Positions 1 through 64,000 of a DNA stretch of 64,000 bases are shown here, piece after piece. Positions within the stretch are counted from its first letter, which is position 1, and every line of letters begins with the position of its first letter. The stretch comes from Nymphaea colorata. Taxonomy: Eukaryota; Streptophyta; Magnoliopsida; Nymphaeales; Nymphaeaceae. The translations under genes and the position numbers were made by a program. The stretch lies in assembly GCF_008831285.2 (NCBI RefSeq), contig NC_045150.1, positions 9,684,001 through 9,748,000 of the forward strand. The letters run 5' to 3'. Below the pieces are notes generated by a model that was given only the letters and a program-made list of their open reading frames with translations, had not been told where the DNA came from and did not search any database.

Positions 1-60
1 TCAAACAGGTTTAATTATTTGATTCGACTTTCAAAATGTCACGCATAATTTTGGATCCAT

Positions 61-204
61 AACTCCAAGTTGAGGAGTTACTTGGAATGCTGCCAAGATA
101 TCAGTAGCAAGGGTTTCATAATCATGACTGTAATAAGTCAATTTGTAATTTTTAAGACTCGCTTTGAATCCATCACTTGCTTTTGTTTCTGTTTTGGTGA
201 CATA
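61..204 (-). pseudogene. rbcL: rbcL N-terminal fragment, nuclear plastid-DNA insert
   Basis: The minus strand reads an open stretch that follows the first ~48 residues of the Rubisco large subunit: [12 protein letters not shown], then [12 protein letters not shown], and [14 protein letters not shown], where the plastid protein has TETKASVGFKAG, KDYKLTYY, DYET and DILAAFRVTPQPGV. The match begins about where the rbcL start codon should lie (here a Tyr codon) and ends abruptly after Gly-Val near base 61; the following residues are unrelated. The start Met is lost, several residues are substituted, and the remaining ~430 residues are absent, so it cannot encode Rubisco. It is most simply a short, old transfer of plastid DNA to the nucleus. 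Confidence 0.85.
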
Positions 205-219
205 AATTCCTCCCCACAA

Positions 220-1819
220 CTCATTAATTTAGATGTACATTGTGTGTTTTGATAAAATCAAGTTTTCACAAACTCAGGGTTTTGGATGCAAATGTCACCT
301 AAACACAGCCATAGACAATATGGAGGCTTACAAAACATGCAAAACCCCACGAAAAGGTTGTTCTATAAAATAGATAACAAACAACGAGACTTCAGAACAA
401 TGAGCTAATAATACCTTTTTATTTAAAATACAAGCCATTGATTAGCAATCAAAAATTTGTAAAAGCACACCCAACGCCGGAAAGCAATTCAACATTTTAA
501 AGGATAACAAAAACATATTGTAAACGATTGTCCGTCCAAATAGTGCATCTTGGTGTACTTTGTCTCCAGTATATTTACCTTCAAAAACTGAGTGTCAGAC
601 TTTTTCTCTATTGACTCATTTTTTATTATAAAAGTCTCAAACAACATAGCTTGTTGAACTAGTAGAGTGTTGAAAGGCCGATCACTACTTCAATTTTTAT
701 AGGTGCTACTCCTTAAACTACCAACTATTAATGCACAACACTTACCAAGTCCTCAAGCTTCAAACTATTAGTCTCTCCCAATTTCATTAGCAAGGTCTTT
801 TTAGAAATACATTAAAAAAAAACCAAAATAGTTTCAAAGTTAACTAACCAGAAACAAAAACGTATATTTAAAGTACATTAATTTTAAAATACAAAAATGG
901 GAAAACATGTAAGTACTAAATTATCAAGAGAAATACTTTCTCGATGATATTTTGAACGTATCTTCGAAGACAGTTTATGCTCTTTTGATTATAAAAATGA
1001 CATGTTCTCAAATATCAGTGGCATTTGTGACTAAACACGAAAAGTTTCTAACCTTCAGCCTTCTTCCGGAACTTAAAAGTGGGGTTTATGAGAAAGGCCC
1101 AAATCCACCCACGTCCTTGATAAGGCGTATGATAGATGAACATTTTCAATAGAACACGATTTACTCAGTCTCGTGGTAAAAACAGAAAAGAACAAAGGGC
1201 TGAGAAATAGAAACTGTCTCCAATTAGAAGCGATAACTCAAATGAATCCTATTGTGCTACCATCGTTTTTTAGGGCGGGCCATGAGAAAAATGGAACAAG
1301 CTACTCCCAACCACTGCAACTCTACAAAGTCAAGGAGCATTCAAAGACGAGTTATTCAAATCTCGACTTGCAGGGCAAAAAAGCAAAGATTGGAGCAACA
1401 AGACGAATTCCTGAATAAAACACCAAGTCACGGATTATGAGCTTTGCTGCTTGTACTGTTATCTCCAGCAACCTTTTGGAGGCTTTATTTAATGTTGAAA
1501 GAACAATTCTCTCTCCACAAGGCAGAATCAGCCATTAAGGCCAGAAGATTTCAGATTAGAAGTACCCAAAATGCAACTAAGTGGCTGCGTGGTGTATTGG
1601 GTTGTTCAAGGACTTCAAAGGAAAAAGTAGCAATCATAGATAATCATAGAGACATACAGTAAACACAACGGCCATTTTCTTGGGATTGTGCCCAGGTGAA
1701 ATAGCACAAAGCTGCACTGGTGCATACAGCAGCTTCTCCGCCCCACTCACTAGCAAAGAATCTAAGTATATAACCAATTTTACATATAACCTCTTCAAAA
1801 AATCGACGAGGACAAAGGG
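220..1819. other. AT-rich 3' flank of the F-box gene
   Basis: No coding region is recognised. Short open frames at 952-1662 match no family I know and lack coding character. About 676-740 resembles the body of the SINE-like family seen elsewhere in the window. The F-box gene's 3' UTR should occupy the last few hundred bases; TTTATT (AATAAA on the minus strand) occurs near 1485. Confidence 0.5.
676..740. repeat. SINE-like fragment
   Basis: It shares the string TTCAATTTTTATAGGTGCTA with the SINE-like insert at 24055-24289 and a looser version with 22196-22290, preceded by GGCCGATCA-like sequence. No A or B box is preserved here, so this is only a fragment of the family. Confidence 0.4.
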
Positions 1820-4800
1820 CTACCAGCTCTCAGCAATGTGCCTCGGGTAGGCCCATAACTTGGGCAGTCTGACATCTGCAAAGAGAGTCTCTTCTGAATC
1901 ACCGTCGCTCTCGGAAGATGAGCTTTCAGATAGGGACTCCCCAAGGAGGTAATCTACAACCTGGAAAAAGGAAAAAGTTACCTTAACAATTCATCGTCTA
2001 CCAAACCCCATGATTAAGAAGATCCTATGATGACATCGAGTCGAGTAGCAACTAGCAACCAATGCATTGAAGAAACTTCTAGAGCATGAGAGAGAGAGAG
2101 AGAGAGAGAGAGAGTTCACACAATTTTTTGTTAATTAAACATAGAGAAATACTATAAGAATGCGACCACAAAAATCCTAAAAATAAGTGATTTATTTCAA
2201 GAACCATAATATAAATACCGTTTTCTCTACTAACATTCATTCCCTATACCTATTTGGTAGCACTGTTACAGTGTTACTAATGACATGAAGCCACAAAAAT
2301 CAATTCAGGATATGTATCTCCATAAAGCACGAAGGGGTTTTTCACATACCTGATTAGGTGATATAGGCTTGACTTTTGACCGGTGGCTTCCAAGATCCAA
2401 TTCACAATGTATTCCAGTCCTTGCTATGTTGCTGAGCCAGATCACTGACTTGCACTGTGGACAGTATCCCCTGCTTGACACAAGCTTTCTAGCTGATTTG
2501 CCTGCATTTGCAAAAAAATGGCCGAAGCATGTAACAAGGAGCAGATGGAGATAATTCTAAATAGAAAACAAGAAAAGAATTACAAAGTTCAAGAGCAACT
2601 CAAGTTGAAACCTTTTTTGTTCTGTTAACCGTACATGTTCAGGCATGCATTCACTGGATCAAACAGTACAAGACCTCCCAGCTAAGTGACCTAGACTAAG
2701 CAGATCAGGAACACCAATTCCACCACACGGTATGGTATAGGTCCTTCATATTTGACATGGAAAAGGGGGAAAAGAAAAAGCATCTGGAAAGCTCAACCAA
2801 GAAGCTCATTTGATTGATCCAGTGACAAGTATATTGAATTTATGTAGGTGTGTTTGCTAAATACATTACAACGTTTCATATTTCCAAACAGCAAGTCCTA
2901 TGAATCTTAGACATCCTCCCATGAGAAAGGAGGAGGTCACCATGTTGCAGCTCTTAAACATATAAGAAAATGGGAAAAACACACCTTGTAGTGCAAAATC
3001 TGAAACGGTCCTAATGCCAAGGGGAAATTATCATTGAAAACAGTCTTAAAATTTTCAACCTGCTTCCATTTGCAGGACCACAGTGTTAATTCAAGCTGAA
3101 GGTTACATCGCAGAGTTATGACAAGTAAGCCGAGAATGCCTGAATCCTCAGGACTCCCACATTTTTGGGTAGTTTCCTCAGATTGACAATGGGAAGAAGC
3201 TTTCCTTGAGCTCCCTCAAGGCTCCTTACCAAGTCGAGTCCTTGTCAAGCTAGAAGCCACCTCCATTTCCTCATATAATTTGAGATAATCTTTGTTTATG
3301 CCAGGTAGTACATTCTGCATCATCCATTTATATCTCATTAACACTATTGTCTTGTATTTTCCGGACAAGGAGTATGGAAAGACTCTCAAGTCCCAATCAA
3401 CCATAAGAAAATATTGTGCCACTGATCGTGTTACAATTATTGCAGTTTTACAGAAAAACACATCACTGGATGGTGTCTCACCAAGATTGCAGCTTTCCAA
3501 CAATTTCTGCAATTTTTCAAAAAACACAAAGAATTTTACCTACAGTATTTCTACTGCATTTCTGTGTAATTTTTTTTCCAATTATTTTTCGTGAGCTTGT
3601 TAATGACAATGTCAAAAGGACAAGATTTTGGATTTTCCCACAAGATGTTGGGTGTTGATATTTCAACAATTTAAGTTTTTTATTCAAACGACGTAAGTTG
3701 TCAAAATCAAAAGGGAGACATAAACAGTTCAATACTATAAAAGACTAGTCAGGACTAGTCTGTCCAAGCTGATAATGCACAAAAATACACACACAAAATG
3801 CATAATGTCAGAGTTTGCTAATGAGTAGGCTGACTAGTTGATATGAGCCCGTGACCAATCCCAGCCATGACCATATTAGCCTCATAAACCCCCCATTTTT
3901 TTTCCCTTGCAGATAGAGGTCTGCCTCGGAGTGCCATCATCAAATCTACATAGAACCAGAAGTAGCACCTCTTTTTCTCTTGCTTCTGGAATCATGCACA
4001 ACAAGTCGGAGATCAAAATCCAGCCCCAACAGATGTGTGCCACCTCATTTCTTAACTTAGACTCATCTAGCAGTCTGCATGCGGACAATCCTTGCTCACC
4101 AACTGCAGAACAAGCACTATCATTTCAGTGCATCACTCCAGTAGCTTCCCAAATGAGCTTCCCGCCATGCAACAGGACTTTCAGTAGGTCTAGTTCCCAA
4201 CTAGACCAGGGTGCCATGAATATGATGTCCTTTGATGGTACTTCCAACCTTCTACAACACATACAAGAAGACAGAGGGCATTTAGGTGAATGGTTATTGG
4301 AGTGTTTCACTTGTGAATATCCAAATCCAGGTCTGCCTCCTTTACTACTCTTAAATATGGATCACTTTTGGACCAAGCACTTATTACTGTCCACCATCAC
4401 CTTGTTGGGCTCAACTCTTAGTGGGTGAAGCAAAAGCACAAGTCAAACCAAGAGGGACATGCAGAAGAGAAAATTCAATACCTTGTGATCTCGTTTCCTA
4501 TTGGTTGAAGACCATCATGGAGAAGGCACAAACCAAGGCATTACCACCTCCTTAAGCTTACTTCATAAAGGGATAAAGAATAGATGTCTTCCCAAATACC
4601 ACCCAAATGTTCATCTTGAGCATACTATCAACCGGTCTTTTAAAAGAGGTGAGGTGGCACGTGATGGGCCAAGCCTCCTACTCAAGCTTGGTGCACATAA
4701 GGAGAGAAAGAAGTATCTCCACCAGCACACCCTTAAGAGAACGAATATGATTGGTGGTAGGGTAAGCAGCTCATCAAAAACACCTCAAAAGAAAACAAGC

Positions 4801-6059
4801 AAGACGGAAAGAGGCCTACAATTACAATTCTTGACTCTTCAAAGCCTCTTGCTCAACTGTTTTGGCAAAACTCGTATGATTGGAGGAAGGGCTGAGCAAC
4901 GCAATTATTATCTTCCAAGAGAGAAACCGTAAGGAAGGAGAAGGAGCCCACCTTCGATGACTTCAGCGAAACACATGCTCTCTTGCACTTGGAAGAGAGG
5001 CTCCTTAATTCACATGCATAAATAAGAAGACCTTCTCTACCATTCCCTTTCCTTTTGCAATGTAATTGTCAACTAATAGCTGATAGGTTGAGCTATGAGC
5101 AGCAATTAATGAAGCCAAAAAGGAATAGCTCGTATAGAGAAGAAAGACTTCCATGCTTACAATGTTTCACTTTTCTATATTAAGTAAGGAAAGGAATACA
5201 CGGCGCATAGCAAGGGAAAGGATATCACCACCCCATGCTCAATTGAAGCTGACTTCCTGTTGGACACAATTTAATGAAGACCCTCAAAAGAGTCTCGTGC
5301 ATAAGGAGACCTCTTCCTCCAACCAACACTCATGGCTTCCCTTACACCCAATTGGAAAAAAGACAGCCTAACACTTATGGAGAAGCAATTAATAACGCCC
5401 AAGGAGAAAAGCTCAAGCAAGAAAAAGAAGAAGCACATGCCTACAACTTTTGACATGTTCACATGGATAGCTTAATATGCATGGACCACATCTAACTTGA
5501 AATCCCTGCATAGAAATGCATGAATATCCACCGGTCTACTTTTTGAAGGACAAGAAATATGCACACTAGTCCATGAAGGAGCTCTAGCTTGCTATTAGTC
5601 GGTGCCCAACTTAAACTTCAAGCAAGATGAGTGCATGTTAAGAAGAGCATCCACTGTTTTCTGTTTGTGAAAGTTAAAGATGTGCTCATTCTTTATTTGT
5701 TGAAATTCCTGCATCAGTTCTCTCTCATTTGATATGCTTAATTGTGTATAATTATTATTTTTCAAGTTTTTCCATAAACGTAACTCATGCACAATGTAAG
5801 GGGTCATCTTTGAACGGCGTATTGAATTAATTGTCTTCGCTCTCCTTTGAGAGATTTCTTCATTGTGTCCTTCATTTCTTGTCTTAATTCCAAGCTACAG
5901 TAAGCTAGTCCAACCAACTCTACTGACAGTCCTCCAGCTGCAACTCCGGCGAAGCACCAGAGGTCTCCAACTTGGATGGAGGCCCTACTTCTCATCATTG
6001 CGACCCCGGGTCCCCGGGGATGCATCGGAGCTCTTCGGCGGATAGAAGAGAGTCTAGTC

Positions 6060-6127
<68 letters not shown>

Positions 6128-8794
6128 CCCCATCCTCACTCCCAGTGCCCTAACAATGTCCCGCCTCTCTCCTTACTCTCCTAGAAGGCACCCCAACCAT
6201 GCCCTGGTGCTCGACCTTGCTAGGACCTCAAGAAGAACAACGCCTTGGGATCTTGGAGCAAGGACCGCAGCTGGACCGTGTGCCTCCGCCACTCAGTAGC
6301 CCTCCAGTCGTGAGTCCCACCACTAGTTGACTATTTTGACCAACTAGTCGCTGGTTTGACAACAGTAGTCAGTTGACAACCGACTCAACCAACCTACTTA
6401 GCCTAGGGCAGAATTTAGCTACTAAGTGAACGGCACATTTTCAGTATTCAAACCAAGAAACCATATGTACCCAAATGACTAACTGCCAATTTACTCGGTA
6501 ACTTGAAGCATGACAGTTTTGCAACTCATATAGATCTAGTGCTTTGCATAGGTCAGACGTGTGAATTATATATTCATTATCCCAATTACACATATAAAAC
6601 AGAATGGGCTCAGCGGGCAACTCAGCCAGGTTAGCTCAGTTCTTATTTGTTTGGTGCACACTTAATAAGCTGCAATGACTCACATACAAAAGAAACAGTT
6701 TGCTACATCAATAAGAAAAAGCAGAATTAACGTGTGTGAAACGAAATTCAGTTTTCTTTCGAGATTAATAATAACTACTTAAAGGCTTGTAAAAGTTAAA
6801 CTATATCAGATGTCAAACCACATCCACGTGCCTACAAATACCTTAAAGTCTTGTAAAAGATAAAACTATTAATTTAAAGAACCATGTCCACATACCTACA
6901 AATACCTTCTTAAAAACATCTTTCCAATCAAAATCTGCAGTATGATGAACTAATTTCTCATCTTGATGCTGGTCCAACGAACACATCCCTTGTCCATTAC
7001 TTCCGTGAAGCCTTTCATGGTCTCCAAAAAGAAGACTGTATTGTGCCTTCCATAATTTATCCTCATTTGCAGCAGAGTACCAAGACCTTCAAAATAACAT
7101 AATGATGAATTATGCTCATCCAGAAAAACTGGAACTGAAATAAAGAACCATTGTGCATGAGGATATTACTGGCACACTAAACCAACTGTAGCCAGAGACC
7201 GTATATCAAGGAAGGTGAAGATATGGACAAGAACATCGTGAGGCAGTGACAATGGGCCTGAAATAAACACCAGAAAAAAAAAACACACAAAAGGAACTTC
7301 ATAATACTTCAAAGGGCATTGAACTGAAAGCACAGGGAAAAACTAGAACATGAAAGGTATCCCAACAATATGGCAAAATAAGGAAGCATGAAAAATAAGT
7401 GATTGCTAAAATTTGTTCCAGTGTCAGGCATGCCAACAAAATGGAAAAATAAGGAAGATTGAAAAAGAAGCAATTGCCTAAATTTCCTCAAGTTCAAACT
7501 CGGTCTTGTATTGCATGGCAATAAACATGCAAAGAAACTGAGCTTTTCAAATAGGAGAGCTAGAAAGAGGGATTACCTCCTCTAGAAAACCATCGATATT
7601 ATCATTAGAGAAAGTGAAATAATAAATAGGATCATAGTTAAAAGGCAGAATAGAAACAACAAGAAGATAGAGAAGACATGAACCAAATAGAATAAACAAG
7701 CATGTTCAGGATGAGGAGCTCCTGTCAGGGACACTCCGATTTACCTTCTTCATCATTCTGATGTTTAGAACGCCTTTTACATGCAACTACCGCATGTTTA
7801 TACTCACTAGCAGTTAATGCTCTTTTCTGCTTTGGCAACACTGCCTCTGCCGCTTGGAGAAGAAGGCTAGCTGATGATATTCCCCGGCTTGTGTGCACTC
7901 TGGCAAAAATCGCTCATAAGAAAAAGTATATAAACAGTACAAGATACTTCAGACTCTTATTAACATCAATACACGCAATAAAGCAGATACAGTCCACAAA
8001 CAAAGCATTACACCTCTTCTAACAAATGCAAAGCAAACTTTAAAACCTTTGATTTATGAAAAAAAAATTAAGACGGTCAGATAACAATAATCAGAGATTG
8101 TATCTGACGTTTCTAACTTTCCATCAAATCAACTACCTCTACCGTAATTCTTGTGGCCAGTAGATTCAAAATGGAAAATCTTTTCTCACCATCATCATGG
8201 CTTTCGAATTGCTTCGTTGTAAACGTCAAAAGAACTGTAATGCAGAAATTGCATCTTGTCAAACTTCAGGGAAGATGATCTTAGATACGTGGGAAAGCTT
8301 TTCCCGGTGTCACCATTTGCAGAAAGATGGCATAAAACGCACAGGAAACGATCTTGGAAACCTACAACCCATGCCTCAGATAATGAAAGTAGAGTTCAAC
8401 TTACTATCTCAATCTATAATTCCCACAGGCAATCCTTTATAGGAGGATAGGAACATTTCCCACGAAATGTAAAGGCTCTTCCGGTCAGTGTCGCGTTACT
8501 CTTAAACTTCCGAATTAGTTTCAGGAAGTTGAAAAAGCCTAAACAAAATTAACTATAGACGAACATCACTTTGAGAGAACACGAAGGAGAAGATAATGAT
8601 TGGTGAGAAGGAACATACTGGGGAAGGAAGCGGAAAGCGGAGAGAGTGTCGTGAAAGATGAGCTCTCGGAGGGGCTTGGAGGCATTGGGGAAGACGTCCC
8701 TAAGGATGAAGGACAGCTCCTTGCACGCCCACGGGTAGTCGACGCCTCTCGACAGACCGTCCTTCACCCCTATCCCCTTGTACCTCTCCAACAT
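1820..8794 (-). CDS. F-box protein, At5g52880-like
   Basis: Six exons on the minus strand (8619-8794, 7745-7899, 7170-7257, 6896-7086, 2350-2501, 1820-1960) join through GT-AG introns into 301 codons. The start is LERYKGIGVKDGLS, followed by CKELSFILRD, SLLLQAAEAVLPKQKR and an F-box at residues ~111-160 (SLPHDVLVHIFTFLD, then VGLVCQSW and LWKAQYSLLFG). A CPQC pair lies at 217-220 and a Ser/Asp/Glu-rich tail at ~263-280, ending LWAYPRHIAESW. This order matches my memory of Arabidopsis At5g52880. F-box proteins bind SKP1 and recruit substrates to SCF ubiquitin ligases; the target of this family is unknown to me. A Met nine codons upstream (8821) is an alternative start. The 4.4 kb intron before exon 5 is unusually long. 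Frame closes exactly across all junctions, so the model is strong. Confidence 0.9.
2088..2114. repeat. (GA)n microsatellite
   Basis: A pure GA run inside the last intron of the F-box gene, about 130 bases downstream (on the + axis) of exon 6. Confidence 0.95.
2502..6895 (-). other. 4.4 kb intron of the F-box gene, repeat-bearing
   Basis: This intron lies between exon 4 (ending in codons for VFV plus one base) and exon 5 (starting GC, completing Gly). It holds low-quality open frames at 3907-4428 and 4501-4932 with no recognisable protein on either strand, a TC/TA microsatellite at 6060-6126, and a second copy of the exon-4 donor region near 6831. Its size suggests transposon insertion, but I could not identify an element or its ends. 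Confidence 0.7.
6060..6126. repeat. Compound (TC)n(TA)n microsatellite
   Basis: About 20 bases of TC are followed by 46 bases of TA inside the large F-box intron. The run is likely length-variable. Confidence 0.95.
6783..6905 (-). repeat. Tandem duplication of the exon-4 splice-donor region
   Basis: The string CCTACAAATACCTT occurs at 6831 and again at 6895, a period of 64 bases, with similar flanks (CCACATCCACGTG and CCATGTCCACATA; CTTGTAAAAG after the first). The copy at 6895 is the real end of exon 4 with donor GTATGT. In the downstream copy the matching site reads GCACGT, so it lacks a GT. Confidence 0.7.
7357..7485. repeat. Imperfect ~70-bp tandem duplication in an intron
   Basis: Two copies, starting near 7357 and 7427, share CCAACAATATGG / CCAACAAAATGG, AAATAAGGAAG and ATTGCTAAAATTT / ATTGCCTAAATTT. 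They lie in the intron between F-box exons 2 and 3. Confidence 0.7.
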
Positions 8795-8821
8795 CCGTAT
8801 AGTCAGCAGTCTGTCCAACAA

Positions 8822-9983
8822 CCTCCTCTCCTCCCTCCCCCACGATTTTCCTTATGCCCTGTTTGGATGGAGGAAAGGAGAGAAAAAGGAATGGATTGAA
8901 AGGAAAGAAAATGAAAAGGAGGAAAAGAGAATGAGGAGGGAAAGAAGAGGAAAGGATGTCAAGCATCTTTTCTTACTGTCTCAATTTCTCCAATTTTAAA
9001 GGGATTGGATTTACATTTATCTTTCTTTTGCTTTCCCTTCCTCTGAAGAAGTTTTTATGTCCGATTCGATTACAGCCTCCAAGCCTCGCGCAAATAGATA
9101 GAGAAATCCCTCCGCACAGAACTGCAAATTCTCTACCCTCACACAGAGAAATCCCTCTCGGAAAATTCTCCTATTCTGCTGCTGCTGCTCCCCTCGCCCG
9201 CATCTCCTCTGTTCTCGTTGGGAAGCAGGGCGGCAGTTGTCTGGCCTCCAATAGCCCTCGTTTTGGGTCTGAAGCTCTGAATCACCGTATTAACCCTCGC
9301 GGTGCGGCATAAAGGAAGGGTCGGGACACGTTAACGAAGGAGGATATGGATATAATATTAGAGAATTACAAAAAACACCCAATTATAGCTTATAATGACC
9401 GCGTAACTGCTACCTTTCGAGATTTTACCCTTCATCATCATCGCTTGTTTGAAGGAAGTCTTTCCTACAAAAAAGCGCTTAGTTTTTAAACTCACAACAA
9501 AAACATGCTTACATTTAACCTCTCAAAGCTTTGCTTGTAAGCACAATAATACTTAAATAACTCGTAGAGGAAAAAATAGAAAAGAAAAATATATAGCACA
9601 CAAGCTTCATTTATCATTTGTTGATACACTTTGATACATGGACATAGAGACTCCGGTCTCCAATTTTTCATACCCTTTATTACTAAACGCAATAGACAAC
9701 CACCACCCTAAGCAAAATACGTACAGAAGCTATATATTATGAAACCGCGAAAATTTTTGGGAAAGAAAGAGAACCAATACACTAAAATTTGGACAGCCTC
9801 TCAATCTCCTCTACTAATCAATAGGATCTTCACAAATGACTGCGACCCACAAAAATAGCGAGCTTTCTTTGGAGTTGCAGTTGTCTACAAGACTTCCCTT
9901 CCGAGCGAACCGTGGAAGACGTGTACCCTTCGAGAGAAGAGTAGCCAGAAAGGAGCCGAAGCGACTCATTCGTTCTATCCATG
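8822..9983. promoter_or_regulatory. Intergenic: F-box promoter side and ATPase 3' flank
   Basis: This spacer separates the tandem minus-strand genes. The half next to the F-box gene (8822-9300) is purine-rich on the + strand, hence pyrimidine-rich on the coding strand, and fits a 5' UTR or core promoter, although no clear TATA box is seen. TGCCCTGTTTGGATGG at 8855 resembles a MITE end. The half nearer 9984 is AT-rich and should hold the ATPase 3' UTR; TTTATT near 9677 would read AATAAA on the minus strand. Confidence 0.45.
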
Positions 9984-12900
9984 CTACAGGAAATATGTGA
10001 GTTGCTGCTTCTTCCTTGAACCGCCCTCACCATATAGGTCATTCCACTGCTTCAGTTCATTCATTACAGATCCTTCAGATGCAAAGCTTGCAGCCACCTG
10101 TGTATGAAAAGAAAAAACGAAGCGGAATTACCAACCACAACCATGTTGAACTTCACAGGCCAGAAGGTTCCGTGGGGTTGGACTATAATCAACTAAAAAG
10201 ATGGGGCTCACCTGATTCTTTGACCACCTCATGTCTTCCATCGTCAAAGGCCGGAGTGTAATTGGTGGCTCTTCCTTATCCCCTTCAGAAGTCTCACCTT
10301 CTTCCGTTGTCTTGTTTGCCTCTTCCTCAGATTTCGCCTTTCGTTCCTAGCAGATGTGGTGGTCTTAAGACTTTGAGCCACAAAAATAGGCAAGATGTCA
10401 AACTAAGAAATTCTCGATAAATTATTCACCTTGGCCAATTCTTGCTGCAGTAGCTCCCTAACAGGACGATATGCAGCGGTTGTACAAAGATTCTGTACCA
10501 AATGCAGAAGATACTGAAATTCTGAGAGAGGATAGAAAGATCTAGGAATTGTTACTAAAAACCATTAGTATCAACTTCAACTGACCTTCAGATCACTGCC
10601 GGTGTATCCTTCTGTCATTGTAGCAAGTTCCTTGTAGTCGAGCTCTTCCACTTTCTCCTTTGATAAGAGAGTCTTCAAGATTTGCTCTCTGTTTTCTGCT
10701 GTTGGTAAACCAACCATAATTCTGCATAGATGGTCATTGGAGTAAGTTAGGTCGGTAAGTGAACTGATACATACGTGTGGGCGGTTCATGCATGTCTATG
10801 AAGTATGAAATGTACCTGCGCTCAAACCGTCGGATAATTGCTTCATCAAGGTCAAATGGCCTGTTTGTAGCAGCGAGAACAAGGATCCTTTCACCTGGCT
10901 TTGTCAAAAGACCATCCCAGTGGGCCATGAACTCATTCTTGATCTTGCGCATGGCTTCATGCTCGCCAACTCTGGACCTCTGCCCAAGCATGCTGTCAAC
11001 CTCGTCCACAAAGATGATCGTGGGAGAAACCTTGGCAGCAAGAGAAAAGAGAGCTCTGACGTTTTTCTCATCTTCACCAAACCACTTTGAGGTGATGGTG
11101 GACATGGAGACATTGATGAAGCTCGCTTTGGCTTCATTTGCTATCGCCTTGGCAAGCATGGTTTTACCAGTCCCAGGTGGTCCAAATAGTAGTATACCCC
11201 GGCAAGGCTTTAACAACCCTCCTTTGAAGAGGTCAGGTCTCCGAAGGGGAAGCATAACCAGCTCCTGCAGTGACTCCTTTATATCATCAAGGGCACCTAT
11301 ATCTTCAAATGTTACTCCAATTTCATTTGGAGGAATGACTTCAGGCCTGATACGCTTCTCAAACTCATTATCAGGAGGAACTTCCTGTTCATAAATGCAA
11401 AGCAATAAGAGAGACTGGACAGAAAGTGGATTACTATCCAAAAATTCAGAGGTCAGAAATTAATGGTCTAAACTTCAAGCAGATGCAAGTAAATCTAACA
11501 AGTACAGTTGGGGTTAAGTACAGAACACAACTTGTAAACCATAGGGTAAAAAAATTGAGGGAACAAATTTTCATGAGAACAGGATAACAGCATGAGAAAT
11601 AGGTACCTTAGCAGGAGTAACATCTTTCTTCGCTGCAGAAGCTGACTTCTCTGCCTCACCCTTGTTTTCAGGTGCTGATGATTCGCTTTTTGCTTCAGGC
11701 TTAACAGAAGCCACTGAATCTTCCTCCTCGTTCCCCTGCAAGAAGAATTTGTTGGGTACAAAAGATTTCTCGTTGAAAGTTTCATTTATCTCACAATGTA
11801 ATAGAACTACCTTGGAGGCATCTGCATTTGCTTCCATTTTCAGAGTGTCTTTGTCATCAAGCTTGCTTTCTTGGAATATACTCAATCCATGAGAGAGACT
11901 GATCAACAAAGATGTGAAGAGTGAAACGACAAGTACAAGGTATCAAAACAAGCAAAACAAACAAGCAACCTTTTTCACCTCTTGGATGAGATAACAAGCT
12001 TTCCGTTTCTGTACTCAGGATCCTTGGTGTGCATTAGATGATAGGATACAGCAGAAACCACTATCTCTTCTATGTAATTACTCAGAACCATTGTATCAGC
12101 AACGCAGATAGAACCAAGATCATCACAGTCAAGGTCATTTGCGGCTAGGACCTCTGTAATGTGGTTCCTGTTATCTTGAAATTGGATCATTTTCATGTCT
12201 TCTTCCAATTGAGCCTTCCAACTAACAAGATGACCCTCATCTTCGGGTGGCCTAATCTCGATATTGTAAGGAAATAAGAGAGATAACTTCTCACCCACTT
12301 CCCCGCAATCATTACCAGGCTCCAAAATTCTTGAGCCAAGAATAAGAACAGATCCCGAGAGCTTATCCAACATTTTCTGAAATAAGGAGTAGACCCTCTG
12401 TGATCTAAGGAGAACACACTCAACATCTCTGATGTAAAGTACAACAGGTTTTGTTTTCGAGACTGCCACCAGAACCTATCAAGTATAATCAAAATTCGAA
12501 ATTAACAAAGCTACACCTCAATAATTAAAAAAACCAAGCATATACGGCTAGCCAATTAAAAGAATAATAACTTCCAAAAGAGCAAATAAATGGAAACAAA
12601 GTAATGAGAAAAAGAAAATAAAGCATGGTGTGGTTGATAAAGATAAACTATTGTAAATGCAACCTGCATTTCAGATCTAAAGGCAAATATTTGGAGTGTT
12701 ACCTTGTAAAGGGATTGTATAAAAACCTTCTCGTCAAATGCCCAGCTGCTAGTACGCTTGAGTGGAGCTACAGGCCAGCAAGATACAAGAATTCATGAGA
12801 TAACGTACAACGGTACAACATAAAATAGCAAACAAATAAATGTATGACATAATTTGGACAAACCAGCCTAAGTACTGTTGGTCTTACCTGGATTAGCAGG

Positions 12901-15900
12901 AGAACCTTGGGATGCAAGACTGCTGATGTCTGAAGAAGCAGAGGCATTTCTTCTAAGTGTTGGACTACTTTGCATGCCTTCAGAATCTCTGGAAGGAAGA
13001 ATTAAAGAACTTATAAGCAAAAATCATGCCAGGACTAAATACAACTAAAATGCAACTGTGATAAAAAATATACCTCGACCGCAGTTCCAAGCCACTACTT
13101 TGTCTGCGTAACATGCCTGCAAAAGAGCCTGTAAGCAAGTTCAGTTCCAGAATGCTCAACAAATTTGTCCTTAAAAGCCCTATTGGATCATCTTAAATTC
13201 TATGATCTAAAATATGTCATAATCCAAGCAGCTTTGGTATACACAACCATTGATTGGAGGGCACATTAATTCATCTGTCGGATAAAAACATTACACAGTG
13301 GAACCTTGAGATGTTTGTGCACTTTATTTATGTTCTTTGCACTTACAGTTGTGGATGCAAAAGTATGTTGCACTGAGTGCCACAACGAGGTCATGAAAAT
13401 CTATTATATGACTTCAATAAGTACAAAGTACAAACTATATGCAGATGACGCATTAACAGCAAGATAGTTGGGGCTATACATTTACTTTGCAGCAACTTTT
13501 GCATGGCTCTGTGGAAAAGACAAAAGTTGTCTAGCATGGTGGTTGAGTGATTCCTAGAGCAAGAATAAAAGGACTGAAAGAAAGTACCTTTCGTCTCCTC
13601 ACGAGATGGCAGAACGGAGAAGGAATTCCACAAATTTGACATTCTCTCAAGTGTCAGCTCAGAGATGGAACGCCGAAATGACTGCAAGGAGAAGAGAAAT
13701 GTTGTATGAAAAAAATAAGATATAACTGACTGAAATGGAAGCCCATCTCATCTCCTGTAAGCACAAGCTTTTCAAGTGCATAAACGAGCAAAGCTCAAGT
13801 ATAAGACCAGGTTCATTTTTGTGAATGACTTAGTCTAGTCGAGCTTAACTAAGCTAATCAGGAATACTAGATGAATCTATGCAGGTTTCCGGAAAACAAG
13901 TGTTTGACATTACTAAGGAGGTGACGTATCAAAATCTTCTCTCCAACCGCAAATTTATGTCGAAATAATCAGGTCGATATTGAGTGGACAGTGAGCACGA
14001 CTATAACTCCTAAGCAAGCTAGGTAACTCAATGTTTTTTAACCAGAGAAGCTTGAAGAGCATAAACATGGCTGCTACGCAGCAACCATTGACTCCGCAGA
14101 TTACATAATCATGCATGACTTGAAGTTTCAGGGAATTTGGGGAGTATATAAATGGTGGAAAAGTCAAGAGATTTGGCAAACCCGACATTACTCACATTAC
14201 TGCCACTACTGCTGCTGCCATATTTGCTCTGCATCTGTAATTAACAAAAGACATTCTATTATCAGCTGCGAACGAGTAATAACTTAAAAAATGATTAAAC
14301 TATAAATTTTTGGTTCCTACCTTTAGAGAGAAGTCGATCACATCAAGTAGTAAGAGCTTCGCCTCAAAATAATGAGCTAAAGCCTTCGCAAGCATTTGTT
14401 GATAAAGCTCTGCAGGAGGAAAAAGCTTCAATCAACATGAAGAATGATATGAGAAGAAACCAAAATTTGGAAAAGGACGAAATGACATGCATATAACATA
14501 CCAGCGGGTCCAGATAGCAGAATAGCCCGACTTGCTGGGGAAAGATTTCTCATATACTTTGAAAAATCGGCCTGCTTTAGATGTACATAGGCAGCACTTG
14601 TCAATAAGACCCTTGTCTGCTCGCTGTTGACATGCAAGTAAACACGTTAAGATTTTGGTCTACTAAATAACTAAAAATGAATAATTAACTAAGGCGTGGA
14701 ATACATGATTAAAAAAATAAAATATACCAAATTCCAATACCAATGAGTCAATGACAGGTTAATCATGCAGCATTACGGAAATTCCAGATATACACCGTTT
14801 AGTTACATCCAAAGCTATTACCAAGCAAGCAGTTTTCACAAGCAGAGATGACTATCAACGGAAAATTTGACATGCATGTTAATGCAAAATTGTTGAGTTT
14901 TCATATTGTGCCCTTTTAAACTGAAGACCACCTGTAACATGCACCGCAACTAACGAGCGTAAACAATCCCAAACAAGTATTGGTCATATACCTAATAACC
15001 AAATCCTCTGTTTTCTGCCTTCAGTGACTCCATACTACTTAGTACAAAAGAATAAGGTGACATCTGTTGGGAGCCCCACCGTTTACATTTCAAAATATGG
15101 TTCCGCATCAGACAACAACATTAATGGCTGAACCGCTGCACACATCCCAAAATACAAGCCTTTCATTAATCATTATGAAATATGTTTGAAGCATAGTGAT
15201 TGCCATCTACATTAAGCGAGAACAATGCCGACGCCATGAGGACATATGATGATGATCACATGGAAGCGCTCTAAGATATGTCGACACTATGTGATCAGTG
15301 ACCATTTGACCCTCACAGTCGATGAAAGACCAGCCAGTTGGACCTGTTGATGTCGGCATGCACATCAATAAGGTCATGCATGAGAAGGATATTTCTATTG
15401 CCCCATCTCATGTGGCTTTGAGATCAACCCTCCGGTCGGTTCCAGCGAAAGAGTTAATGGCCTACCCATATTGGCCAACAGGCACTAATATGGCCATTAT
15501 TTTCATGGTCAACCACCAATAGTAAACATGAATATACATGTGACTTGTGTGCTCATATTGACGAGTCAATAACTTAATAATACCATAAAATTGGAAAAAG
15601 ACTCGCTTCCTTTTCCTAGACGAATATGCACTCCCCATGGCTTATATCTCAACAACCCAAAGGCCCCCACTACTCGATATCCACGAAGCATTCCGTTCTT
15701 TTCAAAAGAAAACTCGTCAATGGCGATTGTTTTCTAGATAGTTATTCGCATGAACCTCTAGATCACCAAAATTTGGAGATCAGACCAATGATCTAAGAAC
15801 ATGAAGAAAGAAACTATAAATAGTAGAGATAGTCAACGATGAAAATAAATACTACAGTGTCATGATTTTAGGGTATAAAATACAGTGAAATTGGACTAAT

Positions 15901-16343
15901 GGAGAACTAGTTCTATAAATGTAAGTAATTAATTCAAAAAGAAGAATCTTTGCCTGCCATGGCTGATTCTTTCGCTCTAACTACAGAAACAGTCATTATA
16001 CCACACTTTCCGGACTAGTCTACTGCAATGACTATCTGTAACAATGGAATGAACGAAGAAGATAGGAATTATGTGCATTGCAACGGTGCGTGAAACTACC
16101 AATACCGCAATGCAACTACTACAGAGGCTCTCCTTACTTAAGATAGTACGGGAACTCATCGAACGTCACTTTGCTATTCTTCCCGTCCACGATCTGCCGA
16201 AGCAGCTCCTTCTCGATCTGCTCGGAATTAATGGACGAAGGCGAGCCCCACTTCCCAACCACCTGGCCCGAGGCCAATCCGAGACCGACGCCGACGCCTA
16301 GCCCCACGCTCAAGGCTGACATGAGAATGTGTTTCTGCTCCAT
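9984..16343 (-). CDS. AAA-type ATPase, DAA1/At4g28000 family
   Basis: Sixteen minus-strand exons join into 830 codons (829 aa): 16138-16343, 14502-14623, 14321-14409, 14196-14234, 13588-13681, 13074-13116, 12888-12988, 12703-12767, 11979-12475, 11811-11898, 11607-11735, 10816-11384, 10586-10721, 10430-10492, 10212-10346, 9984-10097. All introns are GT-AG and every phase fits. [11 protein letters not shown] opens the protein, followed by a Gly-rich hydrophobic stretch (~6-29) and a conserved N-terminal region with [19 protein letters not shown]. An acidic Lys-rich linker (~450-490) leads to the AAA module: Walker A GPPGTGKT at 559-566, Walker B IIFVDE at 614-619, sensor-1 Asn665 and arginine residues in RRFERR at 676-681. 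It ends [10 protein letters not shown]. Length and sequence agree with Arabidopsis At4g28000, At1g64110 (DAA1) and At5g52882 as I remember them. These are Msp1/spastin-like meiotic-clade ATPases; the exact substrate is not established from sequence. All catalytic motifs are intact. Confidence 0.95.
14624..16137 (-). other. First intron of the ATPase gene
   Basis: A 1.5 kb intron that interrupts an Asn codon after FPYYL. It contains short open frames on both strands (for example 15322-15522) with no recognisable product and no transposon ends that I can see. Confidence 0.7.
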
Positions 16344-17135
16344 CCCCGTCGGAATCCCAAGCCTGAGGCCTACCAAACTTGACTTTAGATCCCCCTAGTC
16401 TTAACATACAAAGTCTCGGAGCGATCCCCCACCGGGGCTAAACCGATGATCTGCAAAAAGCAAAAGAAAATACCAGATCGTCGCCAGAAATCAGGATTTG
16501 CCCGGAAACCCTCCCCGGTTCCTCGATCAGAAACCCCGATACAGATCAACTTTACCAGAAAATGGCTCTCAATGGAGACCGAGCAAGAGAATCAAGGCGG
16601 AAGAGACGAGATGAACAAGAGGAACTCTATCTCAGCCAGAGAAGCCCGGTTTCTTTGCCCGTCTCAATCAAAACCGCGACTTTATACCAACAGTCACTCC
16701 CAGAAGCAACTCCAAGTTCTCAGACCTAACCCCAGTCCCGGAAAGGACAGCCGTCGTCGCCACGCCAAAAAAGGAAAACGGATTTTGAAACCAACCGAGT
16801 CCGGTCGCCAAAGTCACTACTCCAGCGCGTATTCCCGGCTAGAACCCGACGATATTCAGAATTTTCCCGCTCTATCCAATCGGAATATCCTGGAATCTCC
16901 GATTCCTGCAGGAAATCCTTCCCACGGAGAGAGGGGGGAGGGTCAGTGTCAAGAGAAACAAAAGAGGCAGAGAGAGAGAGAAGGAAAAGGAGGGAGGGGA
17001 AGAAGACGATCCGGGAGATGAAAGCAGGTGGGGAATCCGGAAGCAAGGAAAAGGTACCGACGTTCCGTCTCTCCCTCTCAACACTCTTGTCCGAATCCCC
17101 TCCAAGGACAGCACACTGTTCGGGCATCCACCTGG
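16344..17135 (-). promoter_or_regulatory. Long leader of the ATPase gene, probably with a 5' UTR intron
   Basis: Upstream of the ATG at 16343, the minus strand holds a pyrimidine tract followed by TTTTTGCAG ending at 16451, a good 3' splice site, before ATCATCGG. With the TATA box near 17165 the leader would be ~790 bases, so a 5' UTR intron is plausible; I cannot choose its donor. The long open frames here (minus 16726-17370, plus 16446-17021) have no recognisable content and are best read as chance frames in GC-rich leader sequence. Confidence 0.5.
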
Positions 17136-17161
17136 AGGAGAAGGGGGCAGGTAACCCCCTA

Positions 17162-17169
17162 TATTTATA
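17162..17169 (-). promoter_or_regulatory. TATA box of the ATPase gene
   Basis: The minus strand reads GGCTATAAATATAGGGG, a consensus TATAAATA. It would place transcription start near 17130, upstream of the ATPase start codon, with no competing gene on that strand. Confidence 0.65.
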
Positions 17170-18227
17170 GCCTGGCCTTTGTCCGCAACCCGCCTCCGTC
17201 CGGCCCCACTGGACCCCCACATGATATCCACCGTTGCGGCTGAACGGAAAACTAGTCCCCTTCTTTGACTTCCGGCGACTGGTGGGGACTTCAAGATTTT
17301 CCGGCGGGCTGCCATTCATACGGCGCCACAGGGACCGCCTGTTTTGCTTCCCTCCTTTTCCTCCCGCCATTTCAGCCCCCTCTCTCCCTCCCTTTCTCTC
17401 GCTGGGAACAGACTTGGTGAGAGCGGCGTCGCGCCGCCATCGGCTCGGCTACCAAAGACGGACCTACCCGAGCCTTCTCCTCGACCAATCAAAGCTCGCA
17501 ATGAAATTCCACCTAAAGCCATCCATCAGTGTATTAATGAAAGTGCGCTACCGATTTAGTGGTGACGTCTTCCCCTCATGCGACGAAGAATGTGCCGGAA
17601 AAATTCCAATGTAATCACAACAACTTCATCAAATGGAATGTTGAAATTTCAAAACTTTGCAACAATTCAACAGGTAAAAGTTTATGGCTATCTTGTTCAA
17701 TCGCGCAGGTCCTGAAAGCGTTTGCTCGCTTTTCTTACGGAGGAAGGCAAGCTAACTTTGACGAAAAGAGTGCTTTCTTCGAGCGTTTACTCATCCTGAT
17801 TCACAATGGAAATCTCTTGCTACCGAATCTTAATAGTTTTTAAATTTCTAGAAAAGCCGAAATTGTTTGCAGAAACACAGTTTAGAAAAAATAAGGAAAT
17901 CAAACCCATGTTGGAATAGTCGCCGGACCTTACTTAGATCCAAGGCAGTAAACTGAAAAAAAAAGAAACAAACACGAGCATGCTCTTGTCATATCATTTA
18001 AAACTATGGTTCTTCCATGTGATCTTTTGGTCTTAAAGGAGCGGCTCGTTCTTTCTCCTCCAATGCCTTTTTGTAAACACGTGTCGTCGGACGATTTGCT
18101 ATTTTTTCTATTTTTTTTCTTTTTTTCTATTTTTGGATTTTTGTCCTTTTTGAACAACTCCCGTTCTTTGCTTTGCTTTAGCAGTGCGAGCCACCGACGA
18201 CGGGGAGCTGACTCGGACCCCACTAGA

Positions 18228-18330
18228 TGACACGTCAGCATGGCTGCCACCACGCCACGGTGGACGGTGAAAAGCTTTTTCCTCCGAGAGGGGGGCGGTT
18301 TGGTTCCACGGCCCCGAAAATGACACGTCA
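18228..18330. promoter_or_regulatory. Two identical bZIP-type motifs
   Basis: ATGACACGTCAGCA occurs twice, with cores TGACACGTCA at 18228-18237 and 18321-18330. The motif combines TGAC half-sites with an ACGT core, the kind of site bound by plant bZIP factors. No gene is evident next to it, so function is only inferred. Confidence 0.35.
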
Positions 18331-19998
18331 GCAGAGCACAGCTGGATCACGCAACCGCACGGACGGCGCAGATCGACCCAAGCCCAGAATTGGACGGTTC
18401 GGATCTTCTGGCGATGTATGGCCGATGAAAGCGACAGATGAAAGCGGGGCGTGGGTCGAGGATCGGTTCACTTCCCCAAGAAGATTCCGAAGGTGGGAGT
18501 TATCCAAATTACCAAAGCACCCACATAGTTAGGTATTGCCCGTCCCCTCACTCGGTTCGGTTCCACCGGTGCTCGAGTCCCTGACCTGTGCTAGCATTGA
18601 TGCCTTACAACTTCGCCGTTCGTTCTGGTTGTCCAAGTCCGGTTCATGCCGCCAACCGAGCCGAAGAAGGCTGCAAGGCCTGTTTGATCATTGACCAGTT
18701 GTCCAAGTCTGTGGTTCGCGCGATTCGATCATGGACCGTGCTAGGTCTAGGTCAAACGGGCTTGGGTTCACGGAGGACGATATAGTCATTTTACACAACT
18801 GAAGGCAGTACTTGCCAAGGGCTCCCTTACAAAAGGTATCAGCAAAAATCTTGGGGTGGCCCATTGAATCTCATGACACTGATAACCGTTGGAATTTTGT
18901 CATGCAGCAAAGAGCCGGTCCGAAAAGACTTTATTGCCCTTCGCTGCTGAGACTGTTCCCGTTCATAGCCCTCGTAGAGTGGAGCCGTGACACAAGCCAT
19001 GTTTGGCAATCAATTTTAACCACCATTGGGAAGCGCAGCGCAGTGTTCCATATTTTTATTTAATACGTGGGAGCAATTACCAGATCACTCGTTTCTTTTC
19101 TTTTTTTTTTTTAAATAAATAAATTAATACAATTGGAAAAATAAAATTTTAAATGGGATGGTTTAACACCTTTTATTCTTCAAAAAAATATTTCCTTGTC
19201 AAACTATACTAAAATCTTTCCTTGAGTTTGAGTTTTTTTTTCTCTTTCATTCAAATTCTCCGACTGAGGATACCAAACACAAAAAGTTTTGATGATCATT
19301 TTTTGACATTATAAGATAGGTTGAGCACCACAAGCCAGGTTGGTCCCATGCCCACGCTTTTAATAAACATTTCAACTGTACTCCCATTAATTAATGGACA
19401 AAAAAACAAGAAGATAGTTGGTGCAAAAGCCAAGGTGCTCCACCATCAAACTCTCCTTCTTTGTTACTTTGGCCTCTAAGCGAAGACCTATACACCACTT
19501 TTCATTTGCCAAGTTTAAGCAAACTAAGTGCATGGAGACTTAGTGTGCACTTGGCATGGACAACAATGTTATCACAATTGAAAATTGAGTCAGATTGGCT
19601 AACCTCGAGCCGGTTACAGATCGACAGCATGATAAAAAAAGATTTTTTTTTTTTTTAGAGGCGAAGATCGTATGACACCTGACAGGCCTTGAGCCCACAG
19701 AGGATTCAATTTGACTAGGCGGATTCCGGCCAATTCTAGCGGAAAATGAGAGTAGGCTTTATCAATTTGAACACTTTAAGCTAGCTTAAGCAATAAAGTA
19801 TGGGTTTCCTCAACAATACCAAATATTTCCAAAGAAGAAGATCCGTCAGCTTTACAACTTTCACTCCCCAACTTGTGCCTTTCCCTTTCGATTCATTATT
19901 TCTTTAAACATTTCTTCATGACAAAGAAAAGGGAGCATGCCAACCATAAAGTGCAACTCCACCCCTAGGTAAACGCCTCACTTTAATAAAGCCACCGT

Positions 19999-20070
19999 CA
20001 TGAACCTTTAGGTGTTATATATCACGAACCTTTAGGTATTATGTATGATGAAACTTTAGATATAACATAG
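19999..20070. repeat. Threefold ~24-bp imperfect tandem repeat
   Basis: ATGAACCTTTAGGTGTTATA, CACGAACCTTTAGGTATTAT and GATGAAACTTTAGATATAAC follow one another with a ~24-base period in intergenic DNA. Confidence 0.7.
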
Positions 20071-20398
20071 ATACATTATATATGTGAGCATATTATATAT
20101 AATATATCGTTGCACGTACACATGCGTCGCATGCAGATACATGAAGGAATAAAAAGGGCGAAGAATTTTAAAAAGAATAAGAAAAAGGAGGCCAACTGGA
20201 ACTGGGAGTGCTTCCGATGAGGAATCCACATTTGAGTTGAGTTTCGGTTCACACACAACGAGAAAAAGAATCTAAAGAGGCCATGACATTCAGTCACTCA
20301 ATAAAGCGGGAAAGGGACAAAAGCGACCAACGTGGCAAACGCCGGCCCTTGCGGCCCAATAGCGGCTGCCGGTGGGACCCACCTACCAAACACACAAG

Positions 20399-20412
20399 CC
20401 CCCCCCCCCCCA
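20399..20412. repeat. 14-base C homopolymer
   Basis: An uninterrupted C run in a GC-rich patch; a nine-base G run follows at ~20450. Both are prone to length errors in assembly. Confidence 0.9.
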
Positions 20413-21089
20413 AGCTTGATCCGACGGTGAGAATGAAGCTAACGGGAAAGGGGGGGGGCAGTTTGATCGTTTGAGATCTCGAGGTTTCGCCGCCGTCGGA
20501 TGAGAAATAAAGATGCGTTCACGGCCGTAGGATGGCAAACTATGTGCGGCAACCGGAAAGTCATGCATGCAGCCACCGAGCCACTGCCTTTTTTTGTGTG
20601 CGTGTGTGTGTGGGGGTGAGTACGTGCACGGGCTCATGTTTTTGAAGGAATATAAAAATACGAAGGGGATTATGAAAATGTGTGCTCTGTCTGTCATTTT
20701 AAAGTTGTTTTTAGTGAATTTAAGCATAGAAAAATGTCAAAGAGTGAAGGGCATGGTGAATCTGAGATTAAACAAAGTGAGGTTGGTAACAGCAGTTAGG
20801 TCACTCCATTCCTATATGAAAGGAATGGGAAATGAGCCATCTACATTTACACACTCTGGCAGCAAGGTGTCTTACTAGAGAAAGAAACGAATGAAGAAAG
20901 GAAAAAAAAAAAAAGTACCACAAAAAGCTTGTTTGTACAAAAGAAAGGAAAATGATTGCCACAGTAACAATAGGTGTTTCATAAATTTGTTTGAAATTCG
21001 TAAGTAATTAATTATTGAGGCAGATTCACCAAATAGTAACAAACTGTTCTTGTTACCAAGTGACCCTTTTGAAAAACAAATTCAAGAGT

Positions 21090-21113
21090 TATATATATAT
21101 ATATATATATATA
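21090..21113. repeat. (TA)n microsatellite
   Basis: An uninterrupted TA run in intergenic sequence. Confidence 0.95.
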
Positions 21114-22195
21114 GTTATGACCATTCAATGCAATGCATTAGGTAGTATGCTATACTATGAGAAGACAGAGGATTTGCTTGTTTTAAAGAAAGCATGGACA
21201 TGAGATGTACTTTAAATACCGAAGGCAGAAATTGACATATGGGGTGTATTAATGAATCAATGATCAATATGATCTCCACAGAGCTTAGTTTGAAAAGAGG
21301 ATTCGATGACCCACACCAACCATTGGATCAGGCCGTCTCTCATTGATGGCAGGGCCACTTTATAAGTGGACGCCCTTATCGGAAGTTGCATGCGTTCTAC
21401 CATTCCTGCAGATGATATTTATATTTCATAAATGATAACAAGAGTGGAGTGCAGTCTATTTATTTTGGGCGTTTGATGTTTTGGAATTTTGATTCAAAAA
21501 TTAAAATTCAGAACCATGGTTCCCTTTCAAACTGAAATGAAATCAAAATTCATGTTCATTTTCTTAATTTCGAAAACAAAATACCCCGTTTGTTTAATAA
21601 TTCTACATTCTCAAAAAATAAGCATTTTGAGTTTAGAATTGCATGATTTTAGATATATCAAATGTCCCAGTATTTTGTGTTTGAGGACTAGGAATAAATA
21701 GTCGCAATCTCTGAGACCAAAGGTTTGGTCACCGTGACACCGGCGGAATCGGAAATTCTGTATAAGAAAAGTTCAAATGGAATAAAAAAAATGATTTTTT
21801 AAAGATATATTTACAGATTATTTAACCAATTTCGTAAAACATATTAACAAACAATTAACATTCAAATTTCATGGCACCCTCGAATCAACCGGAGAATGAA
21901 ATTGATTTGCCACTGATTGGATTCGAATCGGCCAATTCGGACGGATTGGGACAGATTCGGGTAATTTACACTGGGCTGAAGCAAGTATGGGGTATAACTA
22001 ATTTGTTCCAGGCTACCTCTATTTAAATAATAGCGGTTGAAGCAACTTAGATTTACTCTTTCATCTCATTAAATGTTCACTGTCGATTATCAGATTCTGA
22101 CCTTTCATCTATTATTTTTTAACTTGGCAAAACTAACATAGAAAAAGGGACATTGATAGTGAATCTGGCCTCGAGAGACGCGTATTGAATCTGAT

Positions 22196-22290
22196 CGGGC
22201 TGGCAGGCCGGTGAAAGTTAAGTTTTTATCTCGATTTTTGTTGGTGCTACTCCTATTAAATTACAAATAATAGACCTACTGCACTCAAAT
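22196..22290. repeat. SINE-like fragment
   Basis: It shares GGCCGGTGAAAG-like sequence and TTGGTGCTACTCCTATTAAA with the copies at 676 (GGTGCTACTCCTTAAACTA) and 24055. Only the body is recognisable; the tRNA-like head is degraded. Confidence 0.4.
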
Positions 22291-24054
22291 TGATAAGTTT
22301 TCTACTTTCAACTTAGGTCCCAAAGCAGCCTTGAACTCCTACAACATGAGGGAGGTGAGCAGTTTCAATCTCTCATCGATACTTCAATACCAATTTCCCT
22401 CCCAAGTACCATTGCAACTGCTATAGGGGGCTAATTTCATTAGTTGGATCACTAATCAACAATAAGAAGAGCTAATTTGGATGTCACTACCACTCGAGAG
22501 ACTTGAAAGAAAGTGTGGTGGTTCAATGTCTTATTAAATCAGCAAAATGGAAAATGGAAGGGCCAGTACAAATTTTTAAGAGAAGGTGACGTTTCTTCAA
22601 AACCAAGGAATTAAAAATTACATTCGCCAACATGAAAAGAGAATCAAGAAAGGAAGATTGTGAGGATTCACATGTGCTGGTTTCTTGCCTAGCAGCTCTT
22701 GTCTTGAGAATTCACCCCACTGGAAACTTTTCAACTTCTTTTCAAAATGGCATTCAACATATTTATTGAAGTGCTTGAAAGCATGAAAAAAATCTGATTT
22801 TCCTTTCAGTGGATAAAACCAAGTAAATTTAATATTAACATCAGTAAAATTGACATAGATAAAAAACAGTCCTTAGAGGCACCAGAGTTTTGAATGAATT
22901 TTGACAGAGAGTTCATTACTAATCTCATTATTGGAAATAATTAAAAGGCAGATGCGCCATGTACATTTGATAGCTAGAACATATATGTTGTTCTTAACTT
23001 GTAACTACAGAAAAACATAAAGCAATAATAGAAAAGATCTCAAAAACCTTAACATGGAGCATATTTTCATTACCCACTGAAGGCCTTCGGCCTTAAAATC
23101 CATAAAACATGTCCCCTCCCATTTACAAGGGTTCTCTACAAGGATCTTCAAAGATTGCTCCTAAATAATTGGAGCTGTTACAATAGAGATTTACCGTTCT
23201 TTATTTATTTGATAACTATGACATGTTTTGTCTTGAAAACTGCCGTAATCTTCATCAGCAACAATACCTCTGCCTTGATCAACGTTGCTGCATTGGAGTC
23301 ATCCTTATCCTCTTAATGCATAACCTCATTCAGCAATGAATTTATTTTTACGCAGAAAGGAAATGTATCACCTTTGAGGATGCTCAAGACAGGTACATAT
23401 GTAGATAGACTGCAGAAGAATTTTTGAAGCAAAATATTAAACGGTTGATTCTAACAACAAGACATGACACGGATTCTGAGAGAGTGGTGGTGACGATCCA
23501 TTGTTCAAGAAGTCGGTCTCGATGGGTTAATAACCTTGGGCTTGATGATGTCCTACAACGAATTCAGAAGGCACTGTTGTCTTCCCTGTCAGAAATCCTG
23601 CACATTCTGGCTTTCAACGACTACCAGGAGAGCTTGAGTCCTCCGCAGAAGGAAGTTGCTTTGATTGAACTTTCGAGAAACGAAGTTAGAAATGTTCCTA
23701 AGATGGAATAAAAGCAACAGCAAAACAAGACAGGCAAGACCACTTTTACGTTGGTTCGATTGAATGTCTGCATCCATGGTGAAATGGCTCTTCTCAATAT
23801 CACGATGATATGTTCTTGTGTGCATGAGAGACCATGCCTGGCATTACTTATAGCTGCTTGGCAACATCAACCGAACCCCGGGTTTCTCCTTCGATTCCAA
23901 TTGACATTTCGTAACATTGCAGTCGTCACTTTGAAATCCTTCATCTACAATTTGTTTGCCCTTCTTATCAAAGACTCTCTTCTTGTGACTTGGGTGCCAC
24001 CTCAAGTTTAAGAAGATTGCCATCTTTTGTTTTCTGAGTGCATGTAGATACACC

Positions 24055-24289
24055 ACCTTAAGGTGGCGCAATATAGCTGGTTGGGTTAGTGGGCCACTCA
24101 AAGCTCAATCATCAGTTCAAGTTCAATTTTTATAGGTGCTACTTATTTCAACTGCAAAATGTGATAGTCGCTACTCTGGAATTGAAAAAACCGAAAGCTC
24201 ATTCAGGTCCTGACATAGCTCTAAAACCCAGGGACATTGGAGGCTTTTCGGCCCCTCTCACTCAGATGGTAGTGTTCCCTCCCACTCTC
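24055..24289 (+). mobile_element. SINE-like insertion with 21-bp flanking repeats
   Basis: The insert starts with a tRNA-like head: an A-box-like stretch (ATATAGCTGGTTGGGTTAGT) and a B-box-like AGTTCAAGTTC about 45 bases on, as in pol III-transcribed tRNA-derived SINEs. It is flanked by the perfect 21-base repeat CTGAGTGCATGTAGATACACC at 24034-24054 and 24290-24310, which fits a target-site duplication. No long A tail is present at the 3' end, which is unusual for a SINE, so the class is tentative. Confidence 0.55.
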
Positions 24290-25178
24290 CTGAGTGCATG
24301 TAGATACACCTCCTTTAATACCCATTTCATGCTCAACGACCTGGCAATTGAAGCCGTTTGAACTGAGGATGGACTTTACCTGTGTCAAAGAAAAAGCCCA
24401 GGTGAAGAAAAGGTAAACCTATGTGGGAACTCTAGCAGCAGCCAATGTAACTCTATTCTAGCATCGCGGAAACAAATATGAAGATGGGCCACTCTACCCG
24501 AGTATAATGTGGGGAACTTCAATATGCTACTCTTACTTGAACTGGTATTATTTATGAGGTTAAAAAAGCTTGTTAGTTTATGTAGGAACCCTCTCATGAA
24601 CATTGGAGTTATGTCAAAGAGATTTAAAAATATTCAAATTTGGACTTCGTTTTCCAAAATCTTCATATCTCAAACTATTAATTTACTCAATGCCGACTGG
24701 GTTGGGTGCCTTGTTGATCGGAGGTGGACCAGTCTTGGAAAGAAACGTCATTTCTTGGTCGTCATCCAAACAGACGGCTATCGGCACGCTCATCAACAGA
24801 AGTTGGCAGGACTATTCGCAGAATAATTATGTAAACCAAGATCCTTTTGGCATGCGCGTGACGAATCAATTTGATCACTTGGCATAGCATCGTATCTACT
24901 ATAGCAGCAATGAACTCTTTTGAGCATAAGAAGTTTAGATCTGATGGAAAATATTTATCTATTGGCTCCTGGCAGTAGTATTTGCTTAAGTTCTCAAACT
25001 TTTCTTCTACATCAACGGCTTAAGGTTGTTCAATAACGCTTCCTGTTCGTTCGACACTTGGGAGCCGTAATTCATTTTTTGTAAAAGTTAATAGCCGTCA
25101 TCATCTAATGCACGCGCAACTTTTGGCACATAACTTGCAGCTTTTTTTTTTTAGGATTCAGTTCTCTGGCTTCACGAA

Positions 25179-25381
25179 CAGTGGCCGAGCCAAAAATTTT
25201 TTTGTAACATGGCGGAGCCAGAATTTTTTTGTTGAAGAGCACTTTGAGTTGCCAACCCGGGTCTGATGAGCCCATTGCATGTGACTGAAACCAGTTCCAG
25301 TTTCACTACAATGGCGTTTTTTAAAGGTTGGATGGACATTCGGTGGTTGCGCACACCAACCACACTGTAGCTCCACTACTG
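25179..25381. mobile_element. hAT-like MITE remnant
   Basis: The left end CAGTGGCCGAGCCAAAAATT and the right end GTAGCTCCACTACTG (inverse CAGTAGTGGAGCTAC) form terminal inverted repeats of the CAGTGGCGGAGCCA type. A second copy of the motif, GGCGGAGCCAGAATTTTTTT, lies near 25212. No clear 8-base target duplication remains. Confidence 0.5.
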
Positions 25382-26034
25382 TCTATGATCCATCTCACAA
25401 CAAATATATGACACAACTTATAAGTGGCTTTGAAAAGAAAGGAAACTTCTTCTCTGCTCTATACATTAATAAATGGTCGGGAACCTATCTTCCAGTAGAT
25501 CCTTATTGGAAAAGAAATGGTACTTGAAATTAAAAGCCGCATAAAATGCATGTAGATTAATTTGAGAATCATAATTTTACTGCTTTGAAACTCATTGTGA
25601 TCAAATTACCACATTAAATGTTTAGGGGCAAACTGGATGCCAGTTATACATATACATATGCACAAACGGAGAATATCACAAAGTAGATTTGCACATCTAG
25701 TGGTGCCACAATTAAACCATCCGAATGAATGAAAATGAAAAAGCATATTGAAAGAAATACTCAAAATTTGCTTGCCATGCATGTTTCCAATTATAGTTTC
25801 CCAAATAGCTGCATCCCACGACCATATACTGGTAACACAGCTATCATGTGTTAAACATGATAGTTTATTACTTTATTCTTAGTTAATGGAATTAATTTTT
25901 GACCCATCCACTTCATGGCCACCAAGGCCTTGCAAGCAGAAGACTGAAACATCTAAACCTTAGATTTGCAGTTGTTCATTTGCTTGAAATGTAATTTAAA
26001 ATTCAAGTGTATTTTCAGAACTATTTCTTATGGA

Positions 26035-26060
26035 ATATATATATATATGTATATATATAT
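26035..26060. repeat. (TA)n microsatellite
   Basis: A TA run with a single G interruption in intergenic sequence. Confidence 0.9.
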
Positions 26061-28916
26061 AAAATCAAATCAGTTAATTTGAGTGAAACCCTGGCCGTGA
26101 ATTTGTTAAACATCAAAAGTTTAAATGGTCTTCTTAAATCTCTCTACAGTTGAGCCGCTATTTGTAATTTTTACTAAACAGTAGATTGAATCTATACCCC
26201 TTTTGAACAGGCGGTTCGCATATACCCCATTTATTGTTTATTAATTTTTCAATTCACCGAGTCAGCACCCCGCCCAATTCCAGCATTCAACCTCTGATTT
26301 TTACAAGTTTACAATTAAAAAAAAAAAACTCCACTCCATAGCATTTACTCTAATTAATACGTCTTCCCGTGTACAACCATATGCAAGGGAACTGCCATCA
26401 TGGGAAAGCACAAACAATTAAAAAATGGAACGCGATTCCTTTGGATCACTTTCAAATCAGTCTCATGTTCACAATTTATTAGCTGCTGATTTGTTAGAAT
26501 AAAAAATCTCGAATCTTAATTAGTTACCTGCACCAATAAGATGAATCTAAGCACATGTATATAAATGGATACATTCAACAATATTTTATATCTAAATTAA
26601 TCCATCCAAACAAGAGCTTATGCCACTAAGAAAGTAACAACATGCATGGTTATCAAAATATGTCCTAAGCAAAGCCTCTCATGCCTCCAATCACAATTAA
26701 TTTGGGCATGAATGACATATCTACATAATTAGCTTGTTAATAAATATGTTAAAATATGTGAACGAATGTACCAGCGACTGGTCATACTCATTTGTTTCTT
26801 TTCTTTTTGACGCCCAATCAAAAGGTGTAAAAAGGGAAATCTTAGCTCCAAGCCTCAATAGTTGCAGAGAGAATCATTTTAGTTTTTGAATGGTGACAAG
26901 GAGAACGGGACAGAAAGATGTGGTGGTAAAACTCTTGCCTGTGCACGGCAAAGAATCATCCGTTTCAACAAAAAGAAACTAAAGTGAACGAGATCTGATA
27001 GCAAACCTAAGTTGCAGAACACCGGTCTTCGAGCTGTACTCGACTGTATGATTAGGAGACGCAAAGAGACAGAGATTCTACAGCTGAGCAGAATAATATG
27101 ACGTAAGCATTACATGGCAGCTGGTAAAAGGAGCAATCAATAACCGTGGTTACAAGGAAAAGAACCATAAATGACTGCTCTTTCAATAACAGGTAAGAGA
27201 TACTGACAACGAGAGGTAATGACCCTTAATAATGGCAAAGAAGGAAACCAGAAACAAGCATGGTGGTCTGAAAAGCTGATTGCTAGAACAGAAGAAAAGT
27301 GCAATCCAACTATTTCGCCAACATCAGATCTAGACTCCATCAAACTGCCAATCAATCAATATAAGACCATTTTGCTATTTCCAACTGTCAAAGTTCCTGA
27401 TAAGAAAATTTGTAGCTACTTCTATGTTCAGAAATAGTGCATAAAGATTGCTATATCCATGAAGAATAACCCAAGCACAATATACATTTAACTCTTACAG
27501 AATATAATGCATACCAAAATAAGTCAATCAGCAGCATATTTGACAAAAGATTTCAGCTTTCTACAAGGTTACGCGTATGGAAAACTATGCGTACCACACA
27601 TTAGCCCATGTTCAGAGTACAAAACTACAAACTACAAAGATTGTGGAAGTAGCTGGAGTATTCCATCGTTTCCACTACCATCGATCAGTAATGAGGTTGG
27701 AAACAAGATGTCGAAAAAAGAGTCATTTATATCAAACGGTACAAATAACAGCTCCTTATAAACGCTTTATTATGCCTGACGCAACCGCATATGGTGCCTT
27801 GTAAGATTCCAACGTTCTGTTCACTTCACCTACAAACTTCTTTTAAAATGCACAATCTTAATGGTCTGTGGATGCGGAGCCAACTCCTGCCACCTGAGAT
27901 CCTAAAACTTGAATCACATTTAAACCAAGATCCATACTTTCAGTGTCCTCAAAAGCTCCGAGATGCTGTTTGTAGGTAGAGTCAAATCAAACAGCTCGAT
28001 CCTAACCTGTTTAGTGATAGTTATCTTACTACCACTCTGTTCTTAGGGAGAGCGTAACCTTGACCACATCAAGCACCTGAAGACGATACAGAAAAGAACA
28101 TGAAGGTCTGCCCTTTACAGGACAGCAGGGAAACTTGTATCTTTGATTTTTTTCAATACCCATCTCCAAAACTTGAATATCTTCATGCACAAGAAATAGG
28201 GCGAAAAAAACTGTTGGACCCGCTCAGAAACAGCATAGCTACAGATATGATAAATAGAATGCTTTTGCTACAATGATAACAGAACAAAGTCACGGCAGAA
28301 GAAACACGAAAAAGAATCAAGTAATTTTGTTTTATTCAAACCTGTGAAAGAGAATGACCACTGTGGATAATATGAGCCAAACAGGCACCGGAGTACTTTA
28401 CATTCCATCTCGGGTTGCAAAAGATAACATAATCAAGGGGAGAATCGACAGCAACTACAATGAAATTTGAACAATTCGTTCATCTTCATTCATACCCTAC
28501 ATGGCCTAAACATAAGGAAGGAAAAAAGCGCGAACTTCCTGTATCAATATTCAACACGAATACCAAAATACCAAATTCTGACAAGAAAAAGCACATCAAA
28601 CTGTCTTCTCTCCATCCACTCCACCATTATAACAGTTACAGGACGCGCAGAGAGAGAGAAAAAGAGCGCGAGAAAGTGAGAGAGAGCCAAACAATTTCTA
28701 CCATTCCAAGAAGATTACTGGACCAACCAAAGATCAAACAACGGTATGCGCGTCTAACTTCATGCTCTAAGACCACCCTGTACACAAACACCAAAATCCC
28801 AGATTCCCACCCCAAATCCCCAATCTTCTCAAAAACTCTAACACAACCCCCATTTCATTAAACGAAGAAAAAAAACGAAGAAGGGGGGAATTTTTTCCCA
28901 AATCTAAAACCAGAGG

Positions 28917-29485
28917 TCACCTCCTTGAGTTCACCGGGTAATGCGAAAGGGGCACGAGCTCCGACAGAGGCGTGGAGACCGGCGTCGGCAGCGGCGATGT
29001 ACGGCAGATGGGACACGACGCATTGAGTCTCAGCCACGAGTCTACGCACCCCACATGGAAGAAGTGCCTGCAATCCGGCAGCATCCTCACCATCTCCCCC
29101 TCCTTGTAATCACTCAAACAGATGGAGCAGACCCCATCACCAAACGACCTGTCCTTCGCCTTTGAGAAGGCGAACTTCGGGTACGTCGCTATCACGCAGG
29201 GATCGAGGCCCGCAATGCCGCCGGAGTCGGCGCCTCCATCGCCGCCCCTCTCCTCATCGTCCTCGGCCACGAAGACGATACTGGGGAGGACCACCCCTCG
29301 GTGGGCAGATGGGTTAGAGGTAGAAGGGAGGACGGAGGAGCGGCGGGCACGGCAACAGATGTAGGAGGCGAGGAGGACGGTGGACAGGAGGACGAGGAAG
29401 CCGAGTGCGATGGCGATGGCATAGCCCAGGCCGAGGTTGCTGAAGTTCTGCTGCAGGAAGGAAGAGAGGCCACCGCCTGCTCCGC

Positions 29486-29518
<33 letters not shown>

Positions 29519-29528
29519 GGGAGGACAT
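28917..29528 (-). CDS. RING-H2 finger protein, ATL67-like
   Basis: This intronless 203-residue protein is a plant ATL-type E3 ubiquitin ligase. The order is diagnostic: a poly-Gly N terminus (7-20), a transmembrane helix at ~33-57 ([22 protein letters not shown] followed by CCRARR), the GLD motif at 107-109, and a complete RING-H2 finger. The zinc ligands are Cys134, Cys137, Cys153, His155, His158, Cys161, Cys172 and Cys175, with the conserved Trp165 and Pro173. [20 protein letters not shown] is very close to Arabidopsis ATL67 as I recall it. ATL proteins sit in endomembranes or the plasma membrane with the RING in the cytosol and work with E2 enzymes. The start chosen is the first Met, directly before the Gly tract (a CCACCA repeat on the + strand). 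No metal ligand is missing. Confidence 0.93.
29483..29513. repeat. Trinucleotide repeat encoding poly-Gly in the ATL gene
   Basis: The CCACCACCACC run on the + strand encodes most of residues 7-16 of the RING-H2 protein. Such runs vary in length between alleles. Confidence 0.85.
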
Positions 29529-31372
29529 ATTGGTGGGTTGGGTTCAGGGGTCATTGTGGGGAAGGATGGGAATAAAGAAGAGGGGCTCGCGGAGGGAGAA
29601 GGGGAGGGTTTGGGGGTGAGTGTTGTTGGCATCTAACTGCAATTAATGGGGGGCGTTGAATTCCTCTTTATGGAGAAAGGCGTCCAGAGGAAAGAGAGAG
29701 AGGGAGAGATGGAGAGTGGAGGAGGGTGGGCCGTGGCACCGTCCCCCAACGCATTTACTGCGCCTGCGGGTTGAGAGAGAGAGAGATCCTCCTCGACTCT
29801 GTCTCTCCATGGCTCCCCTTCTCCCTCTCCCCACAACCAAAGATAGTGGTAGATGGAATCATTGATGCGATCACTGGTTCATGACTGACACGGAATGATC
29901 ACAGTTCGAAACCTGTAAATGTTTCGCTTGGCGAGCTCGAGGACGCTGATCTTCTTTTCAAACTCAGAGAAGAACTTCGTTTCCTGTGATGTTAGGCGCT
30001 AATGAACAACAATCAAACCCTTTGAGACATCGATAAAACTTGATTAGAAAAAGGAAAAAGCAGTAGCTTTCTCGTAATGAATATTATAATGGACAGCAGC
30101 TAACATGTTCAACTTTTCCTACACGAGAAAGACCGGACGTAGAAGAAAGCATATTATGAATCTAAATTCTGGCAGGCTCGATCTTGATTTTCAAAGAAAA
30201 TCACGGAACTCTTCTCTTTTTTCTTCACCACAACTTTCCAAGTTGAGAAAGTCTTCCAACCCCAAATCTGTTTGGCCTTTTCCTGTAATTTGTTTTCATT
30301 CAAACCCATCGTTTTCAATGGAACCTTTCTTTAATCATGTCATGAAATATTTATAAAATGTTTGGTGATCCGGACATGGGTGACCATGGTCTGAAGATCC
30401 CTCTTGAACTGTAAATGAGAGGTGGGCAGAGGTCCCACCAACACCAAACTGTTAGTGGACCTGTGGCCCTACAAATAATGGGAGCCTCCTTCACTTCCTT
30501 CCACGATCCTCTACAGGTTATGAATGGAACATGTTGGGATATGGTAGGGTCCAAGTTGGATCTGGATCGTATCTAAATTTTTCTCCATTTATTTGTATTT
30601 ATGTCCATGAATCATAAAATCATTCCAGGAGCAATAAGTCACCCATGTGGCCTCATATTTGTGGATATGGATCTTTTCTTTAATATATTGCTGGTTTTTT
30701 CTTTTTTGTTTAAAAAGGAAGTTAGTGAGTGTTTTCTTCAATTATATAAAGAGGAACAGATTGCACTTTCTTAAGTCCAACCCAAAGTGGGACCGAGCTC
30801 TTTATTGGCATGTGGGCATCTTACTGTATAAGGGTAGTGACGAGCCATGTGAGCTTGAGGCTTCATAGTGAAAGACCATTGCCCTTATGTGTTTTGAGTC
30901 TTTGAAAACGCATAAAAGCAAAACAAGGCTCCAACCTTGTGTTGTACAACCCGTGACAAGTATCTCTTGGACCTCAAGGGCGTGTTTGATAGCCTCGGAT
31001 ATATTGTTGTTTGAAAGAAGAGAACTTCTAATCACAACAAAAGCCTAAAAGGGAGGAGGAAGTGCTAGACCTTATCTCATCCAATATGAGATCCTTACCA
31101 TGAATCCAATTCGATGTCAAAATCTCAAATATGAGATACTCAAAGACTACCTTTAATCTCAAATTTGAGGTGAACAAAGATAGCATAAGTTATGCAGTTG
31201 TAAATTCCGCTGTGGATGAGTGAGAGGATTATCCTACCATCTAAGTGAGAAGCCGAACACCCTTTCTCCTTTTTCCAGTCTGAGTTGCATTGGTGCTTAG
31301 TTTGGATCCTAAGTTGCACATCAGCTTGTGCAACGAGCTACCTTTATCAATAATAGTGCAAAAAGTGTTAAT

Positions 31373-31772
31373 TGTAGCACTCCAAAAGTTTAGTTATATA
31401 TAAAAAATTATAAAGAATCTTGAGAACTTATTAAAGAGGTTGTTAAGTGATTGGTAGTCCTGCTTCTTAACCTTTTTTTAGATTAAAACCAAAATTGCTG
31501 AAGGATGGGTTGAGATTCACAACCGAGTCGTTATAGTGGTATCAGAGTCAATTTAGCACTCAAACCCATAGTCTCACAAATACAAACTCATGTATTTTAA
31601 GGGAAGTGAATTGTAATACTCCAAAAATTTAGTTTTGTAACTAAGATTGAAAAGAATTTTAGAAAACCTAAAATGGGTTGTTAAGTGATTGGTTGTTTGG
31701 GTTCCTAACTTTTTCAAGGCTCAACTGAAACTACTAAAGTACGGGTTAGGATCTTCTAGCCGGGTCGTTATA
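31373..31772 (+). mobile_element. TRIM (miniature LTR retrotransposon), old copy
   Basis: Two ~162-base direct repeats at 31373-31535 and 31612-31772 both begin TGTA-(G/A)-CACTCC/TACTCC-AAAA and end GTCGTTATA; both contain GGTTGTTAAGTGATTGGT. Immediately after the first lies TGGTATCAGAG (31537-31547), the standard primer-binding site complementary to initiator Met-tRNA. A purine stretch AAGGGAAGTGAAT directly precedes the second repeat, as a polypurine tract should. The 76-base interior has no coding capacity. This is the layout of terminal-repeat retrotransposons in miniature, which are moved by other elements' enzymes. The LTRs are well diverged and no target duplication is visible, so the copy is old. 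Confidence 0.8.
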
Positions 31773-33669
31773 GTCCTCCTACAAATACACCCTTCCAAGG
31801 CTCGAGTAGTCTCTTTCCACCTGTAAAAACTCAGCCATGTGTCTTTTTTGGTACCCACCTTACTCTTTTTGTCCACAATTAGACTATCGAACTGTGGACC
31901 CAGACCTTGGTCCAAATTCTTGATCCGACTTTGACTTGGTCGCGCATTGATGGATATGTGGGTCTAGACAAAGCCATGGTACCACACTGCCTCCAACCCA
32001 GTTGGTACCTTCTCATTTGTCTTTTGATATTGCTGTGTTGTCTAAAGTACAAGCTTGGATCAAATACGGATCCAATTTCTTGGGTTTAAGACTAGAGCTT
32101 GGTACCAACGACCATTAATGTTCTAATGCACGTGATGCCAACAGAAGCATGGATCGCAAACCACAACCCGGGTCCACGTGACTCACAAAGTTTTAGAGCT
32201 CTTCATAGATGCAAATAGATAGGGGTCGACTTTGGATCCTGGTATAGATTCAATTATTGAGCATCTCGTTGTTATGAAGGAATCATAGACAAAAAAATCC
32301 ATCTGGACTTTTGGACGAGTAAAAGATTAACTGTATCAAAATCTGGGCGGAGTAAGGTACATCCATCAATTAGAATGTTGCGATCATACTTTTTATAATC
32401 CATAATCCAAAGGTGTAGTATTTATGAAAATTGAACTGGAGACATTCTGTACACTCGCTGGTCCGACTAGTTACGATATGCCCCTCGAATTCAAGACATA
32501 TTAATATTATGTGTTTTGAGTGACAAAAAGTATCCCGGATCAGTTTTGGGTTGTGACATGGACTTCTTAATTGTTACCGTTTGGACTGGAGGGAGGAGAG
32601 ATGAGAGCCCTTTGTTTTTTTGGGGAGCCTGGGGATTCCTGGACCCTATAAGAAATCCAAACCCGAAATTTCCGGACGCAGCTGCGGCCTCTCGCTCCCC
32701 ATAAATGCGCGATCCGTGCAACTTAGATGTGCTCCGAGCCACGAGCTCATTTAAGGCACATTCGCCTACTTATGAAGTGCCTCCCCACCTGACAAAAACG
32801 GGTCAAATTTGGATCGACTTAACATGTAAAGATTTGGATCTGATTCAACAACTTGCAAATTTTTACGTGAAAAATTACATGATTTGACAACAAAAAGGAA
32901 GGGAATATTTATGGGCAGGAGGAATTATTTTAATTTATTTAGCCAATCTAATTTCTTAGACAAAAAAAAAAAAAGAGGAATAACTTGCAACGGTTGGGTT
33001 CCCTTAATGAGATGAAGTTGGTGTTAATGCCATTAATCTAGTCAACGTTTAACCTGAATGTAAGGCACCTTTCTCAATGCAAATCCTGCGGCTCAAATTA
33101 TTAAGATATGTTTTTGTTCTAATAGTCACAACTGCATGTGAATTGATCATATATATTCAAAGGTCTCCTGCCTATGAACATCTGAGCTAATCCAGCATTA
33201 ACATCCGTTATTTTATTTTATTAATTTTCTTAATTAGGAGGAAGCTTCCATTGATCAGTCTATTTAATGAAACCCACCTCAACTTGACATGAATCTGAAG
33301 AAATTTTTTTTTTCCATTATATATATAAAAGGCTATAATTCAGAATAATATTTTCGAGGAAATGGAGCAAAGCCACATGGAACCACATCAAGTAGGGTCG
33401 AGTATTCTAAAATTGAGCAAAGTGGGAGAACCCAATAGATTACGTGAACATGTGGAGATCCAAGGCCTCAATCTTCTTTGATTGACGAAAACAAAGTTTT
33501 CATGGTTATTATAAGATCTTCAGTCAAGATTTCAATAATGAGAGCCCTCCTCCTTCGCGGAAACTAGAAAATTCCAGGTTTCCTGGTTGAGAATAATGAC
33601 ACGCACCTCATGAGCCTAAATTAAAGAGTATGTGGGTCTTGGAGACAGACAAACTCTCAAATTTCAAGA

Positions 33670-33670
<1 letters not shown>

Positions 33671-33706
<36 letters not shown>
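33671..33706. repeat. (TA)n microsatellite
   Basis: 36 bases of pure TA in intergenic sequence. Confidence 0.95.
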
Positions 33707-33710
<4 letters not shown>

Positions 33711-34249
33711 TTTCAATAATTTTTCTTTTATACTCATAGGTTTGGACGCGCATAATTTTGTTGAGCCAGCCGAATGGCACCAGACAATCATGAACGACAC
33801 ATAGCCAAATCCATTAGCAAGACTATTTAGATTATAACCTCAACACCAATTTTCCATTGAGAAGCATATACGTCAATTCATATATTTCGAAAATAAAATC
33901 CCGCGACTCAATCTGAGTCGTTGAGTTTTGATGAGCTCGATCTTCAACGGAAATATGGGAGCCCGCAATTGGAATAGTGGTTCGTAACTACCAACGATCA
34001 TCCATCTTGGAGAACGCTGTCCAATTAATCGATCCATTGGGACCCTTGCTACTTACTATCAACATTCATGACATCTTTGACTTTCTTAGTTGCTATCAAT
34101 TCCTCTTCATTAAATGTGAATTAGTAAGAAGGAGATGAGTGGGTTTTGCCCCTTTTAGCTCTTTGTCTTCCACTTTGTCTTCCACTCTCTGAGCTTACTT
34201 TTGAATCAATCATGTTTCAGAGGAGGAGCACAGAGTAACCACACCAGGA

Positions 34250-34325
34250 TTTGAACTTCAAACAAGTCCCTTAGCGGCGATAGACCACCTTGCTGTCTAG
34301 TACGCTACAACCCATTAGGATGAGA
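34250..34325 (-). repeat. Possible tRNA-derived repeat
   Basis: The minus strand carries an A-box-like TAGCGTACTAGACAGCAAGG and, further on, a B-box-like AGTTCAAATCC at 34250-34260. It does not fold as a complete tRNA and lacks a recognisable acceptor stem. It could be a SINE head or decayed tRNA sequence. Confidence 0.3.
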
Positions 34326-34807
34326 GTAAGATACTTTAATTAACTAGGATTTACAGTTGCAAGATCTTTCCTTTCTTATATATGAACCTATTGAAAAATG
34401 TTAGCTAATTAAGTATGAGAACTATGTAACTTGATTACAAGTTGTTCAATGCAGTTGGTTGATAGTTAAAAGGTGTTCCTTGACAAACTAGTTTTTCTAA
34501 ATCATGTCACAAATTGTCATTATTTTTTTTTTGAAAAAAGAACTTTATATGTGGGATCTTATCGACCATTGATCGAGTTGATATCATATAGTCATTACAT
34601 AACATTATTTAATAGAACTTATAGTTTCTATAGTATACTTTTTTTTTTTTCTATATCATTTTTTTTAAATTGTTAAAATGAGTTAGATATCTCGCCAGCC
34701 AACATCAACCATAGTCACATCAAATGGTTAGTGTTATGTATAATGAATTCAAAAATATAACTTTAATAGCAAATGATTGTTAACTATACTTAATTTCAGA
34801 ATACTTG

Positions 34808-34833
34808 AGAGAGAGAGAAAGAGAGAGAGAGAG
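34808..34833. repeat. (GA)n microsatellite
   Basis: A GA run with one AAA interruption in intergenic sequence. Confidence 0.9.
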
Positions 34834-35556
34834 CATTAATGAGAAGGAAGAAAGCTTAGGCTATTAACTAGGAGAGACTAAAGATGCATTAACTTATTCA
34901 ATAAATGACCTTAATTTATGTATAGTTTTTAAATTTCACATTGCAATGTGTGCATAGTTAATGACCTAACTGCCCATATAAAATGGTGGAAGTCATACAG
35001 AATTAAAAACGGTCTAACCCACATACTATGAAGGCTATTTTAGTAAAGATAGAGCATCTCTCACCAAGCTCAATATCTAATTGTTAAAATATATGAAAAC
35101 CATAACCAATTTTTGCAATTGAAAAATAATTTTACTTCCAAAACGCCATTTCAAGCACATTTAGATGATGCAAAAAATAAACTCAATTTTGGTAAAACCC
35201 GTTTTCCAAAAGAGAGTTAATCACGGGAGACCCCTTAAGTGAGTCAGAAAAAAAAATGTATTTTGATCCTATTAGCCAAACACATAAACTAATTTTTTAA
35301 AATATGATTAAAAGACTAATTCTTTGAAAACTAGTTTTTATGAACCAATTTTTTTAGTGCGACACAAATGCTACCTACACGTTAAAGAAAAGTAAAAGAA
35401 TATGATATGCAGATGGTGTTAACGGCCTTTTTCAGCTCATAAAGTTCGATTAATTTTTCCTGATTCTTGATTCTTTTGTTCCAACATTTATGTTGCGTTG
35501 CGTTTGATCCTCCACGGATCTCAAACCTGAGGAATCCTCAAATCCATGATAATTGT

Positions 35557-35584
35557 AATCCACAGTTGTATCAAACTGTGGATT
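35557..35584. repeat. Short perfect inverted repeat
   Basis: AATCCACAGTT and its complement AACTGTGGATT are separated by six bases, giving an 11-bp hairpin stem. It lies in a stretch with MITE-like wording (GCGTTTGATCC), so it is more likely repeat debris than a regulatory structure. Confidence 0.5.
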
Positions 35585-35760
35585 TCAGCATCCACCCATA
35601 TCGTGGACTTCAGAATTTGGAATTCATGATGGCAGTCAGACTTCCAGATTTTCGGAAAAAAGGTTCTTAAGATATGCGGTGACACAATAAATCTTGGATG
35701 TCATCCCCTCAAGAAAAGACTTACGTAGAAAAGAAAAAGGAAAAGAATCAAGTGAATCAG

Positions 35761-35784
35761 AAGAGAAGAGAAGAGAAGAGAAGA
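35761..35784. repeat. (AGAAG)n pentanucleotide repeat
   Basis: About five tandem copies of AGAAG/GAAGA in intergenic sequence. Confidence 0.9.
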
Positions 35785-36679
35785 TAAAGATAAGAAAAGT
35801 CGAGACTATGCAAAGCGACGACGAGATCTTCGGAATGTGTGGACACGAAAAGGTTTGAACTCGAAAGAAGTTTAATTCTCAGGGCGATTCGGCAACAAAA
35901 GGGTGGCTTTTCTGGTGACCATTAGTTTGTGCGATATGCCCGTGAGGCGCGATGCACCTGGCCGTCAGCTTTGAGCTTAAAAAAGTTGGTTGCGAGTAAA
36001 TGCTCTAAACTGGAATTTCTTGCATTTATTGGCGCTCCCCTTGAAAAGCTTAAAGCTCAAAACTCAAAAGCGAGGCCGGCCAAAAGCGCCGCTGATAAGT
36101 AAGCAGCATGCTTCAACCGATAACTCTTTTTGGCGTCTGTGGCTGTGACAGCAAGCTCCCAATCACTGACAACGATGTCTTCACTCCACAGAAGTTGATC
36201 ATAATCTTGTGCAGCCATCGTTGTCTTGCTTTTCCCTTTTTCTTTTACACAAAATCTCATGAACTGCTGCTGCATAATATTGATTTGTCTCTTCGATTTA
36301 GTTGATGGCTTATGAAGTTCGGTCACATGTAAAGTTTCTTATTTTTCAAGTGAAAATATAATTTGGTAGCTTTACAACCAACATATTATAAACCATCAAT
36401 GAAATTGATCGAATATTGTCTTCTAGAAGTTTGGTGTAACGGTTGAGGTGGATTGATAGGCGATCAAATTTCGTTTCAAATCCTTGAAATATCAACTCAT
36501 TATGCTGCAAAAGGAAGCCACTGATATACAAGTTTAAGCGTATCGGAGCGGCACCCCAAGGCACCAAAAACATACTCTACACCTTGAAAGGATTCATCTT
36601 GCTAGTAGGATGAAATACTCATTCGATGATTCACTCATAAATTAATGCACATGCATATATACTCTTGTTACAATCCTCT

Positions 36680-37043
36680 TCCCGTTCAGCCCTCCTTTCT
36701 CATCGGTTCACAGAGACAAAATATATGACTGGTGCCAACAGTTCATCACGGAAAAAAGGACTTACCGAGCCGAGATCACTAACTAATACTAAGATAATAG
36801 AAAAGAACTGTCTTTTTTGTATACTTTCCTTGGTTCCATTGCTACCGCGGGCATTGCGCAATCGATTAGATCATATAGATATCCCTTCAACATAGGTCAT
36901 TGAAAGGATCTCAGGCGACCCACCAAAGCACCAAAGCCAATATCTTTCAGAAAATTGATTCCTATTCGATGTGTGCATGGATAAGCTCACGCCAACCTGC
37001 CAATTCAGGATACAATTTGGGATCCAATTCAGGATTTTCCTTG
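36680..37043 (+). other. Nuclear plastid-DNA insert from the ycf2-side inverted-repeat spacer
   Basis: Phrases such as TGACTGGTGCCAACAGTTCA, GAGATCACTAACTAATACTA, CATATAGATATCCCTTCAAC, GAAAGGATCTCAGG and CATGGATAAGCTCACGCCAA match the plastid inverted-repeat spacer beside ycf2 as I remember it from angiosperm plastomes. Several substitutions and small deletions distinguish it from plastid sequence, and the similarity stops in a TA microsatellite at ~37044. It is therefore a decayed nuclear insert, not a plastid contig. No gene is contained in it. Confidence 0.75.
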
Positions 37044-38138
37044 ATATATATATATATATAATTTTGGCCAGTGAGAAATACTCTTCGAAGATACATAATT
37101 GCTTTTGAGTAACGTAACCTTGTAAAATACAATCTTTCCAAGTGCTTCATTTAGTAGAAAATAGATACTAGGCCGGTAATTTTTTTAGATTTACTCTCAC
37201 AACATAAAATTTGACGGCAAAAGATTGACCTTCTACCAATTGTTCATTAACCAGAACACGTCTTGTAAAAAGAAAGAGGTAATAAACATTTTTGAATATC
37301 CAAACGAAGTTGAAAACATGCCTGGCTATGTGAATTAATCGTTGGGGGCCAAATGTAGATGCGCATGAAGGGTTGAGCTGCCACTCTTAGGTACTAAGCA
37401 TCTTGCATATTAATATGACAGAGATCATCTGGCTAGGGTTGTCGATGGATTTAATTCAAATTGAATGTGTAATTTAATATAAATATTTCTGTATTCATAT
37501 TTAAATGCGAAAAAAAAGTCTAAATTCTATTTTTAAATTCACAATGTGGATGACGAACTGAGTCCTGCTTTTATTCTCACATTCAACTGTAAATCTAACA
37601 TTTAAATATACAAGTGAACTTGAATGAAGTACATTATAATATGTCAAAAACCCACAATCAAAATATATGGATACTAAATAATGAATATTTAAATTTAATT
37701 GAAACCAAATATGAATACGATAAACCTGAATCCGGTCAGGCAGTTCAGTTGGATCTGAATCCGATTCATTAACATTCTAGACGAGATGCCATACCTGAGC
37801 CCAGCGACAGCGGCTGAGGTGTCGTCGCCGTCTCGCCGATATGCATTGACATGCACCGAACAGTATCGGCTATTTTAAATGAACTTTAGATGAAAAAAAG
37901 ATAATTATTATCATTATTATATATATTTCTTAAGACGTCGGCAGTGAAAGCCTATTCGACTGATGCAAGTTGATGCGGCTTAATTTGGCCCTATATTAGT
38001 CTCTGTTTGGAAAATTAAAAAATCAAGAACCCTTTCATCTTTACCAATAAATTTGTAAAAATCAGTTCAACCAATTGCTCGAATCAGCTAAAAATATTTG
38101 AAAACTCATTAAAGAAATGAAAAGGTGAAAAGACAATT

Positions 38139-38159
38139 AATATATATATATATATATAT
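38139..38159. repeat. (TA)n microsatellite
   Basis: A short TA run in intergenic sequence. Confidence 0.9.
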
Positions 38160-39174
38160 GAAACTAAAGATGCTTGATTCTTGAATGCATTGTTATCAAA
38201 CTGCCATTGTTTGCATTTTAAAAAAGTAACTCAAAAGAATCAAACTAACAACCAGACTCTCACTGACCCAAGTCCAATCCTTGCATGTTTGGCCTTGCAA
38301 AGGAGCCAAACTTCGTCCTAACCCGCTAATTCAAGCTCATCATAACTCAATCAGGATTTAGCGTTAAGGTGGATCACTTGGGCACACTGGTTTAACCCGT
38401 CAAACATCTGGTCCCACTTTTGTACTTCAAATTTGAATAGATTTTCTACCCATGTAGAACTGAAATTTCAATTTTCATTTCATATTTTTTTTCGGTGGGC
38501 ACAGTTATCTGATTTACTTGAGAGTCTTGCTTAATCAGATTCAGACGCATTGGGATCCATATTTCAAACTTTAAAACCAAATGCAGGTTCAAAATGGGTT
38601 CAATCCAGATTCAAGTACCCGAATCATGTACCAAACCTGAGACCAGTTTTAATTTTGATCCGTTTCGCCTTAGTGTAGTGGGTCCAACCAACTGGATCTA
38701 TCTTGTGGACATCTCCAATATTGTGAGAATTTTGAGCTAGTCTGGGTGTAGTCCCCACTTATTTCCGAACATTTGTCCAGCCTTTTCAAGGAGTAAGAAC
38801 CGGGTGCAATACAGCTGCACAAAAAAGTGTTAGAGATTTTGATAGTTAAACTTTAACAAACTTTTCTAAAATTTTGACCATAAAGATAAGATCTGCTTTA
38901 AAATGTGAATGTTGGATCTTAAAATTACTTGCCTGTTTTGATGGTACGAGGCGATATTAATGATTCAACTCTTCAAGATTCCTGCAATTTCCCGTTATAC
39001 AACGCCCTTATGTTGAAGAGACTTATTATTCAGGTAATGTTGTCATAATGTAGATCGCGTTTATACGCTTACAATTCTGAAAAGCAGTAGCAACTAAATA
39101 AACGAAATCAGCTCCAGTACATTGCACTAGGTCCTTGTATCTTTTGATGGGTAACTAGATAGCCTGATCGCTTC

Positions 39175-39350
39175 AAAGGGTTTAGCATAGTTGGTCGGGT
39201 TAGCTGCTAGTATAAGGCCAGTCATTGGTTCGATGCCCCTCTGTCTAAGCCCAAACATGCGTAAACCATAGGGGTGTGTGGGTTTACGCCTCCGAGCAGC
39301 GACAAAGTCTCTTGGTGTGGACGCCGTTCCTCTACGTCACAAACCAGGAA
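39175..39350 (+). mobile_element. tRNA-derived SINE-like copy
   Basis: An A-box-like stretch (TTTAGCATAGTTGGTCGGGT) is followed by the B box GGTTCGATGCC near 39226, then a body with GCAGCGACAAAGTCTCTTGG and an A-rich end near 39345. The 53191-53372 copy shares the head layout, the B-box position and GCGACTAAGTCTCT. This is the copy with the best preserved pol III boxes. Confidence 0.6.
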
Positions 39351-39866
39351 AAAGAAAAACCTTATTGAAGATGAAGATTTTGGCTGTCCCAAATTGGACC
39401 CAATTTCATTTTTGATGTTGGAGATGTTTGCGTCCCTGTTACTAGATGTGAAAACGTTGCAAAGTGGAACACCGTGTTTGGATAAGAGATGATCCGGATC
39501 CAGCTAACAAGCTTGCAATGCAAGCCCGGTTTTAATCCGATTCACCAACCAAATGGATCCAAATTATGCGACATACCAAATCCAACACTATTGTGACATC
39601 TCGAAATGATCCCCATTATGAAGTACATGCAAAATTTTCTATCAAAAGAATCGAAAACATACATTGAGGCCGTTGCCTCCTGCGGGTCTGGAAAACAAAT
39701 CCACACGGTGTGGTTTTTGTTTAATTTCCCATGAATATGAGATATGGGGGGATCTGAAATCCTTGTTTTGTGGGATCCAATTTTAAACAAACATTGAATC
39801 TCTATAATAACCGAAGACATACATTGTATATTCACATTTCCCACTGAAAAATCAGCATGCCCTAAA

Positions 39867-40327
39867 GGGGCGTTTGATTGCCTCTCATCTAAAATCTTCA
39901 GGATTTGAGAACCATGCATTTTAAGATGAGACTCAAGTATAGATCTTAGGCCTAACCTAAGATCTACTAATTTAATCAACCACAGATTTTACCATAAAAC
40001 TATTATTATATTAATAATAACATGTCATATCACATCCACATCCGTAGATTTCAAATGTACAGTAATCAATTGCCCATAGAAATCTATTTTACTAATCAAA
40101 ACCAAGCTGATTAAATATGTTACAAAACTAGTGATCGCTGTCAGGGGTGAAGCCATTTTCCTTGGACCCAGTAGTATTTTCAAAACTCGTGCAAAGGCCC
40201 AACAATACTTTTTTTCAGAATTTTATCATAAGGCAAATTAAAAAAATTCAAGTTACTCCGCAGTCTTGCATGCAAGGGATTTCGTATCAGCCTCGGATAT
40301 GAGGTCTAAGACTATCAAACACACCCG
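39867..40327. mobile_element. Tourist-like MITE
   Basis: The left end GGGGCGTTTGATTG and right end CTATCAAACACACCCG are inverted repeats of the GGG-TGTTTGAT class common in plant MITEs. AAA flanks both sides (39864-39866 and 40328-40330) and may be a target duplication. The interior is AT-rich with no transposase. Confidence 0.5.
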
Positions 40328-41004
40328 AAAGAACAATAACCTGAGACACGAAGGATTCTAATTACCAGGGAAATGGTCCATGTTCTACAAGAAAGACTAG
40401 TTTTGTGCCGCAGCGTGAGTGATAATTCAAGAGACTTATAGACCCGAGACGCTTCTCAGATCTTCCTACAGTCCAACGCCATTACCTTGACCGCCTCTTG
40501 TTGCTCTTCTGATCAGCTGAGTCCTCCAGCTAGAAGGATCAGCCACAATGCCGAGTTCAAATGGATAATTGGCAGAAAGGAATTTGGCCATGCTGACCAA
40601 AACCAAGTGAGCATTTCAACAACGACTTTATTATCATACCACTAAACTCCAGCATGAACACAATTTCCTTTCCTTCAACACAGCCAGAGAAAACTTGCGC
40701 AGTCATAGAACAAACAGGTACTCAAAAGGAAAAACATCCATGACAACATCTCCCTTAAATCACATGGATACTTCAGTAAGGTCTAATCTCCCATGTTGTC
40801 ACACCTGTACTTAAAGTGGGTATTTGGACACATTTAGGTACTTTTTAGATCGAAGCGAATGTAAACTTCTTAATTTTACTTGTTTTAATTTTTTCTAACT
40901 CAGTTTTCATTATGTTTTTTAGGGTTGCTCACTAACATATAATGTTTTTATTTATGTTACTTTTTATTTAAATGATGCATTCATTTTTTTGTGCTAATTT
41001 TCAC

Positions 41005-41034
41005 GCACACACACACACACACACATATATATAT
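41005..41034. repeat. Compound (CA)n(TA)n microsatellite
   Basis: ACACAC run followed by ATATAT in intergenic sequence. Confidence 0.9.
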
Positions 41035-42688
41035 GATTTATTCGCATCCATTACCCATATAACTTAGTCTTCCCCTTGAAGTTATGACCCCAAGTTGCAT
41101 TACAAACTAGATTTCTTATATCACCCGCAGAGGAGCACACATCACTTGAATCTGCATTTCTTTACCATTATGAAATTCCACGTTCTTATTTTTCTATAAG
41201 CACCATATGGCCATAAAAAATGTCATTTTCTAGCATGCATTCAACCACTTGCTTTTGATTTTAAGCTCCCATCACCAACTCCACATCTCCATGACACAAG
41301 CCCCAACTTCTATCTTGCAATCACATTTTACTCCCAACAAGCACAAAAAAATAATGCCGTTTTGTTAAAACCAGGTTTTAGTGAAAACTTGGGTTTTTCA
41401 CCAGTTTAAAAGTTTCAGTTTAAATTTCAAAATTACATTGTGATACTTAAAAATTGGATGGGATGCTCACATCAGATTTCTCCCCAACCAAAAAATCCTA
41501 ACTCCACCATTGTTTTTGAAGACATTATTTGGTCAAAAATGAATTTTACACAAAACTAATTTCGATTAGTTGCGCCTAAACACGCATTAAACACCGTTAT
41601 AGCACTAGGCAAATCGAAGCTTTGCCTCTAAAACAGTGTTTAAAGATATGTACTACCAAGATATGCTCACAGATTTTTTTGTGATGAAATTACTCCATTG
41701 AAAAGGCCCCAAGAGTGTTCACTTGGCCTTATGGTGTCACCTGATGACAGTTTAACGAAATGTTCAAGGCTCGAGAACTGGTAGAGCCAAAGAGAAAAAA
41801 GAGTGACGTAAACTTAGAGCCACATATGACGCAGGTGGGCATGCGCTAATGATGCAAGCAGGCATCTCTTGCTTTAAACCTTAAGCTACAAGACGTCAAG
41901 TGCAGAGCCCAACTAGGTGGGGAACAGTTCTTGTTGGCATGCAATAAACAAAAATACTGTTCTACAACTTCCACAGTTTAGTACTTTGAATTTTAAACTT
42001 TCTTCAAAATCTTGTTTGCACATCGAAGCAGTTCCGTTCAAAGCAGAGGACTTTCAGGTTCTAACGCGGTTAGAGATTTGAAAAAAATGTCTTTGTTTTC
42101 TAAACTGTCAATGCACAGCATCGTTTCTAATTACATTGACTTTGGGCAATCTCCCGGCGAGACAAAGAGGCCAAGTTGCTTTATTTTGCTAGACTTAATT
42201 TTTTCTTGTCTCTCCAAATTGGACTGTAGGGCCAGTGGAGCCATCAATGAGATGAATGCCATTAAACTTATGGTGACAGACCAACCGTAGCACCATACCT
42301 GATCTTTAATGGCTTTTAAAGCCTGTACTCCGCTCTCACACATCCGTGCACAAGCGTGGCCGTGGTTGGCTTCATCTCCACCAACTGCCATGAGTCACCA
42401 GGTTTACTTTCACAGGCAAATTGAGGATGCAATACGGCGTTTGATTTTTCTATCAAAGTTTTTTCCAGATTTCGGATCAAAGAAACCCCATGAGAGCAGC
42501 GTGAGCTCTGGAGTAGTAGCTTAATATGATTTTCTGACATTCGTTCTCTTTTTTTGTTCCCTAGAGAAATGGAAAAAACTCTACCTGGGCCTAGTAAAGG
42601 AGCCAAATGAATGTAAAATAGATTCAACTCAGTTTTTCGTGGATGATTACAGAAATGGGTTTGTAAAACATGAGTCTTGCTCGTATTC

Positions 42689-42740
42689 AAGGGCATAGTA
42701 TAGTTGGTAGGATTGGTGGGCCTGTTAATAGTTTATCTAG
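42689..42740 (+). repeat. SINE-like head fragment
   Basis: GGGCATAGTATAGTTGGTAG followed by GATTGGTGGGCC resembles the heads at 24055, 39175 and 50411. No B box follows, so only the 5' part is recognisable. Confidence 0.4.
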
Positions 42741-42877
42741 TCTACCCAAGTCTCAAAACATCTGCAACCTTGGAGAGGAGAAGGGCTTCGGCTCTTCTTC
42801 GGACAGCTTCTGCTGACTCGAGCTTGGGCTTTGGCTTTTCTTTGAGCAGGCTTTTCTTTGAGCAGCTTAAACAACAG

Positions 42878-42878
<1 letters not shown>

Positions 42879-42931
<53 letters not shown>
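42879..42931. repeat. (TA)n microsatellite
   Basis: About 52 bases of pure TA followed by a short AC run; the longest dinucleotide array in the window. Confidence 0.95.
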
Positions 42932-42933
<2 letters not shown>

Positions 42934-44065
42934 ACACACATACGTACAGTTACAAGTCCTCGACCAGAGTAGCCTTGCCTCCGTTGTAGATGGTTTCTGC
43001 CATTCTCTGGGGGCACATGATCCTCAATGGGGGCCCCTTGTTGGGATGTGGCGGGGAAGCATGTAGACGTTGCGCGGTGAAGGTGTTATGCAAATTTTAC
43101 TGTGCCGAATCCAATTCAAATCTAAATGTCCATGTATCAGCTGCGCCCGCGTCTTTAATGTCGACAATATTTTTTTAATACCTTTCATGTGCCTGACGAT
43201 GAACGTGGCATGGATGGTCTCCTGCCTCCACAACTCTCCTGTGGACGAGATTCTCATTTCTCTGTACCAAATGTCCCTTTTCGTTCCGACTCCCCCTTTT
43301 ACCCATGACTGTGAAAAACGGAGCTCAGTTTCATGAATTTTTTAATGGAGCAAGTAAAGCACCAGGAAGTGGCGTTCTTCTGAGCCCGACTTGCATTAGT
43401 TTGCTGACATATAGAAGGTTACTGGTGTTTAGGGAGAGGCAGAGGGAGAGAGCATCAAGAACCACACCGCTTTGCAGTTTCACTGCCAAGAGGAAGACTG
43501 CAGGAGAACCCAGACTTGAAAGAATTGTTGAGCGCAGAATGGTAGGTTTGGGACACAAGCTCTTCACTTGGAATGTCCTTCACCTGCTCTCCTCTATCTA
43601 AAGGATTTTTTTTTGCTCTATTATGTCTCTTCAGCCATTCTGCTTGAGACAAATAGTCCTGCCTCAGCTCGAATTGACTCCGCAGGTGCTGCAACTTGGC
43701 TGTTCATAAGCGGCCCAGAAAAGCCCAAACAAGATAAACTTCAAATTGGCATTCCACAGGAAAAAGGGTTCAGTTGATTTGCTTGCTGATGAAGCTCGTT
43801 CTTAGTGTCTTATTTGAGAAAAGTTCAAAGAACCACATTCAGCACTCATCCAGCTCTCTCTCTCTTTCTATGTGGGAAGATGGCAGCTCATGAACAAAAG
43901 ATTAAGGTGCCTCTGTATTAGTTCCGGAATATAAGGTGCCATGGTTGGATCCTTAGAAATTGAAACAAAAAATCGAAGGACAGGAGCAGAGCGGCTTTGG
44001 AGTTTGAGATGTGAAAGGACTGCTCAAATTTAACGTGGTAGTGGCAAGGACTAAGACCCTGGCCC

Positions 44066-44087
44066 AGAGAGAGAGAGAGAGAGAGAG
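44066..44087. repeat. (GA)n microsatellite
   Basis: A pure GA run in intergenic sequence. Confidence 0.9.
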
Positions 44088-46553
44088 TTTCAGGATTCAT
44101 ATCAAAAAGCCGAGAGGAATTGTAAGTTAAATAAACAGAAGATTACGACTCTTCAATTCTTTTTTCTGAAATCTGTTCTCTACTTGTGATTATTGCTCGT
44201 AGGTATGTTGTATAACTAAATGGCATTGGATGAAACTCATGTCTATGTCTGTGATTATCGGCTAGCAGTCCCAACCTATGAATTGTGAACCAGAACAAAT
44301 TAGCAATTAAATTGTGGGGAATTGCTACGAATTGTAACAGCCAAAGAAGATTACTGAGCTCCCATCATGAAAGAACCTTTTCCATTTTCATCCGTATCAC
44401 AACCTACAGCTCTTTTCAAGCAATTGACTTGTACAGCCACAACACTTTTTTGATGAGTGAGGATCACGGCAGAGCTACGCCTGACAGTAAACAGTCAGGG
44501 TTTCCTCCCTGACAGTGAGTAGCTACCCTTTATCCAAGATGATGGACGGATAACCACCATGTCTAGAACTAAACACTCTCTGCCATTTATTGACATATGC
44601 TCTACAGACACCATGGATTTGCAGCATATGGTGACCCTCTTCAAACAGAGGCAATCCTTACCACGGCGGTCTCGATTTCACAGAGACACATTTAATGACC
44701 AAAGATAAACTGGAAATGGAGGCAAAGATGAAGGAGAAATCGTCAGGATCCTATGGTACCTCTGACCTGATCCTCACTAATTTCTGATTACACACTGCCA
44801 CTCTCTGATGCACAGTCCTTCTCTGTCACCTGTTATCGTCTGTCCATGTTTACACAGGCCCAAGTCATTTCCTCATGTGCAGTCAAAGCTCATTGATTAC
44901 TTGAAAAAACCACTTTCTACCACACAAACATCATGTCACCGAGTCACAGTAAGGCACAAGCCGCACAACCGAACCAACTACAGCAATTGAAACTTAGCTA
45001 AGAAAAGAAGGTGCTTAAGTTGGGATGCTGTCAGCGTACAGATGACACATTTAGGGTAAGTTAAGGCGTACAAAGCCAGCCTTTCTTCGTTCTTTTGGCC
45101 GTGACAGAGTCAAAACCAAGACACAAAGGGCCGTCACTGGCGTAAACACTGACACAGTTGTTGGCATTACAGACCGAGGCTTAGGAGAGCTCCCACAGGC
45201 ATCTCATGGCCATCGATTCAAGAGAACTGAGTCTCTGGTTCACCGTGCCCAGGCTGGCCCTTTGACCCATACCATCTTTCCCGACGCCGCTGGTTCACTG
45301 TCTACTTTATTGCAAAGAAGAAGAAAAGTGTTGATCTTAGCATGGCTGGTTCCTTGCGCTGAAAAGAACAAATAAAAGATAAAGGTAAGCCAAAAATTAA
45401 ATTCTTTGTCTAAAGGAAGATGATACCTTTGTTAAAAGTCTTCACACAAGTGCAAGACGGTCTCCCAGAGATTGGACCACATGAGTTCCAGGCCTAGAAA
45501 GACCGAAACGAGAGAAAGAAAAGGAAAAGGAGAGAAAAAAGAAACCATTGCTAAGGAAAGAAAATAAAAGAAGAGGAAAAAAAAAAAAAGATAAAGAAAG
45601 CACCCCCTGTGTCAACCACCTTACTGTCTGTGCTCTTTACTTTCAACCCCCTTTAGGGGAAATTTCCGAGCAACCAACCGGCCATAGTCAGCACTGAATC
45701 GAGTCTTGCTGCATAAAACAAGAGAAGGAATTTCTGTAGAATTCTGTAATCGGTTATGCAACCAGAATTCTGTACAAATCTGATTCATACTCAGGAATAT
45801 TGGCATTGTTGTTTTTATTTATATTCTGTATATTTATACATATTTTAATAAAAGCAACTCTCCCCAAGATTTTTTTTTCCAAGGAAAAGCCAAAAAACTC
45901 CCAAGATCTGCAAAATTTCGCACAAGGCATGTAAATCCTTTTGGTAGGGATCTTGTTGCTAAAGCCTCAAGCCACTTGCGAAGCTTTACAGATGACTGGC
46001 AGAAAGCTTGCTTTTTCTTGGTGCAAAATCAAATTTTCTTGATGCTTATTTTGATGTGTGATTCTTTCTTTAAAAAGCATGCTTTTATTTTAAAACCTAC
46101 CCGCATGAGCGATGCATTAGTACAAAAAGGCTCTACCCAAGTACATCTAAGCAAAACACAACCGGACAAACGGTTCCTCCATCAACTGCTTCTCTTAGCA
46201 AACTACATAAAACACAGTAGAGAAACCTACAAAGGTCCTAGAACTTCGCTGTCAAGAGAAGAGACAAGCTACTAAGGGCGAAGTAAAAGAACATCAGGTT
46301 CAGGAAAGTAAAGACTTCATGGCACCAGTTTAATCCCCAACTTACCATATTAAAATCAAGAACAGCAGAGTGGTCCTTGAAGATGGAGACGATACGGTGA
46401 CAAAAACGTCCCGGGACGCTCTCTGTCACAAACAATTTTAATATTATACCGTATACGTATAGGATACGGTACGTAAGATACCTGCTCCTGCCGCTGGGCT
46501 GCCCGAGGTTGAGGAGAAGACTCACCGGCTCACATGACTCCCTGCAGAAACTG

Positions 46554-46561
46554 TATAAAAT
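46554..46561 (+). promoter_or_regulatory. TATA box of the MAKR gene
   Basis: TATAAAAT preceded by CTG lies 216 bases upstream of the MAKR start codon. Transcription would start near 46585-46590. That places it at or just past the upstream in-frame ATG at 46584, which favours the ATG at 46770. Confidence 0.55.
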
Positions 46562-46769
46562 AATCAAGTCAAGTGAAAAATAAATGAGGGAGAGACGGAT
46601 GGTGCTATTCTCGCTACTGTCAAAAGCCCGCTTGCTCTGCCCTGAGGCAAAAGGAGGCCATCCTCTGTCACCACGTTTAGCCCTCGGCTGCCCCACCACC
46701 ATTAACACCACCACCAAGCTCTTTTACAACTATCCTGTACTTGCCTTCTCCCCTCTGGCTCTCCCAACT

Positions 46770-48114
46770 ATGGAAGTTTTCAGTATGCTGAGGTACTGGC
46801 GGGGAGGAGGAGGAGGAGGTGGTGGTGGTGGTGGTGGAGGTAGTGCTGGTACTCCTGCCACCACCATCTCCGCCACCGCCTTGCAGCCGAGCTATGACGA
46901 TGGGCCATTTTTCGACCTGGAGTTCTCCGTCCCGGACGAGGAAGAGGGGAGGAGCAGCAATAGCAGCAGCACCACGAGCAGCGGAGGGGATGGGGAAGGT
47001 GCAGAGGATGAGGAGGCCAGGGACTCTTTAACGGAGATCAAGTCGTTTGACGTCACCGTGTCGGATAACGGGCAGACGGACTCGAACCACTCGCCCGCTG
47101 CTGAGGACGACGACGAGGAGCTCTTTATCAAGGGACGGCTTGTCCCTCTGGAGCCCTCCGGGGCGGCCGTAATCTTCAACGACGAGTCTCAAGGGAAACA
47201 GGCTCAGTTTCCCGTGTCTTTCCTGAAGTCAGCCACTAGGTTCAGGGTTTTCTTCCTGGGCCTGAAGAAACACCCTCAGCTTCCAGCCGCCAACTCCGCC
47301 GCCGCCGCCGCTACAGTGACTCCTCCGGCTGAGTCCCCCGCCGGAGAAACGGCTGAGGATATCGCGTCGACGAAGGCGAAGCAGCACCAAAGCCGGTTCT
47401 TTACTGTGAAGCTCAAGGTGGAGGAGGCACCTTTGGCGTCACTTTTCACGAGGGATAACTCGCGGAGCGGGAGCAAGGCCAAGGACACGCCGGAGTCGGG
47501 TGGAGATTCCGGCCAAGCACAGCCGGGCGGCCTCACGGAGGAGGCGAAGCGGGCGAAGGTAGTCATGCAGCGGTATCTGAAGGCGATCAAGCCACTGTAC
47601 GAGCGCGTCTCCAAGAAGCACGGCGAGAAGGTGAGCATCTCCGGCCACCTGAGTCTTGCTACCCCGGCGAAGCCCGCGTCACCGGAGGCCGCACCTGAAA
47701 CAACTCCGGCGTCCGCCGCCCCCGCCGCTCCTCCGTCGAGGCAGGGGAGCCTCCCGGCCGGACTCCGTGTCGTCTACAAGCGTCTCGGTAAGAGTCGCTC
47801 TGCATCGGCCTCCGCAGCCCCGACGGTGTTTGTGCAGTCGCAGAGGCGAGATGACTCGCTTCTGCAGCAGCAAGACGGGATCCAGAGCGCCATCGCTCAC
47901 TGCAAGCGGTCGCTAAAATCCGTCAACGGTTAGTATCTCCCCTCCATCTTTAGCTCAGCTTCCACACAGTTTCATGGCGTCTTGACTGTTGTCTCATTCT
48001 CGCTCTGCTTCCTCTTTCTTATTAAATGTTGCAGAGCCTCCGCCATCCTCGAACTCTCAGAAGGAGAAAGTGGAGGAACGGAACAGAGAAACCGGAGGCG
48101 ATTCTACTTATTGA
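46770..48114 (+). CDS. Membrane-associated kinase regulator, MAKR2/BKI1 family
   Basis: Two exons (46770-47928 and 48035-48114) joined by a 106-base GT-AG intron give 412 residues. The N terminus MEVFSMLRYWRGGG, the signature DDGPFFDLEFSVPDEEE at ~43-59, the FPVSFLKSATRFRVFFLGLKK block at 147-167, the KLKVEEAPLASLFTRDNS block and the C-terminal DGIQSAIAHCKRSLKS at 369-384 are the ordered motifs of MAKR proteins. Basic stretches anchor these to the plasma membrane, and the C-terminal helix binds receptor kinases such as BRI1 in the related BKI1. A 13-Gly run (12-24) is coded by GGA/GGT repeats. Reading past the donor gives an immediate stop, while splicing adds 26 codons ending DSTY. The in-frame ATGs at 46584 and 46599 would add 57-62 residues with no family likeness. 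Which MAKR paralogue this is remains uncertain. Confidence 0.88.
46803..46845 (+). repeat. GGA/GGT repeat encoding poly-Gly in the MAKR gene
   Basis: The repeat encodes the 13-glycine run after MEVFSMLRYWR. It is a likely source of allelic length variation. Confidence 0.85.
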
Positions 48115-50410
48115 TGACCCGACGGTGTGTAGATGTCACCACTCTGTAAAAAAAAATCACAGATTAGGATTATAAAACAAGATCCAAATGTAGCAAGAAT
48201 CGTCTGCCCACTCGGCGGATCTCTTTTTTTCTTCTTGTTCTTGATTTTGTAGACAAGTTAGGTGTAGAATACATCAGATCCTCCGCTAACTTTAGTGAGT
48301 GCTTCTTTCTTTCTCTATTATCTCGAAATTTAAGTCTTTTTACTGGTAATAATCTGATTAGATCTTTACATATTATCGAACTTCTGTAGCGAATATAACC
48401 AAGAGCTTTTTCACGCTCTGATCGACAACAAGCAAGCGGCTGTGAAGCATCTCAGTAATTCTTTTTTACGAATGCTGTGAGTCCTTTTTGCTCATTCGGC
48501 CTCGGTTTTACCGGGAGGGTAGGAGGATGGCGGCAATAGTCCGAGAAAGCGAGTGAGAGTCGGTTCTCGTGAGCTCCTGGTGTTTTCAGGCAGAAATTTG
48601 TCTCATCTCTTTATCTCTCCGCCCTCTTGGACTTGTTCCCGGCTTCGTCTTTTCATTCGGCTCTGTTTTCGTCGCGTTCTTCCATAGTTTTTATTCCTTC
48701 CGTTTTCTGTTTTCGTCTCTTTCTTGCTCCCCACAACAGAGCGAGCAATAGAGAGAGAAAGTAAACAGCGAAGGCGTCAGTCAAGTGGGGAACGTCTTCT
48801 CTCCCTTGAGCGCGCGTGCAGAGGCGCGCAGAGGACGCTGCCCTCCACCGGAGATCAATCTCCTCTTTTTCATCGCTTTCCGCCATTTCGTACTCTGCCT
48901 CTCTCTCCTGCACTTTGTATGATCGATTCTTGAGTGATGTCTCTCCATCAATGGAGATTGAATTTGACGAAATGTCCCCGGAGAATCCACTGAACAATGG
49001 TGCTGAGACTTGAAAGAAGTTCCTTTTCCTGCTGGTTGATTGGCGGATATAGCGCTGTCGTTTTCTCCTTCCTCCGCTACCCTTTTCTCTGTTCCTGCGC
49101 GCAATGATGCCCGTCGCCTAGAGAAACTCGTAATTTACCGCGCCCTCTTCCTCTCGCGAGATCCGTCACGGCGCCGTTTTTATTGAAGGCCAAATGCCAT
49201 CATGATCTCATCACCCCATTCACTTCCCTTCCTCTCCAAAACGCCGTTCTATCTCCGGGAATCATTCCTCGGAAACCGTCGGAATCCGGCGGATTTGGAA
49301 AAGGAGATCCATGATGGCGCTCTCGCTGCTATCCAACACGTGTTTCATTTCATATTATGGATCCGCTCAAGGTTTTGACGGGTCTCTCCGCCGTGGAGCC
49401 CACAAAATTTTGAGACCCTGTTTCTTTTTGGATCCCCCTACTGCAAATGACGCTTATCGGGTTTAGAGCTGATGTAACTTATTTTCGGGTTCGGGGCTTT
49501 GATTAAGACATGATATGAAGGGTTGTTGTCGGATCCAGATCTCGACCGCTCGGATAAGAACTTGGATCAGGATCCGAGCACGTGTCGACGATTTCCGAAA
49601 GCAAAAGTGGACTTTTCAGGAAAACTTCTGACGAACTGCATAATTTCTCGTGTCAAACATGAAACAGTAATTAAAATTTCTGCAACTGTTTGTGTTTGAA
49701 TGGGCATGATAATGTGCAAATGTCTCAGTTTCCAGATTTGTTATCCGAGCAATCAAACGCGCCTTAATACTTCTACCAATTTTGTTTAATATATAAAGCA
49801 GCAGGAGAGAAAACTTTAGAAGCAAGCTTTTTTTTGGTAATTATAGGTTTACTTTTATTTGAACGTAACAAGTTGTCACTTTCTCATAAATCTATCTTAA
49901 AAATCAATCTTCTACATTTTTTTTTAAGTAAATTCATAAAACAATAACAATTGAGGCAAACAATAACCGTGTCATATGAATCATATCTCTTGTTTCATAA
50001 ATTTACAATACATTTTTTTCTACCAAACACCTTATGTTTAATAAATCATATCTCTTGTTTGAATATGGGATTTAGTTAAAACATTCATGGAGCTCTCTCA
50101 TTACGTGTTCTAAAAACATGTATTCCAACAACATTTTTATTATCAGTCTCCCTCCACATTGGCTTTCACCTGTCTGGCATTCTCTCACTTAAGGTTGGTA
50201 CCTTAAGTTTAAGATTTTGCATGAAAGCCATATGGGAATTCCATTCTGATTATAAGGCAAGTACTTGGATTCGATTACATTTTTCTTGCCATCTGAATCT
50301 GGATCCGTACCTAGATCCAATTAGTTTATTCCCAACTAGTCGGATACAATAACAGTTAGATCTCAAGTCCATCTCGTTCACATCCTCTTTTTTAGCTCAT
50401 GTCCCTGAGG

Positions 50411-50500
50411 AACACAACATAGCTAGTCTAGCAGGTGGGCCAGTCAGAGCTCGATCGTCATAGTTCGATTCTCATGACCACCACACCTCTGGATTGCAAT
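50411..50500 (+). repeat. SINE-like copy
   Basis: ACATAGCTAGTCTAGCAGGT, GGGCCAGTCAGAGCTCGATC and a B-box-like AGTTCGATTCTC follow the same order as the head of the 24055 insert (GTGGGCCACTCAAAGCTCAA). Confidence 0.5.
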
Positions 50501-52315
50501 GAGTGACAAACACTACTTTCAAGTTGAAGGGAATAACCATTGCGTAAGTTCACCAAGTCATTTGAAACTCCACCTGCCAAAATCGGACCCACCAACCAAA
50601 CCGGTCCAGGTCTATGGGACTAGGCGACTCCATGGACCCACTTCTCTGGGTCTCATGGGTCAAACAAGTCAGGCCTACTCCACACTAACGGCTGCCATTG
50701 TTGCAAGTATTGGCATTAGCACTGTATTGGTTTGCAAACTATTCGGTTAAAAAAAAAAAAGTGTTTTTCCCTACTCCTAAGCCAGTTGGAAAGTTTAGGT
50801 AGACTGCCATTAAATTATATTAAGAGAAACATGAATCCTCGAGTATTGAACTCTTGACTTTCTTTAATTTAAAAAGTCTTAAACCGGGTTTCATAACCCA
50901 ATGGGCAGAGCCGCGGAGCCGACCGCACCTGGGCCTGAACCCACCTAGTCAAGATAATGCAAAAGAAGAAAAGCTCAAAACCGCAGCCGGTCAAATGCAA
51001 ACTGCCTTTTCAATAAACAAGAAGGAGAGGTCGTTTGGCGTTAAAAGTAGAGCGTCTTTCCATGATTGGCACTCATCTTTGACCACCAGACTCAGCCGGT
51101 AGCCACCTTTTCTCTCGCCGGGCTGGGGCCCCTTTTGCCGGCTAAAGAGCCGCCTTCATGGGCCCACCGGTCGATCTGTGGCCCTTCATCGTTGGAAACC
51201 GACGGTTCAGGTGCCTGACGGGCTCCACCACCGGACTTTGAACGGCCGTTGCCGGATCGGTCCTTCAATTACAGGAAAGGGCGCCATCGTGGGTTGCCAT
51301 CTCATGGTAGTCTATAAAAACATGTTTTTTCCTCTAATTTCGCTTAGTTTGTATTTTGGATGATATGAAATACCAGCTTGTCTTTTTCATCCAAAACCTT
51401 TTGATTTGAAGGTAGGTGAGAAGTGACACAAGAGTCATGCATAAATTATTGAAGGTTCAAATCTCTTGGGTTGTCGGCTAAGTAAAAATTAAAAATCCAT
51501 CATTGAATGCACTACCAACATTTGCTAGAAACACCATAAACCATGCTTTACTATGAATAAACTGTTACTTTAGTTTTATAAACATTGTTTTTTAGCAATA
51601 ATTTTTTATTTTTTAGCCATTCAGTTCAATGTCTTATAGATTTGAACTCCCCTCAAGTTATAACTGATTTCAATTTGAGACACAGTTAAATATATTAAGA
51701 TTCCAGTTAATAAAGCCAAGAGCCAAAATGGAGAGAAGACTCGTACAAGATCAGATCTGATCCATTTGCACCCCTAGATCATAGACTCGACCTTGTTTCT
51801 ACGCTTAGCATCAAGGCTGCTAATGAGGCAGGTTCGTGTCAAGTCACAAAGATCCACTTGCTTTGTGCATGCAAGTAAACGTCAAGTCATGAAAAGAAAA
51901 ATCTAAGATGATGGAAGACTCCTCTAATTAACTTTAAGTGATATGTAAATTAAGAAAGAAAAAAAATGAGAAGAGTGTCAAGGTAAAAACTAAGATAAAA
52001 CCTTTGTGCTGTAAAAATGAGCCACTAACACGCAAACTGAAACATGACAAGACAACACTCCGAAGCACCGAAAGAAGGCCATCTACCATAGAATGATAAT
52101 AAGTTGAGTGGAAGCTTCGGCCTTTTTTCTGGGTAATGAGAAACCTCGCTCACCTATATCATATCTAAACATAAGCTTATAATTAACTATTCAAATTAAA
52201 ATATATCAAATACCTAAGACTCAAAATATGAACAATTAGTACAGGTATGGAGAAAAAAAAAAAATAAAAACTAAAGTTCGAAAGCCCTACCTTCTTCACA
52301 GGTTACATCAACACT

Positions 52316-52353
52316 AAGAGCTTGGCAAGACAATAAGAGCTTGGCAAGACAAG
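52316..52353. repeat. Recent 19-bp tandem duplication
   Basis: AAGAGCTTGGCAAGACAAT is followed directly by AAGAGCTTGGCAAGACAAG, a near-perfect two-copy repeat in intergenic sequence. Confidence 0.9.
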
Positions 52354-53190
52354 GTTGGCCCATTGGGGGCGAACAAGTCAAGAACATGACAAGTCCTTAT
52401 GCCTAACATGCTACTCTAGACGCGGACAAAAATGGACCGGTCGCACCCACCTGAGCCGCTAAGTGGTGGTCGTTAATCATATACTTGGGGCCACATATCT
52501 TGGTGAACGAGTCCATGAAGTGGTCTTATCAACCACCAGTGTACCTTGGGTCCATTGGATATCGTTTCCTCTTTATTATATAGTTCTGTTATCGACAACT
52601 TCAAAAGAAAAAATAATTGGGAACCATGGTGTCCCTGTGTCCAAGAACCAAACCAATGATGGGCATCAGTTAATTCACGAACCATGGATTCTCGGGACAT
52701 CCTGTGCAGTGCACTGTGTGTTCCCGTCCTTGTACGTCTCTTAAAACGAATTGATCCCATTCTTGTGTTCCATGAAACCTGTCTGCGTCCGGTTTTTCAC
52801 GAAACAGTTCGTGTTGGTGAACACTTAGAGTATTGTTGGTCCAAATAATCATGCAAAAACAGATCTCAGCGTTGAGATTTCTCTTCTTCTTCCTAAAAGA
52901 ATCGTCTCTTGAGGAAGGAGAAAGCTCCATAAGATACTAAGATACTGTTCTTTTCAGAGTTGTCAATTTCGGTATCGGCGTCATATTTGTCGGCCTAGTT
53001 TTCCTTTTTTATTTACAAAAATAATATGACATATTTTAAATGGACTTAAAAACATGGGCTTCTATTGGCTGATAATACAAGTTCTTTGGGGACAGAGAAA
53101 CAACTCCTGGAGTGGGGAACTATGCAAGTTAGGTTGTATTTGTTGCTACCTCCTTGATAATGTAGATATGAGAATAAAAGTTTTGTTTGG

Positions 53191-53372
53191 CACATTTGAT
53201 TGGGCCAGCAGCTAGTAGGTGGCTGGTCACTGGTTCAAATTTTGTGGGCACCAGCTCTTTGATCTTGCTGAAGCAAGATGTGACCCTAGGGGCGGGGGAG
53301 CAGCGTTGGGGTTGTACACTGACAGGCGAGCGACTAAGTCTCTAAACTCAAGATGGTTGTCCCAAAAAAAAA
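53191..53372 (+). mobile_element. tRNA-derived SINE-like copy with A tail
   Basis: GGGCCAGCAGCTAGTAGGTG is followed by the B-box-like GGTTCAAATTTTG and then a body with AGGCGAGCGACTAAGTCTCT, closely like the 39175 copy. It ends in a run of ten A residues near 53363-53372, as a retroposed SINE should. Confidence 0.6.
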
Positions 53373-56013
53373 ATGGAAAAAAAGGAGAGTAAAACACTTT
53401 AGTTAATTGTATAGTTGTAGCTCGACTCTCACCCTCGCTCCCAAGGTGGTCCACACCTGCTGCTTAGGCTTGTGGAGCGGCTGGTGCTCATAGAATTTGA
53501 GCTCTTGAGTGTTTCCTGAGCAGCCAAAGTCCAACAAACCGCAGCAATCCCCTTGGAATATGCTTTGTAACTTCACTACAAATTCTAACACAAAGAATTA
53601 TTTATGAACTCCAAGCTTTGAATTGCAAATTTGTATCTCTTTCCAAGATGCAGCTTATTCATCACACGCAGCCAGATACTATGATTTGGAGTCTTCTTTA
53701 GCGACTCGAATGGTCACATACTTGAGTAATGCCAGTACCATTTAAGGCCATCACATATTTGATGACATCTTCCATAAAAATGACTTTTGTTACATTCAGA
53801 AAAGTGTTCAGCATATTCAGATTCTATTAAAAGGAACCATATTCAGATCCTGTCAAGGTTCGTGCTAATAATTACACGAACTTTACATCCATCTTCTAGA
53901 CGAAACGCAGGTTCTCGCGAAGATGGAGTTAAAATGCACAGCAAAAGAATACATAAGGTACCATTGACAACCAAGTCCTACCAATCGATTTTCTCAATTT
54001 CACTTACTCTGTGCCAGTGTAAAGCTGTAGGGATGTGGGTAGACAAGCCCTTGAATCAGAAATTGATTAATTCAGAGGTGGTAAAACCAAGTAACTTCCA
54101 ATCAATAGTGGCACTGCCGTATATCTGCACCCGAAGCTAGGCCCCAAATGGATTAGAAAATAGATAGAACCAGAAGATGATAACTCGTAAAAGCCAGTTC
54201 TGAAAGTTTTTACTGATCCTAATTCCTACCCATTCTTTGTCCTGGACAGAATCTGATTCAACAAAGTCCTACTCATTCAGACTTTCTCATACCAATAAGC
54301 CAACGAATTCTAACCCATTTGACATCCCTTTTGTGATTGGCCATGTGAACCCACTCACATGGTGGAAGCTAGTTGACATGGAAAGTGTCAAAAGGTCAGA
54401 TTTGTTTCACATATCTGAGAACCCAAACCTGGTTGTTGTACTTTGGGCAGAGCAAGTACTAACTGTCATCAAAGGCAACATCCACCCTTAAGTCCGCACC
54501 TGGTGCCAAACCAAACCAACATACGGCAGCATTTGACTATTAGACAAAGACTGAACAAATAGCTGCCTGAGGGATTACTGAGACGTAAACTAAAACAAGG
54601 TACCACCTGATGTAAGGAATCACAGGATAAAATATCTAGGAAAACTTTCAGAACGAGATAATTGGTACTTCAATGAAGGTACATAGAATAGTTAGACCGA
54701 CTGAATCATTGACTATCAGGTAACAAATTCAATGTCCTCTTCTTTCAACTCAATCCTACTAAGAGGACACAATAGTTATCAATATGTACTCCCTGATTAG
54801 TGTGTTCAAGTGCTAGAGCATATCAGAATCAGCGTCGTCTATCATGAATAAGATATGCTACCATCATGCTGTCTTAGTAACATATTTTGTCACCTTCAAA
54901 CTCCAATTGAACAATGAAATTTGATAAAAAAACAAGAAACGCCAACAAAGTAAAATGGAAATCACAAGCATTTCCTCCTGTTCTGCCTCTCCATAAATAA
55001 TGTTATGTTAGAATACTCGTACTTATCATTTCACATCTAAACTTTCTGCTTAAAATTATAAATAGCTGTTAGAATCAACATTTATTACAATGGACAAGGT
55101 GCAGCAGCCTCATTGACATGTACCTGTTACCGTAAGAAGAGATTCCTGTTACCATGGACAAGAAACAATTGATGAAGCTTACAGTGCTGTCAACATATGA
55201 CTTTGGTTATCCAGTTCCATCAAATTCATTCCAAATGAATGAGACTTTACATGCCACCTGAGTTTGGTAGAATGAAGAGCCAATAGATTCATCACCCTCT
55301 TCTGCACATTCCAAACATATGATGCCAATACAAGATTAAACCTTTATCGAAGATATTGTAGATTCCTTATTCTTAACCACTTCCACGCATAGCTACGTTA
55401 CACTTGGATGTAAAGTATCATTGTCACCTAATGCTCCACTTAGCATAACAGTTACATGCAAACACAAGCACTGCATAGATAAATGCAGCAGCACTTGCTT
55501 TCCTCAAGAAGGACAAATCTTGCATAAACTATGGAAAGGAAGTGCCTCAAATGGATCCTAAAAGAGGACCAGGATTGAACAAAAATGTAGTGCATGATAA
55601 ATGGAAAGATAAAGGACAAGATAAAAAATCTTTCTTGATTTTGTGAACACAGATAGGTTTTGGGTTCAGTTCTCCAGCCATTCATCTTCTAAGTTTTACA
55701 GGTTGACCTCTTAGTGAGTGAAACGGTTCACAACATTTACTTTGCACATATGCACAGACACATGCATGGAATTCTGAGTTACAATAGTAAGATTTACTCC
55801 TGACATCTTGCAAACTCGAATAGAGCTTCAGGTTATGTCCCAAGAATGTATGACCACGAGTGTACACTTTGCATAAACCATGAACTGTATCTACTGATCT
55901 TTCACCAGCACCTGTAATTTAAATCCTCTCGTGTACAATTTGAACAGTTTCTTTACAGCTTCACAACGGCCATGTCAACTAGCCTTCAAGATGAAAATCA
56001 TTATGTTTTTAAA

Positions 56014-57750
56014 TCAGCACTTTTCTTCCAGATAAAGTTGATTACCAACTAAATCAATATTGGGGAAGGTCTTATAGAAGCGTTTGAGAGAATCTGCGGA
56101 GACAGCATCCATGGCAACAAGTTCCTTAGCCATTCCTGCAGCCTGAGACCTCATCCCATCATACGCCATACCTTCTATCAATAAGACATAAGTAGTCTCG
56201 TTGGGCCGGCACCCTTTATTCACCATTTCAGCTAGCATATCAATCGCCCTGTCCATTGAGTGTATCTTACATAAACCAAGGATCAAAGTATTAAATGTAA
56301 TAACTGTAGCTCGAAACCCACAACGTTCCATGTCCCTTAACAAGCTAACGGCCTCATCGACCATCGCATACCTGCACAAACAGGAAATTAGGGTGTTATA
56401 TGTAATGTCATCTGGATCAATCCCTCTAGATATCATGCTAGACAATAGTTTCAATGCCTTCAACTTCTTCCCACCATTCCATAGCCCATGGATCACTGTA
56501 TTATAAGAACTAACATTTGGAGGACAACCCAAATTCCCCAGGTTTTCAAGTATCTCCAATGCTTGCTCTGCATTACCACTCTTCGACAAACCAGCAAGAA
56601 TCGTGTTATAGTTTATGATGTCAGGTAGACAGCCATTAGATATCATATAATCCATTATTGCAATTGCCACATCCAACCTCCCATCTTTGCAGAAGGCAGA
56701 TATTAAAGGATCATAACAAAATGTATCAGGTTTTAGTCCACTATCAATCATTTCCTTCAAGACTGCAGTTGCCTGATCGAGCTTTCCCTCATTACAGAGG
56801 ACACCAATCAAAATACTGTAGGTGACTACATTGGGGCTGCAGCCTCTATTAACCATCTCACCGAGTAGGATTTCTGCATCTCCCCATCTCTGTTTACTCA
56901 AAAAGGCTCTCAGCAGAATGTTGTACGAAATGATATCAGGTTGACAATCATCAGCATATAAATTCTTGATAAATTCACGTGCTTCATCCAACCTCCCTTC
57001 CCTACACATCCCTCGAAGCATGACATTATAAGTATACGTGTCTGGCCTAAGACCCTTCAGCAGCATATCATCCAGAAGCTTCACTGCCTCATCAATGCCA
57101 CCTTCATTGCATGCCGTCTCGATCAGAATAGTGTACGTAACAACAGTGGGCTTACAATTGTCCTGCAACAATCTATCCAACATCTGAAAAGCCAGCCCCA
57201 ATTTGCCTCTACCGCACAGACTACCAATCAGAATGTTATAGGTAACTGTATCAGGATCGCAGTTCCTTCGTCTCATCCGATCCAAAATGGCCATGGCAGA
57301 CTGGACTCTGTTCATCTTGCATAGCCCCCCAACGACAGCATTATATGCGAAAACATCAGGGGCACCGTGCAACTCCAAGAGATCCAAGACCCTCATTGCC
57401 TTGTCACTATTTCTTTCAATGAAGAACCCCTTAATGAGTTTCGTGCACAGAATCACATCTGGTTTGTGACCTTTGTTGATCATGTACTCTAGAAAATACA
57501 GACACTCACCATATTTTCTAAATTTACATGATCTCGTCAGCAATTTTATGTAGTGGGCCTCGTTGAAATCCACTGACGAGGTGTTGATATTCGGCCGGCA
57601 GATTTTCTCGTTCGCCGTGATGTCATTCGAGACCCGCTGTAGATTCTTACAGGCAACCACCGGGAACTTGAAGAACAGATCAAAATTTCTGGCGGGTTTC
57701 ATGTGGAATGATGGGCAGTGAAGAAGGCACTCACCGAAAAGAACCGCCAT
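56014..57750 (-). CDS. P-class pentatricopeptide repeat protein, At3g04760-like
   Basis: An intronless gene for 578 residues. From residue ~65 it is built of fourteen contiguous 35-residue PPR motifs, each with the typical TYNxLI...GCxPD pattern, and ends with SADSLKRFYKTFPNIDLV. Motif by motif it follows Arabidopsis At3g04760 as I remember it (for example YDPLISAFCKDGRLDVAI and RPNETTYVLLIEGM). It has no E, DYW or SMR domain. P-class PPR proteins bind single-stranded RNA in plastids or mitochondria and stabilise, process or help translate it. The N terminus (MAVLFGECLLHCPSFHMKPA) is poor in acids and plausible as an organelle-targeting peptide. The chosen ATG, in the context ACCATGGC, is preferred over an in-frame ATG 28 codons upstream at 57834, which adds an acidic stretch unlike a targeting peptide. 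Confidence 0.92.
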   Translation of the reverse strand: MAVLFGECLLHCPSFHMKPARNFDLFFKFPVVACKNLQRVSNDITANEKICRPNINTSSVDFNEAHYIKLLTRSCKFRKYGECLYFLEYMINKGHKPDVILCTKLIKGFFIERNSDKAMRVLDLLELHGAPDVFAYNAVVGGLCKMNRVQSAMAILDRMRRRNCDPDTVTYNILIGSLCGRGKLGLAFQMLDRLLQDNCKPTVVTYTILIETACNEGGIDEAVKLLDDMLLKGLRPDTYTYNVMLRGMCREGRLDEAREFIKNLYADDCQPDIISYNILLRAFLSKQRWGDAEILLGEMVNRGCSPNVVTYSILIGVLCNEGKLDQATAVLKEMIDSGLKPDTFCYDPLISAFCKDGRLDVAIAIMDYMISNGCLPDIINYNTILAGLSKSGNAEQALEILENLGNLGCPPNVSSYNTVIHGLWNGGKKLKALKLLSSMISRGIDPDDITYNTLISCLCRYAMVDEAVSLLRDMERCGFRATVITFNTLILGLCKIHSMDRAIDMLAEMVNKGCRPNETTYVLLIEGMAYDGMRSQAAGMAKELVAMDAVSADSLKRFYKTFPNIDLVGNQLYLEEKC

Positions 57751-57839
57751 GGTCTGAACGACCTTTTCTTCATCAGAGTATAGTCCACTTAACCATGACC
57801 AATCAACAACAAGAAGAAGAGTAGACAAGAACAAGCAAG

Positions 57840-57845
<6 letters not shown>

Positions 57846-57872
<27 letters not shown>
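57846..57872. repeat. (GA)n microsatellite in the PPR leader
   Basis: A pure GA run (TC on the coding strand) about 100 bases upstream of the PPR start codon, probably in its 5' UTR or core promoter. Confidence 0.9.
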
Positions 57873-57879
57873 TCCTTAT

Positions 57880-59029
57880 CTAAACAAGAATCCTAGTGGA
57901 GAGTCAAGAGACACCTCATCGGCTCTTTTCAGATAAGGAGGGAATCTGGCTCACCCCTGCACGCCCGTGAGGCTAAGATGGCTGCCTTTTACCAACATTT
58001 CCATAGGAAGGAGGGACAATTTATGATTAACCCCTTAATTTTTAAGAAATTTCTCTCAGATGCTTAACATTTTAATGAATTGTCCAAGCGTTGGGCCTAT
58101 GACTGCCCTGCCTTTTTGTAGCTTCATTTAACCTGTGAAATTGAAAAAACTCCCTTTACCTTCAACTTGCGACTCGTTTCATTACCTTGATATGTTAGTT
58201 ATTAAGCAGCGTTGTGCTATTGATTAGGCAGTTAGGGGTGGAGCCAGGAACTTTTTATGTAGGGGTTGAAGTATGGCTTTAAATTTTTTATAAGAGTCAA
58301 AATATCATTTTTCAACTTTTATATAAGATTAATGAAAATTTTTAAAATTCATATGTAAATGTTTTTTTAAAACCCTGCCCACCCACCTTTGGCTCCGCTA
58401 CTGTCGGCAGATATCAGCCCTATATATTGCTTTGATAACTGCACTTCCTATGTTATGCCGTCAACATGAAAATGCATGTTCCTATATTTTATCAAAGAGT
58501 TATTTTGGTCATTTTATTAGGTGAAATTTTTTCAAATTTTACTTTTACCATATTGGGGAGGGATCTACTTTTACTATTATTTAGGAGGGTCTTACAATTA
58601 ATTGATCATTTCTAGTTCGTAACACATTTTGATCAACGTTAAAACAGGCAATTTTAGTGATTCAAACCGATAACGTCACTAAAGACAAATGATACTTTCA
58701 AATAAATGTCACTAAAAGGGATAAAACTCTTGATCGTCTGGCACATCTAGAAGTTGAGAAATGATATGAAATCGAATCCCTAACATAGCTTCCCGGTTTG
58801 GAAATATCGTGTTGATGTCTGCAGGAACTCATCCTGGCAGCGACATCAGGCTTCGATGGTAAGGAACTAATTGAAATCTGGTATTCTATGGTGTCTGATT
58901 GCTTCGTCTGCGATCTTTAGGTGAATGTCAGTTCGGTCACTTCGACCAAGGGAGAAAGTGGAACTGAAGCGATCAGTATTGCTCATTCAGATTCTGTATT
59001 GCTCGCTGGGTAGCAAGTGGAACTCAAGC
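57880..59029. other. PPR upstream region with transposon debris
   Basis: No gene is recognised. The part next to the PPR gene should hold its promoter, although no TATA box is evident. A hAT-like MITE occupies 58229-58403, and the sequence from 58.4 kb is AT-rich up to the CACTA element at 59033. Confidence 0.5.
58229..58403. mobile_element. hAT-like MITE
   Basis: The left end CAGTTAGGGGTGGAGCCAGG and the right end TTTGGCTCCGCTACTG (inverse CAGTAGCGGAGCCAAA) form imperfect terminal inverted repeats. It has the same end type as the element at 25179-25381. At 175 bases it has no coding capacity. Confidence 0.6.
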
Positions 59030-59699
59030 GATCACTAAAAAAAAAAAAGAAGAGACAGATTCATCCACGGGTAAGAAAACTAGACGTCGATAAAAAGTAA
59101 CTTCTACTAACATCCGGCTTTAAATGTAAGTGAAGATTAAGTTTCGCCAACATCCAGAACAAGACGTTAGTAAAAGTAGCCTTCATAGACACTTGCTGCT
59201 AGGATGTCGTTGAAGTTGAACTTTTAGTCATGTCTACTTTACAATCCATAAAAAAGTAAGTTTTACTGACATGTGGTGATGCTCACATTGCTAAAAAACT
59301 CTTTAATTAACACGTAAAACGTCGGTAAAAGTTACCGCAAAACTTTTATAAACGTTTTTAAGTAAACCTTTACAGACACATTTTACACATCGGTAAAAGC
59401 CTTCCCAATGCACTTCACACGTCGCTAAATCTTTCCTGACCCTGTAACTCTGCTTGAGCTTTTCTTCTCCTTTCTTCTTCTTCTTCCATCTTTTTCTTTC
59501 TCCTCCTTCTTGCTATCAACATTTATCAAAGTGCCCATTGTAGGTGTTCTTCATCAATTTTTGACATCTAAATAAAAAAGTTAGGTTGTTCAAACTTGAT
59601 GTTCAGTTTTTTTTATTTGTGAATGATTTTAGGTGATGATATTGTTTTAGGGTAATTATTTTAGGTTTTTTGCTTCAAGTTTTTATTCTTTTGCATTCC

Positions 59700-59773
59700 A
59701 GCCTTCTTCTCCAAACGGCAAAGGCAGTGTTGCCAAAGAAGAAAAGAACATTAGCTACTAGTGAGGTAGTTGC
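59700..59773 (+). pseudogene. Captured fragment of F-box gene exon 2
   Basis: This stretch aligns with the coding strand of F-box exon 2 (7868 down to 7783). Sixty-six bases align with six mismatches, then 12 bases (TATAAACATGCG in the gene) are missing, then GTAGTTGC matches again. In the gene's frame it reads LLLQTAKAVLPKKKR versus LLLQAAEAVLPKQKR and runs into a TAG stop at ~59781. Four of the six differences are G in the gene and A here, as expected from decay at methylated cytosines. It is in the transposon interior and is not expected to be functional. Confidence 0.85.
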
Positions 59774-59783
59774 TTTATTCTAG

Positions 59784-60030
59784 TTGGTTCATGTCTTCTC
59801 TATCTTCTTGTTTATTCTATTTGGTTCATGTCTTCTCTATCTATTTATTGTTTCTTGTTGTTTATTTTATTTGGTTCTGTTTATTCTATTTGGTTCATGT
59901 CTTCTTTACCTTCTTACTGTTTCTTGTTGTTTATTCTATGTGGTTCATGTCTTCTCTATCTATTTATTGTTTCTTGTTGTTTATTTTATTTGGTTCATGT
60001 CTTTTTTATCTTTTTGTTGCTTCTATAATT
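59784..60030 (+). repeat. 50-bp minisatellite inside the CACTA element
   Basis: The unit begins TTGGTTCATGTCTTCTCTAT and has full or near-full copies at 59821-59870, 59890-59939 and 59940-59989. A shortened 37-base copy lies at 59784-59820, a 19-base partial at 59871-59889 and a decaying copy at 59990-60030. Because the unit lacks stops, three overlapping frames stay open here; they are artefacts. Confidence 0.92.
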
Positions 60031-60164
60031 GAGGTAATCATTTTAAGTTTTCTTTTTCATGCTTTTTTCAGTTTTGCTGCAGCTATATATGTTTGATATA
60101 AATGCAATGCACAAGGATATGGGTCCATAAAAAAAAATAAATCTTCACAGACACATGCAATTGC

Positions 60165-60209
60165 GTTGATAAATATATTACCAACGGTTGATAAATATAT
60201 TACCAACGT
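60165..60209. repeat. 22-bp tandem duplication
   Basis: GTTGATAAATATATTACCAA followed by CG is repeated twice in direct succession within the right arm of the CACTA element. Confidence 0.85.
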
Positions 60210-60904
60210 CCACCTGTATGCCAATAAAAGTTTTACTAATACCCAAAACATATCGGTAAAAATTCTACCGATGCATGCCACGTGTTAGTAAAAATTTTAC
60301 CAATTCATGTCACATGTCCGTGAAAGTTTTATTACCGACATCCTCGGATGTCGTTAATAATTTTATTTACCAATGCACATGATGTGTCAGTGCAGAATTC
60401 TACATTGACGGGTGGGCTTGAATGTCAGTGATAGTTTTCATCGACATTATCTTCACCATCGACTGCCTCGAACGTCAGTAAAATGTTTATCAACGCGTAG
60501 CCATGTTTTACCGATGTTTTTTAGCTGTCGGTAAATCCCCAGTTTTCTTTTTTGTAATGGATGGAAACTCATATCCTTGAGGAATGTATTCGAGCTTTGG
60601 AATCAGTTGAAGATAACAAAGGAAAATTCTTGATTCAATCCAACAATGGGGATTGGAAACACTAGTTTGCGCTCAGTTTAGAAGATGGCCCCTTGCTGAA
60701 GTTCCGCATATTTTATGGGTTACTCCAAATAATGGTTTGTATAGGATGTGGAATTGCCAAGAAGGCAATTGTGACCCTTGCAAAGTATCTGTACATGTGG
60801 GTTAAGGTCTTGGGTTTGGTCCATTTTTTCTGTACATAATTCACAATTTTGTTCTTAATAAAGGAAGGGGGCCTATCCCCCGAGCAGCCTCCACCCGAAG
60901 GTAA

Positions 60905-61790
60905 ATGTCACTAAAAAGCCCACCTTCTTTGAGGGAAGTTTTCAGGAGGCTACTAAAGGTCAACCATTACCGACGTTTTGAAGTGAACATCGCCGAAAAA
61001 ATTGGGCCTTCGGTGATGTTTCATTTAAAAAAAAAAACACCAATAAAGATCAACTTTTATTGATGTTTTCAACAAAATGTCAATAAAAGTTCCCACCTCA
61101 TTCCCCACCTTCAAGGGTCTTCAAAGACAATATTTTAGAAAAGATGCCATTAAAAGTGTAGCCTTCAACAATCATTTCCGGAAAACGCCATTAAAAAGCG
61201 AATTTTTACTAATGTTTTTTCGAAAACATCAGTAAGAGGCGTTTGATGATGCATGAATTGTGGAATTTTTGAACTGCAATTCTCACTTTTGATAAAATAA
61301 GAATTGTGCTATCAAACAAAGAATTTTTTATTCCACAGCTATCGGCTAATTCTTAAATCAAAATTTTGGAATTGTGGTTTTAACTTGTAGGGTAAAATTA
61401 TGATTATAGAATTTGAGAATTTTTTCGCCTCTTTTTACTAGGCTTGTCATGATAATTCGTTAATTTTAAAATTTTAGTTCCTGTTTTATAAAAAAAAAAA
61501 AAATCATTTTCAATATCATAATCAAAATTCCAAACTATCAAACACAAAAAGAAACTATAACTGAAATTTTCATTCCAATTTCGGTTTAAGGTGGAATTTT
61601 GTAGATTTTTTAATTCTAAAATCAAAATTCAAGGTAATCAAGCACCCCTATAAAAGTCTTTAACATTTTCTAAAAAAATGTCACTAAAAGTTTGTCTTTA
61701 GTAACACTTTCTGAAAAAAATGCCACTGAAGGCGTGGGTCTTCAGTGACATTTTATGAAAAAAGAAGTCGCTAAAGATTGTACACGGAGA
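60905..61790. mobile_element. Second block of CACTA-like subterminal repeats, interrupted by a MITE
   Basis: Motifs of the form ATGTCACTAAAAG, ATGTCAATAAAAG, ATGCCATTAAAAG and CGCCATTAAAAAG, with inverse forms such as CTTCAGTGACATTTT, recur every ~60-90 bases. A possible left end is CACTAAAAAGCCC at ~60910. I cannot define a matching right end or target duplication, so it may be a decayed relative of the element at 59033 or part of a larger rearranged one. The MITE at 61236-61650 splits it. Confidence 0.5.
61236..61650. mobile_element. Tourist-like (PIF/Harbinger-type) MITE with TAA target duplications
   Basis: The ends GAGGCGTTTGATGAT and ATCAAGCACCCCTA are imperfect inverted repeats, and TAA flanks both sides (61233-61235 and 61651-61653). 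Removing it restores ACATCAGTAAAAGTCTT, which matches the surrounding repeat motif. There is no coding capacity; a minus-strand open frame inside it (61404-61625) is AT-rich noise. Confidence 0.7.
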
Positions 61791-62285
61791 AATGTCATGA
61801 GAACACTCAATCGGATCGGAATAAAGGACAATAACATAAGAGAAGTGATAGATTTTAAGTGGTTGGAGATACATAGCATACACCTACGGAGAGCACACAT
61901 GATCAACACTGTCACTCATTCACTTGCGTTTTACACCATATACTGCAAGTGCAAGCAAGATAAAGGAATCGTACTTCAACGTTAAGAAGAAGACCAGTGA
62001 ACGTAGCAGGACAGAGAATCCCACAGAAAACGGAACGAAATTTCCACAAAGTATTGCACCGTCATTCAGAACGAGGATCACGAGAATGGGCAATTGAATT
62101 ACGATGAAATATAGCAGTTAATTGGTATCTTAACTAGAATTAAAGGGAAATATCAAGGTATATCCTTATACGACATAGCGAAGCACAAATATATAGGAAA
62201 TAAGAAATTTGAGGCCAGAATTGTAGAAATCAAATATTTTTTAAGAACATGGCTCCAAATCAACACTGGAGTGCAGCGTCAAGAG
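61791..62285. other. 3' flank of the UGT gene
   Basis: No gene is recognised. It should contain the UGT 3' UTR near 62285. Short open frames at 61755-61985 have no family motif. Confidence 0.5.
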
Positions 62286-63719
62286 CTAGCCACCTTCTTT
62301 CGCACCTGCCGGACCATTCCAGGAATCTACCAACCTGGCTAAGTTCGCCAAGGACGAGCCACCCTCTTTGAGCGCTGCAACCCCTGCATCCTTTGCCGCT
62401 TTTACACGCTCCCTCAGCCGGGCGCCCTCCTCCTCTGAGTCAAGTAACAGCCGGACACACCTCTCCACCTCGGCTGCACTCACGAGACCATCTCGGTCCT
62501 CTTTGACGGAAACCGCCACCCCCATGTCCAGCACCAACATGACCCGGTTGATCGGCTGCTCCGCATACAAGGGCCATGCAATCATCGGCACGCCGGCGCT
62601 GATGCTCTCCAGCGCCGAGTTCCAGCCGCAGTGGGTCACAAACCCACCGACCGCAGCATGGTTCAGCACCCTCGCCTGCGGTGCCCATGTCTTCACCACC
62701 ATTCCCCTGTCACTCGTCCTTTGGAGGAACCCTTCCGGAAGCAAAACATCCAGATCCGGGTCCACGGGCACCAGCGCCTGCTTTGACTCAGCCGTCGGAT
62801 TCCGGACCACCCAAAGAAACCGCCGCCCGCTGCGCTCGAGCCCCAGCGCCATCTCCCTTAGTTGAACTGCGGAGTGCAAGCCTAAGCTGCCGAAGCACAA
62901 GAAGACGACAGCGTTGTCTGGCTGCGAGTCGAGCCAACGAAGGCAATCTGGAGGTCGCGGCACTTCCTCGGCCGGGGCGACCAAAGGTCCGATCGCATAG
63001 ACCAGCGGGTTCGGCCCATCCGGGACGCACAGGCCGTCGGCAAGGGCTCGGAGAGTGTGGGGATGGAGCGCATCAAAAGTGTTAATTATGATGCCCTTGG
63101 CTCTGGCGAACTGCGACGATACCTTGAGAAACCATTCATAAGATCCAACATGGAACCGAAGGGTATGAGGCAGGCCGGAAGGCGGGAAGGGAGGGATGCC
63201 GGGGACATGAACCAGCTTGTCTTCGGCACGAGCCGAGGCAACATCATATTGGTGACTCAGAGCGTTGAGGTACAGAAGCAGTGCCAGTGCACCAGCGTTG
63301 CTGATGTAGTAAAAATAGGCGGGTATGCCCAAGCTGGCGGCAACCTCCATGGAGGTGAAGCAGAAGCAATCTAAGATGATTGCCTTGACAAAGCAATCTC
63401 TTGATATGTCCTGCAATGCTTCCTCCACTCGGCCCCTGCAAGCATGTAAGAATTCGAAGAGAAGGACGTCGTGGCTCTGGCAATCGACTTCTTCGACTTT
63501 GAAGTCGACGGGACCGAGCTCGGTGAAGGTAAAGTCGAGGCCGGAATCGGCGACGCTCTTCATGTAGGCGGCCGAGTTGCCGAAGCTGATGGGTGGTTTG
63601 GCAACCAGGATGGTGATGGAGATGCCATGGCGGAGGTGCAAGAGCTTGCCGAGCTCAACCATGGTCATCAAGTGGCCCATCCCGGGAGACGGGAAGAGAA
63701 CCACAGTTTGCTTCTTCAT
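62286..63719 (-). CDS. UDP-glycosyltransferase, family 1, UGT88-like
   Basis: An intronless gene for 477 residues, the usual length for plant family 1 glycosyltransferases. The N-terminal acceptor domain has the catalytic His16 in PSPGMGH and its partner Asp117 in ILDCF. The C-terminal donor domain has CLRWLDSQPDNAVVFLCFGSLG (~259-280) and a complete 44-residue PSPG box at 345-388. That box starts WAPQARVLNHAAVGGF, contains HCGWNS, and ends with Glu387-Gln388; Gln at the last position is typical of UDP-glucose users. LDSQP...VVFLCFGSLG is typical of group E, UGT88 enzymes, which glucosylate flavonoids, chalcones and small phenolics. The actual acceptor cannot be told from sequence. The start is the first Met, directly before KKQTVVLFPSPG. 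All key residues are present, so it should be active. Confidence 0.94.
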   Translation of the reverse strand: MKKQTVVLFPSPGMGHLMTMVELGKLLHLRHGISITILVAKPPISFGNSAAYMKSVADSGLDFTFTELGPVDFKVEEVDCQSHDVLLFEFLHACRGRVEEALQDISRDCFVKAIILDCFCFTSMEVAASLGIPAYFYYISNAGALALLLYLNALSHQYDVASARAEDKLVHVPGIPPFPPSGLPHTLRFHVGSYEWFLKVSSQFARAKGIIINTFDALHPHTLRALADGLCVPDGPNPLVYAIGPLVAPAEEVPRPPDCLRWLDSQPDNAVVFLCFGSLGLHSAVQLREMALGLERSGRRFLWVVRNPTAESKQALVPVDPDLDVLLPEGFLQRTSDRGMVVKTWAPQARVLNHAAVGGFVTHCGWNSALESISAGVPMIAWPLYAEQPINRVMLVLDMGVAVSVKEDRDGLVSAAEVERCVRLLLDSEEEGARLRERVKAAKDAGVAALKEGGSSLANLARLVDSWNGPAGAKEGG

Positions 63720-63842
63720 TTCTTTCTAACACCACTGTTCCCTGCTTCTCCTCTGCAATTACTGTTGCCGAGGCTTTGCCTCCTTCACAACTACAAACAA
63801 GAACAATGGCATGCGTGCATGCTGTATGCCCACAGGCGACCT

Positions 63843-63850
63843 CATATATA
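63843..63850 (-). promoter_or_regulatory. TATA box of the UGT gene
   Basis: The minus strand reads CCTATATATGAG about 125 bases upstream of the UGT start codon, giving a short leader of ~95 bases. No other TATA-like site lies closer. Confidence 0.6.
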
Positions 63851-64000
63851 GGCGCTAATCGGATCGGACTCAGACTGGACCTTTTTGGATCTGAAGCCGA
63901 ATTCCAACGGCGATTTGATCTGGTGTAAAGTGTCTAAGCGGGGTGTGCAATCGGAGTAAAAAAAAGAGAAAATGAAAAGTAACCATAACTTTTGGCCTCT

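Follow-up and report, generated by a model that had tools for sequence, protein, structure and literature searches.

The window analyzed here, 64 kb of a 408-Mb Nymphaea colorata assembly (C13:9684001–9748000), contains an F-box gene and, some distance away, a short transposon-like element carrying a stretch that resembles part of that gene. The locus raises the question of whether the element took up host DNA, from which gene, how many times, and by which route. It is very probable that a single, old capture from the F-box gene was followed by internal loss, growth of a short array, and dispersal of the copies. The features on which this reading is built are collected in Table I.

Table I. 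Features of the donor gene and of the element, in window positions
Feature	Positions	Strand	Remarks
Donor gene, F-box protein of At5g52880 type	6843–8794	−	3′ end provisional
Donor-gene exons	~8794–8619, 7899–7745, 7257–7170, from 7086	−	Limits read by eye
F-box gene exon 2	7745–7899	−	Limits set by eye from splice signals and frame; inside Pfam At5g52880_ARM
Donor interval in longest captured copy (L026)	7572–8009	−	From late intron 1 through exon 2 into early intron 2
Left target-site duplication	59030–59032	.	GAT
Non-autonomous CACTA element (F-box, group B copy)	59033–60559	+	Plus is the family's transposase-sense direction
Left end, subterminal GTCGGTAAAAG-like repeats	59033–59400	+	Repeat scan; alignment to sister copies
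Conserved core (leader region)	59401–59700	+	Matched by relative L076 to ~59654
Candidate leader intron (inferred), in core	5′ site 59580–59582		TT instead of GT; acceptor TTTTGCATTCCAG retained
First repeat R copy	59649–59669	+	AGGGTAATTATTTTAGGTTTT
Captured F-box exon 2 piece	59700–59773	+	Gene 7868–7803, then 7790–7783 past a 12-base loss
Array of about five copies of 50-bp F-box intron 2 piece	59774–60026	+	Gene 7700–7649
Second repeat R copy, F-box-copy type	60031–60051	+	GAGGTAATCATTTTAAG
Right end with subterminal repeats	60120–60559	+	Starts near A-rich tract, terminus of two other captures
Right target-site duplication	60560–60562	.	GAT

Transposons of the CACTA superfamily generate 3-bp target-site duplications and carry short subterminal repeats that cluster at both ends. 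The window element starts with CACTAAAAAAA and finishes with TTTTTTGTAATG. Its left end, CACTAAAAAAAAAAAAGAAG, and its right end, CATTACAAAAAAGAAAAC as reverse complement, contain terminal inverted repeats that read CACTA on the left and CATTA on the right (TAATG on the plus strand). Twelve GTCGGTAAAAG sites are present at two mismatches or fewer, compared with a mean of 0.4 and a maximum of 3 in 200 shuffles; the left 390 bp and the right 437 bp contain six each, and the middle 700 bp has none. Many sister copies end in CACTACAAAAAA or near variants, and the termini recur among them, query base 1 being reached in L030 and L039 and query base 1527 in L010, L017, L028, and L044. Target duplications outside the window were accepted for L029, L036, and L042 by a scan that gave a bonus to matching triplets; in the same scan most remaining copies had no match, and perfect duplications were few.

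The ends, core, and F-box pieces explain the window copy, and no transposase match lies at its place among the matches listed. No family end or core sequence was found elsewhere in the window, and a search for an empty site with the joined flanks matched only the window's own two flanks. The sequence-only reading had placed a CACTA-type element at 59033–60559, and the GAT duplications, the ends, and the 12 subterminal repeats bear this out. By those sequence features of Pack-CACTA elements that could be checked, the window element can be assigned to that class. It is an old, decayed copy that most likely is inert at present. An exact 22-bp tandem duplication (GTTGATAAATATATTACCAACG) is present at 60165–60208 in the right subterminal region.

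Positions 59700–59765 align without gaps to exon 2 of the F-box gene at 60 of 66 bases (score 102); the maximum score of 300 dinucleotide shuffles against 6801–9300 was 36. Read directly from the sequence, a 12-base gap and then eight identical bases follow, precisely as counted in the sequence-only reading, and only part of exon 2 is represented. That reading confined the capture to the exon. The likeness to exon 2 is real, but it continues past 59773 into intron 2: the region 59774–60026 comprises five units of approximately 50 bp, 90–94% identical to intron 2 at 7700–7649, and a shorter additional unit that is 85% identical. The longest exact run shared with intron 2 is 36 nt. Since intron 2 sequence lies beside the exon piece, the captured material was genomic DNA and not spliced message. 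The intron piece is taken to have multiplied inside the element after capture.

The donor protein, spliced by eye, matches PF24104 (At5g52880_ARM, E 6.4e-28) and PF12937 (F-box-like, E 3.7e-16). Searching the assembly with gene positions 7500–8000 returned 60 pieces at 22 places, 21 of which are copies of the element family; the remaining place is the window gene. Of six matches from a protein search for the donor, four fall within the window gene and the other two within the element copies L029 and L026. As just one of the 22 places lies outside the element family, and this is the gene that had been named as donor from the sequence alone, this gene is, by these searches, the only donor candidate found in the assembly. 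Two apparent second donors (C5:1819100 and C9:12227635) were rejected, both being element copies. The repetition of the stretch across many element copies might also be read in the reverse direction, with the F-box gene having gained exon 2 and introns from the element. This is scarcely credible, given that exon 2 lies within the curated At5g52880_ARM domain of this F-box protein family, and that the stretch is present in some copies only, others carrying two different genes there. The F-box gene is adjoined by an AAA-ATPase gene (10734–12475, minus strand; PF00004, E 2.9e-39 for 10734–11459).

Searching the assembly with the element gave 118 match pieces in at least 40 loci by our own grouping, the window copy counted. 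The family counts are lower bounds; the best 40 of 118 matches were scored in the element search and the best 40 of 74 in the core search. Forty-two copies, some incomplete, could be oriented (two sets of 39 and 2, plus the window copy) and were sorted by ourselves from alignments and searches. The repeated copies proposed in the sequence-only reading are thus present as sister copies in the genome, F-box remnants occurring in 24 of the 42; five contain amine oxidase sequence, four P450 reductase, and three an insert designated T4, and in six (L033, L038, L039, L041, L045, and L046) no host gene was identified. Outside the 42 are L069 and L077, which were added later, and L070, an amine oxidase match with just two short core matches. 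The refutation test attached to that reading was also run: the other matches proved to be element copies, and 59033 and 60559 recurred as match ends elsewhere. Fifteen of the F-box copies have an exon match, eight have intron parts only in the same search, and one (L022) was recognized through junction alignment only.

Two groups of F-box copies are distinguished by their left borders. Group A (L024, L026, L029, L032, and L056) has a common border at donor 8008–8011, with identities of 82–86% to the gene and 72–83% among the five. Relative to the gene, all five have eight substituted columns in common, along with a length difference of 12 bases; L026 extends to donor 7572 and L029 to 7633, and L032 and L024 lack some inner parts. 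Approximately 200–430 bp of the captured F-box piece is preserved in five copies. In group B the left border is donor 7868, and the leader CATTCCAG is joined straight to exon 2. This derived, window-type junction, CATTCCAG followed by CCTTCTTC, is found in 14 of the 42 copies (the window copy, L009, L011–L016, L018–L020, L022, L023, and L057), with base changes in some. L023 retains 12 bases that are absent from the window copy, and therefore looks like an intermediate that orders the deletions. On the right, the F-box capture has no sharp junction.

The window exon piece is the most gene-like among group B copies (90.9% of 66). This, together with the occurrence of donor and copy in one window, would suit the local capture put forward in the sequence-only reading, by which the window copy itself took its piece from the gene 52 kb off. 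Local capture is very improbable, however, and finds no support among the copies: the same junctions and 50-bp units are present on many contigs, longer versions exist elsewhere (L026 and L029), and the lead of the window copy over the runner-up (L018, 90.7% over 54 bp) is slight.

The difference in left borders could also mean that groups A and B arose independently, in two or more captures from the same F-box gene. L026, L029, and L056 of group A read TAATGAG (TAATGAGTTT) where most group B copies read TAGTGAG, as in the gene; being more gene-like here, group B would be a sister of the group A copies seen and not their offspring, which separate captures would also accommodate. Separate captures are nevertheless unlikely. 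Groups A and B agree in intron unit, orientation, slot, and type of second repeat R, and a single deletion between two AG sites turns the A border into the B border. The second repeat R after the insert, of GAGGTAATCATTTTA type (GAGGTAATCATTTTAGG), is found in 19 of the 24 F-box copies, from both groups, and in none of the 18 others. Within five mismatches, the second R is absent from L016, L017, L020, L022, and L057, and the first from L010, L030, L047, and L056. A second R common to groups A and B fits one capture and subsequent decay better than two captures.

A tree of the core (30 rows) resolves little. It is star-like, with none of 27 inner branches strongly supported and a median end branch of 0.11, a shape that suggests a burst of copying and then long decay. 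F-box copies are not grouped in this tree, and it was rejected as proof of one F-box clade; consequently, the argument for a single capture is made from the shared junctions and not from a clade.

Two further host genes are represented in the same slot. Copper amine oxidase pieces are found in L028, L037, L042, L043, and L044, as well as L069, and the donor (L068, C3:953000–962000) matches PF02728 and PF01179. L028, L043, and L069 have a common internal loss from donor ~4612 to 5063; L042 contains sequence that these three lack, and either stems from a second capture or preserves an older state. Approximately 150 bp without assigned origin separate the core from the gene match in most amine oxidase copies. 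NADPH-P450 reductase pieces are found in L021 and L034, and small portions also in L027 and L031 (phmmer 1.5e-10 and 1.2e-4), the donor being L075 (C3:16237900–16239100). In L021 and L034 the reductase likeness resumes at donor 811 and stops at 1066–1067.

The F-box, amine oxidase, and reductase captures are all in sense as read from the left end. The chance of three out of three in the same orientation is one in four, and this agreement is at most a hint. On the left side, the family's shared sequence stops within a span of approximately 80 bp across the three gene classes; on the right, the amine oxidase and reductase inserts (two of three classes) end within approximately 20 bp of one A-rich tract. 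A fourth slot content, T4, is present in L025, L035, L040, and L077, with a repeated unit of approximately 170 bp in L025. T4 was rejected as a fourth gene, as the best match to the insert of L025, L035, and L040 outside the copies already compared, on C10, is the element copy L077, and no host gene was recognized; a further match lies at C5:7833427. The F-box copies appear to have arisen on a T4 background.

The former content of the slot is suggested by a relative, L076 (C11:2817100–2819500), with a core match at C11:2817555–2817781 among the best 40 of 74 scored. A PF02992 transposase match is located 1.1 kb beyond this core on the same strand, with stops in the stretch read. The likeness of L076 to the window copy ends at ~59654, and L039 and L041 follow L076 further. 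These two were dismissed as a further capture; since they match L076 just past the core, what they contain is probably left over from the element itself. With a transposase match following the same leader, the slot seems to be where the transposase gene belongs, and the captured pieces appear to occupy the position where that gene begins. Most of the transposase matches listed contain stops, and no intact partner element is among them. Many stops interrupt the reading frames of L076.

According to the single-capture reading, a genomic segment of the F-box gene, approximately 440 bp long, would have been inserted between the leader region, which would have been transcribed, and the right end of an ancestral element. 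Most likely, a break in this element was repaired by copying from host genes, with entry at short shared stretches; such stretches are present at the joins (AATGCTT at the F-box left join and ACATGGATCTTG at the L042 left join). A transposase acting in trans may then have mobilized the element, and its copies spread through the genome. In the window lineage, deletions would have fused the leader CATTCCAG to exon 2 and removed the remaining exon, and the 50-bp intron piece would have grown into a tandem array.

The capture step itself has a rival in the published Pack-CACTA model (described in PMC8903248 and PMC13317346), in which two family members flanking the F-box segment would lose their inner ends and move jointly. 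The internal position of the host DNA between conserved ends conforms to such a fusion, and the repeat R on both sides of the insert is a possible trace of two overlapping half elements. For this family fusion is possible but doubtful. With three genes in one slot and clustered borders, the parents would already have had to be broken there, and the short homology at the joins fits template switching. No family sequence was found at the reductase donor (in 1.2 kb), at the amine oxidase donor (in 9 kb), or elsewhere in the window. Furthermore, repeat R is already doubled in L025 and L040, copies that hold no known gene. Template-switching repair is preferred here as the more likely route.

A silencing locus requires perfect identity of approximately 21 nt or more to the mRNA. 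The longest exact identity between the window element and F-box exonic sequence is 17 nt (exon 2), and the 36-nt run falls within intron 2 only. Given this exonic maximum, and a piece that runs in sense with the transposase of the family, a role in silencing the F-box mRNA seems unlikely, and the earlier proposal of small RNAs against the F-box gene is unsupported.

One may speculate that the slot is a working exon cassette, in which the promoter and leader intron of the lost transposase gene are retained and sense host exons located behind the leader acceptor site are spliced onto the leader. The resulting host-mRNA-like RNA would be less silenced, and such copies would spread. A cassette would explain the three sense captures, the exact join of exon 2 to CATTCCAG, and the retention of the leader GT; even so, it has only a small chance of being correct. 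In a scan with our own motifs and cut-offs, omitting copies below score (10 of 42 at the 5′ site and 18 of 42 at the 3′ site), GT is present at the start of the candidate leader intron in 24 of the 32 copies that could be aligned, and AG at its end in 14 of 24. At 59581–59582 the window copy has TT, and its candidate 5′ splice site has therefore probably been lost.

Within one family, the stages of capture can be aligned from a transposase-bearing relative through a near-whole piece to a piece decayed into a tandem array. That a single slot has received three unrelated genes, all in one orientation, makes a capture hot spot a testable proposition. For annotation, there is a risk that some twenty loci would be called as F-box pseudogenes.

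The original Pack-CACTA/Pack-TYPE paper is said to be that of Catoni (2019). As with the Pack-CACTA and Pack-TYPE elements described in PMC8903248 and PMC13317346, the Nymphaea elements are non-autonomous, with CACTA ends, a short target duplication, an internal host gene fragment, and several sister copies. Different host genes in different subgroups are also reported for other Pack families, such as Zm-Pack-PIF cluster 18 (PMC8903248). In contrast to the Pack-CACTA elements of that account, the Nymphaea family is old and decayed, includes introns, has three genes in one slot at the transposase place, and contains a captured intron piece that has turned into a short tandem array. The same source gives 5-nt duplications for rice and maize CACTA elements, compared with 3 nt for the Nymphaea window element.

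Tgm-Express1 of soybean, as described in PMC1947982, is likewise a CACTA element containing host gene fragments with introns. However, it holds five fragments in one element, compared with at most one identified host gene per Nymphaea copy, and spliced chimeric RNAs were demonstrated for it. Chenopodium CACTA elements (PMC8978399) also have captured gene sequence in their 5′ part, before the first ORF, and tandem arrays inside the elements, and the authors propose capture-prone regions. In that account the fragments lie upstream of retained element domains and the arrays in the 3′ region, whereas the Nymphaea window copy is without a transposase and its array derives from a captured intron. 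Cactavine-5 of grapevine (PMC2528002) is similarly a CACTA family with a transduplicated gene piece; this piece is downstream of the transposase and in the opposite orientation, unlike the three sense pieces in the transposase place in Nymphaea.

A literature search, which was not exhaustive, found no report linking CACTA elements with F-box and amine oxidase gene fragments. The uptake of gene pieces by such elements, as Pack-CACTA or transduplication, is a known process of which the Nymphaea family is a good example. What seems less usual, by this non-exhaustive comparison, is the occurrence side by side of a slot used for three genes, a transposase-bearing relative, and decayed copies.
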